A stretch of DNA of 64,000 nucleotides from Hyaloperonospora brassicae. Lineage: Eukaryota > Oomycota > Peronosporomycetes > Peronosporales > Peronosporaceae. Shown one piece after another: positions 1-64,000 of the stretch; position 1 is the stretch's first letter; every line of letters starts with the position of its first letter. Location: the NCBI GenBank assembly GCA_947650285.1, contig CANTFL010001229.1, forward strand, positions 43,927-107,926, in the 5' to 3' direction. The notes beneath the pieces are model-generated. The model was not told the DNA's origin, did not search any database, and saw only the letters and a list, made by a program, of their open reading frames with translations. Made by a program: the position numbers and the translations under genes.

Positions 1-147
1 TTCATACTGCATAAAGGTCTCGACACGCGCATTGAGCACGTCGGGACCTTGTTCAGCGAGAAACTCAACATATTCTGGGCCTACGGCCGCGGTAAGCTTA
101 TCTAGCGCAACCTTTTGGCCCTCATGGAGGGGTGTGGATTGCTCCAT
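1..147 (-). CDS. Retrotransposon Gag-like N-terminus (partial)
   Basis: A minus-strand reading frame begins with ATG at 147 and runs off the left edge after 49 codons (starting MEQSTPLHEG). It lies 58 bp inside a long terminal repeat and just past a primer-binding site, which is where the gag start of an LTR retrotransposon is expected. I do not recognise a domain in these few residues, so Gag is inferred from position only. The rest of the element lies outside the window. Confidence 0.45.
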   Translation of the reverse strand, partial: MEQSTPLHEGQKVALDKLTAAVGPEYVEFLAEQGPDVLNARVETFMQYE

Positions 148-194
148 CCTCGCAGAGGGTTAGTCGTAACGACTCAGGCGTAGATTGACTACAA

Positions 195-203
195 GTGCTA
201 CCA
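195..203 (-). other. Primer-binding site of the left LTR element
   Basis: On the minus strand the sequence TGGTAGCAC follows the LTR by 2 nt. Its complement ends in CCA, as a tRNA 3' end does (GTGCTACCA). The same nonamer sits 2 nt inside the LTR at 61948-62339, so both elements probably use the same tRNA primer. Confidence 0.55.
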
Positions 204-205
204 AG

Positions 206-692
206 TGTAGCGGAGCTACACAGCTCCTTAAGTCAGAGGAAGACTTAACGCTCTCACGAGCAACTTTGGTTCACAGAACCCGACTCAGAGAGTCAATAGC
301 TCAGAGAGCTAACGATCCCCGTTTCAGAGGGACCAAACGATTCAAATGAATCACAGCACAGAGTGCTCGAGGACAAGCTACCTTTACAGGCGTTGCTTTT
401 GTCCTCCCGATCAAAGACGCCTCGTAAGGCACGTGTCTCTTATTGATCAAAAGGGGAACTGAATTTTATTTCTTCTTTAAACCTAAAGAACACCATAGAA
501 CAATGTACTTAACCTAGTCACTAAGGGTCAAAGTAAAACCTCTCTAAAGATCTCGTAATCAATTGATGACAGACATCAGTCTTCAACAATTGATACACGC
601 ACTGTGTTCTAAAATTACTTTATAGGGTACCCCCCTCTCTTGTGCGCACCACACCTATCGTCGACTACCAGTCAACGTGTAACCCCGTTACA
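206..692 (-). repeat. 5' LTR of a Gypsy-like retrotransposon
   Basis: Read on the minus strand this 487-bp stretch begins TGTAACGGGG and ends CTACA, directly before a primer-binding site. The same TGTAACGGGG start and the same downstream TGGTAGCAC occur at the element near 62 kb, which supports an LTR family. A TATA-like CCCTATAAAG lies in the first 100 bp. The other LTR is outside the window, so the edges rest on the TG...CA rule and on comparison with the second element. Gypsy rather than Copia is an inference from full-length tRNA 3'-end priming. Confidence 0.6.
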
Positions 693-3600
693 CCCTCCCC
701 CACCAAACAGAAGTTAGCACGAGGTAGTACGCCGTAAGGTGCTGGAGGCCGATGCGAGACTACAGACCGCCATGTTTTACAGTTCGGTCTTTTGTGTAAA
801 CTTACTTCGTGACAACGCTAGAAGCAAGTTGGTGCTGGGCCGAAAGCTCATCGCAATTATCGCGAAACCAGTCGTTTTATAAGGTATTCAATTGATTGTT
901 CAAGTTGGTGATATTTAGACGCACGTGAGCTTGGTGGTTTACATGAAAATGCAATTGAATGCTAGGAGTTGGTGAAGGATGATGAGACCTGCAAAGCACT
1001 TTCAGGCCTCGAATGAGATTTGGGGAATTAAGCGTGTCAAGTTGTTGCGACACTGATTCGTGACAGGCGGTATGTAACGATGATAACTGCTTGACATAAA
1101 CCGAAGGAACGTGACCTGATGAAGGATATGGCAGTACAGGAAGGACGAAAACTCTGGATGTATACAATGAGGACAAAAATGACAATAAACCAGCAAACGC
1201 TACACCTTATTTTAAATGCCATTGACAGATTCACGAAGAGAGGGAAGATATCTGAGGACGTCGTTCGCCGTCCGAAGTATATGCGCACATCGACACCTGC
1301 CGCTGATACTGGTATGGTAGCAATGTAGCGCAAGGTGATGTACAGATAGTGATGAATCGTTCAATCTCACACTAGATGAACGGGGGTTGCCGACAGGCCA
1401 ATCGTCAATGGACTAGAATGTAAGCCACTGTAGTCATTATAACATGTAAATTAAAACATAGGTCGTGTACAAGAGGACACAACAACAATACACAGATCAC
1501 AGTATCATGCTTGTCAATGCTTTCGGTGAAATGCCGTTGGTCGATTTGTTAGCGATAACCTTTCCATCGTTCTCAGTGACATCGATATCGTGAATCAGTG
1601 AGCAATGCACGCACCGATAGGGTGATATCGCTGTTGTACGTAGATGACGTAGTTATGCGGACTTACTAGTTGCCAGGAACACGTTTAAATAACCCTTTCG
1701 ATATTAGACATCTCTGCAAAACGCGATTAGTTTATGGGTGGGCTACAAATCGGTTAAGCCCGAGCACTCAGGAAATAATATGCTTACAGAATAAGTTCTG
1801 AAGATATTAGTGGAAGAAATATGAATCGGTTTAAAAAGAAAAGGTACCACACGATTATGATGAAAATCGATATCTAAAAACCATCACCGTGTATACTACA
1901 CGTGCGCACATCTAACGGGAGAACGCGTGTTTCGGACCATGTAGAATAAAATGACGATGTTCTCGCAAAACGAATACAACGACGTCGCAAATTTGATGAG
2001 GATTGATCATTACGATGGGACGGTGGTGTCGAACCTGTTTTCGTGCCTGTTGCCAACTAGTCTGTCCACCAATGAGGATTGTGAACAACAAAATCCATTG
2101 CCTTGAACTGCAGGGTTTCGAAAGAGCAATAATTAGACTTTGCGGTCACGCAGAGGGATCGACTACTTTACAAATATCGCCTAATGAAACGTCAAGTATC
2201 CATTGTGCTATACATTACGTGTGAACCGAGAGGACGGAGGTTCCTACTCTCGCGTGTATAAAATTATCCGCTAAAGAAGATCATTCTGCATCGAGCTACA
2301 CAGCCTCGAGATGAAATGGTTAACAAGCACCACCGCCTTCACCACATCAAGAAGCATCTACTTTTGTGACAGGTGTATCACCCCAGCAGCCTCGTGCGCT
2401 CTTCTAGCGTCCGCTCCACTTTTCATGTCTTCCAGCTAATGGTGCCATTATAAGCTAGAACTTGGAATCCATCTCGATACACCGCTTGTTACTATTGCGG
2501 TCTATCTTCTTGAAGAACAGTTGGTTACACGGGGCGACTGACGGGCGTAGCAGGTACGGCTAGCATACTTTTCGCAATCTTTTCCACGACCACGAAAGCA
2601 ACTGCAGGCTTAGTATCAGCATCACGTCGACGCAACACCAAGTGAAGAGTCGACTTAGCAGTTTTATCAGACAGAATAGAAACAGCTCAAGAAACCAGTC
2701 AGTTATTGATCAGCTATTCCGACAAAACCACAGCCGTTTGTCGGTTTTGTTCGGATGTGGTAAAATGGGTCGAGAGCGTGCGGTAAAAGGCCTTCGTTAT
2801 CCTGTCAACACTGCCGGAAGTACGGACGCTCAGCGTCAGTGTCTTTTCCAACATCGTTTTTGCGAGCACCTGCATAACTTGTTCCTTGCAAAAACATTAG
2901 CATCGTTTTATCTGTCCTTCTGTATGGTACCATATCTTGCTGCCACTACTTATGTGGTATATCATGCTAGCTTGTGTCCTATCTAGAGCATGTTTGGATG
3001 CATTAAGAGAGCATTAGGAGGGACACTTGGCAACGCGCTGCCTCTAACCAGCCACGATTAACGACACTGCTCCAAGGGATATATACAAGCGAATGTCATG
3101 TCGGGCCAGTTGAAGCTGGATGAAAGATGTCGAAGTAACGTGGCCTCACAGGAGACGTGCAATTCTGATTTTTCTATTTCCGTGACAATGGCAATCGTGA
3201 AATTGCTTCGTGGCACCAACTAAAACCTCAACTTCCACGAAAAACAGTAGTGACACCGGTCCCATGCAATATAATTGCCATCTATACTCCGTCCCAAATT
3301 TACCGGATGGATCTCTTTCGATATCGGCAAGGCCACCCCCGGTTGTAGAGTGCAGAGGAGGGAGGCAGTCTACAGAACTACAGAAATGAAGTTTAAAATA
3401 TAGGACAAGGATCCCATGACGCAGCAGGAGACGGTATCGAATAACGACCGGCACCCGGATCCCCGGTACCTAGCGTGAATGGAAGGAACTGAAGAAAGGC
3501 TTTACAAATTGAGCCCTGATCAAATCGAAATTTTGTCGGCGAAACAAAAAAGAAATCAGATGATTATTTCGTGTTGACACCAAAGCGATCCCAACGCACG

Positions 3601-5389
3601 AGGACGGGACCTTGCGGCAGATGGGAGGGCAAGATGTAGCTGCAATACAGGCCCACGTAGCGCGGTAAGACTTGAGTTACCAGAATATTTGCTTTCCCGG
3701 TGTGCACTACACCAGGTCTTCAGCGGCAAGCGCCAAAAAACAATCGCATCTCAATGTGATTGACGCTGCAGATGGGGATGAGGTGACTGTTTGTAAAAAT
3801 CATGTTTGACAGGTTTTACATGTTTTTTTAGTTTCTACTGCAATTGTATGGGACGGTATCACCTGATTGACTGGTTGTGTGACACGTTGGCATGTGAGAC
3901 GACGATGTGATGACTTGTCAGCTAGGTCAAGGCGATACGTTTGCAATGTGGGACCGTCATACGAGATGGGCAGGGAGGACATATGCCATCTGCCACTTAC
4001 AGACTTAAGTTGTATTGCCGATACAATGCATGTTGTGTTAGGTTGTAGTATTGTTGTAGAAGGTGAATGCCGAAGTGATGTAATGAGAACCGTAGTGGTC
4101 ATGTCCTACATGGCAATCTAAGCCTGATCCCTGACGTCTTGCTCATACAATTATATGTAACGTTACCATCATCGAGTGGTAATGAAGTGGTAACCAAACA
4201 ACGTAACTACATACATATGTGCGGTACACAACGCCAACAAAAACCGACCTTTAAGCGCGGTTCCGACCCTTGAAGTGTTGCTGACAAGTATACACTTTCT
4301 GACAAGTAATATCGATTGCCGCAGATCAGTTTGTCATGTACACTTTCTGCATGCCGAATTGATGAATTCGACGAAGCTTTGGTCGTTACATTCATAACGT
4401 TCAAACGCATTTATCTTGCATGATTATTTTCAACAATATGTTGCTTGGGATACAGATTGCTCCTATGCAGCATCTTCGAACATTTAAAATCAAGAAGCCA
4501 GGAACAGAGCTTTTATAATACATGCGGCATTGCATTTAAATCCCATCACAATGTACGCATTTGCCCCTGCAAGCCAAACCGCGTCAAAGGTAAGCAAATT
4601 GCGCAATAAGGAAGCAGTGCGACAAACATCATCGGTTTCGTCTGAGCTCTAAATGATCGTACAAATGCAAAGTGGTTGCAGCAGATAAAGACACAAGTGA
4701 TAAGCAAACTTGCGATAGCTGCGAATGCTTATTTCTTTTGCATAGCACGTCTAGTGACACAAGTTGAATTTACGATTGAGCGATCTGATAACGACAACAT
4801 ACCGATCCCTGGTGTCGCATCAGCGCTACTTTGCTTTTCATAATTTATGTAACCCAGCGCAAGCTTTTGGTTCACTGCTGCGTGTTCTCACGATGACATC
4901 CTTACACAAAAGGGGTGTCATTCAGAAGGAGTGTTTCTCTTCGAAAACTCTTTCCGGCAACACTCGCAGTAGTTTCGATGACGTCGTCAACTCAAATGCG
5001 CCGGTCTGAATTTGTTGAATCAAACACGTCCTGTCTTTTCTTAAGCTTCATCCGGCCTGATATTTGGCTTCAATTGAACGAGATACGTCTGAAAACTTCA
5101 GTCTTCATTTTTTATTATTTTGTCACACTTCATGCGTGTACTCACAAGAACGTCTATAAGCTGGGGTATAACTTCAATTTGCCAACTACAAGTCGCGACA
5201 ACGCTAGCTCAAACGCACCGGTACGATATTGGCTAAACTAGATAAGCGACTCCAATACTGGGTGAATGATCAATGACACATCGCTATGGTCTCCTGATGA
5301 AAGACCATCCGGAAGTCCAACGCGTCGTCAAAGTGAAGACAGATCTACTGTAGCTTCGCGCGGGCAGTCAAACCAATCCCACTAGCCTT
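693..5389. other. Intergenic, no supported gene
   Basis: The open frames here are short (about 115 codons or fewer), overlap in several frames, and show no recognisable motif. Base composition is A+T-richer than the genes. I see no tRNA, no LTR and no obvious tandem repeat. Confidence 0.5.
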
Positions 5390-7042
5390 ATGTCATATGA
5401 AATACAAAACACAACAACTCGTTATGCCACATCTGAGACCATGCGGGTTCTGGCCATTTGTCAACTTCCTTCGTCATTTGCAAGTCAAGGCATATCCTCT
5501 AAACAAGTCGCTTTTGTATTATTAGTGATCATGAGCGTTCTAGTTGTTGATCATGTCCCAACGGAAGGCTCGCGCGCCTATGCCATCATCGTGTGCATCT
5601 TTGCCGCTCTCGGTGGTCTCTTTTTTGGCTACGACCAGGGCGTGACGTCGGGTGTGCTCATCATGGACTCGTTCATCAACGACTACTGCGTCGGCTGGCA
5701 CAACTTCACGTACGAACAGTGCACGTCTGCGTCATCCAAGTTGCCGACCGAGTGGACGGGCTTTACAGTATGGTACAACATGACGTACAACCTTGGCTGT
5801 CTCGTGGGTGCCTTTGTGGGTGGCTTCGTAGCGGACAAGCTGGGGCGTCGCTGGACTATCTTCACGGCCGGTTTGATCTTCTGTATCGGCACTTTGTGGG
5901 TCTGTTTGAACAAGGCACATGAGCATGGACTCATGTACATTGCTCGTGCGATCCAAGGAATCGGTGTGGGCAACTCGTCGTTCTCACTGCCGCTCTTTGG
6001 TGCGGAGATGGCTCCCAAAGAGTTGCGTGGTCTACTATCGGGCTTCATGCAGATGACTGTCGTAACGGGTATCTTTTTGGCCAACATTGTCAACCTCATT
6101 GTCGAGCATCGCGATCGCGGCTGGCGGACGACCAACGGAGTGGCTATGGCCGCTCCTCTTGTCGTCATGCTAGGCATCTTCTTTGTGCCAGAAAGTCCTC
6201 GTTGGACGTACCTGCACAAGGGCAAGGAGGAAGCAGGAGAAGTTCTTATGCGTCTTCGAAAGACGGGTAACGTCCATCACGAACTACAGGCCATAGGTGA
6301 CCAGGTTGCAGAAGAACAAGTAGCAGATAAAGGATATTGGGAGCTGCTTGAACCGTCTATCCGGAAGCGCGTGGCTATTGCCATGCTACTGCAAATTCTG
6401 CAGCAGGCCACGGGTATCAATCCGATCATGAGCTACGGTGGTCTCATCTTCCAGGACATCACCAAAGCCGGCATTTATTCGGCCTTTTTCCTATCTGGTG
6501 TCAATCTCGTCAGCACCATCCCAGCCATGCGTTGGGTGGATACCACAGGACGCCGGAGGCTGCTACTAATTGGCGCTATCGGTATGGCAGCTGGTCACTT
6601 GTTCGCTGCCATCCTCTTCACCTCTGTCTGTAATGGCAATGTCGAAAACGCCGGATGTCCGACCGTCAGCGGATGGTTAATTTGCATCGGCTCGGCCTTC
6701 TTCGTGTTCAACTTTGCCATCTCATGGGGTCCTATATGCTGGATCTATCCTGCGGAAATCTTTCCGCTGAGCGTGCGTGCCACCGGCGTGACGCTGTCGA
6801 CGGCTGCGAATTGGGCCATGGGTGCTGTCATGGCAGAAGTGGTCAAGCTCTTCCCGCACCTGAACATCGACGGCGTCTTTTACCTATTTGCAGGTCTATG
6901 CTGTGTCTGTGGCGTGTTTGTGTATTTCTTCTGTCCAGAGACCAAGGGTCTCTTGCTCGAGGACGTCGAGGCCCTTTTCGACAAGGGCAGAGCAAAGTCG
7001 CCCAATTTCGTGGAAGTCAAGTCTCCCGTGGCGAGAATGTGA
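5390..7042 (+). CDS. MFS sugar porter (hexose transporter-like)
   Basis: A plasma-membrane sugar transporter of the major facilitator superfamily, sugar porter family. Up to 550 residues, with about 12 hydrophobic segments. Family signatures in order are GYDQGVTSG after the first membrane helix, DKLGRRW in the loop between helices 2 and 3, PESPRW before the central loop, QQATGINPIM in helix 7, PAEIFPLSVRATGV in helix 10, and PETKG near the C-terminus. The first extracellular loop has cysteines and several Asn-X-Ser/Thr sites. The start is uncertain: homology begins only at the VPTEGSRAY segment around residue 57. An in-frame ATG at 5531 would give a 503-residue protein, and the TCTAG just before the conserved part could instead be the acceptor of an undetected first intron. 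Substrate is not predictable; glucose or another hexose is likely. Isolated gene, 0.7 kb before the Copia insertion. Confidence 0.9.
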   Translation: MSYEIQNTTTRYATSETMRVLAICQLPSSFASQGISSKQVAFVLLVIMSVLVVDHVPTEGSRAYAIIVCIFAALGGLFFGYDQGVTSGVLIMDSFINDYCVGWHNFTYEQCTSASSKLPTEWTGFTVWYNMTYNLGCLVGAFVGGFVADKLGRRWTIFTAGLIFCIGTLWVCLNKAHEHGLMYIARAIQGIGVGNSSFSLPLFGAEMAPKELRGLLSGFMQMTVVTGIFLANIVNLIVEHRDRGWRTTNGVAMAAPLVVMLGIFFVPESPRWTYLHKGKEEAGEVLMRLRKTGNVHHELQAIGDQVAEEQVADKGYWELLEPSIRKRVAIAMLLQILQQATGINPIMSYGGLIFQDITKAGIYSAFFLSGVNLVSTIPAMRWVDTTGRRRLLLIGAIGMAAGHLFAAILFTSVCNGNVENAGCPTVSGWLICIGSAFFVFNFAISWGPICWIYPAEIFPLSVRATGVTLSTAANWAMGAVMAEVVKLFPHLNIDGVFYLFAGLCCVCGVFVYFFCPETKGLLLEDVEALFDKGRAKSPNFVEVKSPVARM

Positions 7043-7720
7043 CCGCTGTAGGTGGACATCCTGAAGCATCATTCGTTTAAGCCGTTTCGCATCTGTTTCG
7101 TCAGTCAACGTTCGTGTTTCGTTAACAGCGTGTCGGTGAACTGGGAGAGTGGTAGATCTTGTTGCTGATTTACGTAGTCTATTATTGCACGCCCACGATA
7201 GCATCATGGGAGCCAACGCAATAACTGCAGAAACAAAGCTTTGTGTTGTAACTCGATCGAGATATCGCACACTACTTACCGCGACTTCCGGTTTGTTCGT
7301 GCGAATGAGGATACTCAAAGCAGCTCGTATGAAACAAGGGGCCCAGTCTCCGCACCCGTGCAGATGCGTGAGCAAGTGAAAGTGCTAACACGAAGTATCA
7401 GCGGGTTTTGCATGTTTGCAAAACTTGTAGGTCTTATGATACATAGGATAGTGCGCGGTGGAGTCGGTAGATAGGACAAGCTGAGTGTTCGTGCAGCTGC
7501 CCGCGCTTCGCATCGCTATACGGCTAAGCGGGTTGAACACCGATATTGAATAGCTCTCGGTGATCGCGTTTTGGAATCTTTTTTGGTACATATTCCATTC
7601 CAATATACACAATGGAAACACAAGCCGCAGTCAACGTAATCGAACGTCAACATCATGTCAATTACATTTGCTCTGCGGTGGCGATGATGCGTGGCGATGA
7701 AACAGTCATCAGCGAGCATG
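7043..7720. other. Intergenic, 3' flank of transporter
   Basis: No credible coding region. It ends at the 5-bp target duplication of the Copia element. Confidence 0.5.
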
Positions 7721-7725
7721 CGTTA
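7721..7725. repeat. Target-site duplication, left copy
   Basis: CGTTA directly before the left LTR, matching CGTTA directly after the right LTR at 11899-11903. A 5-bp duplication is normal for Copia integrases. Confidence 0.9.
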
Positions 7726-7979
7726 TGTTATGTCGAAGGAAAATTGGAAAGTGTATTGAATTAGTTTTCCTATGAACTTACTCGTCGTGTTATCTTCTTC
7801 TACCTTGTAGCTTTCCCTGATCTTGATGGATTCTAGAACATACACTCAAGGTAGTTCTAGAATCATCAGACTGCACGTGAACCGTTTACACCCTGTCGTA
7901 TCATCGCTGTCTTGTCACTTGTGCGTAGCAAATCACAGTTGGCTTTGTTGACCGTGCATTGACAGTGCACCCATCAACA
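7726..7979 (-). repeat. Copia 3' LTR (left copy)
   Basis: 254-bp repeat, TGTTATG...CATCAACA on the plus strand. By eye it reads the same, base for base, as the copy at 11645-11898. The polyprotein is on the minus strand, so this is the 3' LTR. On the minus strand it starts TGTTGATGGG. Confidence 0.93.
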
Positions 7980-7990
7980 CTCCCACTCAC
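7980..7990 (-). other. Polypurine tract
   Basis: GTGAGTGGGAG on the minus strand directly before the 3' LTR, where the plus-strand primer of an LTR element should be. It overlaps the stop codon of the polyprotein. Confidence 0.55.
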
Positions 7991-10900
7991 TGTTGATGCT
8001 CGGGTCCATCACGTACCTTGATGTCCATTCCGGCACGGAGGTACTGGAATCGCTTGGTGCCGAGTGCCTTCGTTAGTATGTCGGCAAGTTGATGTTCCGT
8101 CTCCTTGTAGATCACCTTTATATCACCGGCCAGAACTTTCTCTCGGACAAAGTGGTGACGTATGTCTACGTGTTTAGTCCGCGCATGGTATCCTGGGTTT
8201 GTTGCGAGAGCAATGGCTCCTTGATTATCCTCGTAGATGACAGTAGGATTCTTCTGCTCGAATCCGAGGTCAGCCATTAACATCCTTGCCCATAGTATGT
8301 CTTGAGTGCACATGCTTAGCGCCATGTATTCAGCCTCAGAAGTACTCAATGCAACGGTGCGTTGGTACTTAGACTTAAATATAACAGGGCCTCCATTAAG
8401 CACCAGCAAAACACCAGATACCGATCGACGGTCGTCCAAGCTGTTTCCCCAATCGGCGTCACTATACGCTGTTAGTTGTTGCTGTCGTTTGTCAACACTG
8501 TAGTGTAATCCAAAACCACTCGTCGAGCGGAGGTATCTTAGCACTTTGATCAGTGCCTTCCAGTGTTGTGAGCCAGGGTTTTCTGCAAATCGTCCAAGTT
8601 GGCTCACAGGAAATGCTGCGTCTGGTCTGGTCGTGGTCACTATAAACAGCAGTCGTCCCAGCAATTGGCGGTACGGTGTACGACTCATGGCTTGTCTTTC
8701 GACATCGGACTTTGGACTGTTTGCGCTGGACAGTTTCATGCTCTGATCACATGGGTTACCAGTTGGTCGGGCTTGAGTCTGTCCAAACATGTCTGCAGTC
8801 TCCTCGATGTATCTTTGTTGCGAAATAAACATCTCACGCTTCTTTCGGTCGTACATAACTTCCATTCCAAGCAAGTGCTTCACTGGACCAAGGTCTTTGG
8901 TTTGAAACCGCTGAGAGATTTGTTCTTTCACCTTGCGTACCGTGGTTGCTTCTTTTGCAGCCACAATCATATCATCAACGTATAAGCACACGTACGCCCA
9001 GCCTTCACCAACCTTTATCTTGTATATGCATCGATCAGCACCGCACGCGACAAATCCCATCTCCAGTAATGCATTGTCTTCCAACAAGAGCTGAACAGGT
9101 TGCTCAATTGGTAGCATTTCATCAACACCTCCTCGTGGTCCGGATTCACTTCTCCCACTGGCATCGTCAGTAAGAACACGATACTGATGCTCGCGACCGG
9201 AACGACGCTTAAGTTGTGGACGGAACACCATCGCTCCAGAGTCGTGCGGATTGTGTAATTCGAGTTCTTGGTGACGAGGTCCTTGTTGAATTACTTGGGA
9301 AGTGTGTTGATGTTGTTCGTTGTTCATATTTCTTGCAAGATAATGATTGCTTGTCTCACTCGAAGGTGTGTTACTGATGTCATTGTCAGAACTCGGTACT
9401 TCCATCTCCACATCTTCGACAATTTCGTGCTCTTCCATTTCAACATCTTCATCACCATCTTGTTGCAAGTTACTTGGTTGATCTCCATCATCGTCATCTT
9501 GTCGTATTATTATCATCTTCGGGTGTGGTACAACCGGATTGTCTTCGTAAATGTTACTAACTTCACGTTCATCTAACGCGATCGAACGACTGATCTTGAT
9601 CGTACCAGTCTCCAGATCAAGCACCCTGTAACCCTTGGTGTGTCTTGCATATCCTAACAGCATGCAGCGAAACCCTTTCGCGTCGAATTTCGTGCGCTTT
9701 GAGTCATCGATATGTGCGTATCCAAGTGAACCAAATACACGTAGGTGAGAAATTTCGGGCTTCGTCTTAAAGCACAGTTCAAAAGGAGTCTTCTCCTCGT
9801 GATTGCAGTTCGTGGTTCTGTTAAGTAAATCCACCGCCGTATTCACAGCTTCGGCCCACCACTTCTTTGCCACCCGCTTGTAATGCATCATGCTTCTGGC
9901 CGTCTCAACAATCGTACGGTTCATCCGTTCAGCAACACCGTTTTGTTGAGGACTGTAGGGTACTGTCTTCTGATGGATGATGCCGTGTTTCTTGCAGTAC
10001 GAAGCAAACCTCTTGTTTTTGTATTCACCGCCATTGTCAGTACGTATGGCCTTAATACGAAATCCACACTGCTGCTCCATCTCGGTCCGAAATTCAATGA
10101 ACTTCGACAGTACTTCACTCTTGGACTTCAGAAAATATACAGTCACTAATCTTGAAAAATCGTCCACGAGAGACAATACGTATCGTGACCCACCAGGAGT
10201 TGGGTTCTTCATAGGACCCATGACGTCAGAGTGAATAAGCTGCAGTGGCTGCGTTGTCTTTGTCTTCGACTCTTGTGGAAAACTCGCGACACACAGTTTC
10301 CCTTGTAGACACCCTCCACATAAATTCTTGTTCGTGTCAGGTACTACATTCGGTAGTCCTTCCGTAGCCTCCTTTGTCTTTTTAAACTTGTTGTGGCTAA
10401 TGTGACCCATTCGTGCATGCCACAGCTCCCACTTGTTACCAGCGTCTTCATGTTCTACCAACATCGCGTGCTCATACTCCACATCAAGAGTGTACACGTT
10501 TCTCATGCGCTTCGCAGAAATCATCAACACATTATCCTTGTAGATACCGCAGTATTTTTCACCGAATCGAACGTTGTACCCACGCTGGACGATCTTGGGC
10601 ACCGCTAGTAGTCGTCTGTCCAGCGTTGGAATGTGCAATACTTCATTCACAGTCACTGCTGTACCATTCGTACAGCGAAATCGAATGCTTCCTCGTCCAA
10701 TTGCATTCATGACCGCACCATCGGCAACGCGAACTTGAATGGCTTCTCTCAATTTCTCGTACTCAAAGAAATCTTCTTCGGCTGAGGTCATATGTGACGA
10801 GGCGCCGCTGTTTAACAACCATCCTTTTTTTAATCCGTTTGTGGCCGTGAATGCCATTTCATTTCCATCATTCTTGGTGGCAGATCGGCACTCAAACTGC

Positions 10901-11598
10901 TTGTGTCCGATCTTGTTACAGCGGTGACACTTCCCACGAAACGGCTGTTTCTTCTTCCAGCTCTCTTCTGCACCACGTTGTTTGCGTATTCCACGACCAC
11001 GATCCTGTTTATGGCCTCCACGACCAACGCGGAAAGCTCCTTCGGAGACCTCTTGCTGCTGCTTCTTCTTGTGTTCCTTCAACAGCTTTTCTTTCACGTC
11101 CACCATCGTCACACCCATGGAATTCTCAATGATGGACACAATCATCTCGTACTCTGCCGGTAAGCTACTCAGCAGAACTGTCATCTGGCGTGCGTCGTCC
11201 ATGGTATCGCCCACCGCCTCCATACTCAAAACAAGTTCATCGAAACGGTCGAGGTGGCTCACCATGTCGCCTCCCTCATCCATACGAAATTCGTGCAATC
11301 GACGTGTCAGTGCCACTCGATTCTGAAGGTTTGTCTTGTTGTAGTAGTCGCGTAGTGTTTCCCATGCTTCCTTCGCAGTGCGAGCATGTCGGATCTTCGT
11401 CTGATGCTTTACTTCGATCCCTTGAGCAATAATAGCAAACGCCTTCATGTCCTTGACCTTCCAATCCTCCGTCATCTCCTGCTCCGACTTCACTTCCAAG
11501 ATGTGCTCTAGCAGGCCCTTCCTCGCAAGTGTCATCTTCATATTGAATTCCCAATGGAAGTAGTTGTCTGTTCCAAGCAGGTCATCGGGTTTCTTCAT
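7987..11598 (-). CDS. Copia Gag-Pol polyprotein, internally deleted
   Basis: 1,203 residues in one frame, shorter than the roughly 1,300-1,400 usual for Copia. Gag (UBN2-type) spans about 1-200. A CCHC zinc knuckle is at 224-237. The protease motif reads LNSGASSHM at 262-270, where the catalytic Asp is replaced by Asn 263 (codon at 10810-10812, explained by one G-to-A change). The integrase zinc site (H393, H399, C427, C430) and the catalytic D458, D521, E557 are present. A long acidic linker follows. The text then passes from a linker ending near residue 832 straight into the segment just before the YVDD box (873-876), so about 150 residues holding the first catalytic Asp of reverse transcriptase are missing without loss of frame. 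RNase H motifs (SDADW, STSEAEY, EDNQGA, TKHVDI) are intact. Expected to be catalytically dead for reverse transcription. Confidence 0.95.
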   Translation of the reverse strand: MKKPDDLLGTDNYFHWEFNMKMTLARKGLLEHILEVKSEQEMTEDWKVKDMKAFAIIAQGIEVKHQTKIRHARTAKEAWETLRDYYNKTNLQNRVALTRRLHEFRMDEGGDMVSHLDRFDELVLSMEAVGDTMDDARQMTVLLSSLPAEYEMIVSIIENSMGVTMVDVKEKLLKEHKKKQQQEVSEGAFRVGRGGHKQDRGRGIRKQRGAEESWKKKQPFRGKCHRCNKIGHKQFECRSATKNDGNEMAFTATNGLKKGWLLNSGASSHMTSAEEDFFEYEKLREAIQVRVADGAVMNAIGRGSIRFRCTNGTAVTVNEVLHIPTLDRRLLAVPKIVQRGYNVRFGEKYCGIYKDNVLMISAKRMRNVYTLDVEYEHAMLVEHEDAGNKWELWHARMGHISHNKFKKTKEATEGLPNVVPDTNKNLCGGCLQGKLCVASFPQESKTKTTQPLQLIHSDVMGPMKNPTPGGSRYVLSLVDDFSRLVTVYFLKSKSEVLSKFIEFRTEMEQQCGFRIKAIRTDNGGEYKNKRFASYCKKHGIIHQKTVPYSPQQNGVAERMNRTIVETARSMMHYKRVAKKWWAEAVNTAVDLLNRTTNCNHEEKTPFELCFKTKPEISHLRVFGSLGYAHIDDSKRTKFDAKGFRCMLLGYARHTKGYRVLDLETGTIKISRSIALDEREVSNIYEDNPVVPHPKMIIIRQDDDDGDQPSNLQQDGDEDVEMEEHEIVEDVEMEVPSSDNDISNTPSSETSNHYLARNMNNEQHQHTSQVIQQGPRHQELELHNPHDSGAMVFRPQLKRRSGREHQYRVLTDDASGRSESGPRGGVDEMLPIEQPVQLLLEDNALLEMGFVACGADRCIYKIKVGEGWAYVCLYVDDMIVAAKEATTVRKVKEQISQRFQTKDLGPVKHLLGMEVMYDRKKREMFISQQRYIEETADMFGQTQARPTGNPCDQSMKLSSANSPKSDVERQAMSRTPYRQLLGRLLFIVTTTRPDAAFPVSQLGRFAENPGSQHWKALIKVLRYLRSTSGFGLHYSVDKRQQQLTAYSDADWGNSLDDRRSVSGVLLVLNGGPVIFKSKYQRTVALSTSEAEYMALSMCTQDILWARMLMADLGFEQKNPTVIYEDNQGAIALATNPGYHARTKHVDIRHHFVREKVLAGDIKVIYKETEHQLADILTKALGTKRFQYLRAGMDIKVRDGPEHQQ

Positions 11599-11626
11599 CG
11601 TACTGGCTTCTGGCAGAGGTCCTTAA

Positions 11627-11644
11627 GCTCTTGGGCTCATAACC
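11627..11644 (-). other. Copia primer-binding site (half-tRNA type)
   Basis: GGTTATGAGCCCAAGAGC follows the 5' LTR directly on the minus strand. Its complement contains GGGCTCATAACC, which looks like the anticodon stem-loop (CAT) of a methionine tRNA rather than a 3' CCA end. Drosophila copia is known to prime from a cleaved initiator tRNA-Met half in this way. Confidence 0.65.
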
Positions 11645-11898
11645 TGTTATGTCGAAGGAAAATTGGAAAGTGTATTGAATTAGTTTTCCTATGAACTTAC
11701 TCGTCGTGTTATCTTCTTCTACCTTGTAGCTTTCCCTGATCTTGATGGATTCTAGAACATACACTCAAGGTAGTTCTAGAATCATCAGACTGCACGTGAA
11801 CCGTTTACACCCTGTCGTATCATCGCTGTCTTGTCACTTGTGCGTAGCAAATCACAGTTGGCTTTGTTGACCGTGCATTGACAGTGCACCCATCAACA
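11645..11898 (-). repeat. Copia 5' LTR (right copy)
   Basis: 254-bp copy that reads as identical to 7726-7979. It carries the promoter for the minus-strand transcript and is followed inward by the primer-binding site. Confidence 0.93.
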
Positions 11899-11903
11899 CG
11901 TTA
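11899..11903. repeat. Target-site duplication, right copy
   Basis: CGTTA, matching 7721-7725. Confidence 0.9.
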
Positions 11904-14299
11904 CACTCACAAATGCCAGTTTCATGTATACATTTTTGATCATCCACGGACAGCCGAAGCGACCGAATCGACGCTGACTAATTTTAAGCTTCCGCACACT
12001 ACAACCTGTTGAGAATGCTATCTAGACACTCCTTCTGTTTCACTTTGGTCGCCGATGGCTGAGCTACATATTTACTGTGCGATAACGAAGTATCGGTTCC
12101 CATGAATCTGCCGTTGCAAATCGCAATATAATCCTTTGCTTTTGTAAATTCGGCGACAGCGCAACAGGAACGTGTAGAAAGCCCATCGTGAGAAGTGGTG
12201 TTCGATTGTGGGTAGATGTAACGGGGCCAAAACGATTACGAAAAAGTATGCTAGCCGTATCTGCCACGCACGTCTGCGACCCGTGCGGCCAACTGTTCTC
12301 CAAGAAGATAGACCGCAATAGCTACAAGCGGCGCATCTAGAAGGAGTCCAACTTTTTTGCTTTGGAATGGTGACATTGGTTGAGAAGACATTAAAAGTAA
12401 GGCGGACGCTAGAGAGCGCACGAGGCTGCTGGAGTGTTACAGACGTCACAAACGTAGCTGCTAATGGTTATTGTGCTGGCGATTTTGATGGTGGCAGTAA
12501 CAGTGGTGATGTCCACCTGGATATCGCTGTCTGGAAGCCGTGGAGCCGGATGCAAAATAGCATTTCCGGTGGATACACAACGCACAACGGTAAGTACATC
12601 GGTTCTCTCTGTCGACGTCGAACGAGTAGCACGATACATACTGACGCCTCATTATACTACGTTCTTCGCGTAGTTCTCTTTCTACCTGCGTTCCCGCACA
12701 ATACTGACGCGTCTCAGAGCATATGTAATCATGTAGCATAGGTACTGGGCTTGTCAGCAACTTCAGGTGTAAAAGTAAGTGATCAACGGATACGAAAAGA
12801 TGATCCGACACCGTCAAACCGTCGCGAACGATACCTCCCATATAACATTGTGACGACGTCTTGCATGCATTATACGACAAAATCAATGCAATAATGTAGT
12901 CGTAAGCGTGTGCGTATCTGATCGGATAGTCATCCATCGTAAGCATGTGTGTGTGATCGGAGGGCCATCCGTTCAGACACACACAGGCTAACAACTATTT
13001 TGCAAAAATCTTCTTATATTCCTCCTTGACTTGCGTTTTTGCTTTTGCTTCTTGTGGTGCCTTATTTTCCTTTCGTGGTTATTTGGTGCATACCTCTACC
13101 ACCAGCACACTAGTAAGCCATCTTGCTCGTAAGATAGAATATTTGCAGTAAGAAATGGGCCGCGACTAACATAGGCATGGTGTTGAGCTTCGAATATGAC
13201 TGCGTGAGCAGGTTAAGTATTGCACGTGACATTTCGAGAGTGGCAAGGGTAAGCCAGTAATGAAAAGAAGAAACCTATTACATCGGGGTCAAACCAACGC
13301 ATGCGCCGTTTGGAGCAGGGTATCTATATGAAAAGAATGTCGTATTGTGAGCGCTATTCTATACTGTGCGTACCATACCTTCACGACATCATCTGAATAG
13401 GAACCAAATTTGGGTTGCTGTAAAGCGTACGGAAGGTGGTTCACAATTTGGAGATTAACACTCGTGTAATGCTCATTTTCGTCCCACACATCCTGGCGTG
13501 CAGTCATGGCAGAAAATGAGATGATGTTAACAAAAAGGCTGCGCAGTTCTACGTCGTCAAGCAATATTCCGCCGCGTCTGGTAAGATTGGGAAGTGAACG
13601 AAGGCGGAACACTCTCGCTTTTGCTAAGATGATAAAGAAGAAAAGAAGAAGAATAAATATGATCGTACGGTGATCTATACTCGTCAAAATCTAAGTGAAT
13701 ATGAATGCAGCTCCAGCCATCGCCGTTGACACTGCACCCATGCAATTACACGTCGTCTTAAGGCTGGTTCGACAATCGTAGTAGTCTAAATTGCAACTTT
13801 GATACCGGCTTGATCACTAATGTGACTGTTGAGAAATGTATTGCAGTTTCCAAAACCACAGCGTGAATGATGTTCGAACCACTTAGAGATGCTCAGCATG
13901 TGAAAAGCGACAATCAGATTGGAGCCATACGAAGTAGATTAGACAGAAAGATTGTACTTGCGATTCACATAGCAATCATGACCCGAATTTGCGAGCCATT
14001 CGAAACTGCATGTAGTAGTAAAACATGTAGCCGTTTCTTTTGCGAGTTGCGCAAGTTGGGACTTTTCTGTAAAGGCTCGATTCTTTCCTGCAGTCCACCA
14101 ACGGTACGGAAAACAAACTGCCGTTCGAAATGTGCTGGGTCGCTCGAAATAACGGGAAGTTCTCGAGAGTTCTAAACAACCAAAACGCTTATCCATCATT
14201 TGGCCTGCTCTTCGTCAGAACGTGACAACTGACATCGACAAAATAGTCTTTGCTTCCCCTGCTTCACAATCAAATCGACAGAGACCTGTACTTTGCACT
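11904..14299. other. Intergenic, no supported gene
   Basis: Only short overlapping frames in both strands with no recognisable family. The last 80 bp are presumably the promoter and leader of the next gene. Confidence 0.45.
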
Positions 14300-15034
14300 A
14301 TGGAAGCGCTGAAAGGAATGATCAGCAAAACCTTCAACAAGTCCAAGGGCAACGACGAGTACTCAAGATCTGGACCGGATAGTAGCGCGGTGTATCGCTC
14401 GTCAGATGCCCGTGGGGAGCCCGATGTTGGGACGAAGAGCTGTTCGCGTGAGGCGACGCGAGGTGGACGGAACGTTGATCGGCAGAATGACCCCGACTTG
14501 TCATCTCCTCGATCGGGAGGAGGCAAAGAGTACTTGGGTGAGTCAAGCGGTACTGAATTCGCTGGCCATGAAAGCGAGAGGAGTATGAAGAATAATCCAG
14601 AACAAAGCTACTTAACTACGAGTGGAAAAGGTACTTCGTCGACGACTTCGTGTCGTCATCATGGTACTTCCGGCGAGTACCATGATCGATCGGATGACCG
14701 AAATGACGATGAGTACTCGAGTTATTCGAAAGGAGCAGCCAAAGACAGTTTCGGCGATGATGAGAGAGGTGGCGTTCACGGTACGCGTGGAATGCACGGC
14801 AATACAAGTCGCTCTAGCCGCTCTGGCGGAGACAACGTGACAGGAGACAACGACAACTACGGAATATACACGTCAGGCGATTCAAACTTCGCGGATAAGG
14901 GTAATGGTAGTGATCAAGGTACGCTCGGAATGCATGACAGTGGAAGTCACTCTAGCCGCTCAGGCGGAGACGGCACGACGGGAGACAGCCGCAACTACGG
15001 AAGATACACGTCAGGTGAAACAAACTTTGACTAA
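14300..15034 (+). CDS. Ser/Gly/Asp-rich hydrophilic repeat protein
   Basis: Not recognised as a named family. The likely start is the ATG at 14300 (MEALKGMISK), giving 244 residues; an in-frame ATG at 14222 would add 26 residues of less regular composition. Almost no hydrophobic stretch is present, and Ser, Gly, Asp, Arg and Asn dominate, so the chain is probably disordered. The C-terminal third holds two tandem copies of a roughly 40-residue unit, each with a GMH motif, an SSRSGGD motif, then a YTSG motif and an NF pair (about residues 160-244). No signal peptide, so not a classical secreted effector. High Gly and high hydrophilicity resemble hydrophilins or LEA-like stress proteins; that is a compositional analogy only. 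The frame stays open and the bias is uniform, which favours a real gene. Confidence 0.55.
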   Translation: MEALKGMISKTFNKSKGNDEYSRSGPDSSAVYRSSDARGEPDVGTKSCSREATRGGRNVDRQNDPDLSSPRSGGGKEYLGESSGTEFAGHESERSMKNNPEQSYLTTSGKGTSSTTSCRHHGTSGEYHDRSDDRNDDEYSSYSKGAAKDSFGDDERGGVHGTRGMHGNTSRSSRSGGDNVTGDNDNYGIYTSGDSNFADKGNGSDQGTLGMHDSGSHSSRSGGDGTTGDSRNYGRYTSGETNFD

Positions 15035-18000
15035 AGCTCAGTGGCTTGTGGGTAAAGTCAGGCTTTACCAGTGCGGCGATAAAGTCGTGTCGTGTCGTTG
15101 TCAAGATACGAGTCGAAGGTCGTATCACCAATATCTTCGATTTACCTTTGTTGCTTCGTCATGTGAGATGAATTAAAGAGGTATTGGTAAATTGAAAAAA
15201 AATCTTTTCTGGAAGCGCCGCCGATGATGGCCACCATTCCTTCATCCTTTGTATTTGTTGATTAACATGCATCAACGATATGTTGGTGCACAGTTCAAAA
15301 AGAACCGGTCTGAATGTCGAGTTGATCTTATGGTTGCAAGTGGTCACGCTCAATGGCTACAATTGAACTGCAAGAAAGTTGATCGGGCAGGAGCTTTTCG
15401 TCGATAAACAATGGCAACGTCGGCTTCCGTCTGCATGTTGTAGGAAAACACCGCGTGGACGAAACAGCTTCGATAACATTGTGCTAGGTGCTGCCTTGTC
15501 GAAAAAGCGTCTGATTTGTTCAAGTGCCTATCGTGAACGCATGACGAATCAGTCATTGGACTAGGCGGACACATCACCAATAGTACGCGGGCATATGCAT
15601 TTGGCATGGGCAAGCAAGACCTACGCATTCCAATGTTTTGAGCGACGGAAGTTATAGGTTTTCGCTACAGTTTCGCGAGCCCTTACACGGACATTTTTGG
15701 CAAGAAAGAAGCTTTGCCGTCAAGTACGGATCCCCTACGACGTCATCATGATGGATCTAGTCACGAACTGGAAACGTTATTTAGGTCAATACTTATGAAG
15801 CAGTAATCTATCAACCCAAATTTCTGCTAAACAATCAATTGTGAGAGCGTTTCGAATTTGTCCATATGCGTTCACTCTCTCACACATCGTCATGAACCCA
15901 ATTTCCATATCATATTTCTATACGAGCGTATACGGGTGACTTGTCTGCTTGCACAGGCACCTAACGACTGTTGCGTCGGATGGCGGATCGCTCGTTCCGC
16001 AGTTCAGTGCCTGACGATTTTGTCCCAGAGCCCTGCGACGTAGGCACAGCCTGCAAAGGTTCAAGATCTTCTTCACGCCCCCCCGAAGAGTGATGCATTC
16101 TTGCAACTTCCGTCTTCAATTCTTGCAGTATGATACATGTTAAGTTGTCGCGTCGCAACCCGATACGATGCACACTTGATATGGTATGAGACTATCACTA
16201 GAATGCTAAGTTTTGGCCAAGCACTTCCCTGAGCGCTGCGCGATTCCATTCATTCGTCTCTATGATTTCGTCAAGTCAATCAACGCGAATAAACGGTTAT
16301 CAGGCAAACAGATTTTTACAGAATCGAGAGGCGTGATTCTCAAACACCTGTCGAATACATTTTTTTGGCGATATGCTACGGGATATCCTCGGGAATTAGT
16401 GGAGTCGAAGTGCCCGGCGAAGACTTGAACCCATGTTCCAAAATCGCGGTAAATAGCCTTTCGTTGACTTACGAGTCGACTTCGGACAATGGCAGTGCAT
16501 CGTGGCAAAGTCCGCGTATAGCATCGTGACGTCAATACAGCGTCACGTGCTGGGCTTGGTCAAGGTTAATTCCCGCTGGTATCTTCGGATGGTTCCTGCA
16601 ACGCTTACCATACAGCAACAGCTATGTTTCGATGGTGATGCCTGCCAAAGGTACAGTGGCGGTATCGAGCATTATTCTATCCCGACTGGCTAGTCTGTTA
16701 GCTTCCGCCTACAAAAAGGCTTTTGATTCCTAGTGAGGTCCGAGGCGATTGTTTGCTCTTGTATCCGTCATACCTCACCAGCTGAACCGTGGCACGATGT
16801 TCAATTTTTTTAGGATGCTGTAGTTAATCCCTTTGTGCCTGCTTTTGACGACAGGACAACATATTGCTGTACCAACTGCATAATCACGGTCTTGCCTCCA
16901 TTGTATGGAATACAAACATAAACATTTCTTCAGGTATGCAATCGTTGCTTACCAGTTACAATGGAAAATGTCAGAGTTTCACAGAACCAACTTGTCCTCC
17001 TCATACCAGCAGGCAAATGGTTCAACCAGATCAGTCAAGTGGTCTTTAACGTCGCTATTCGGTCGGTTGGAACTGTCGCTTCGACGAGGCAATTCCTCAT
17101 TCCTGCTTGAGCCCTGACGACTAGAGTGGCGCCGGCTAGAAGGAACTACGTAGAAATTATTCTGGGTACGAAATCAGTCATGTGGATGTTCGTACGTCAG
17201 AATACATCCGTAGTACGTCTTTCCGACACAATTTTGTCCAATTGCATTTTATGTAGGAGCTGATTTAGTACCTTTTGTAAGCTTAAACTTGATGCATACA
17301 TTCCGCTCTTGTCACCATATTCGGCTATACTAATTCATACAATCTAAGTCTTTTGGATTCTGTTGACAATATGGAAGTTTTGTAAAATATATGGTATTTG
17401 TCCGCATCAGGATTTGTCAAACATCATGCCTCAACATAGCGACGAACAGACGATTGATACATACCATCGTTAGCAATAGCAGAATGGCACAACATAATGT
17501 CGATGACTCAACACGTTTACATCGTTTATAGCACGATCCTACAATCATGCGGTCGTGGTCATGGCTGGACCAACAGCTACTCTTACAGCGATCTTCGTTC
17601 TTGACTTCTCGTACGTTGACAATATCAATGTGACAATCGCGTGATTTCTTTGCTGAAGTCAGGTAAAGCATTGCATGTGCCTCCGTAGCGGCTAGTTTTG
17701 ACCGATACAGCTTGTCGAGGATAAGTGTCACTCCTGTATGAAACGGTTCACGATTCTCTGCTCTCGTCGGAGTCTGTTGGCCTTGAGTAGCTCTAGATCA
17801 AGCCCTACGCGAAATAATGCGGAGCGACGTCGTACCGCATACCTTGTCGAATTGATCAGCAGAAGGCGTCATACTGGCAAGTCGTCCGTTCCAGCTGTCG
17901 CATCCTCCTTGCTCCTTTACATGCAATTGCTACACACATTCACACTCAACTACTTTCCATTCTTTATGCACAAGGGCAACAAGAACGCCAAAGACCGGGG

Positions 18001-18856
18001 TTTCACGCCTTACAATGGGCGGAAAGCCCTCCAACGTGGAGATCAGGCTAAAGGTGATACCTTCTTCTGCAGCTGCGTGCGCCACGGAGGCAACGCAGCG
18101 TGCGAAGCAGAAGAAGAGCAACAGGCAAGACATCCTGAGGTATTGGTCACATCGATAGTGCATCGAATAGCCTGCGCCGAGGCACGAATCATTTCCTGCT
18201 CGATTCGACCCGACTTCCAGTCCCTGACCCGTAGCCGGGCGCGAATCTCTATTTGACGAGCGAACTCGCCCAGAACGTGGATGCTCTACGTTGCGGTCTA
18301 GAAATCGGAGGTGCATGCCAGGCACAAGTCAAGACGGTCCACTGGAAGTGTTCGAAGCCGTAACTGGTCTCCCTCCCAGTCGTCCACTCTTCCTTCCCTC
18401 CTTTTCTGCATCATAGCTTCGTTGCCGTTCACGATTTTCCTCTACAGAGTGCACTTCGGCACGTCTCGAGCCGGCAGGATGAGCCAGCAAGGAGAAAGCT
18501 GCAGCCTTGGCACGAGACCAGGGAGATCTGCATGCAGACATCTTTGCACCGTCATCAATGAACCCGCTCGGCAGTCAGATCTTTTTCCTTTTGTTTCTCT
18601 TTCGCACTCAAAACATCTCCAGCCCAGCGGTGTTTGCAAACACAGTCGCGGTCCTATCGACGACAATACCAACTTCTGTCTTAGGTCAAAATGTCAATGT
18701 GGGAATGGGCACGTGTCGAAGTCATTGATCTATGTTGACGCTATCAATCGATCTCCCGTGACCCGCCATCTGTTTCGTCGGATAAAATCGCATCGCGTGT
18801 ACCACCTCCGCGGCACAATTGAGCGCCTCCAGTCAAACACGCCGCTGACCGCCGCA
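15035..18856. other. Intergenic, no supported gene
   Basis: Frames up to about 172 codons occur near 17.7-18.3 kb, but both strands are open there and neither has a recognisable motif. An in-frame upstream extension of the next gene (18311-18856) has unlike composition and is not taken as coding. Confidence 0.45.
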
Positions 18857-20033
18857 ATGAGCGGGTTCGAGCGCATCCTCGCGCGCGTCAATGGCGACGC
18901 CCTGCGCTCGTACTGCTCGTCCGCTATCGAAGACGAGCTGCGCAACTTGCAGACGTGCATGCAGACGTGTATTGACAAAGCCGAGGAGGCGCTTGCCGTC
19001 CAGGACGCCGTTGCTAAGCTGGACGTGCCGCTCAGTCGCGAGAACGCCGCCACGTGTGCCGATATTAAGCGCAAGTACAGCACATTCAGTGACGAGCTCC
19101 AGTCGTTTATACAAGAGCAGCGGAAGCTGCAGGCAGAAGCGCCGGCCGACAGTGTCGATTCCCAGCAGAAGCAAAGCGAGAAGCAGAACCGCGAGCTCGT
19201 GACGAAACTGCTGGGCAAGATCCAGTACCGTATGACCCGCAAGCGCAGCGACGCGTGGATCGACAAGAGCTTCGCCGACGTGGCCAGTGTTGCCGAGTTG
19301 ATTGGACGCGGTGCACCTGCAGGTCCTGACGAGGCACTCCGCAACGAGTTGGTGCTTGTGCTGGACCACTTGATCTCGTCCGTGCTCTTGAGTCCGTTGA
19401 CGACCCAATCGACGCTTCGATCGATGGACGACGTGCTGAAAAAGATGGCGGGTGTGCACGATGACATTGACGAGTACATCAGGTGAGGAAAGAGTGGAAC
19501 AGGATTGACGAGTAGCAGCAGTAGCGTTTTGTGTGATGATGATGGACGGTTTGGTGGTTGGATGTTGACAATGTGCGTTGAATGCTAGGTCGTCGAGCGA
19601 CTTGCTGGCCAAGAAACGGCCGTCCTATGCATTGCAGAATGAACTGGTTAGCAGCGAGTCGAACAATATTGTAGACGCAGCAGACGAGCCGCAGGTCAAG
19701 AGACAGCGTGTTGCTCAGGCTGACTTATCGGTCAAGATTGAGCAGACGGCCGCTGCTGTTGCAGCAGCAGATGCTGCAGGAAAAGACGTGGTGTATGAAG
19801 TGTTTGTCTCGGACTTGCCATGGGGATCGACAAAGGAGGCTGATGTAGCATCGTACTTTGGCATTGCCGGCCCAGTCGTGTCCGTGCAGATGCCCACGAT
19901 GGCCGATGGAAGCACCGTAGGTGTTGCGATTGTGCGCTTTGCGGCGTTGGACGGCATGACACTTGCAATGAGGATGGACGGCTATCCATTCAACGGTAAA
20001 AATATCCGCGTGGCGTTGCACAAGTCCCATTGA
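18857..20033 (+). CDS. Two-exon family protein with C-terminal RRM (family member 1)
   Basis: Exons 18857-19482 and 19589-20033; the intron (19483-19588) has a GTGAGG donor, CTAG acceptor and phase 2, and joining rebuilds an Arg codon. The product is 356 residues. The N-terminal 55 residues (FERILAR...) match those of the genes at 21321-23022 and 35802-37187. A Lys/Gln/Glu-rich helical region follows (to about 110), then a second helical domain (about 120-208) ending in a MDDVLKKMAG-like helix before the intron. Exon 2 has a basic KRQR patch and an RNA recognition motif at about 277-356, with RNP2 as VFVSDL and a weak RNP1 (VGVAIVRF) that lacks the usual aromatic pair. The start ATG was chosen because family similarity begins there. 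Role unknown; nuclear RNA binding is plausible from the RRM and basic patch. Confidence 0.8.
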
Positions 20034-21320
20034 GGTAGGCTATGTGCAGTACATGTCCACAAGCGTTACTTATTATGCTTTTGATAAGCAAGACACTTAG
20101 CACGAGTGTGTACATCGAGTCATGTCGAGATCTGCCGTGGCACTACCCGGATGTGTCTGGAGCTGAAGTCGGTTCGTAGTAATTGAGGTGCTATGACGGC
20201 CACCACGCTGGCAAGCGTATTTGAAGTGCGACTCCGATCTACACCACGAGTGACTTGTACCGACAAAAGACCATGCAGTAGAAGAGCAAACACACCACAA
20301 ACACTCGTAAACCCAATCAAACTCTGCGACCCTAAACAACAAAATAGACGACCCTATCCAAAAGTATACGCACGTGGGAACAGAAGCAAAGCCGGCACTG
20401 CAGCGCACGTCGTTCCGACGATGGTCCGTTCGTGTACGCCGAGAATAGTGTGAAACACCAAAATGAAGCAGATAGGTCAAAAGTGGTCCACAGAAGTTGT
20501 TGAAGAATGGGTTGTAGTGTTGTCCACCTGACTGACCTGCGTACCCGTTCGAGAAGGACTATTCTTGTTGAAACGGCCGTGTGAAGAAGCTGTGCATCTA
20601 GTCAGATTCTCCTGGTAGCGAAGGCTACAATGTCGAATTGTAAAGCCAGAAGAAAGATCGTACCTCGACCTGAAAGAGTTTGCGTGTACGGCAGTGAAGT
20701 TAAGTAGAGACAAGTGTCTGAAAGATTGCCTTGATGAGGTGAAGACGTGGCGGAAGAAGAGCGACATGAAGACACCAAAGCCGTTTGTTCGGTTAGGTAC
20801 TTGTCGGCAAGTTGCGGCTATAGCAATAGACCTGACAGTGAACATGTAAACGACGAAGATCGACATATCATTCAGGCGACAGCAGTGAGCGAGGAAGTGT
20901 CGCCGTACATTTACAGTGCAACAGCTCAAGATCGGTGGTGATAGAAGCACAGAGGAAGTATGTGGTATGTTGCAGCTGTTCCAAGTGGCCGTGACGTGTC
21001 AACGCGCAACGGCTTTCTACCAAATGCACCATATCTCGATCTTTTGACTTGGCTTACACAAGGAAAAAGGAACACAGGTCGGCCTCCAAAGACTCGTTGG
21101 AGTCCGAGCAACAGCAGCTGACAAGGTACAACATCGGACGTCAACGACCGACATGACGTACTCAATGTCAGTGCACCAGGAGGCATGCAGCACAATGGCA
21201 AATGCGATGGACAACCAGGTATTCACCAGGTGATAAAGTGACAAAGATCATGATGTCAAGCCCAGACCAGCGCTTGTTTTCGATTAAGTTATCACCATGA
21301 GCAGAATGGTACCATACAGC
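20034..21320. other. Intergenic between convergent genes
   Basis: 3' flanks of two convergent family members. No recognisable coding or RNA gene. Confidence 0.45.
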
Positions 21321-23022
21321 TCAAAATTTCCAGCGTTCGCAACCTCTTCCAACGTGCAAGTTGAAGTAAGTGGATAACCTATTCGTAGCCCTGCACACAA
21401 CAACAAAACATGAACATATGAGCCGCAATGTCATGAGGGACGAATCGAGACAGAATGCTGCTCGATCGAAGTACTTACGGACGTAAAGATTCGGGTAGTT
21501 CGCCCAGTGCGAGCTCAAGCTGTTCAACGGTTGTGAACAAGTCGCAAAGCGCCAGCTTGATCTTTGGTCGCATTGGTAACTTCGTGACCACAGAGATGAT
21601 GGTTTCAATCGTACGACAAATCGCGTGAGCCTCTTCACCTGTAAAAGGCTTGTGCGTGAATAAACATCCATCCATCTCGACAACAGTCATGTATTTGTGA
21701 TCAATTAGGTAGGCGCGTAGTAGATCCACAGCCGCTGGAAGCATGACCAGCTGGGTAGAAGCCCTCGAATTCTTTAGTCGTTTCACTGTTTCGTGGACAG
21801 GCGAAAACGCTTCGTCAGAATCAGAATCTGGCACCTCTAGCTCCACTGCTGACTCACTGGACGATTCGGAAATCGTCAGCTCATTCAAAGCCGACTTTGC
21901 GATTCCAGCAGTAGCTGCATAATGATCCAACCTGGGTTCTTCGTCTTTCGACGACACGAACCGATCGGCACACATCACTGATTCCTTTTTCACAGGTAAC
22001 AGTGCATCCTGCGAGCTTGGCACTATCACTTTTGTCAGCTCTTTAGCTTCCAACCCACATCCTTCGTCCTCGGGCAGACCATGACCGTAGATACACATTG
22101 CTGGTTCTTCCGTTACAAGCAAAGGCGCATCCTCTGGCTTCGGCGCCACTTCGTTTGCCAGTTCTTTCGCTTCCGACCCAAATCCGACCTTCTCGAGCAA
22201 AGTCTGTCCGTTGTCACACATCACTAACTCCTCCTTCACACGCACAGGCACGTCCAGAAGCTTGGGGATCAATTCGCTCGCTAGCTCCTTGTTGTCAACA
22301 ACTATCACGGTTGTCACCTCGATTACATTTTCTTCCTCTTCTTCTTTCATCAACTCGTCCGCCGTCATCACATTCACACCCGCCACGTTCAATTCATTCC
22401 CTTTCGTTCGCTGCTGCTGCCCCTGCTCGTCTTTTACTTCCACCATCTTCGTCTCCGTATGATCGCGTTTACCACACCACATCGTTTCTTCCTCTTCTTC
22501 TTTTCTCCCACCAAACACAAAGGCCAACTCTGCTTCTCTCCTCTTCTCCACGTCCCCCTCGTCCCTCCTGTCCATCTCTATCATCACGACCTCATCTAGT
22601 CCCATCTCAACATCATCTTCTCCGACTTCCGTACCCTCAGCACATCTTTTCTCGTCTTTTACACCCACCGCATCGTCATCCAGTGACTTGCTCTTCCTCT
22701 TCCTCTTTCGCTCCAGCTTTGTCCACTTCCCCATCCTCCGTTCCAAACTGAACTGATCCACCTTCGTCACCATCTGAAGCTGCAATTCCTCGATACGCTT
22801 CAATCGCGTCTCGAATGTCACTGGCAACCAGTCGCCGCCTGGTCGCACGTGCGCTGCCGCCGCTTGCAGCTGCCGGAGCGCTGCGATCGACAGTGACGCG
22901 TGGCTCAAGTGGCTACACATCGACTCGAGGTCCTGTCGTACCACTTTATCCATCTGCTCGTGCAGCTCCGAGCGCTCGACGCGCGCTAAAATGGACTTGT
23001 ACAGGGCGTCCGCCGTCGCCAT
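21321..23022 (-). CDS. Two-exon acidic family protein with 41-residue repeats (family member 2)
   Basis: Exon 1 is 21479-23022 and exon 2 is 21321-21390, separated by an 88-nt intron with a canonical GTAAGT donor, a TGTGCAG acceptor and phase 2. The product is 537 residues. The N-terminus (YKSILARVER...) resembles the two sister genes. A Lys/Arg cluster at 103-113 looks like a nuclear localisation signal. A long Glu/Val/Asp-rich, probably disordered region follows. Within it, three tandem repeats start at KEL motifs at residues 245, 286 and 327, a constant 41-residue period, each carrying a conserved MC pair. The helical C-terminal domain (about 420-515) ends at the intron, in the same phase as in the relatives. 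The last exon adds only 22 residues. Function unknown; nuclear location is inferred from the basic cluster. Confidence 0.75.
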
Positions 23023-24108
23023 TCCTGTCTCTAGCTAAATATAACAATAACAACAATTACAAACAATGGCGACAGGAATTGCATCGCTACTGACAATTTT
23101 ACGCATTCTGTGGTGTGGTGCGCCTTCATTCAGTCGATGTCCATCAGACCGTTTTGGATGAACAATCGGTTTTATGCAGTATCGTTTTATCTGCTGTAGA
23201 TGCAACACAAGTGTACTGCAAGTGTTGTGAGTTGCAATATAAACTTGTGACCCTACGTGTACCAGCTGCAAAAGTACAACTACGTGGCCCATCATGAGCC
23301 TTAGTGCGACGCGCTCTGCAGTCCATGGACACGGACAATGTGGACGTGACGTTTTTTGTGCGGCTTGAGACTTTTGACAACCACTGAGCCCCGTTCACAC
23401 ACAGCGCACTGTTGACGTGCATTGCGGCTGGTCGGACAAGGTCCATCCAACAACGACAGCAGAGTTTCTCTACAGATTCGAGCACAACGAAGCAGGGGTC
23501 GCTGCACCAAACCAACATATGCGCGACGCACTGTCGGAGTTTTAGTACCGCAATGGCGCAATATGGTACGAAAACTCCGCGTAATCGCGACGACAGGGCA
23601 CGGTCTCTGTCGATCGAACTTGGTGATTAGATACGCGTCCGTAGCTCCACTAGTCCCATGATTGGGTGTCAAAGAATCTTCGAGTCAGACGAGAGGTCCA
23701 GTTACGCGGAACGAGACTGCCGTCTGCTGCATCTGTTGTATCACTGGGACTTGCGATATGCCGCAACTGTGTCCAGTCTATGCGATTGATACCTCGTGCG
23801 ATGAAGTGCGGAGCGCGAAAACACAGCAAGTGAGAGACCGATATGGCGAGAAACCACAGAAGTACGAGCTTAGTAATTTTCAAGACGGCTGCCTCCTTGT
23901 CGCTGACGACATGTGCAAGAGTTTTGCGCCGACAGCTACGATCGTCTTCACGTACGCAACATCTTTGCAAACACAAATTTGGTGCTGTTACTTGCCTGCC
24001 TACCATCCTCGTACCCACATGTCCGATACGACAAACAACACGAATGAGGTTCTTCTCCCTTTACTACGACCGTAGTCCATCATGGTGCACGACGGCTATC
24101 GATCCGCC
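23023..24108. other. Intergenic, no supported gene
   Basis: 5' flank of the family member at 21321-23022 and 3' flank of the Mpo1-like gene. Short frames only. Confidence 0.45.
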
Positions 24109-24708
24109 TCACAGCGTCTTGGTCGCCTTGAAGCTCGCGACGTTGAGTTTCGCCTGCTTCAACACGCGCTGGTAAAGCTCAGGGCGGTAGCCAAGTGGGA
24201 ACAAAATCTCGAGCAACACGAACATCGGGGCCGTGATGAGGGCCTGGTCGAGGCTGGCGAAGAGTGCCGGTTTGCGTCGCTCAAAGAGTCCGTGGCCGAC
24301 AAACTGCAAGACCCACGCGGTGGCTTGGATGGCAATGCACACGTGTACGCTGTGCACGCCCATAGCCTCAGCGCCTTCCAGGACAAAGTAGTTGGCAAAC
24401 AGGTAGCTGAGCAGCACGATCCCAGCCGCCAATGTGCCCGCCCGGATGTCCAGTGCCACGTACCAGCCCATGTAGATAGCAGCGACGATGGCCGAGTAGT
24501 TGAGCAGCATGAATTGGCCATAGGGGAGAGCCGCCAAGAACGATGGCGTCTCGACCAACGGCTGCGTGTGCGCCAGGAGCACGAGCCCCGACACAAAGAT
24601 GGGCCAGATGCAGACCAAGTGGATGTACTGGTTGACCTTGTTGTCGTGGTACGACAAGTAGAACGTCACCTGTTTCTCCAGGTTGAAACGGTCTGCAGGG
24701 AAGCTCAT
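24109..24708 (-). CDS. MPO1: Mpo1-like (DUF962) membrane protein, putative 2-hydroxy fatty acid dioxygenase
   Basis: 199 residues, the usual length of this family. The N-terminal signature YLSYHDNKVNQYIH (about 18-31), with its two histidines, and the later WVLQFVGHGLFE (about 132-143) are the hallmarks of DUF962/Mpo1 proteins. Four hydrophobic segments lie between and after them. In yeast, Mpo1 is an Fe(II)-dependent dioxygenase of the ER that shortens 2-hydroxy fatty acids by one carbon during phytosphingosine breakdown; the histidines are thought to bind the metal. All are present here, so an active enzyme is likely. Single exon, start ATG preceded by a purine-poor leader. No functional link with the neighbours is visible. 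Confidence 0.88.
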   Translation of the reverse strand: MSFPADRFNLEKQVTFYLSYHDNKVNQYIHLVCIWPIFVSGLVLLAHTQPLVETPSFLAALPYGQFMLLNYSAIVAAIYMGWYVALDIRAGTLAAGIVLLSYLFANYFVLEGAEAMGVHSVHVCIAIQATAWVLQFVGHGLFERRKPALFASLDQALITAPMFVLLEILFPLGYRPELYQRVLKQAKLNVASFKATKTL

Positions 24709-27700
24709 GGTCGACGACGACGACGGGAATGCTGATGGACTTGGGGACTGACTTGACGTGTTTGTGGTAGTTTGGAAAGTGAGGTCAAGCCGAAAAAAGT
24801 TTCATCACCTGCTTCTCACATTTCCAGCACAACAGAAAGTCGTTTTGTCGCGGCCATTTGATATTACGCAAACAAAAGACCCGGTACATGTGGTGGCGAG
24901 ACGACTCGACCACATTGGGGATCCCACCTGGATACAGTTGCGTATGCCGCGTACACACACTGTTTCTTTTCTTGCAGACCGATTCATTCGAGCTTTCGTT
25001 TGTACGCGGTGACACCTAAGCGATACGACAAGGGCAGCGCTCGTGAAGGCGCGTCGATCGATCGTACGTCTGGGTTTCGACCTAACGACATCACGATGTA
25101 TCCTTTTTCGTCGTGTGGAGCTCTACTTTTCTGCGCTGCGTCCTGGCCGTACGTAACATGCGAGTCGGGTGGGAGACCGGACGTAGACACCCGAGGTCCA
25201 TTCTCCATGTTGTCGCATGGCACTTTTCGCCTCTAAAGTCATGTCACGTGTACTGAGCAAGCGCTCATATTCAACAAAGACTGGACGCTTTCCCGCACGT
25301 ATCGAACGCTCTGGATCCCGCCATCGATTCTGTCCGAGCTTGTCGTGGTCGGCAGGTGGTACCTTGCACTTCCAACGCTTGCTGGATTTTTTCTCAGCAA
25401 CAAAGCGAAAGCACGTTGAAGAAGGCGATCTTACTCTTACAATTGTGTAAGCTCTGAAGCGCAGCCACTAAGGAGTGAGATGTTGCTGTTTTCATCAGCC
25501 GCTTCCACCATAGCTCCCTCTGTCCAGGTGCAAACGGGTCTCTTCAGTCGACTCTCATCCAGAGAATTCGCGTGACATGATATGTTCAGTGAGGACGGCG
25601 TCATGTCGTGTGCACATGCGCGAACCGATCATTTGTATCTCTCGACCGACGCGCACATCGGCACCATCGCTGCCCAAAACAAACGACCATCAGAACGCTC
25701 AAAGATCTCCTGACTCCGCTTTCATTCGAGCAGACGAGTCGAGGGCTCGACAGCATAGCGGAGGAAACCACTCTCGAGCGTCGATACCTTACAATCGCGT
25801 TGGCAACGTCTTTATGTTCAATCGCAATGTCGTTCACAGGGTGTACACTCAACGCACGTGACCGCAATGCATTGGTGATGCTGACCAACTTTTCCGACAC
25901 GACGACAATTCACCCTCAAACTGTTGTGGTAAAGCCATTTGCTCCGGCAGGACGATTGTAATGAAAAAGAGGCGTGACATTGTGGCCGCCATTGGATCGA
26001 CGAGATCACCTACCTGGCCGTTTTGGCGATTTGCTCACAGGATCTGTTGTGCACATGCCTTCGCTCGTTGCAGTTGGTATCGAGTGTGCGGCGGTCAAGC
26101 GCTCACTTGACACACTTGTTTATGTGGTGACGCAACACGTTTTCCACGAGTGCGTCCAGTTCCTAATATTTTCAGCACATGACCACTTACTTGCTACTTG
26201 AATCGACCATATTACGTGCGTATCCGTCCACAGCTGTGTCGAATAGACCACGCTTGTGATGATGGAGAACCACGTTCGAGCCTTGACGCGGCTAAGGAGC
26301 CGCTGACACATTGCCCGGCACTGGTGTGTGCTATCTAGAAGAAGTAGTACGTGACCGACACACCTGCTGACTGTTACAACCTTTGGCTCGCCCCTGGCTC
26401 GCAATCGCATTCATCGTGCATCCGTATCGACGCTAGACTCTGTGCTTGAACACAAGATTATACGACAAGAAGGATGTGGGCTCATACGCTTGATGATGTG
26501 TCTCAACTGAGGAGAGAAATGACCACGAGGACATGAGGGAATGAGACCAACAGGTCACAATGAATAAGCTGGTACGAAACCGTCTGTCCGTTCGTGTTGT
26601 ATCGAATGAAAAGCCACAGTTGGGAATGCGTCATCACAAGTGTCGAGATCCTGACATCGAGTGGTGGTAAACAGTCTACTTGGTTGCGTTCGTCTCGCAG
26701 GCCACGTGCGTGGAGTTGTAGCAGAATAGGTCAGTACGCATGAATACTTATTTGCAGATGTATACAAACCTGTATACATGTGTCTGATAATGTACAGATA
26801 CGTCTAATTTGCATGTATGTACCTGAAGTTTTCTACATGTTGCATGCGGGGTACCCAGCACGACAATTTGCACTTTGTGACGCGTCGGTTTCGCAACTTC
26901 ATGCCGTTGGGTTTCACCCGTGGCAAACATTGAGTACGTTCATAAGTGGCAATACCAGGCAAGAATTAATTGTGACTTCCACAAACCAGAAATGGAATGC
27001 GCGGTACTTGACCACGTAGCAGACAAATGTCCACGAAAATCACCTTGCTTACATCGCATAGCTTGACTTCGGGATCCCTGTCTTGTGTACCTCCACCAAA
27101 TTCTTTGTTTGTAGCACCTCGATGTACACCGCCAAACCCGCCACCGGGACAGCAAATATGCGCAACCAAGTGATACAGATCCTGCACGTGCACGTAGCAG
27201 TTTGCATGCGCTGCCTTATCGCAGTTCACCCGAAAGAGGAAAATATGACAATACGGCCGAGTTTGACATAACACGGGAAACTTACCAGGTCAGACACACT
27301 ACATAACCTTACGGCTTAATGATCATGAAAGGTACACGAAGAGCTTGTCCCACATTGCTTATTCTGTTTCATACCCGCGTTTCGGTGAATCGACACGACG
27401 CGTTACTGAAAAAGATAGTGTGCGTTTTGTCGCGCATTCTTCCATTCAATCGGGCTTTCTTCGCTGCACAAATCAACTGGCTTCTCGGAAGACCTTTTGT
27501 GCTAAGATTGACGAACTCACACGCGCGAAATTCAATTGCGGACGTCTGTTGTGTCTACTACATTGTACTACACAAGAGGGCTACAGCATCCGGACTCATG
27601 TTGCCGCGCACTGAGCTTTGTTTTGCTGTCCAGACGAACGGAGTTTGCATTGGTGTCTACGAACGGAACAAGTCGACATGTGGTTGTCTACGCTCACACT

Positions 27701-29058
27701 GCTGTCAGTGCAGCAATTTACACTGACGATGGTGCATACGTGTGCCTCGAAATCTCACGTATACTCTTGTGTGAAGGAAGCGCACGAAAACTAAACAGTA
27801 CCGCTTCGTTGAGTGGGAAACGAAAAGTGTAAGCAGCATAAGCATGCCTTCTGTTACGACATCGCGTAAGCTTCCTTTGATCATGCTAGACCGCAATCAC
27901 ATATGTTGACAACCTGCTCACCACTTGCGCGTTGCTGTCACTGACTAACAACGTTGTCAGCTGACATAATGGTCTACATGAGCCATTGCTCAGCATGTTG
28001 TCAAGTGCTGCAGGATACTACACCTTCAATTGTAGTACCCCTCAATATTACTTTCTGTAGACAATATGTTCTCCATCTTACCGTTTATGGTTATATTGCT
28101 GCATCCTATCTGCCAAGATAGTAATCTCATTAGTACTGGATTCGATGTCAATGTCAAGTGACAGTCTCATTTCTTACACTGGTGACTGTTCCAAAGACCA
28201 CTTACAGAGTTTGCTGTGTAATCGACTACGTCAATACACCTTAGCTACGTCTGAGGCATAGACCGGATGGCCACTAACGGCTAGGTATTGATGTCGTTTT
28301 TGGCTTTGCGTTTAAACAATAAACTTTTGTTTCTCACACTGAAAGCTACCCGAGCATTCAAGTATTCTTACAACACTGATTCTAGCTCAACGATGGAGTA
28401 GGCGCGACATCAACTTAACTTCAATTAGGTCTGACGAAAGTACAAAGCAGGTTAAGCATTGATCATCTGCAGATCGTTTCGTTGAGCGTTAAGTTGTAAG
28501 CTACATGGGGCTTGGAGTAGCAGTCCTGAATGAGTGTTTCTCTCGCACGAAGCGAAGAACGTACAGGGTGTAATGATTATCATTTGTCCTGTTTTGCCGC
28601 ATTCTCACATGAGTCACAAATTTTGCATCGACAACCCATAGCGACATTTTCAGGCAACCTTTAACAAATGGTGGTGGTACATGTAGTGTACTACCTACTT
28701 TGGCTAGAATTGTCGGTCCTGGCAATATATATTCGTACGACACGTCGATCGTAAGGTGGAGCCCAGCTTTTCACGCACAACGTTGGTAGTGTCTTGTACC
28801 TATCGTGAGATTCATTCGTTCAGTAGGCGTCATGTCCAAAAATACAGCCCAGAGTGCACGAGCCCATGGCTCACTTTTGTGGTCAAGCCACTACCGACAA
28901 CCAAGCTCCTAATTTTCCATTGCAAATGACGAGCGAGGGGCTTTGATGTGGTGCGACCTATTGCACTGAACAAGGAACTTGAAGACGGTGAGCACACTGC
29001 GCTCTTTTGCCGTGATGTGTTCGCCAACCTCGACCCAGATCCAGCCACATGCAAGATT
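24709..29058. other. Gene-poor intergenic stretch
   Basis: 4.3 kb with only short, mutually overlapping frames on both strands and nothing recognisable. I see no LTR, tRNA or tandem array. Divergent transposon remnants could be hidden here. Confidence 0.4.
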
Positions 29059-31777
29059 TTACTTCAAGAGAATGTCCTGCTGGATCACACGAAGCTCGTA
29101 AGCAATGGCAGGAGCAGTCGGACGCTCGGACGGGTCTGCGAGCAAACATCGCTCCACCAGATCCGTCAACGCTTGGTGGCAACCTGTCCTGACCTTCGGG
29201 TACAATGCTCCTGTCGCTACTCGGTGCAGACTTGTCAAGTCGGGCTTTAGCTTGCCGTTGGAACCACGAACATTGTTGTACAGAATGCGGGTAGTGTCCA
29301 ACTCAGTCAGCAAAATTCCAAAGCTGAAGATATCAACAGCTGGACCGTAGTCAGACTCGCCTCGAATCACTTCGGGTGCAAACCACCGAACGGCACCGAC
29401 TCCATCCGTTCCACTTTCATTCATCGATCTCAGTCGTGGGGTTTCAAAGTCGCTCAACTTGGCTTCCATGTCACATGAGAGCAACACGTTTTTCGAGTTC
29501 AAGTCACGGTGGACAAGTGGAGGCACAAACGAATGCACGTACACGAGCGCCTCGATAACATCAATCGCAACGTTGAACTTCGAGGTCGTCCACCCGCTTG
29601 GCGTACTCGCTTCAGCCAAGTATTCTCGGAGATCACCTCCTTCCACGTACTCAGACAGCATCTGCAAATCAGTGTCATCGGTCCACGCAGCGCCAATAAG
29701 TCTCACCAAATTTGGATGCTCAAACTTAGCAACCAGCTTGATCTCTTTCACGAAAGCAGCAGTGTGCATTTTTGTTCGCCTTTCCGGACGGAGACGCTTC
29801 GATGCCAGTAATTGTAGGTTACGATATCTTACTAGCCAAACGGTGGCGTATGATCCACTGCCAAGAGGCTTGAGATCTTCGATTGCGGATGCGTGTAGTT
29901 GCATCGAAAGCAGCTCAAGGTCGTTCCATATCGACATAAACTGCTGCGACTTATTTTTGTAGCCGGATTCTCCTGCAGACGTACATGGAGGAATGCTATA
30001 AACACCTGCAGTGGCAGTCGCTGGTGCTTCAGAGACCTCACTATCCTCGTTTGTCACAGTCGGGATACTCATTGAAGCAACGCTAGAAGGTCTTGGGATA
30101 AATACGTCAACGTCACCGGATCTCCTCCTGCCACGACACTGCATAAGCACTTGGTGCCAGTTGTCAGCGGAGGAGAAATTGCTACTGCTGCAACCGACTG
30201 TATCACTTGCAATCGAGACGTCTGCTTCTTCGCGTTCTTTTCGTCGGTGAGCAACAAATACGAACGCAGCGAACATCGCAGTGGCTGCGCCACAAAGAGT
30301 GCCCAAAACCCAGGTCGTTGGTGATGAAGCAGACGAGGACGCACTAGCAGTGTCTGCTTCCTGTGATCCTTTGGACCCGGACGTAGAGGAAATAGCTGTG
30401 GGACTCAGCACTAAATCGCCATCATCGGTGATGCACACAAGCACATCGAATATGAAGCTCTGCCTTAGGTCGCCACAGTCCACTCCAGCATCGAAGTCGG
30501 ACGAGGACAAACCCAGCGTCTGCAAGCTGTTTAAGAAATTCGCATGCCTGCTGCTAAAATTGCGTGAAGCGAACGAGTTGCCGGTCAAGTTCCTGCCATC
30601 CATCAATATGTCAAGTGAGATGATCGAACAAGCACTACGAGAACGCGATCCTATACACCGCACGCACAATGTCTTCAGGTTTGCATGTCGGTATATAGCA
30701 CTGGGTATGCTCGTCAAGTCATTGCCGCTGAGGCACCTGTGGACAACAGAAAGTTAGCACCATAAAGACTTATCGCATATTCGGTGAGCAGTACAGTCCG
30801 TACAGGTTCTCCAACTTGGTGAACACCGCCGTAAAGTCAACCAGGTTGTTGTTCTGCATACTTCTGCTCCGAAACAAATGAAGGTGAGGCTCAAGCACAA
30901 TCTCAAGGTCGCGTATGTGCTTACAATGTGGTGATCGATTCAACTTCTTCGACAGAGGCCACGGTCGTCACGTAGTTGCTGTCCAAAACTCTAAAGTAGA
31001 CGTCAAAAAAACGCGTGATCAGTCAAGCATTGTCATCAGTGCATCTGCAAACCTCGTACAAATCTTTGAGTACTTGAAGACTGCCAAGTTCCGAAGGAAA
31101 GGCTGTGAGGAGCGTATTCGTGAGGTCCAACGACTCGACCGATGATGGCAGAAAGGCCGCAAGTGTCTCGATTTGGTTCGCGAGACCAAGATTCTGGAGC
31201 CTCACGGTGGTCACTGACGTTGCCAATGCGATCATATTCGACGATAGGATGATGCTGGAGACCTTGCCTTTTGGGTACCCCACCGCCGCTTGTCCACCTG
31301 ACGCAATACTAGACAACCGAAGACTCCATGAGACATGTCAATAATCGATGCAATGAAACAGAGAGCATTGACATACAAAGTCGTGACTGCAGGAGAGACG
31401 CTGATCCTTCCAAGCGCTTTGACTTGGTCATTCGACACCGACGGCCACTTGCTTGTCTCGTCCCCATATCCTGCCAAGTCGGACTTTGTGTACCCGCCCA
31501 TTGTTAGCTCCTCGTCGCTTTTGTAGGACCCGAAGGCCACCAGCACAATCAGCGTCGCTGAGCTTGTGTCGACAGGTAGACACTGATAGGTGCAGTCTGT
31601 ACGCGCCTCGCACTCGGGACCAACACAAGTCGAAGCAGACGATGAGCCGAGACACAAATCGTAGTCGTTGCAGCCAAAACACGCTTCGGTAGTCAGTGTC
31701 GTTGGACCGTCTGCGCAGGCAGCAGAGACCACGTTCGGGACCCACACCATCCATAGGACGGCCGAAGCCAAGAGCAT
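29059..31777 (-). CDS. LRR receptor-like TKL protein kinase, six exons
   Basis: Exons (minus): 31377-31777, 31060-31308, 30925-30990, 30804-30863, 30668-30736, 29059-30592. The five introns are 61-75 nt, and the summed exons give 793 codons exactly. Signal peptide 1-19 (ending VVSA), a Cys-rich ectodomain start (about 20-75), then leucine-rich repeats up to about 310, one transmembrane helix at about 376-396, a basic stop-transfer, and a cytoplasmic kinase domain at about 520-790. Kinase landmarks: GSGSYATV 526-533, Lys547, Glu565, HRDLNSKN 643-650, APE 687-689. The Mg-binding DFG reads DFE (663-665). Every intron is phase 2, and those between repeats split the conserved Leu codon, so each inner exon is one LRR. 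Such LRR-TKL receptors are common in oomycetes and probably sense external ligands. Start chosen at the ATG that opens the signal peptide. Confidence 0.87.
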
Positions 31778-31854
31778 GACGAGTACTATGGCGAATGTAT
31801 ACTGTCGATTGGAAAGGTGGTCAACTTGACGTGAATAGCTGCGACTATGGGAGA

Positions 31855-31925
31855 GCCAGTGCAAAACAGGGCATGGCCAGTGCAAATGGGCCATGGCCAG
31901 TGCAAAATAGGGCATGGTCCATGCA
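31855..31925. repeat. 21-bp tandem repeat upstream of the receptor kinase
   Basis: Three to four copies of a unit close to GCCAGTGCAAAATAGGGCATG, with small differences between copies, 78-148 bp before the kinase start codon. It may be a promoter element or a minisatellite. Confidence 0.75.
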
Positions 31926-34900
31926 CATTTTTGGGTACCCTGACGATCGAACAGATGCAAAAAAAGAATCGACGACGACTCGCGACCGGAGTGTAACTTC
32001 CCGAGACGAGTGTCGTTATTGCTTTTCTTATTCTGGTATGTCGTTTAGGTTGTTGTGTTTGCGCTGGAGACGACTTATTTTTGTATTTTAGTCACGACTT
32101 TTGTCCAGAAAAGGCACAACCGTGTTGCTGCTGCATTCTCTTCACAGCACAGAGTACCCCTTCTTTCTTGGCTATTGATTCATTTCTGTGTGATGTTATG
32201 GCTGCCAAGACAAAGTGCATAAACGGTTGGCGTTTGGCTATTGTGCAGCATATCGCACTGCAGTCTGCGCCAACAACAAACGAGATACCATCAAATGTGT
32301 GGTGCTTGTTACCCAAGAGCTACTTCACGCTCCTCACGGAATTGCAGAAACACTAATACGCAGTGCGTTTGCTTGTGTGATTTGGACGACTTGCAAGTGT
32401 AGCCGACTTGTCTTGTGGCACGCTATATCGATGACCCCGTCATGCATGTGCTGATGACAAATGATCGACACTTCGCACCGAATTAATTGGTAGAGTGAGT
32501 CAATTGAATGCGTGGGTTAGGTATGTGCAATGCTTTGTCGTCGAGAGGCGAACCAAATGAATGTGCGCTTGTGGGGCTCTTTTCGCTACATTGTGGCAAA
32601 ACAGGAAGGACGGGGCTACGCGTGGTGCGCAAAGCTGCCTGCATGAAGCAAATTTGGCTTTTCTCGTCTCGAAGCAGGTCGGGAAGTCCATAGTCTTGTA
32701 AGAACCGCAATGCTCGTCGACTACAGAAAACTACAGAACAGATGCGTGGACATTCACATTCGTTGTCGCCATCGTCAATGGCCTAATGTAACGAACGTTC
32801 CGTAACAGCAGGAAGGTGCTCAGCCAAGTCTGGGTCTGTTACGTTGGTGACAGCTGCAGAGACTCACGCGCTCTAGTCGCCCTTGCTCGCATTGCCGAGT
32901 CGGAAGCGACGTGACTGCAAAGCCCGGGATCTTGCAACACTGATATCAAGTCGCCTTTGGTCGAGGCACAGATCACTCGACAACCGTTTGCTAAAGCAAC
33001 GATTTTGCTGCCAGCGTCCTTACCACGTCGATAGTGCGTAGCTGCGTAAGTGCTGATTTGTGGAAAGTCTCTACCGATTCGAGACGATCAAGTTTGCTGC
33101 CTCTGCTGTCGTGGGAATAGTTTGACATAGCCTGGAATCCCTTGTCCCTTCAATCTACAGTCAATCGTGATAGCTCTACTTCGACGACACTTTGTTTGCG
33201 GTAAACGACGGACGCCACTCTCTCTGGGCTAAGAGCAGGTACGATCAGGTCGTGCTTCTCGCCACAGAGAGTCTGTGCAAATCCACCAGAGATACGAAAT
33301 GATATGTCTCGTGTTTTCCGACAGTTAGCTTCAACGACGTCAGAACACTGTGCGTACTCTTTTCGATCCTTTTCGAGTTCCCTCAGCAACCAAGGCGTGC
33401 TATCATCTGACCAGAAGTTGCGTATTCGGATACCTTATGACACATAATCGAGTGCGTGCGCCAGAGTTGTACGATGCATCGATAAGGTGCTACTGTATTC
33501 TGCGTCTTCACGACAAGCGTTTCGTTTGCTATTCCGTCTGCTTCGATAGCTCTGGCGCCTAAAGCTGAGCCGAGCGCGATCATTCAGAACATCGTGAACT
33601 ACAGTCACGATCGAGGAACACCTTTGTATCATCTGAGCAAGCCCGAGCGTGCGACGCTAGACTCCAACGCACTATAATGCCAAGCATTCCTTGTGAAAGG
33701 GACATGGAATTCGTTTTTTGGATATTGGCATCATGCGAAAGACCGGCCTTGGTCAAGTTGTACCGGAGTGTGTGTTAGTGTAGACAAACCATCTGTGGCT
33801 TTATCGTTTCATTTGTATGTGCCCGCCCGCGGGAAGGTAGATTACAACGACAGCTAGGCATCGGGTATCTCTCTGTAGTACATTTCTCTCTGTAGACGAC
33901 TTTCTCGGGCCAATTTCTGTAGTGTGTCCTATGAGCACTTTCTTATCCAAAAAATGGTTGCCATCGATCTGTTGTACCCGACACCATTGCTTTCGAGCCA
34001 ATACATGTCTAGCAAACTTGTGAAGCGCGAGATGTTCTGCTTCAATGTTGTGTAAACGATGTCATCCGTAGGCCAGTTTTGGAAGTCGATTGTATATGTT
34101 CTGACAGTCCGAGAGAAACTTAAACTTATGAGATCAGCTAGACGAGCAGATCATCGCGGATTCAGTCTCTGTTGCTGCCACGTACGTCAACGGCTACTTG
34201 TATACAGTTTGACGCATCTTGTCGAGAGAAATGATCGCTTCCATGGTTTTACAAGTTTCAATAGAGCTTCAAGTCCTCGATCGACGACATTGTTAGCAAC
34301 CGATACAGCGCCGACATCACTTTCGGGAAGACAAACCTCTACGAGCGAAAATGCAAAGTTGTTGCAGCTTGTCTACTCGCCTTCACACAGCTTTTCATTC
34401 TTGACGAATGGCGAAAAGCCATAGCTTATTGTTGCTCTAGATCGCTCATACGAGGTTTCAGTACTTAATCTCTTACGTCGCTACGCGCGTGAGTGTGATG
34501 AGGTTGAGCTTACCACTGCTGTCGTTGCGTTGTCGGGCTTTCGTTGGCACGGCTCCTACCTCATCATCCCATCCTGCGAAGAGCCTCACGAAAGCACGTG
34601 AATAGCATTGCTATGTGCATAAGGATGTGCTGATGACTCCAATCTTCTTCGTGTCATGCTGCTTCGATGTATAAACGGTTGCGAGTAATGGCAAGTCGTG
34701 CAAAGCAATGATGTCTGTCAAAGTAGAACATACCGCAGAGAGACATCGCGCGATCAGAAACTGATTCTTGGCTTTGCTGCTTACACCTCTTCATCCCGTA
34801 AGATCCACCTCTTCCGGTCATTGCGCGGCTTCTGATATTGCAACGTATCTGAAAGCTCTGGAGCAAGCAGACACGAGCGTCATCACCCCGTCCTGGACAC

Positions 34901-35801
34901 CGATTCTCGCGCTCGAGCACGAACTCGAGCAGCTCCTTTTCAAGCTCAGGATGCATCATACACTGTTCCTTCTTCATGCTGAGGTCAAGCCCTCCACATA
35001 TATTGATGTTATGCACATGGGTCGATGTGTTGCTGGTTTGCTTGTGATATGCTGAATATACTACACGCTCACATACGATTGCACTACGAAAGAGTGAAGG
35101 TTCGCGATCCTCGCAATTTACAATACTAGAAACTCCTGCCATAGTGAGAGTGTCGTCGAGCTCGCCAGTGGCGCGGGATCATTGTCGACAAGAGATACAG
35201 GTTAACTGGGCAAACGAGTCGAAGATACTGTGTCGCGGAAAATTCGAAAACGGAGCAGATTGACATCGTGTTGTTCCTCTATATCTCCGATGACTTCGTA
35301 CAGTTACGTCTTGCTTACATGTCCTCATGACGTCAACAGTAAACTTTGTGGCATGAATTCGATCGTCGTGAGATGCTACACGCCGTTCACTCAGGTCGCG
35401 TCCGAGATCCGATGACGTTTCTGAATCGGTTTGTAAGCTTTTGGTGAACTTTTGGTCAAAACATTTGCCACATCAGTGACGGGCCATTTGGCTTACCTAT
35501 GTAGGCTGCTGATATGGGGCCAGTGAGTTAGTTCGTCGCACTTACGCGGGGTTCCACTCCACTGGCCGACTGCTTTGCGCGCCGTGTGTCTAACTCGTTT
35601 GTATTTAGCGCACGGTATTCGAATGACTTTTCGGCTGACGTTGTTTCGACAAGCGATACTGCAGCTTCTTGATAGAGGGTGTTCCTTCCAGCACGACTCT
35701 TATAGCGAGGGGTCACTACTATCTGTGCAAAACAAAAATCGATCACGACAATTCTATTGTCCATTTCTAACACACGCCCGACGCTATTTGACTCCGGTTC
35801 A
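31926..35801. other. Intergenic, no supported gene
   Basis: 3.9 kb with short frames only. The final part contains the promoter of family member 3. No recognisable RNA gene or mobile element. Confidence 0.4.
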
Positions 35802-37187
35802 ATGGCTACAACTGACGCAGAGCAGCTCCGTCTGAGCGGCTTCAAGCGCATCCTACTGCGTTTGGACGACGACACGCGCCGCAAATACTGCTGTCGAGCG
35901 GTCGAAGAGGACCTGCACCATGTCAAGAAGCAGGTGCGGTCGTGCGTGGCCTCGATGACCGAGGTGAAGCAGGTGCACGACGCGACGCGGAAGCTGCACG
36001 CCAGTCAACAGACCGCCGTCTCGAGTGAGCTGTTGACGGACTTAGAAACGCTGCAGGTCAAGTTAGAAATGGCCATAAATAAGGGATGCGGGGCTCCAAG
36101 CAGCTCGTTGGCTGTGGCAAACAAAGAGGCGAGTTCGAAACGTGTTGCGAAGCCCAAGCAAGAAGCTGAAGCGCGTGGGGATGACCCCGTGAAGGTGCAA
36201 AACAAGGAAGCCAAGAGTTTGGTGAAAAAGATTCAACGGATGCAAGACCTCAAGACCGCTGTGGACAGTATCCAAAAAGTGCAGCAGCTGATGCCCGTGC
36301 TGACCAAAACAGCAGACGTCGGACTGATAAAGACGTGGAAAAGGCGCGTGACCGAGGTCGGGCACCATGCTGTGACTCTAGTGACGGAGAAGGACAACGA
36401 TCATCAGGTGGTGCAACGGCTTGAAAAGACGCTCAATAAAATGGTCGGCAAGTGTCCGGGGCTCCAGGCGTGGAAAGCGTACGTGGCGCGAGCCTCTGGT
36501 GTGGGGTTTTGTCATCGGTGATGGACCTCGGCATTGACTGTTGGTGTGTGTCGTGTTTTGCACTGTAGCGACGTGAAGAAGCAGCTCATTGCCAGGATGA
36601 AAGCAAGGGGTGCGCCAGCAGAGAAGAGCAAGAAGAAGCAGGCGATTGTGCTGCCGCATGATGGCGAGGCGGCTATGGCGAGCGGTGCGCCATCAGCTGT
36701 CCAGCTGACGACCAAATCTAGCAACAAAGAGAAGAAAAAGGGCCAGTCAGCTAAAAAGGCTCGAGCACAACTGCAACGATGCTCGCGAGAGGTGCGCGCG
36801 TTGCGCGACAAGTTTGACCTCGGCGCGTACGACGTGAACCTGAGTCGCATGGTTACGATCGTGGACTCCCTTTGGTCGGGGATCGAGCACTCGGAGGTTG
36901 TTTTGCTGACCACGGCGCTCTTCACATTGGTAGAAACGGTGGAAAAGGTAGCGGACCATACGAAGCGCCGAGACCGCCTCGTGTGTCTCGAAAGTGTGCT
37001 AGCTGTCGTGTCGGGCTCGTCGGAGTTGCAACTGACAACGAGGCGGAAGACGATAGTAGACGAATATGCGAACAACTGCCGCCAGTCGTTGGATCAGCTG
37101 AACCGCGAAGGCAAGACACGGGCTACTAGCAGCACTAGTGAGCATGCTGTGGTTCCAGGAGCTAGTCTCGCGAAAAAATACTGCTAG
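35802..37187 (+). CDS. Two-exon helical family protein (family member 3)
   Basis: Exons 35802-36517 and 36569-37187 around a 51-nt phase-2 intron (GTGATG donor, CTGTAG acceptor); the junction rebuilds an Arg codon just as in the gene at 18857-20033. The product is 444 residues. The N-terminal segment (FKRILLRLDDDTRRKYC) is clearly related to that of family member 1, including a shared YC and a shared DA..KL at the end of the block. The middle is Lys-rich and helical, with an LIKTWKRRV motif (about 180-190) that recalls TFIIS N-terminal/LW domains; I treat that as a weak resemblance. Exon 2 carries a Lys-rich segment and a helical domain. No catalytic motif is seen. Function unknown. It is convergent with Ski2, whose stop is 115 bp away. 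Confidence 0.78.
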
Positions 37188-37302
37188 CGCTGCAGTGTGG
37201 CCGCATCTCGTGCAGGCACAGCTGGTGTCATAAATCGTGTGAACAAGATGCGCGGAGTAGCTATAAGTGTTAATCACTTGTCGATTGTGTCCACCGACTT
37301 AC

Positions 37303-40300
37303 CTATGACAGGTACAAGCTGCTCGCGAACACAACGTCCCGTTTGATGGCCTCCGAAGCGACTTCCATTTTGCGGTAAAGCTGTGGATCGCCAATGATGC
37401 GCGCGGCATTGCGCACTTCGCGACACACCTCATCCAAGCGTGTGATGCAGCGCACAATCGAGCCTTCTTGGACATCGGTGAGCTCGCACAATTGCTTGAA
37501 TGGCATTCCCCGTGCCCATTCGTACACAACTTCCATCAAGCCGAAATTGAGAGCACCCCTGCAGTAGACTGCGGGATCGATTTCCAGATGCTGCTCCAGT
37601 TGAATAAGACCTAGCGATTCCGCAATATTCTTGACCATCTCGCGCGTGCTCTCCAAAGTGGGGGTGAGTGTCGGCTCAGATTGCGACTTCTCTTGGAAGA
37701 TGAGCGCGGAAAGCACCGCAACGATCTCTTCTGGCTCCAAGCTCGCTAGCACATTTTCGAAGATCATTTCCGTCAACACCAGCTCGTCGCACGTATTGAT
37801 CTCACAGGCTACTCGACCCTTCACTTGCACGACGCCGTCTTCTGAGATGTACCCGAGTCGCTTGAGCACGCTGAGTCGCTTCTTGAAGTCCGGAAAGAGT
37901 GACAGCGAGTCATTCGAAAGCTCCCGGGTCATTCGTACCAAGTACGCTTGCAACTTGAAAACCTTCTCAACTTTGCTCATGACACGAGAATTTGACGGTG
38001 AATCCGTGGCACACGGATGGCTGAGCACCATCGAGTACATCTGCTGCCACTGGGCATAGCCTGTCGCGGCTTCGAGGTCATTGACCTTCAGTTCACCCAT
38101 AATATCCACGTATGCGATTGCCACCTTCTGTGACAACGCGGTTTCTTTCTCAAGCTTTGCTAGAGACTCAATACCACTGGCAAGCTCTTTCTTTGACGAC
38201 ATAGCCACCAGCGTCTTTGTGTTCACAGTTGAGACAACGACAGAGGTGATGCTGTCGACACAGCTTTCAGGCACTTCCAGTACGGCATACTTTCTTCCAA
38301 GGAGCGTGGCAGTCGACGGAGCTACGAGCTCAGTGCTTTCTTGATTCTCAGATTTCCCCTTCGTGCCCACATACCCGCGCATGCGATCATCGTCATCATC
38401 CCTCTTGTTGCGCAACATGCGCCCGCTACCCAATAAAGTGCGAGCGCTCTTCTCGGTGGCCGAGGGTATCTCAACGGTCGGAGGCTGGTAGTCATCCGGG
38501 CAAAGAGTTAGCACCATAATGGACTTAAATGCGCCGTTGTGGTCAGCATCAGCGTCAGCAGTAACAGAGCTTTGGAGCCCAGTGTCGAACGAAAGCTTCG
38601 ATCTTGTGGTTCCACCATCGCTCACCACGGCGGATCGGGTGCGCACAACCAGGGCCAGTTGATCGGACGGCAGTCCCTTCACACTAAGAACGACAATGCG
38701 GCCAGGGCATATTGCGTTTTTGGCAGCTTGGAAATTGTTTGCAAGCAGCCACTTTGTCAACCTCTTTTCCAGCTCACGCTTATCGCGACACAGCTGATAA
38801 AACTCTTTCATTTGTGCAAGCTCCCCACTTGCCTCAAGATGCGGGTAGTCTTCAATGAGGGACCGCTCAAGCTGTTGAAGCAGTACTTTACCCTTCTGGA
38901 TCAGCTTAGGAATGTTCTTTGACGCTAGCGCCTTCTGCGTGTGGAACTCTGAAAACGAGCGCTTCATCATATCCTCCACCGTCAGTACCTCTACGCGCAA
39001 TAGATTCAAGATCATGTTGTACGTCAAGCGAAACTGACTGGAAAGCGATGTCGCCTTTCCAGCTAGCATTGTTCTCAGCGATGTGGGTTCAGGAACATCG
39101 TTCCAGCATGCGATGATAACGGTGCCAACTGGGTCCAGTCCACGACGACCAGCTCGGCCGGCCATTTGTGTGTACTCGCCAGGCAGCAGGTCTCGAAAGT
39201 TCTTGCCGTCGTGCTTGCGGGTCCCGTTAAACACGACGGTACGCGCAGGCATATTCACGCCCATTGCAAATGTCTCGGTCGAGAACAATACTTTGACGAG
39301 GCCGCGGCCGAATAAGATCTCCACCATTTCCTTGATAATCGGAAGCAGGCCTCCGTGATGAACGCCAATGCCACGTTTAAGCATTTCTTTCATTGTGAGA
39401 ACCTGGGGCAACTCACGGTCGGATCCCTGGAGTCTTTGCACACTGCTTTCAAGGAACAGATGGATTTCAGATCGCTCCGATAATGTACTGAGATCAAGCT
39501 TGGCCAACTTGCTTGCACTTTCCTCGCACAGACGCTTGCTGAAGGCAAATACCACCACCGGAAGCAGCGCTTTGTCCTTCAATGTGTTGATAAGTTTTGT
39601 CCACTCTCCTTGATCACCTCCTGACGTGCGAATGCTAAGTGCATTTGCGCGACTACCACCACCCCGAGAAGCAGTCTTACCGCCTCGAGCACTAGCGCCC
39701 GACTTACTAGTTGCAGGAAAAAGCTTGGCCTTGGCTGCAGTGTACGCACTCGGAAGGTACCCAGATATGGCATCATACAGCTTCAATAGCTCCTTTCCAG
39801 CATACAAAAAGTGTTGAAGAGGAACTGGTCGCTTGTAAGTCGATATCACATGAATCTTCTTTTTCTTTGTACGGCCAATCCAGTCGGAAAACTCCAAGTG
39901 GTTTGGCGTGGTTGCAGATAAGAACACCATGCCAATATGTTCGGGCAACATGATGATCACTTCTTCCCACACCACTCCACGCTCACTATCGTTGATATAG
40001 TGAATCTCATCAAAGACAACCCACTCAATATCGCGGATAATATCAGCGCCGCGGTACAAGATAGACCGCAAAATCTCCGTCGTCATAACAAGACAACTTG
40101 CGTCCGGGTTGATGCTGACATCCCCGGTGATCAAGCCGACGTTGTCCGCGCCAAACTTGCTTCGGAAATCGCGGTACTTCTGGTTTGACAGCGCCTTGAT
40201 GGGCGAAGTGTAAATGGTGCGCGTCATGTGCTTCTGGGACATAGCAATGGCGTATTCTGCGACCACGGTCTTACCAGCTGAGGTGTGCGCTGCCACGAAC

Positions 40301-41709
40301 ACACATTCATGCCGTTCGAGATGAATCACGCATTCTTTCTGGAACACGTCCAGCTCAAACTCATACTTTATGGCCATTTCAGGCACCTTCTCGTGAAAGT
40401 TGCGCACATCGACGCTTGCCATGCTTGCCCATTCTGACGTCGAACTGGTTTTCTTCTGTAAGGTCAGGGTTGTTGATGCAGCATCTGAATCAAGCATCGC
40501 TTCCAATTCTGCCTCCGGATCGTCAACACCTTCTCTTGCACTGAATGGCCCTTCAGGTTTGTTTTCTGACGCCACTGTCTCACTCGCTGCGTTCATCGTC
40601 TCAGTACTGACGAACGACGAGCAGTCGTCCTCGACGATCTCTTGCTCGTCATTCTCGACCGTGAACCCCAGCTCGGTGAATTCGCCATCGTCCTCGATTT
40701 CACGCAGCAATTGGTCCAGTCCAACTGTCACGTTTTCGTCCTGTCGTACCATTGCGTCTGCGGCCTTTTCCTCCAGCACAGCACTTCGAATGGCAGCCAC
40801 ATGGTCTTGGTCCACCACAACCTCCAAGTACGGCTTCAGTAGTGATGAAGGATTCAGCCCTACTATCTCTTCACCAGCTTCACTCTTCTCATTTCCCACA
40901 ACGTCAGACTCAATCCTCTCGACATCTTCTACCGTCAAGCATCCATACAGTCCCGGCACGTCTTCCACCAGACTCGAAAACGACGTTGAGTCTACTGGAT
41001 GCTTATCTAGTACCAGTCGGTTCCGGAGCTGCTCTTTTTCCTGGAGCAGCACTTTGTCCATTGGCTTGAGCGGCCGCTCGTCCTCATTGTCCGTCTTCAG
41101 CTCGGCCAGTGAGTTGCCACCAGGTACAAACGGTCGGTTACTTGCTGTACCTCGCGCGTACTCGTCCTGTTTACTCACTGCAGTACTAAACGCTGCGTCG
41201 CGTCTGCTTCGAGAGCTCGAGCCGCCGCCCACTGCTCGAAACTCGTACTGAATCGACAGTGGATTGCTCACAATCGACGCTCGTGTCGGTACAAGCGCCT
41301 GTCGGGGCGCAGACAAAGGCATTTGCGCCAAGAGACGACTCGGCGGCACTGTAACCTTCTTCGGCCGTCCACGACGGTCCTTCTCCCTGCAATGCAGAGG
41401 GCCCAGACGGTCCAGCGCATAGAGGGGATGCGCGATAGCCTCGAGCTCCTTCTGAACGCGAGACCGGTCAGCGTACGGAGACGTGAGACGCACGCGGGGC
41501 AACGCAAATGGTCCGGTCGACAAAGGACGAGTTGGGGTATGGTGGGGTACACTCACGACAGCCTCTGGCGCCAACGACGACGCAGAGACAACGGAGAACT
41601 CATCCAGAGCTGTAGCACAAGAAGCTGCACAAGGCCGTGACGTGGCGTCGGCTGCCGTCGCTTCGTTCAGCCGCGCGAGCTCTGCCAAGACGCGCTCGAC
41701 TGCCGCCAT
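37303..41709 (-). CDS. SKI2: Ski2-like DExH-box RNA helicase (SKI complex)
   Basis: 1,468 residues from the ATG at 41709; 35 more in-frame codons lie upstream but run into the promoter of the divergent gene. Ski2 is the 3'-5' helicase that, with Ski3 and Ski8, feeds mRNA to the cytoplasmic exosome. Landmarks by approximate residue: FELDVFQKE at 450, Walker A AHTSAGKT at 478, TSPIKALSNQK, DEIH box at 569, SATTPN, a Ser/Gly/Arg-rich insertion with RGG-like motifs near 690, QMAGRAGRRGLD at about 850, the inserted arch region, and a C-terminal DSHCT domain holding YEWARGMPF and the terminal IKRDVVFASSLY. All helicase motifs are intact. Yeast Ski2 is about 1,290 residues; the excess is in the N-terminus. 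The sister helicase Mtr4 is less likely because the N-terminal extension and the C-terminal end match Ski2. Single exon. Confidence 0.94.
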   Translation of the reverse strand: MAAVERVLAELARLNEATAADATSRPCAASCATALDEFSVVSASSLAPEAVVSVPHHTPTRPLSTGPFALPRVRLTSPYADRSRVQKELEAIAHPLYALDRLGPLHCREKDRRGRPKKVTVPPSRLLAQMPLSAPRQALVPTRASIVSNPLSIQYEFRAVGGGSSSRSRRDAAFSTAVSKQDEYARGTASNRPFVPGGNSLAELKTDNEDERPLKPMDKVLLQEKEQLRNRLVLDKHPVDSTSFSSLVEDVPGLYGCLTVEDVERIESDVVGNEKSEAGEEIVGLNPSSLLKPYLEVVVDQDHVAAIRSAVLEEKAADAMVRQDENVTVGLDQLLREIEDDGEFTELGFTVENDEQEIVEDDCSSFVSTETMNAASETVASENKPEGPFSAREGVDDPEAELEAMLDSDAASTTLTLQKKTSSTSEWASMASVDVRNFHEKVPEMAIKYEFELDVFQKECVIHLERHECVFVAAHTSAGKTVVAEYAIAMSQKHMTRTIYTSPIKALSNQKYRDFRSKFGADNVGLITGDVSINPDASCLVMTTEILRSILYRGADIIRDIEWVVFDEIHYINDSERGVVWEEVIIMLPEHIGMVFLSATTPNHLEFSDWIGRTKKKKIHVISTYKRPVPLQHFLYAGKELLKLYDAISGYLPSAYTAAKAKLFPATSKSGASARGGKTASRGGGSRANALSIRTSGGDQGEWTKLINTLKDKALLPVVVFAFSKRLCEESASKLAKLDLSTLSERSEIHLFLESSVQRLQGSDRELPQVLTMKEMLKRGIGVHHGGLLPIIKEMVEILFGRGLVKVLFSTETFAMGVNMPARTVVFNGTRKHDGKNFRDLLPGEYTQMAGRAGRRGLDPVGTVIIACWNDVPEPTSLRTMLAGKATSLSSQFRLTYNMILNLLRVEVLTVEDMMKRSFSEFHTQKALASKNIPKLIQKGKVLLQQLERSLIEDYPHLEASGELAQMKEFYQLCRDKRELEKRLTKWLLANNFQAAKNAICPGRIVVLSVKGLPSDQLALVVRTRSAVVSDGGTTRSKLSFDTGLQSSVTADADADHNGAFKSIMVLTLCPDDYQPPTVEIPSATEKSARTLLGSGRMLRNKRDDDDDRMRGYVGTKGKSENQESTELVAPSTATLLGRKYAVLEVPESCVDSITSVVVSTVNTKTLVAMSSKKELASGIESLAKLEKETALSQKVAIAYVDIMGELKVNDLEAATGYAQWQQMYSMVLSHPCATDSPSNSRVMSKVEKVFKLQAYLVRMTRELSNDSLSLFPDFKKRLSVLKRLGYISEDGVVQVKGRVACEINTCDELVLTEMIFENVLASLEPEEIVAVLSALIFQEKSQSEPTLTPTLESTREMVKNIAESLGLIQLEQHLEIDPAVYCRGALNFGLMEVVYEWARGMPFKQLCELTDVQEGSIVRCITRLDEVCREVRNAARIIGDPQLYRKMEVASEAIKRDVVFASSLYLS

Positions 41710-41834
41710 GAGGAAGATCGACGGGTTACGTCGTGTACCCCGTGATGGATATGTATACCCCTTTTTGATCGACAGGAGGGGTACGCTGCACAGATGTACC
41801 CCTCCGTATCCCACATGTGATTGGGCGCTTCAGC
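41710..41834. promoter_or_regulatory. Bidirectional promoter between Ski2 and MAT1
   Basis: Only 125 bp separate the two divergent start codons, so both promoters and both leaders must share it. It holds repeated GTACCCC-type motifs at 735-741, 754-761 (TATACCCC), 778-784 (inverted) and 796-802 of the 41-kb block; another copy is in MAT1 intron 1 at 42036-42042. Their role is inferred from repetition and position. Confidence 0.65.
41775..41805. promoter_or_regulatory. Perfect 10-bp inverted repeat
   Basis: GGAGGGGTAC at 41775-41784 and GTACCCCTCC at 41796-41805, with an 11-nt spacer, inside the Ski2/MAT1 intergenic region and about 30 bp before the MAT1 ATG. It could be a binding site for a dimeric factor or form a hairpin in the MAT1 leader. 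Confidence 0.7.
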
Positions 41835-43127
41835 ATGACGGCAGCAGATGATGCGGACGAGATGGCGCTGCGCTGCTGCGTGTGCGGCACGTCGGCGGAA
41901 GACGATAGTAATTACCTCAATACAAAGATGAAGATGCTCATCTCCAAGTGTGGCCATCGATTGTGCGTGCGCTCGCGTTGTCGCTGCTCCTTTGGTTTGC
42001 TGCGCGAGACGCGAACAGTCGAGTAACCTTCACGTGTACCCCTGGTGGTCGATCTCGCTTTCGCTCTCTTTCTCTCTCTGTTTAACTATAGCTGCGATCA
42101 CTGTGTCAAGCGCGAGTTCCAGCACAAACGGGAGGTCGCGTGTGCTGCGTGTCAGAAGCCAGTGAAGAAGTCGCAGCTGCAAGACAAGACGATCGAGGAG
42201 CTCAACTTTGCCAAGGAGACGTCGGTGCGCAAGAAAGTGACCAAAGAGTGAGGTGTATATGCTTATTGAGAGGGAAGTGCACGGACTAATCCAAGACGTT
42301 GGTGGTAGTTATAACAAGACAGAAGAAGACTTTGACACACTGGACGAGTACAATGACTATCTGGAGATGCTGGAGAACCTCAGTACGGAAATACCAATGA
42401 TCACATGAACGTCACGGGCAAAGTGAGGACTCACTTGTGACTGGTGTTGCTACAGTCTTTGATCTCGTGTATGGCAACGAAGACGAGCGGGCGGCGGCAC
42501 AGAAGCAGTGGAAACAGTATCGACAAGAAAACGCCATTTCGATTGCTACAAACGATGCCAAGAAAGCAGACGAAGAGCGGCGTATTGCGCAGCTCATTGC
42601 AGAGCAGCAGCGACTAGCTGAAGAGCGACGACAGCTGCAGCAGCGCGAGGACTCGCAGTTTGAAGCAGATATCGAGCGTCAGAAGGCGCAACTGATGGAG
42701 GTAGCGCTAGGAGAGCGCGACGAGAGTGACGTCTCGACGCTGCGTGTGACGACGACGGCAATTCCGATCGATCAGGCCGTCACGGCCGAGATGGAAGCTG
42801 CAATGATGGGTTTCCAGCCTGGGGCTATGGGCGGAGCTCAACCGGTCCCGGTCCCGGGAGGCAAACGTGGACCCAATTTTGGCGTCAGCGAGTCGAAGAA
42901 GCTGCGTCGTGAGCAGCAACTGGCAGGCGGCTACGATCCAGACTTGCACTTCAAGCGCAATCGGACCGAGGCCTGGTGTGGTATCTACTTCTATCCGACG
43001 GATAGAACGAGCGATAGCAACGGCCCAAGCCCAATGGAAATCTGCTAGCACACTTGACGACAAAGTGTGCTGATTTACAGGTGAAATGCGGGGAGGAGCT
43101 CCGGCCTGGGCGAGCGTGTACGAATGA
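41835..43127 (+). CDS. MAT1: MAT1/Tfb3, CDK-activating kinase assembly factor (TFIIH)
   Basis: Exons 41835-41962, 42092-42247, 42309-42382, 42456-42980 and probably 43081-43127; 309 residues. MAT1 tethers CDK7 and cyclin H to core TFIIH in transcription and repair. The spliced N-terminus forms a C3HC4 RING finger (CCVCG, then CGHRFCDHC across intron 1, then CAAC). VRKKVTKDYNKTEEDF across intron 2 and EYNDYLE match the family core; a long Glu/Gln coiled coil follows, then a hydrophobic C-terminal motif (AGGYDPDL...AWCG) that in relatives contacts cyclin H and CDK7. Introns 1-3 have GTGCGT, GTGAGG and GTACGG donors and are supported by frame and homology. Intron 4 (42981-43080) is less sure: if unspliced, the frame ends at 43048 with a different last 15 residues. 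Divergent from Ski2. Confidence 0.88.
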
Positions 43128-44738
43128 CTAAGATTCGGGACGAGGAACAGGACAACAAGGAGGCACTCTCGTATTACCAAAGAGCTGGTAAGACGAACAA
43201 GTGCTGGCAGTAGCGAACAGTTGACATCCTATTTGCGCTACCGTTTGCAGCAATCGAGTGTGCCTAGAATCGACGTCTTGGCACCTTTGTCTCCTGATCT
43301 GGTGTTGCGCAGCTTTGTGTCCGCTGATTGATCTGCCATAGCCGTCAGCCAGTCATTCAGTATCAATGTTTTGCTTGACGGCGTGCAGGTACCAGTCGTC
43401 GAAAAGGCTCTGTTGGAACGTACAATGTGCAATCGCACTTACATTTCGAGCGCAATCGCAACAAGATGAGCCCCTTACACGACGTTGACAGTGAATGGAA
43501 TGTCAATGTGAGGCAGTAACAAACCCGCACCAATATTGCTTGAAGGGGTAATAGGAGACGAACGGAAAGCTCAAAAGCAATATTTGTTGTGGCTGACAGC
43601 ACGCTGCTCATTTGCTGATAGCTCGACAGGTCAAAGCTAGGGGGGTACTGGTCAGACGTATTATGACTGTTATGGCCGTTTCGACTGTTATGGTCGTTTT
43701 GCCTCTGCATAACAACTGACTTTTCACCTGTCGGACATGTCAACCGTTTACACTCATTCGCTTGCAGTTCACAGCATAACATCTCCACTTTTCATGCTCG
43801 CCTCACTTCGCAGCGTTGATGATCTGATAATTATTTACGGCCAGTCTGCTCGATTACAATGCGACGTGCAGTAACAAAATGTACCTCCCTCGTGTATTCC
43901 AGCTTGGCAGATTCCGAATAGGAGTCGGGACTCTAAGTTCGCTCGCCGAGACACTGTGACAAACGTCAAGCCATGTGGGAAGCATCCATGCTGTCTATCG
44001 TCGATATGACAACCATCTTTCGACATTCAAAGCGACTTTTGCTTCATCTATCTTTCTGGCTGCATGGCCTTGTGCTCCGATCATAGGAGCCACATTGTTC
44101 ACGTGGGCCTCATCATTGCTCTTGCATGAGTTTGCGCTACCGTGCTTACTTTGAGCAGAGGTAGCGCTTCGATTCAGATTTGTCGAAGATAATGACCTAG
44201 CGAATCGCTTCATGACATACATCGATCGCGGACCAACGTTAGCAATGATATCGAGTATGTGCAAGATCAGTCGGCTACTAGACACTGCGCACGTCAACTG
44301 CCCAAGCGCCTCATCTGCCCGTCCATGATATATGTAGCCGTGCATCCGTCCTTTTTGTCTCTGCTTCAACGAGTTCGTAATTGGTAAGTTCAAGATTAGA
44401 TCACCGTGTCATCTGCTCGCTTCAACAATCATCGCAGCTGATCTTTCACCGGTATACGATGCGTAGCACTGCGCCATTACCGGTTCTAGTGCTGTCTTTC
44501 GATCTCACAACCGCGCGTCCAGCAATCCTTCGAGACCAGCTATCCTCCGTGTATGAAGATAGAACGATCTGTTGCCTCGTCTCTAACACGCTCCGTGGGT
44601 TCTCATTTGCTCTCTCTTTTGACGCGTCTCTCGTCCTCTCCTCCCCCCGTCTCTCGTCCCCTTCCACCCCCAGTCCATCGCGACTCTTTCCGGCAAGTGC
44701 GCATTTTCCATTCCGCACTGCAAACGGAAACGAACGCC
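43128..44738. other. Intergenic, no supported gene
   Basis: Short frames only, plus the promoter and leader of the FHA-CHAT gene. An in-frame upstream extension (44553-44738) is Ser/Pro-rich and lies over the initiator, so it is taken as untranslated. Confidence 0.45.
44698..44716 (+). promoter_or_regulatory. Oomycete-type initiator (Inr+FPR) element
   Basis: GCGCATTTTCCATTCC departs at few positions from the known oomycete core promoter consensus GCTCATTYYNCAWTTT. It lies about 25-40 bp before the ATG at 44739, the usual distance from a transcription start. It supports that ATG as the true start. Confidence 0.6.
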
Positions 44739-47459
44739 ATGGGCGACGACGAACGCGCGTGCACCGGCGTCTTTTCCGCGGCGTCTGCACCTCGACGGCC
44801 CTTCGCAGACGACGGTCCACCACACCCGGACGCTCCTTGCAGCAGCCTCGCCCCGCTCGACGAACGTCCGTCGGCTCCACTTCGCGCGCTGTGGGCTCCA
44901 GCCGTGCGAACCGCTTCGTCCAGCGCGCCTTCCGTGCTGCAACTGCTCGCCGCCGACACGGCTGGATCCCGGACAACGACGTCTGTCCCGTCTACGTCCG
45001 CAAATGTCCGCAGCGCGCGGAATCTGGGACAAGAGCCGGGCCGGCACGCGCCCAGCTACGTACCGAACAAACGCCTGAAACGGTCCGTGCACTTGTTTTC
45101 AGAAACAAGTGGAGAAGCAGTGGGTGACCGCGCCGCGCTCTGCAGCAGCAGCAGCAGCTTCGAACACGACGACAACGACTGCGACAGCGACCATGAGGCG
45201 CGCGACGCGCAGCTGGAAGTGTGGCGCGAAGACTCGCAGCAGCGCATGGAGGTCATGAGCATCTCGCAGCAAAACACGCAAGAGTGCACGCAAACGACCG
45301 TCGGCGACAGCTCGTCGTCGAGTCTCGTGGTGCGCCTCGTGCTGCACCCGGACGTAGACAAAGTCGTGACGGCGTTCCAGAAGAATGCGCTCGAGCAGCA
45401 CGGACTGTACCGTATTGACCTGCAGCTGACGACGCCGTGTGTCAAGTTGGGGCGGGAAGAGTTCCTCGGGATCTTTGACAAGAAAACGTCGGCCGTGGAC
45501 CCCGTGAAGCTGAGCCGGACGCACTGTCTCTTGGAGACGGCCGTGGACCCGGCAACCCACTGCCACGCGGGGTTTATCACTGATCGCAGCACGAATGGCA
45601 TCAAACTGGACGGCGTGCCAGTCGAAAAGGACACGCGGCACAAGCTCGTGGACGGACAGACGATTACGCTCTTGTCGTCGCGTCAGGGCAACGTGCTGCT
45701 GGGGTACGTCGTGGAAGATCCACACGTGCGAGGCGCGCACGAAGACAGTAGCAGTAGTGGCACGAAGAGCACGCAACGAGCTGGTCTGGACGAGGCTGGA
45801 CAGAAGGACCAGTCCAGTCGACAGCGACCCCATGTCCAGGAGTACACGCTCGGCGTGCTGTTTGCCGCGCCACTCGTGGGCAAAGACGTGCAGGGCAAGT
45901 ACCACCCAATCGCGGAGCTCGATGTCAAGCGCGAGTACTCGATACTACAAACGAGTCTTATGGACGCGGCTACGTTTGCCAAAGGACCGACGATTACTAC
46001 TACCAGCGACAGGGACGATGCTGCATTGGGTCGCACGGACGCGGACGGGGCGTTGTCCAGGACGTATCAGTGCTCGCGGCAGATCCACGTGGTCGCCAAG
46101 TTTGCCAACACGGACACGTTTCGAGCCATGATCACGCTTGGATGCCGAGCACTTCACTTTTCAGGCCACGGGGACGAGAATCACTTGTACTTTGAAGACG
46201 GCATGGGATTGGTCCATCCGATTCCTCACACAGGACTGCAGGAGCTGTTTTTGGCAGGAGGCGGGAGCGACGAGTCGACACTGCGTCTAGTGTTTGTTTC
46301 AGCGTGCTCGTCGGCACCGCTGGCACATGCTTTTGTCTCGTGTGGCATCCCGCACGTTATCGGCGTGCGCTCGAACGAGAAGATTGAAGACTACGCTGCG
46401 ATCGAGTTCACGCGCGCGTTTTACCTGGCCCTTGCAACTGGCAAGTCTGTCGGAGCCAGTTTTACCATTGCGCAGCAATCGGTTGCCAAGTCACCGAACA
46501 TTCGACGACCGCTCACTGTCGCGGATAAATTCGTACTCTATCCGGAAGATGGCGACCACTCGGAGGTTATTTTTCCGTTGGTTGCTGTGGAGTCGACGAA
46601 GGGTACGGTTGATCTGGTGCCGGTAAAGTCCAAACGGTACCCGACGTTGTGGTTCGATGACATGCCAGCGCGGTGTCAAGGATTCTGCAGTCGCTCTATT
46701 GAAGTGTACAAGATCAGTCTTGCTTTGATGATGACGCAGTTTCGTATCACACGCCTTGTGACGATCTGCGGCGAGGAAGGTGTGGGGAAGACGGCAGTCG
46801 CTCACGCTGTAGCCAATTACGTCGGACCGCGCATTACTTCAGAGGGAGGTGTGCGCATCTTTTCGGTTGCAAAGCTTGCCCAAGACGAAATGGATGAGCA
46901 CGTGGGTATGATGCGGCGAAACATCAACATTGGTAACGGTAGATGCCGCGTGCTGAATCGGTTAGAGACGATGGTGGTGGACCATATAAAGCAACACAAG
47001 GCCCGAATCGAGTTCAACAGTCAGCACATGCTCATGGTCATCGACGGCTGTGATTATCTCTTGCGCAATGACGCTCGCCGCGACCGCTTTCGCACTTTCT
47101 TGTCCGAGATACTGACGAATAACGGGTTGCTGAAGATTGTGCTGACGGCAAGAACGTCCATTTGTACGGACGGCGCTGTCCGCGGCCATGGAGAGCGACT
47201 CTACACGCTATCAAAGTTTGACATGAAGAGCGCGACCATGATGTTGGTGAGTCTTATGAGTCGGCCTATTCGTGTTGAAGAGCTGGACCACGCGCGTCTG
47301 CCTTCTACCACGGACAAGTTGGAGCTCATCGCTTCGCACCCGGTCTTGCGAGCGACGAGGGGTATTCCCAAACGTATAGCTGACCTTGCTGGCAGGCTTA
47401 ACGAGACAACTATGGACAAAATTGCTGTCGACGAGACTGTGTTGGATCTCACGGAATAA
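44739..47459 (+). CDS. FHA-CHAT-STAND NTPase protein (caspase-like)
   Basis: 906 residues in a single exon; the start is chosen by its Kozak-like context (CGCCATGG) and the initiator upstream. Residues 1-195 are Ser/Ala-rich and probably disordered. FHA domain about 230-325: GRE 238-240, SRTH 259-262, STNG 284-287, the residues that contact phosphothreonine in this fold. CHAT protease domain about 365-600: catalytic His in HFSGHG (H477) and catalytic Cys in VSAC (C523), followed by the IPHVIGVR and FTRAFYLALATGKS motifs of CHAT proteins. STAND/NB-ARC-like NTPase about 640-890: P-loop GEEGVGKT 678-685, Walker B MLMVIDGCD 764-772, sensor VLTART 801-806, and a GIP motif at 875-877 like the GLPL of NB-ARC. 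No LRR, WD40 or TPR follows. Predicted role: a nucleotide-gated, phosphopeptide-sensing protease switch, by analogy with separase/caspase-fold CHAT enzymes and NLRs. Substrate unknown. Confidence 0.88.
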   Translation: MGDDERACTGVFSAASAPRRPFADDGPPHPDAPCSSLAPLDERPSAPLRALWAPAVRTASSSAPSVLQLLAADTAGSRTTTSVPSTSANVRSARNLGQEPGRHAPSYVPNKRLKRSVHLFSETSGEAVGDRAALCSSSSSFEHDDNDCDSDHEARDAQLEVWREDSQQRMEVMSISQQNTQECTQTTVGDSSSSSLVVRLVLHPDVDKVVTAFQKNALEQHGLYRIDLQLTTPCVKLGREEFLGIFDKKTSAVDPVKLSRTHCLLETAVDPATHCHAGFITDRSTNGIKLDGVPVEKDTRHKLVDGQTITLLSSRQGNVLLGYVVEDPHVRGAHEDSSSSGTKSTQRAGLDEAGQKDQSSRQRPHVQEYTLGVLFAAPLVGKDVQGKYHPIAELDVKREYSILQTSLMDAATFAKGPTITTTSDRDDAALGRTDADGALSRTYQCSRQIHVVAKFANTDTFRAMITLGCRALHFSGHGDENHLYFEDGMGLVHPIPHTGLQELFLAGGGSDESTLRLVFVSACSSAPLAHAFVSCGIPHVIGVRSNEKIEDYAAIEFTRAFYLALATGKSVGASFTIAQQSVAKSPNIRRPLTVADKFVLYPEDGDHSEVIFPLVAVESTKGTVDLVPVKSKRYPTLWFDDMPARCQGFCSRSIEVYKISLALMMTQFRITRLVTICGEEGVGKTAVAHAVANYVGPRITSEGGVRIFSVAKLAQDEMDEHVGMMRRNINIGNGRCRVLNRLETMVVDHIKQHKARIEFNSQHMLMVIDGCDYLLRNDARRDRFRTFLSEILTNNGLLKIVLTARTSICTDGAVRGHGERLYTLSKFDMKSATMMLVSLMSRPIRVEELDHARLPSTTDKLELIASHPVLRATRGIPKRIADLAGRLNETTMDKIAVDETVLDLTE

Positions 47460-48576
47460 ACATTGTAGTCACACGATAGGATAGAATAGCAGATAGAGGT
47501 GCTTGAAGTAGAATAGACTGAAGCGGTTTGTCCGTGGACCTTGTCAATTCACCGAGTGAGCCGGTTGCCAACACCAGTTTGGCACCTACTGGACTAGACA
47601 AATGTAGAGGCTGCGTTTGCCTACGTCAATAAAAGCATATCTGAATGTGCTGTAGTCTCGTTCATCTGACGCAGTTTCGTATCACGCTGCTGCTGTTCCT
47701 CTTTAATATCCACGACTGACAAAATCGACACAAAACCAGATGATACTTTGCATGTCGACGTCGAAAACGCGGAGACGTTCACGCAAGTGAGCTGATCCTT
47801 TATTTCTGTCAGTTAACATGAGAGCCCAAAATAGCTGCAGAAACCTCGAGGAGCTACTTATGTGAAAACCCTTTCTTTGCTGCATCCTTTCCAAGATAGC
47901 CACCATCGACTGCATCCCGCCGGGCCCTGGCAAACCTTGTGTTTGACCGTCGTACCCGCTGTCAAGCGTCCAACGGGGGAGACAGAGGCTCGACTTGCCG
48001 CTTTTGCGTTTGCTTCACGATGTGCAACTCTGAGACATGTGAGCCAGAATGTGAGCGTGGAAGAACCCGGGCGCTGATCATGGCTGGGTCCAATGAACAG
48101 TAGTGAGCCACTAGGTCTACGCTCCAGCAACTCGATCCATGCATACAACATGAAATCTGTAGTAGCTGAAACATAGCTGACGCTATGTTTCATTGCTCAA
48201 TCCCTTCGCTCTTGCTTGGAATTGAGCTTCATATACATGAAGCTCGAAGTGCACTTGTGGCTCCGTGACTATGGCTCCTGGCTGCCCGGTGTAAAGCCGT
48301 TTCAGGCCGTTCTTTGTGTTCGTGGTACAGATGCACGACTTAACCTGCGGCTAACAGACGGACGGACCGACGGACGGACGACAAGTAAAGGTCCACTGTC
48401 AATACAAATCGGTATTGATTGGCGTACGACCGCTAAATCCGGCGCGAAAACAACACACAACACTCGAGTCTGAACTCATTCGATCGTCTCGATGTCCCCC
48501 ATTTTATTACTTCGCAAGTCGCTTCTGAGCCACGAGAATCGCGTTCGAGACTCTCGAAGCCCAACGCACGAGAAGG
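47460..48576. other. Intergenic, no supported gene
   Basis: 3' flank of the FHA-CHAT gene and promoter of the effector candidate. A small GACGGACG-type direct repeat lies near 48355-48380. No credible gene. Confidence 0.45.
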
Positions 48577-49131
48577 ATGCGATTGCGACACGTCGTGATT
48601 GCTACTGCGGTTCTTGCCGACTTTGTCACTGCGTTAGCGGCACTGGACCCGACCAGCCGCGTCGGTCCGCTTCGAACTGCGATTGCGAGCCGGACAGACA
48701 GCGAGGAGCTGCCGGGTAGTCGTGGCACCCCCCGGAGGCAAAAAGGGAGCGACAGGGAACACAAGACCCAGGAGGACAGACAGCTTGGCCCTTTCGACAA
48801 CTTTCGATCCGCTTTGGCGAAATTTCTTGGCAGAGAAGACTGGATTGTCCAGACTGCTGCGGCAAAGTTCGTTGGCGAGGACAGCGGGTTGGCCACGGCT
48901 ACTGTCCGAGAATTGCTTGGCAATGAAAAATGGATGAAAAAGGTGTTCAGTAGGTGGGAAAAAGAAGGAGACATGTTATCGTCTCGCTTTGTGAGAGAGT
49001 CGAGTGATGATGAATTCAAGGAGTTGGCGGACATGTATGGGCAATACAAAATATTTGGCGGAGACCTATCAAAAGCTGTCCGATGGCCCAGAGAACTACC
49101 CTCTCTTCCGGTAAAAGATATGTCGCAGTAA
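48577..49131 (+). CDS. Candidate secreted effector, degenerate RXLR type
   Basis: 184 residues. A hydrophobic signal peptide covers about 1-21 (MRLRHVVIATAVLADFVTAL), with likely cleavage near Ala21-Ala22. No canonical RXLR is present, but GPLR at 30-33 followed by an acidic DSEEL at 41-45 imitates the GxLR plus EER layout reported for some downy mildew effectors. A Lys/Arg/Gln-rich linker and a helical C-terminal domain with Trp residues (DW near 87, KW and RW near 120-130) and a YGQYKIF motif near 160 recall WY-fold effectors. Single exon, isolated in gene-sparse surroundings, as is usual for effectors. The host target cannot be predicted. An ordinary small secreted protein is the alternative. 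Confidence 0.62.
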   Translation: MRLRHVVIATAVLADFVTALAALDPTSRVGPLRTAIASRTDSEELPGSRGTPRRQKGSDREHKTQEDRQLGPFDNFRSALAKFLGREDWIVQTAAAKFVGEDSGLATATVRELLGNEKWMKKVFSRWEKEGDMLSSRFVRESSDDEFKELADMYGQYKIFGGDLSKAVRWPRELPSLPVKDMSQ

Positions 49132-50814
49132 CATGCTGTCAGTAAAGCATAACTGTTGGCCATGCTGTCGTGGGTTGTCTGCTATATCTGCGCTCCGTGA
49201 TAGATATCCGAGCGCTGTCAGCTTTTTGTCGCGGATTGGCAAGTTGTTGAACAAGCGATGCCCGCAAAAGCAAGGATCCTCGATAGATTGCTGTACTTTT
49301 GGTATCGATATGGAGAAATGGCGTTGATGTATCGCGCAACACAGCACTGTCTGGAACCGCTCGAGTTGTGTCGAAACGAGATCCCAAGACATAGCCAGTG
49401 AATGACCGCAATAGCATTACAGTTATGTTAGAGCCATGGCCGTAGCTAACAGCACACTCGAGGTGGCATTTGCCAGTAAGAAGTAGCTACTCGTTGCGAC
49501 GAAGCGCTTGTGCACTTACTTTCGCTATGGTCCCACGAAACATCGCCTTGGTGAAGAAAGACACGCTTACACCGGCTTTCGAGCTATGTTTCCACGCTGC
49601 CATGCAGAAGGTCGTGGAATTGGCCACGTGTAGACGAATTTGTGAAGCGAGTCAAGTTGTTGCAGCCCAATGCCAGCACGAGGCACTGCTGCGGACACGT
49701 TGTAGTATGAAAATGGCAGACAGAGATCGTTGCAGCTCAAGAGTGACTACCGACATTCAACGAACTGGCTCATGTTACGGCGTTTGCGTCTCGTCGTGTT
49801 GCCATGTAGACGCCAACTCTACTCGAACAGTGTTTCGTATCCAAGTCGCTACGACGTCTTCATCGTATACCTCAGGCTAATCATCAACTGGACTAGGTGT
49901 AACGAGCAGCACAGCCGCACAATTTCCCAGCTGAACCAAGCCTACATTTTTGACGGCACGTGATCCACACAGCAATGACACAATCTTGCCATCGCTCGAG
50001 CATTTACCGAATGGCAGCACGCAAGTATCAGTGACCACTTCGATCACGTCAAGACGGAAGCCACACAAGAGGAGATGGATCTACCCTGGATATCCCACAC
50101 CTTTCGTGGATAGTTGATCTTCAGTGACAAAGTTGCATATGCAAGCCGAATGCGCAGAGGTTTTGATCAGAATATTGACTCGTTGGGTCAAGACTGACGT
50201 AACAAAGAATTTTGCGCGACATTGTAGAACCCATCGTGAATGGTGACACAAGCACGCTCGATTGTGTTGCGTGTGTGGAATGCATGCAGTCACTTGGAAA
50301 AACGCCCTGCACCATTATAACACTAACATCGATTGTGAGCGTTAGTGAATGTACGATAAGAGTGCGGTGCTACAATGAGTTTATTTGCGCCTGCAAAACT
50401 CCAGTCACGTCTTTTACCGTAAACAGTTTACACCACTGCAAGCTACGACATGGGCCTCTTTTTTCTGCAACCTCTTGCTTTCTAGACACGTCAAGTACGC
50501 CACAAGAAAAAACAGACAAGTGGTGCAGTGGTCGGTCTACTAAGCTGCGCTGTGATGCAGCAGCGCAGTGGCAGCTTTGCACACTTCAACAACAGCATAA
50601 GTAGGTTCTGTCCAGATCTGTGGTCCACAGCTCCTTTCCCCCCCAGCATATCGTGTGGTCCACCAACACTCTTTGCTTCCTTAAATAGCGTGGATCACCT
50701 CGACTTCTCAACCCCCGTGCGCTCGCACCGTCGAGGTTTTTTTCCATTCCCTTTCAAGGTTCTTTCGCACGCCGTCCACCCCCGCCGCAGCGCTCGACCC
50801 CGAGCTCCTCCGCG
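49132..50814. other. Intergenic, no supported gene
   Basis: No recognisable frame. The last 150 bp (CTCCTTTCCCCCCCAGC and following) form the pyrimidine-rich leader of SF3B1. Confidence 0.45.
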
Positions 50815-53800
50815 ATGGCCGAGAAGGACGAGCACGTGGGCGTCGGCCTCTCGTCCACGGGCCACTTTGACCAGGATATCTACGGCACGACAACCAGCAC
50901 CAGCACTAGTGGCAGCACCAGTGGCAGCAGCAGCGCTCGCTTTGCAGGCTACAGCTCCACTGTCGTGGACGAGGGAGACGACAGCGCCGACACCCCATTG
51001 GACCAGGACGCGCACCCGCCGTCGACTCGGACGCTGTCGGCCCCTTCTCTCGCCGCGCAGAAGAGTGATGGGCTGATCGACGACAGCGTCGACCCGTTTG
51101 TCGAGGCGCGGGCCTCTGCTGCTGGATCTGCACAGCTCCGTGGGACGCGCATTGTGGACCGCGAGAACGCGTACCGCAAGCGCCGCTTTGACCGGCTGCT
51201 GTCGCCCGAACGGGGCGACGCGTTCGGCGATGACACGCCCGTGCGCAGCTACAAGGAGATCATGCAGACGCAGCAGCTGGAACAGGAGCGCGCCGACGTG
51301 GTGCGGCAGATCCAGCGCAAGCAGAAGGAGCAAGACGAGCAGGACAAGCCGCAGAAGGGGCTGCAGGACGAGCAGGAGACGGACGCGACGCCGAAACGAC
51401 GGCGGAAGCGGATGCGCTGGGACCAAGAAGCGCCTGTCGTCGGTGACGAGCCGAGAGCAGAGGGCGAAGAGGGCCGTGTGTCAGAGTGGGACGCGCCGGC
51501 GTCGGCGGACACTGCAGACGCTGCAACGCCGACACGGACGTCGTCGAGATGGGATGCGACGCCGGTCACTGGCGCGGCTGCTGGTGCCGCAGCGACGCCA
51601 GGACGAAAGAATCGATGGGACGAAACGCCGGTCGCGAGCTCTGGCGGGTCGAAATGGGACGCTACGCCTGTGAACGTGGGTGGCGTGACGCCTGCAGGGA
51701 CAGGAAAGCGATCGCGATGGGACGAGACGCCAGTCCCGGGCGTGAACGACTTGACGCCGGGTAAACAGGGACAGCTCACACCTGGCGCGTCGATGACGGA
51801 CATTATGACTGGCTCGTTGACACCCGAGCTGGCGCAGCGCATGCGCTGGGAGCGCGAGATTGAGGAGCGAAATCGTCCGTTGACCGACGAGGAACTCGAT
51901 GCGTTGTTTCCTGCAACGGGGTACAAAGTTCTGGATCCTCCCGCGTCCTACGTGCCTATTCGAACACCATCACGGAAGCTGCTTACTACGCCTACACCAA
52001 TGGGCCAGACACCAGGCTTTGCTATGCAAGCTACGCCAGCGCGTGAGGATTATGGCGTGCCGATTGGAACACCATCGGGTGGTGATGGTAGCTCTATGCC
52101 GTTTATCAAGCCGGAAGATTATCAATACTTTGGCAAGCTGATGGACGAAGTGAATGAAGAAGAACTGGACCCTGAGGCTGCCAGGGAGCGTAAAATTATG
52201 CGTTTGCTGCTAAGGATCAAGAATGGTACTCCGCCGCAGCGGAAGACTGCACTGCGACAGCTCACCGATAAGGCCCGTGATTTTGGCGCTGGTGCGCTGT
52301 TTAACCAGATTCTGCCGTTGCTTATGGCACCCACTCTCGAAGACCAGGAACGCCACTTGCTGGTGAAGGTGATTGATCGTGTGCTTTACAAGCTCGACGA
52401 CCTTGTGCGTCCGTACGTGCACAAGATCCTGGTGGTGATTGAGCCACTGTTGATTGATGAGGACTATTACGCTCGTGTCGAAGGCCGCGAGATCATATCG
52501 AACCTCGCCAAGGCCGCTGGTCTTGCTACGATGATTTCTACCATGCGTCCAGATATCGATATCGACGACGAGTACGTTCGCAATACGACGGCTCGCGCCT
52601 TTGCTGTGGTTGCTTCAGCGTTGGGCATTCCTGCGTTGCTGCCATTCCTGAAGGCTGTCTGCCAGTCGCGCAAGTCATGGCAAGCCCGACACACGGGTAT
52701 AAAGATCGTGCAGCAGGTTGCGATCTTGATGGGCTGCGCTGTGTTGCCGCATTTGAAACATCTTGTTGAGATCATTGAGCATGGGCTTGAGGATGAACAG
52801 AAGGTGCGCACTATCACAGCGCTCGCCCTGGCTGCACTTGCCGAAGCTGCACACCCTTACGGTATCGAGTCATTCGACTCCGTCCTGCGACCGTTATGGC
52901 GTGGTACCCGCAAACACCATGGCAAAGGTCTAGCAGCGTTTCTGAAGGCGATTGGGTTCATCATTCCTCTCATGGATGCCCAGTATGCAAACTATTACAC
53001 AGTGGAAGTAATGGAGATCTTGATTCGTGAGTTTCAGTCGCCGGATGAGGAAATGAAGAAGATCGTGCTAAAAGTGGTGAAGCAGTGTGTGTCGACGGAC
53101 GGCGTGGAAGCATCGTATATCAAAGAGAAGATTCTGCCTGAGTTTTTCCGGCACTTCTGGGTGCGCCGCATGGCGTTGGACCGACGAAACTACCGGCAAC
53201 TAGTGGAGACAACAGTTGAGCTGGCAAATAACGTTGGTGCGAGTGAGATTATATCACGGGTTGTCGACGACTTGAAGGACGAAAGCGAACCGTACCGTCG
53301 CATGGTGATGGAAGCAATTCAGAAGGTTATTTCGAACTTGGGTGCGACTGATATTGGCACGGATCTCGAAGAAAAGCTTATCGATGGTATTTTGTATGCG
53401 TTCCAAGAGCAAACGTCAGATGATACGTTCGTTATGCTGGATGGATTCGGCATTGTGGTGAATGCTCTGGGTATTCGTGCGAAGAACTATTTGCCGCAGA
53501 TCTGTGGCACAATAAAATGGCGGCTGAACAACAAGCCAGCAAAGGTGCGCATGCAGGCAGCTGATTTGATCAATCGCATAGCTGTGGTCATGAAGACGTG
53601 CGATCAAGAGCCACTGATGGGGCATATGGGTGTGGTCCTGTATGAGTACCTCGGTGAAGAGTACCCCGAGGTGCTGGGTAGCATTCTGGGTGCACTCAAG
53701 GCCATTGTGAATGTGATTGGTATGAACAAGATGACACCGCCGATCAAGGATCTGCTGCCACGTCTGACGCCAATCCTCAAGAACCGACACGAGAAGGTCC

Positions 53801-55074
53801 AGGAGAACTGCATCGCCGAAGGAACGTTGGTCGCCATGGCTGATGGCACGTCCAAGTCCATCGAACACCTTGTCGAAGGTGACCCCGTGATGAGTCCTCG
53901 CGTTGCCGAGGGCAATACTGTGGTAGCAGACTTGGACGCGACGTGCACACGTGTCCTTGACAATGGGAAGCGTGAATGCGTGGAGCTAAAACTCGAGGAT
54001 GGCCGCGAGCTTGTCTGCACACCAGACCACCGATTGTTGCGCTTTGATGGACAATGGCAAGCGGCAGGAGATGTTCCAATTGGCGATCAAATATCTGTCG
54101 CAGTGCATGAGAAGACCCACAAGGTAGCGCCGTATGGGCTTAGCGTGAAGGTAGCTGGACTACGTGTTACTCAGCGACGCAACGTCGGTGCCAAGCGGGT
54201 CTTCGACCTGACTGTTCCCGGCAACGACGCATTTTTCGCGGCTGGCGTTGCTGTTCACAACTGTATCGATTTGGTTGGTCGTATCGCCGACCGCGGTGCT
54301 GATTTGGTGTCGGCCCGTGAGTGGATGCGTATCTGCTTCGAGCTACTGGACATGCTGAAAGCGCACAAGAAGGGCATTCGTCGTGCCGCTGTGAACACGT
54401 TCGGCTATATTGCCAAGGCTATTGGGCCACAGGATGTGTTGCACACCTTGCTGAACAATTTGAAAGTGCAAGAACGACAGAACCGCGTGTGCACGACAGT
54501 GGCCATTGCTATCGTCGCTGAGACGTGCTCACCGTTCACTGTCGTTCCAGCTTTGATGAACGAGTACCGCGTGCCAGAGTTGAACGTGCAGAATGGCGTG
54601 CTGAAGGCATTCTCGTTCATGTTCGAGTACATCGGCGAGATGGGCAAGGACTATATCTACGCGGTGGCACCGCTGTTGCAAGACGCGCTAATGGACCGTG
54701 ACCTGGTGCATCGCCAGACCGCGTGCACAACGGTGAAACATTTGGCGCTGGGTGTAACTGGTTTGGGCTGCGAGGATGCGCTGGTGCACCTGCTGAACTT
54801 TGTATGGCCCAACATTTTCGAGACGTCTCCGCATGTGATCAACGCCGTGTTTGAAGCTGTGGAAGGCTGTCGCGTGGCGCTAGGTCCGCACGTGATCTTG
54901 CAGTATGTTTTACAAGGTCTATTTCACCCGGCGCGTCGCGTGCGCGAAGTGTACTGGAAGATCTACAACTCGCTGTACATGTACGCGCAGGATGGTTTGA
55001 CGCCTGCTTATCCGATGCTCGAGGACGACGGTGTGAATGCGTACAACCGCACGTACCTGGAACTTGTCATCTAG
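50815..55074 (+). CDS. SF3B1: Splicing factor SF3B1 (U2 snRNP), intein-containing precursor
   Basis: 1,419 codons in one exon, which leaves 1,268 residues after removal of a 151-residue intein (human SF3B1 has 1,304). SF3B1 clamps the branch-site helix in the U2 snRNP. The N-terminus [16 protein letters not shown] matches the family start. Residues about 195-345 hold five RWD/KWD motifs followed by TP, the ULM sites that bind U2AF-homology domains. [15 protein letters not shown]...FPATGY is the p14-binding region. HEAT repeats fill about 430-1419 and are strongly conserved, including DEQKVRT (cancer hotspot region in human) and [15 protein letters not shown], whose Lys, Arg and Val line the branch-adenosine/pladienolide pocket. 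At ENC/IDLVGR the frame is interrupted, without stop, by residues 999-1149. The mature protein needs this removed, as the insert splits a HEAT repeat. Confidence 0.97.
53809..54261 (+). other. Mini-intein in SF3B1 (Hint domain, no endonuclease)
   Basis: 151 residues, SF3B1 precursor 999-1149. Block A is [13 protein letters not shown] with the nucleophile Cys1. Block B is [10 protein letters not shown] with Thr71 and His74 (TxxH). Block F is [11 protein letters not shown]. Block G is VAVHN followed by host Cys+1. All residues of class 1 splicing (Cys1, TxxH, penultimate His, terminal Asn, Cys+1) are present, so self-excision is expected and the flanking sequences join to give the normal ENCIDLVGR. 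The length is that of a minimal Hint domain; no LAGLIDADG or other nuclease domain is inserted, so it cannot home by itself. It is a type of protein-level mobile element; base composition looks like the host gene, which suggests long residence or adaptation. Confidence 0.95.
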
Positions 55075-55990
55075 CTAGGTTTCGTCACGTCGTAAAGAAA
55101 ACAAGAGGGCAACGCTTGACGATGTGCTTGCAAAGGATAGTATATGCGCTGTCTGATTGTTTGCTGGGAATGTCCGGTTGTGCATAGAAACTCGCTGCAA
55201 TTCGGCTTGTGGTGTTTGCCTATGCGACATGTTGGGTTGTGCATCTGACTTGCTGCGTGAAAAGAATCAGGGTCGAAATATGTCCTGGACGGGTCCAATC
55301 AGTTCGATCACCCACCCCATCTCCATGATTACCACATCTTCATGGTTACTCCCAGTGCCACTAACATGCTCTCGTACAGCCAACTTGGACGCGAACACTC
55401 GATAGATTTTACTTGTCAGGAAATTTGGGTTGCAACAAGTGGCGCAGATGATCTTTAGTCGCTTGACACGAAAGTATGAGATCGGCCGGAGCAAGAGTCG
55501 GTAAAGGTGTGATCGCTGTACTGGACATGAAGCTTGCACCTGCGTGTCGATATTCGTATCGCCATGGTCAATCAGACTGATGTCAACGACACGAATATGT
55601 AGATCGACGGGGTTTTCGTGTCAAGTCCTACCACTGTGTTGCTCGTTACAAAGTACATCAGTGGCGGGTATCTATCTATCTTTTTCCTAGCTGCCATCAG
55701 CTTTTCAGAGCAGGACGACAGAGTTTGCAGCACTGATAGTGTCTGCTAGTTCTTTCGGGCAGCACTCCTTACTTTCATGTCGTACGTTGCAAACCCATCA
55801 TCGCATATAAGATACTATCAAACGCAAGAGAAGAAGCTGGTGACATGAAATGGCCAATCCGTTCCAGCTTATGTACAAGGTGATAAAGCATAACGCCTTA
55901 CACCTACCACGTCCTAGCATCAGGTGGCAATGGCACTGTAATGTTTCACGTATGTCGCAGTATCTACACAGACGCATCGTCGCTGCCACA
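55075..55990. other. Intergenic between convergent genes
   Basis: 3' flanks of SF3B1 and the repeat protein. A 90-codon minus frame (55267-55539) is open but unrecognised. Confidence 0.45.
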
Positions 55991-58900
55991 TCATGTCGCT
56001 GCAAACGGCTTCGACGTCGGGATGTGAGGCAACGACTCATCTTCGTCCGATCCAGAGGACGATGACGAATTGCTCGGATACAGCGCGTAGGCCGTCAGCA
56101 GATCGTGGTCACTCAGCACGGAGTGGAGGCGGGCTAGAGCGGGGTTGGCGCTCACTGGCAGCGACAACCAGTGCGCGTGCTGAGCTGTCGAGAGCATGTC
56201 ACCAAACGTCTGTCGCTCCACAACGACTTGTACCGCTGAGTCCCGCGTGAAGCGCACCTGTTGCACCTCCTCGATCGTCGCCTCTTGGATAACCTTATCC
56301 GCCTCGGCAGTCTCACCCACCTCGTTCGTCGCCACTTCTTCCGACTCTTCTTCTTTTGCACTTGTCACCATCTCTTCGACCTCTTCACCTACTTGAGCGC
56401 ACCCGTCATCCTCGTTCAAGTGCACAACGTCATCTGGTTCCGCTGTCGCACGGGCCTCGTTAATAAAAGTGAGAGCCACCTCTACTTCCTTCACACTGCT
56501 GCTCGTTGTCCCTTTCTCGGCCTCCTCCGTAGTGTCAAATGCCTCCGATATTTCCACTGTTTCTGTCTCAGTTTTCCGGTCAGTGACCACCTCCGTCTGT
56601 TCGACCTCGTCTTTCGAAACCGTCTCGAACACCGCGGCAGCCTCCTCCGTGTGGTCCGTGCTCTCGGTCACTTCGGTCACATCGGTCTTCCTCACGACCT
56701 CCTCAGTGACTACAGTCTTCTTACTCTCAGTCTGCTTGACTTCGGTCTCCTTGGCCTCAGCCTGCTTGACTTCAGTTTTCAAAGCGACATCGATGTCTGC
56801 AGCCGCTTCCACCTTGGCAGCTTCTGGTGCCTCCAACTCCACACGCACAGCCGTCTCCTCGTCCACGTCAGTAATCTCAGTTTCCTCCACTTTCGTTGCC
56901 ACTTCGAGTAGATCGGTCCCTTCCGTCATCTCCTCCATCTTTGCGGCTTCCTCGGCCTCTTCAGCCTTCGTCTCTCCGATCTCGGCCGTCTCCACATCAC
57001 CCATCTTGGCCTCCTCGACCTTCGAAGCCTCTTCTGCCTTTTCGTCTGCCCCTGTCACTTCGGCATCACTCGCCACATTTTCTGCGTCATTGGTGTCCGA
57101 TGCAACACCAATTTCCTTGATCAAGTCGGTATCGTCCATTTTCTCAATCACGGCCACTTCGGTATCTTCGGCCACACTGAGTTGTTCCCCACCCTTCTTC
57201 ATCATCTCAGATTCCGCAGCCACATCAGTCCATGAGCTCACCTCAGTGTCTGAGACAACCTCGATCGGTGAAGTCACCTCCGCCCCTCTGGTTGCTTCAT
57301 CTTCCGAGTCCAGACTAGAGTCCTTGGACACAAGCTCCTTGGCACTCTCGCTCTCATCGACATCAACGACTCCTTCAGCCCCCTCCTTAGTCACCTTTGT
57401 CGCCTCGATATCCTTCCTCTCATCAGCTTCGGATTCCATTTCCATCTCTTTGGCCGCCTCAGTCTCTTTTGTCTGATGGACCACCGTGCTGTCACCGACA
57501 GCCTCAATATCAGCTGAATGGCTGGCCTTCTTCGATTCAGCTCTCTCCAATGCCCACGACGTTACTCTCATCAGTTTCTGTTTCTCGATCACCGCTTGTG
57601 TCTCAAGCTCGCTCTTCTTTTGCTTTTCTATCGCCTCCAATTTCGCCTTCTCAGTCGCGACGCGGATACTCACCTCACTCTCCGGTACGATAAAGGTATC
57701 GATCGTCCGAACGGCAGGACTAGCAGCTTGCATTCGCTGTTCCATTGACTCAAACTTTGCCTTCTCAGCGGATACATGGACGCTTGCGTCACTTTCTGGT
57801 ACAATGTAAGTGTCGATGGTACGGACACCTGCCGCCTTGACGAGCTTGTCAGGGGCCTCAAGCTTAGCCTTTTCTGCGGACACACGGACACTTGCTTCGT
57901 TCTCTGGCACAATGAAATTGTCAATCGTTCGTACAGTCGCTTTGGTTTGTTTTCCTGGCATCTCGTACTTTGCCTTCTCAGCCGATACACAAACACTTGC
58001 TTCGCTCTCGGGGACGATGAAAGCATCGATTGTCCGCTTGATAGCCTTGACCGGTTTTTCTAGCGTTTCAAGTTTCGCCTTTTCCGCGGATACGCGAACG
58101 CTGGCTTCACTCGTGGGGACAATGAAAGTATCAATGGTTCGCTTAGTAGGAGCTGATGTCTTGACCTGATTCTCATATCTGGCCTTCTCCGCAGACACAC
58201 GAACACTAGCCTCGCTATCTGCGACGATGAAAGTGTCAATGGTGCGCACGGGAGCGGTGACAACTGAGTTTGCACGCTTCGTCTCGAAGCGATGAGCTAT
58301 ACCTCGGACACCCGAACTGTCGGCTGCAGTGATCGTGCGACGGCGAGAGTGGGCCTCCGGAGTAGGACCAGCCCTACTGACGGCCGTCTTATCAGGTTCA
58401 GTCGGTGAGCTAGACGTGTCAACCGTGACAGGTGTCCCCTGCCCAGCTGCTTCCGCTGCGAGATGCTCGTCCGTCGCAATCTCGTTCGGACTTTGCTTTC
58501 GAGACTTGTGGACTTCATCCGTGGCCATACGTTTCACACCCGTTTCTTCGGCTTTCTTGGCCGTTTGTTTCTCCTTTTCCAGTGCTTCGTATTTCTGCTT
58601 CTCCGCACCAACGTGAATGCTCTTTTCAGTAGGAAAGAAGCTACGAACCGTGCGAAACGAAAGCTTATCCAGCGACTGGTCTGCCTTCTTCTCAAAGCGA
58701 CTGGCCATATTCCGCACGCTCGACATTGCAGAGCTCTTTCTGGACGCTGGGCTTTGCTTCATAGCAGGTGACTTGAGTGGATCCTTTGCTTCCACTTCTT
58801 CCTTCGCACGCTGCACCATCTGCGAATTGTATTTCTCCGCTTCATGGCTGACAGATATACTTCGTCCTTTCTCCGAGAAAAAATCGCGTTTCGTTCGAAT

Positions 58901-60073
58901 CTTGAGACTCTCCAAGGCGTTCTCTTCTTCATCATGCGCTTCAAGGCGGTGCACCACGTTCTTTACCGGTAACGATCCACTGGCGTCCAATTGTGCAGCC
59001 GACAGCGTACGGTGAGTTTGCGGCGACACTGGTTCATGAGCTTCAAATTCATGCACGATGCTCTCGACCGGCAAGGATGCATTCAGCTCTAGCTCTACTG
59101 CCGGATCGGCGCATTGGACCTCTTTCTTTGTCGTGACTTTGCTAGCCAAGCGCGATATCATGGACGACAGCCGCGTTGGCGACGTCTTTTTCGAACGCAC
59201 AGAGCTCTGTATCGGCTCGTCGGCTTCAGTCACGTCTGCAGAAGGAACCGACGCTTGTTTGCAAGCCTCCGTTTCGATTCCGATCAACGTCGTGTCATCG
59301 GCACCGGCACATACAGGCCGTGCACTATCCAAATCACCAGCTGCTTCGTGTTTCGTGATCTCGTTTTCTTGTGCACTTTCTTTCTCACAAGTCACGTCAG
59401 CAGTCTGTTCATCTACCACCGCAATCAATTCAGCCGTCGCCGTCGTCGTCGTCGTCGCACTCTCAGCACCTTCGTGTTCCAAGAGTCTCTTCGCCTCAAC
59501 CACTTGCTCACTACCGTCGTCCTCCTGCATCTCCGTACTTTCATCCATCGCGTACACAGCAACGCTATACTTGGCTGCTTCACTCTCTTCCCCAGCTCGA
59601 TCGTCCGTCTCCAAACTCTCTCTGTCCACAGAACTCGCCAACGTCGCAGCCACCGAATCGTCCACGTCCACGTGCGCACTCGCACTCGCTGCGATCGTCT
59701 CACTGATCGACTCGACAGTCGCTGCACTGATACGGACGCTAGCAGCCGCATCCACCAGCCCCTCGGATACCTGATGCTCTCCAACTGTCGTCTCCATCCC
59801 ACTCTCTCCAACTGTATCGACACCAGCAGCATCGCATCCCCCGGATACCTGATGCTCGCCAACTGTCGTCACCCTCTCTCCAACTGTCGTCACCTGAACC
59901 CCACCCCAACCCTCACGTCCAGGGTGCTCTTCAACTGTCGTAATTATCACAGTCTCTCCAACTGTCGTGGGACTTATCGCCTCCACTCGGCAACTCGCGT
60001 CGTCTTCGTGTCCCTCTGCTGCCGCTCTTGTCGGTCGCTTGTCCTGTGCGTCCGATAGCGCCACATCTGTCAT
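55991..60073 (-). CDS. Large acidic repeat protein, unknown family
   Basis: 1,360 residues in one uninterrupted frame; I do not recognise a family. Four zones. (1) About 30-105: TTVGE and TTVGEHQVS motifs repeated. (2) About 290-390: basic and Ser-rich with RFE/RLE motifs. (3) About 394-820: eight repeats of roughly 35-45 residues, consensus RTIDTFIVPESEASVRVSAE then KAKYE or KAKLE; the first two copies are divergent (TKRDFF, TVRSFF), the last six nearly alike. Short xxHRFExK or SRFEKK motifs precede copies. (4) About 820-1270: Glu/Thr/Val/Ala-rich, strongly acidic, probably coiled coil or disordered, with TEV and EEA runs. The C-terminal 90 residues are more ordered (FGDMLSTAQHAHWLSLPVS). 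No signal peptide, no membrane segment. A cytoskeletal or scaffold role is only a guess from the heptad-like KAK(Y/L)E repeats. Confidence 0.75.
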   Translation of the reverse strand: MTDVALSDAQDKRPTRAAAEGHEDDASCRVEAISPTTVGETVIITTVEEHPGREGWGGVQVTTVGERVTTVGEHQVSGGCDAAGVDTVGESGMETTVGEHQVSEGLVDAAASVRISAATVESISETIAASASAHVDVDDSVAATLASSVDRESLETDDRAGEESEAAKYSVAVYAMDESTEMQEDDGSEQVVEAKRLLEHEGAESATTTTTATAELIAVVDEQTADVTCEKESAQENEITKHEAAGDLDSARPVCAGADDTTLIGIETEACKQASVPSADVTEADEPIQSSVRSKKTSPTRLSSMISRLASKVTTKKEVQCADPAVELELNASLPVESIVHEFEAHEPVSPQTHRTLSAAQLDASGSLPVKNVVHRLEAHDEEENALESLKIRTKRDFFSEKGRSISVSHEAEKYNSQMVQRAKEEVEAKDPLKSPAMKQSPASRKSSAMSSVRNMASRFEKKADQSLDKLSFRTVRSFFPTEKSIHVGAEKQKYEALEKEKQTAKKAEETGVKRMATDEVHKSRKQSPNEIATDEHLAAEAAGQGTPVTVDTSSSPTEPDKTAVSRAGPTPEAHSRRRTITAADSSGVRGIAHRFETKRANSVVTAPVRTIDTFIVADSEASVRVSAEKARYENQVKTSAPTKRTIDTFIVPTSEASVRVSAEKAKLETLEKPVKAIKRTIDAFIVPESEASVCVSAEKAKYEMPGKQTKATVRTIDNFIVPENEASVRVSAEKAKLEAPDKLVKAAGVRTIDTYIVPESDASVHVSAEKAKFESMEQRMQAASPAVRTIDTFIVPESEVSIRVATEKAKLEAIEKQKKSELETQAVIEKQKLMRVTSWALERAESKKASHSADIEAVGDSTVVHQTKETEAAKEMEMESEADERKDIEATKVTKEGAEGVVDVDESESAKELVSKDSSLDSEDEATRGAEVTSPIEVVSDTEVSSWTDVAAESEMMKKGGEQLSVAEDTEVAVIEKMDDTDLIKEIGVASDTNDAENVASDAEVTGADEKAEEASKVEEAKMGDVETAEIGETKAEEAEEAAKMEEMTEGTDLLEVATKVEETEITDVDEETAVRVELEAPEAAKVEAAADIDVALKTEVKQAEAKETEVKQTESKKTVVTEEVVRKTDVTEVTESTDHTEEAAAVFETVSKDEVEQTEVVTDRKTETETVEISEAFDTTEEAEKGTTSSSVKEVEVALTFINEARATAEPDDVVHLNEDDGCAQVGEEVEEMVTSAKEEESEEVATNEVGETAEADKVIQEATIEEVQQVRFTRDSAVQVVVERQTFGDMLSTAQHAHWLSLPVSANPALARLHSVLSDHDLLTAYALYPSNSSSSSGSDEDESLPHIPTSKPFAAT
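57611..58900 (-). repeat. Eight tandem coding repeats in the acidic protein
   Basis: Units of about 105-130 bp encode copies of the RTIDTFIVPESEASVRVSAE motif. Protein identity is high among the six C-terminal copies, and the linkers (15-20 residues) vary in length and sequence. Confidence 0.85.
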
Positions 60074-61947
60074 GATACACTGTCCGCAGTCGTCGCGACG
60101 GGCGTCTGCTGCTCCGCGTGTTTATGGAGACTGAAGGAGCCAGCGGGGCGCGGGACGTCACGAACCTATAAAACGGCATAGATAGGACATGCGCTGTCGT
60201 AGTGCCGACGGGTCGCACGTCAGCGGCTGTTTTATATTCGGATGGCCTGGGTGTCAAAACGGGCGGTGGTAAGATACCAGACCTTGAGGTTTTATTCCCT
60301 TGATCGCGCGATTGCAGTCGAAACGTGGGCTTCTACTTCCGGCATGGGGTGGTGTGTTGACGACCGACCGACGAGTCGCGAAGAAGTATACGATCGTGTT
60401 CAGCTTCAGATATCTGGACGATCGGGGTTTCTATTAACAAAAGACACAGACAGCCAGTCCATCGGAGGAAACCCCAGCCCTGCACATCGTCATAACGACA
60501 CTTGTCACCTTGTTGTGCCTTCTGTCGACAGAGCGCGTTAGAAACGCCACTTTTTCTGCAGCGGGTTGTCACGTCTTTGCAGATAGAATAAGGACCCGTC
60601 GTGGAGCGTGCGTAACGCTATGCTTGTCCTTAGCGGAGATACCCAAGTTCAAGCAACAACACGCTCACAGCAGAAATCTTGTCGCGTTGGCAGACAAATA
60701 GGTTCGACTATACTGCTGAGATCTCGTACAGATGTGGCATACGTTCGTCACCACAGCACTTAGAAGCTGCACTTTGCTCAACCTGCTGCATCGTCAGGCT
60801 CTATCTCACACGCATCTTCGCAAAAAATCGGGGCTCCATCCTCCTCTTGTACTACGATGTCTCTAGACATGCTCAAGAATTGTCACGATATTTAGCTGAC
60901 TACGTGAACGCTCCAGCACTCAGCTCAACGTCTGCGCCTTGACTGGCTTTTGTGCGTCGTATCTACATGCTTCGTAGTCAAAGAGCGTCTGGACCGTGTG
61001 GCCGTCAACGTGGGGAAATGTGTTGAGGCGATCGGATGCTCGGCAAGCTACGAAGATGAGCGGACAGAAAGTGGCGTGACTTCCGACTTACTGCTACGTG
61101 AAAAGGAAGGTGGTAGACAAGGACGATATGGCCTCGCGATGACGGGGGCGACAGAAGCTCGATATCACGAAAACGAAGGTTGTATCAAAGCTGGACCATG
61201 CAACCGCCTCACTTCTTAACGACGACGCCCGAAAAAACACGACAACAATCCCAGTGGGCACGTGCATCTCTGTCTCCTCCGTGTTGTTGCAGTCATGGCC
61301 AACGTTCGTATCTCTGCAGTCCGTAAAGTATCCGTCGAGGCCAATCAGCTGCGTAACTTCTCGACCAAGTACGCTCGATGGATATGACGATAGTACACTG
61401 CAAGGCATTGCTTCATGCGTGTTAAGCTAGAGCAAGCCATTGCAGGAGCAATTGATGTTGCAGCAGAATGTTGCGACTCGTACAGCGTTCACCGCTCGAC
61501 TTTGTCGTTGATCCGCACACACGACGCCCCGATCGACGATACAAATGCAACGATCGTGCACTGTACAATCTCAAGGCGGAATCGTAAGATACAACGTGTC
61601 TTGAGATCAGCTGCCAATCCCACATACACATCGACGTCTCTGTCGGCTTTACACCACAAATGTACGTTCATGAAGGTATCCGGTTACCTATCTATGCATC
61701 ACTCGGCAAGGAGCTTGAGGTGCAACGCGAATGCAGGCATTACGATCGGCTATCTCGTTCTGTGTACGAGTGCCGTGTGTGCCCACAACAAACTCAAGAA
61801 AGTCGACACGTCGAGACCAGCTGGGACTACTGGGTTCACCCGCTTACATTTGTGCGTAGCTGATCCGTGGTACATTGTAGCGAGCAACAGTGGAGAAGCG
61901 ACTCAGCTAACACTTCGTGTGACGTATATGGTCTGGTATGCCTCTGC
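60074..61947. other. Intergenic, no supported gene
   Basis: Promoter of the repeat protein on the left, then short frames without recognisable motifs up to the LTR. Confidence 0.45.
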
Positions 61948-62339
61948 TGTAACGGGGCAGCCCGTTTCATGGAATTGTCATTAAAGAAACAATGACAATA
62001 AAGAATATGAAGTTGAATATTTTTTGAACAGTATCACCAAAGTGGTGATATTGAAGGGTCGACCAAAGAGTCTGTTCATTGGTTGATATCTTGATGATAT
62101 CAACCCACCAATCGCCGCAAGACGCGCGCAATGAGTGGTGACGAGACGTCACCATACACTCAGTTGTATTAGTATAATTAAGTTAAGTCAAAGAGAGAGA
62201 CAGTGGATAAAAGACTTAATTATATTAATATAACGGTTCTGCTTTTACCTTATTCTACGCTTCCTCGTTTGCCTCGTGTACGTCTGTCGGGGCACCCGAG
62301 CCCTTGTGTTAAGTTCACGCAAGGGTGTGCCCCGTTACA
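61948..62339 (+). repeat. LTR (plus orientation)
   Basis: 392 bp, starting TGTAACGGGG and ending CCCCGTTACA, followed 2 nt later by the primer-binding site TGGTAGCAC (62342-62350), the same nonamer as in the element at the left edge of the window. About 45 in-frame codons of an unrecognised coding remnant (starting MNMLDDEETF at 62384) follow inside. Confidence 0.7.
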
Positions 62340-62700
62340 CCTGGTAGCACTTTGTAGTCCTTCCAAGGACCACAGCATCCAACATGAACATGTTGGATGA
62401 CGAAGAAACCTTTCACGCCACGCGTGAAGGGTTTACCCATTTGAGTGACATCGAATGGGGTGCGGTAGGACGAATGAGTTCTACCGTAGGCGAGTTCGCC
62501 ATTAGCGCCATGTTAGAGTCTCTAGACAAAGACCAACAATGTAACGGGGCACACCCTTGCGTGAACTTAACGCAAGGGCTTGGGTGCCCCGACAGACGTA
62601 CACAAGGCAAGCGAGGAAGCGTAGATAAGGTAAAAGCAGAACTGTTATATTAATATAATTAAGTCTTTTAACTACTGTCTCTTTGTTTGACTTAACTTAA
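62178..62700. repeat. Inverted LTR ends forming a foldback structure
   Basis: Arms 62178-62339 and 62540-62700 are inverted copies with roughly ten differences in 162 bp. The right arm is the 3' end of the same LTR in opposite orientation, truncated at 62700. The 200-bp spacer holds the primer-binding site and a short open frame. Confidence 0.85.
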
Positions 62701-62702
62701 CC

Positions 62703-64000
62703 GTATCACTCAAGCAACAGCGACACGAACTCCTGGAGAGCATCCGCGGCGCCAAGACGAGGAGATCTGTTTGTGTACGTGTTGGAAAAGAATGGGTGGA
62801 AACTCTGCAGGGTACTAGCTTCGCTTCGGTGGCGTTACGAGCGACCCACTCATTATCGCCAAGATTGTCTCATCGCTAGGATCGCCTCCATCTCGCTTGA
62901 GAGAGCGGAGGCCACTACTTCTCTAGCTTGAGATGGCATCCGGAACACGTTGCCACTGTGGTGGTCCGCAAACGACATTGAAGTATCTTGCAAAGCCGTG
63001 CGCGTATTTCTCTTGGTGCGAAAACTGCGTGAAGTGTGGATGCGAGCTACGTAAATGATGGTCTCGAGTGGCCGGTTGATAACCGACGTTGCATTGCCTT
63101 GCTATGCACCACGCTGCTGTGGTGTAGCGTATTCACTCGAGCAGCGGACACGAAGTCATTAATAGCATCCGCGGCACCAAGCCTGAGGAGATCTGTTTGT
63201 GTACGTGTTGGAAAAGAATAGGTGGAGGCTTTCGAGTGCACAAGCTTCTTTCCCGGTGGCGTTGCAAGCAAGTAACTCTTCATCGCCGTGTGATTGTTTC
63301 ATTGCTATGATTGTCTTTGTCCGCTTGAGAGCTCAGGCCACGACTTCTCTGCATAGAACTGCGTGAAGTGTGGATGCTAGCTACGTAAATGATGGTCTCG
63401 AGTGGCATTGCCTTGCTTTGCACCACGCTACTGTGCTGTAGCGTATCACTCGAGCAGCAGCGACACGAACTCCTGGAGAGCATCAGCGGCGCCAATACGA
63501 GGAGATCTGTTTGTGTACGTGTTGGAAAAAAGAGGTGGAAACTTTATAGCGAACAAGCTTCCTTCCCATTGGCGTTGCGAGCAAGTAGACTCGTCATCGG
63601 CGTGATTGATTCATCGCCGTGTGATTGTCTCCTTCCGCTTGAGAGAGCTGAGTCCACTGCTTCTCTAGCATGAGCTGGTATCCGGGGCATGTTGGCACTG
63701 TGGTGGTCCGCAAACGACGTTGAAGTATCTTGCAAAGCCGTGCACGCATTTCTCTCGGTGCGAAAACTGCGCGAAGAGTGGATGCGAGCTACGCAAATGA
63801 TGGTATCGAGTGGCTGGTTGCCAACCGACGTGTTGCATTGCCTTGCTTTGCACCATGCTGCTGTGCTGTAGCGTATCACTCGAATAGCAGCGACACATAC
63901 TCCTGGAGAGCATCCGCGGAGCCAAGACGGAGGAGATCTGTTTGTGTACGTGTTGGAAAAGAATAGGTGGAACTTTGCAGCGTACAAGCTTCCTTCCCGG
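62703..64000. repeat. Tandem array of about 430-bp units
   Basis: Units begin at GTATCACTC-like sequences at 62703, 63129, 63443 and 63873 (periods 426, 314 and 430). Each has GAGAGCATCCGCGG-like and AGGAGATCTGTTTGTGTACG segments near its start. The second unit lacks about 115 bp. The last is cut by the window end. Frames differ between units, so it is probably satellite-like rather than coding. Confidence 0.85.

Follow-up and report, generated by a model that had tools for sequence, protein, structure and literature searches.

The SF3B1 locus and its insert

The window, a stretch of 64,000 nucleotides, comes from Hyaloperonospora brassicae (assembly GCA_947650285.1, contig CANTFL010001229.1, positions 43,927–107,926 of the forward strand) and carries a gene for the splicing factor SF3B1, the ORF of which was identified by its match to PF08920 (Pfam search, E 1.3e-42). 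Human SF3B1 (5ife_C) was aligned with this ORF in two stretches (query residues 3–1000 and 1149–1418), and, apart from a terminal residue or two, the alignment omits the product of bases 53809–54261. The features of the gene are listed in Table 1. SF3B1 had one match in the 100.56 Mb, 898-contig assembly, in a search that scored its best candidates. Because the search was of this kind and the assembly may be incomplete, a second SF3B1 allele lacking the insert could conceivably exist.

Table 1. Coordinates, in the window, of the SF3B1 gene, its exteins and the landmarks of the predicted intein
Feature	Position	Strand	Remarks
SF3B1 gene	50815..55074	+	Single uninterrupted ORF of 1419 aa, intein included
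N-extein	50815..53808	+	998 aa, ending in ...EKVQEN
Mini-intein (predicted)	53809..54261	+	151 aa, CIAEGT...VAVHN; profiles over cut-off; present at this position in five further downy mildews
Cys1 codon, predicted first nucleophile	53809..53811	+	Invariant in the six SF3B1 inteins
Block B TPDH, intein residues 71–74	54019..54030	+	T71 and H74 invariant in the six
Variable linker, residues 99–111	54103..54141	+	From alignments; near the position of the long middle region of larger relatives
Block F FDLTV, residues 132–136	54202..54216	+	Asp133 invariant
Block G end, His150-Asn151	54256..54261	+	Invariant in the six
C-extein	54262..55071	+	270 aa; stop codon at 55072–55074
Cys+1 of the C-extein	54262..54264	+	Equivalent to human SF3B1 C1035, from alignments

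Three other long ORFs were noted in the window. The ORF at 44553–47459 (968 aa) has an unusual mix of domains, with CHAT and FHA over the cut-off and NACHT/AAA under it. A 1203-aa open frame on the reverse strand (7987–11598) encodes a Copia-type LTR retrotransposon polyprotein. Beyond the end of SF3B1, the large ORF that follows (55991–60073, opposite strand, 1360 aa) yielded no Pfam match at E <= 0.001.

The 453 bases of the insert are in frame and stop-free, with neither a stop nor a frame shift at either border. The first-pass annotation, made from the sequence of the window, had described an in-frame insert of 151 residues in SF3B1 at these coordinates, which proved to be exact, and all the landmarks it had named (Cys1, TPDH, FDLTV, His-Asn and the host Cys+1) are present. 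In the remaining forward frames there are 8 and 7 stops, and when 5000 first-order random 453-mers were generated with matching composition, 27 were open. The codon-usage score of the insert (−0.060) lies under those of all 23 overlapping extein pieces (0.025 to 0.192), which may indicate lower constraint or a foreign origin; its GC3 is 0.57 versus 0.66 for the extein, within the range of the extein pieces (0.50–0.85).

A search against Hint and intein profiles, which the annotation had proposed as a check, gave significant matches to PF14890 (Intein_splicing; E 1.1e-12, 48.5 bits for a cut-off of 35.8, profile positions 2–155 of 155) and to the NCBIfam models TIGR01445 (intein_Nterm; 36.8 bits, cut-off 24.5) and TIGR01443 (intein_Cterm; 23.2 bits, cut-off 15.6). 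The Hint, Vint, Hom_end_hint and Hint_2 models matched the insert weakly, each below its cut-off. All five Pfam families retrieved at E <= 1 were Hint or intein-splicing models, with no endonuclease domain among them, and the insert, at 151 aa and without a homing endonuclease domain, thus falls among the mini-inteins. The PDB sequence search aligned residues 1–151 with residues 1–139 of the Mycobacterium tuberculosis RecA mini-intein 2in0 (E 1.4e-9), and the RecA mini-inteins are the nearest solved structures by sequence, the PRP8 inteins in the PDB matching with E 0.073 or worse. The AlphaFold2 model of the intein was poor (pLDDT 43.1, alignment of 6 sequences), and in a model of the HEAT segment plus the intein (pLDDT 60.7) the intein part was also poorly folded. 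Foldseek gave no match at E <= 0.001 for the poor intein model, with some Hint or intein chains among the weak matches; for the precursor model, SF3B1/Hsh155 chains were best, followed by unrelated helical-repeat proteins.

Removal of the insert from the protein rebuilds the SF3B1 stretch ENCIDLVGR, as expected of a class 1 intein, which restores its host. It is extremely unlikely that the 453 bases are instead a spliceosomal intron removed from the RNA, or an assembly or gene-model artefact. In favour of an intron one could count 239 in-frame GT/GC-AG pairs within 150 nt of both borders; not one of them, however, restores SF3B1 exactly or comes within 15 nt of the two borders. When the 453-base removal was shifted by −8 to +8, the placements that keep the product never had GT-AG, GC-AG or AT-AC ends. 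Spliceosomal-intron identity was therefore rejected, such ends being absent at the insert borders, and the objection of an RNA intron, which the annotation had raised against its own reading, was not upheld, since the borders offer no usable splice sites. Both an intron and an artefact are also contradicted by the coding of an intein domain over the PF14890 cut-off and by the presence of the insert as protein sequence in five other species; that these downy-mildew proteins carry it at an identical position speaks against an accident of assembly.

Distribution and conservation of the insert and its site

The intein-region search of the full-length protein retrieved 123 proteins among 528 candidates, the best 120 of which were listed. 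The top five matches were downy-mildew SF3B1 proteins with the same intein at the identical site, from Peronospora matthiolae (86% identity over the searched region), Hyaloperonospora arabidopsidis (84%), Peronospora farinosa (80%), Peronospora belbahrii (78%) and Peronosclerospora sorghi (73%). The intein is therefore not peculiar to H. brassicae, a point on which the first-pass annotation needs correction; the comparison with other oomycete SF3B1 genes that it had suggested is what places the insert in these five species. Three of the five homologues (P0002, P0003, P0004) bear the UniRef label 'Hint domain-containing protein', so these sequences were already public.

A wider search for SF3B1, covering lengths of about 780–2483 aa, yielded 4017 proteins, and among the 120 listed, 5 have the intein and 115 do not. 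The intein-less SF3B1 proteins among the matches listed include those of Phytophthora (rubi, capsici, cactorum, infestans, citrophthora, ramorum and fragariaefolia), Nothophytophthora and the downy mildews Bremia lactucae and Plasmopara halstedii. No entry named Pseudoperonospora was found among the 120 listed of the 4017 proteins. A Closterium SF3B1 (P0133, 1676 aa) was considered as a possible carrier and rejected, because its last 900 residues resemble a gene model with repeated and intronic pieces.

By alignment count, the insertion site is an unbroken ENCIDLVGR in 109 of the 115 listed intein-less proteins and ENCVDLVGR in one. Alanine replaces the site cysteine in four (P0134, P0136, P0218 and P0135, Phytophthora ramorum and P. 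fragariaefolia among them), three of these reading ENAIDLVGR and one ENAVDLVGR, and P0165 has a 10-residue insertion at the site, which looks like a gene-model error and not an intein. The site is thus highly, but not strictly, conserved: the claim that removal of the insert rebuilds an invariant ENCIDLVGR was right about the rebuilding and too strong about the invariance. The +1 cysteine needed by the intein is absent from these few intein-less relatives, and the occurrence of alanine in 4 of the 115 proteins suggests that SF3B1 itself can probably do without this cysteine.

The insert falls between the equivalents of human N1034 and C1035 in the alignment to 5ife_C. Passages of PMC5458519 describe a pocket for the branch-point adenosine formed by HEAT repeats 15–17, with the resistance mutations K1071, R1074 and V1078 grouped around it. 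Human K1071, R1074, R1075 and V1078 correspond to K1186, R1189, R1190 and V1193 of the precursor, and the insert lies 36–43 residues upstream of K1071/R1074/V1078. Because it interrupts the HEAT repeats directly ahead of this pocket, the insert would presumably leave the unspliced precursor inactive, and unspliced SF3B1 could probably not build the pocket.

The six SF3B1 inteins have 150–151 aa each. Their pairwise identity is 71–95%, versus 97.2–99.9% for the last 800 extein residues (765 residues for the partial P. belbahrii protein). Cys1, Thr71, His74, Asp133, His150 and Asn151 are invariant, and the class 1 residues C1, T71PDH74, H150N151 and C+1 are found in all six. Invariant residues occupy 40 of the 52 block positions, which were assigned by hand, and 54 of the 99 positions elsewhere (Fisher p 0.008). 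An insert that evolves fast and nevertheless retains its frame and catalytic residues in all six is consistent with ongoing selection for splicing. The much faster evolution of the insert than of the extein would also fit the alternative that the intein has decayed and lost its splicing, and that SF3B1 works with it as an additional, tolerated domain. We consider this very unlikely, given that all six landmarks checked and the frame are retained in six species, that the insert splits a nine-residue stretch of which 109 of the 115 other listed SF3B1 proteins have an identical, unbroken copy, and that it stands so shortly ahead of the pocket residues.

Relatives and origin of the SF3B1 intein

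The intein tree was built from 63 segments chosen by hand among 204, with host groups assigned by hand from Pfam accessions and motifs. The six SF3B1 inteins formed one clade in this tree (support 99/98), within which the H. brassicae intein grouped with those of P. matthiolae and H. arabidopsidis (98/92). The same three species grouped together in the extein tree (100/100), which has 18 rows and omits the partial P. belbahrii sequence. The five intein-bearing rows were not recovered as one clade in the extein tree, but such a clade was not rejected (p-AU 0.452). The simplest reading is that the intein was inserted once, in an ancestor shared by Peronospora, Hyaloperonospora and Peronosclerospora, and, having presumably lost a homing endonuclease, was inherited vertically from there.

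By sequence, the nearest relatives outside SF3B1 are inteins of eukaryote-type metagenome proteins, such as MCM6, rather than those of PRP8. The best near-full-length relative among the matches listed is an MCM6 intein of 150 aa (P0008; 50% identity over 95%), for which a larger allele of 316 aa is found at the same MCM6 site (P0238). An SNF2-type ATPase with two larger inteins (P0007) had a better E-value (3.4e-45; 54% over 62%). A clade joining the SF3B1 and MCM6 inteins was absent from the tree and was not rejected (p-AU 0.277). Larger relatives have 300–790 aa, a few of them with PF14528 listed (P0085, P0090, P0273–P0275), and the longer alleles suggest that the SF3B1 intein may have lost a homing endonuclease. 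Bacterial aconitase inteins are numerous among the relatives.

Eukaryote-type metagenome proteins with inteins of the C1...HN/C pattern form a sizeable set (P0007–P0019, P0031, P0033, P0040, P0048, P0237–P0243), and some rows in it, such as P0016, are bacterial-type aconitases. The hosts, named from the listed Pfam accessions or from motifs, are presumably MCM6, a PP1-like phosphatase with two inteins, an EF-hand protein resembling PP2A B'' and an SNF2 ATPase with two inteins; we also take PTEN, myosin, RasGEF, kinesin, a kinase and a proteasome-type ATPase to be among them. These sequences suggest that there may be uncultured eukaryotes with many nuclear inteins.

No close viral source was found among the 12 loci from a pattern-limited scan of viral contigs, in which the single whole-intein match had 28% identity and short pieces reached 67%. 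Nor was a close phage source found among the 25 loci of a likewise pattern-limited scan, all with less than 60% identity; of the 8 shown, the best had 38.8% over 63%. The scan of genome contigs gave four distant bacterial loci (31–45%). Transfer from a PRP8 intein is not supported by similarity (E 0.073 for PRP8 versus 1.4e-9 for RecA).

Within the H. brassicae assembly, where the best candidates were scored, no other intein was found, the intein protein, PF14890 and TIGR01445 each matching the SF3B1 locus only. PRP8 was located by PF08083 on another contig (C856), with no intein-search match there. As no intein was matched outside SF3B1, PRP8 appears to be intein-free in this assembly.

Predicted protein splicing and comparison with known inteins

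Taken together, the analysis makes it highly probable that the segment is a class 1 mini-intein in the only SF3B1 gene found, and that it excises itself, joining Asn998 to Cys1150 to yield normal SF3B1. Judged from sequence, this mini-intein is real, conserved and very probably active. Class 1 splicing starts with an acyl shift at Cys1; the chain is then transferred to Cys+1, asparagine cyclises with the aid of histidine, and an S-N shift completes the reaction. If the SF3B1 intein behaves like the class 1 inteins that have been tested, Cys1 would attack the Asn998-Cys1 bond (N-S shift), Cys1150 (Cys+1) would accept the N-extein, and Asn151 would cyclise with the help of His150, releasing the intein; a final S-N shift would join the exteins by a peptide bond. 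The TPDH motif (Thr71, His74) and Asp133 are predicted to assist.

A bacterial intein-like (BIL) or hedgehog-type Hint domain would cleave without ligation and leave two SF3B1 fragments. The weak matches to Hint, Vint and Hint_2, all below cut-off, could be read in this way, as could weak PDB matches to 6y75/6tmm (E 0.04), annotated as ADP-ribosyltransferase chains and described as Tetrahymena BIL domains. However, the intein-splicing, N-terminal and C-terminal intein models exceed their cut-offs, and joining the two flanks restores a stretch that is conserved in SF3B1. BIL domains typically have no nucleophile at +1, and identity as a BIL domain was rejected because Cys+1 is found in 6/6 SF3B1 inteins. 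Cleavage without ligation is therefore most improbable, and we retain the reading as a splicing mini-intein.

If there is a single SF3B1 gene, viability would depend on efficient splicing of the precursor, as predicted. Since only one SF3B1 copy was matched, it is reasonable to suppose that RNA splicing here would depend on protein splicing; organisms with PRP8 inteins already have such dependence, so it would not be new in principle. It is rather doubtful, though conceivable, that protein splicing of SF3B1 has a regulatory role and controls intron recognition genome-wide. Were this the case, a second spliceosomal protein besides PRP8 would be so controlled, and the control would act at the U2 step instead of the U5 step. 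The SF3B1 intein offers an independent test case for protein splicing acting on RNA splicing, an idea put forward in passages of PMC5784728. The intein is absent from the listed plant SF3B1 proteins, so its predicted splicing is a candidate target for selective inhibitors; selective inhibition of intein splicing has been proposed for PRP8 (PMC8529194, in the part available).

Among the papers listed from open-licence PMC, none names an SF3B1 intein, in line with the first-pass annotation, which knew of none; the available portions of PMC7765530 and PMC12702839 contain nothing on SF3B1 inteins. In excerpts, PMC5784728 places eukaryotic inteins in fungal nuclear genomes, algal chloroplasts and viruses, and PMC1635734 mentions nuclear inteins in Chlamydomonas and Dictyostelium, plus one in a viral relic of Phytophthora ramorum. 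A Hint annotation on a Peronospora transporter appears in a section of PMC10234565. The spliceosomal intein host treated in the available text of PMC6805012 and PMC8529194 is PRP8, and no other spliceosome protein is named there as a host. What is surprising is the host and the site: a second spliceosomal host, whose intein has no close sequence relationship to those of PRP8 and lies beside the pocket for the branch-point adenosine. It is also an example of a conserved nuclear mini-intein in an apparently working oomycete gene. A second such host raises the question of whether core proteins of the spliceosome are favoured as intein hosts.

The M. tuberculosis RecA mini-inteins (2in0, 5i0a, 5k08), the solved mini forms of which we take to be engineered deletions, resemble the SF3B1 intein in their end-to-end alignment, block order, Cys1, TPDH, FDL and HN, but their host is a bacterial protein. 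The MCM6 intein P0008 (larger allele P0238) is similar in its length of 150 aa and in the start of its C-extein, CID, whereas its host is a subunit of the replicative helicase on a metagenome contig. Bacterial aconitase (AcnA) inteins share about 37–52% identity over the matched, mostly N-terminal part; they differ in their length, mostly 509–527 aa, and 10 of them form a separate clade in the tree (99/92). The intein in the P. ramorum viral relic is an earlier case in an oomycete genome, but, as described in excerpts from PMC1635734, it lies in a degenerate viral gene and not in a working cellular gene.

The PRP8 inteins of fungi and other organisms are alike in being nuclear-encoded in a core protein of the spliceosome, in their Cys1 chemistry and in the existence of mini forms (PMC6805012 and PMC8529194, in part), and differ in their host and site. 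The name PRP8 is absent among the 120 listed of the 123 proteins from the intein search. Assignment to the PRP8 allele group was rejected, as the host is SF3B1 and PRP8 inteins rank far down the PDB match list. SF3B1 is thus a new intein host with a new intein allele, in a class of element that is already known.
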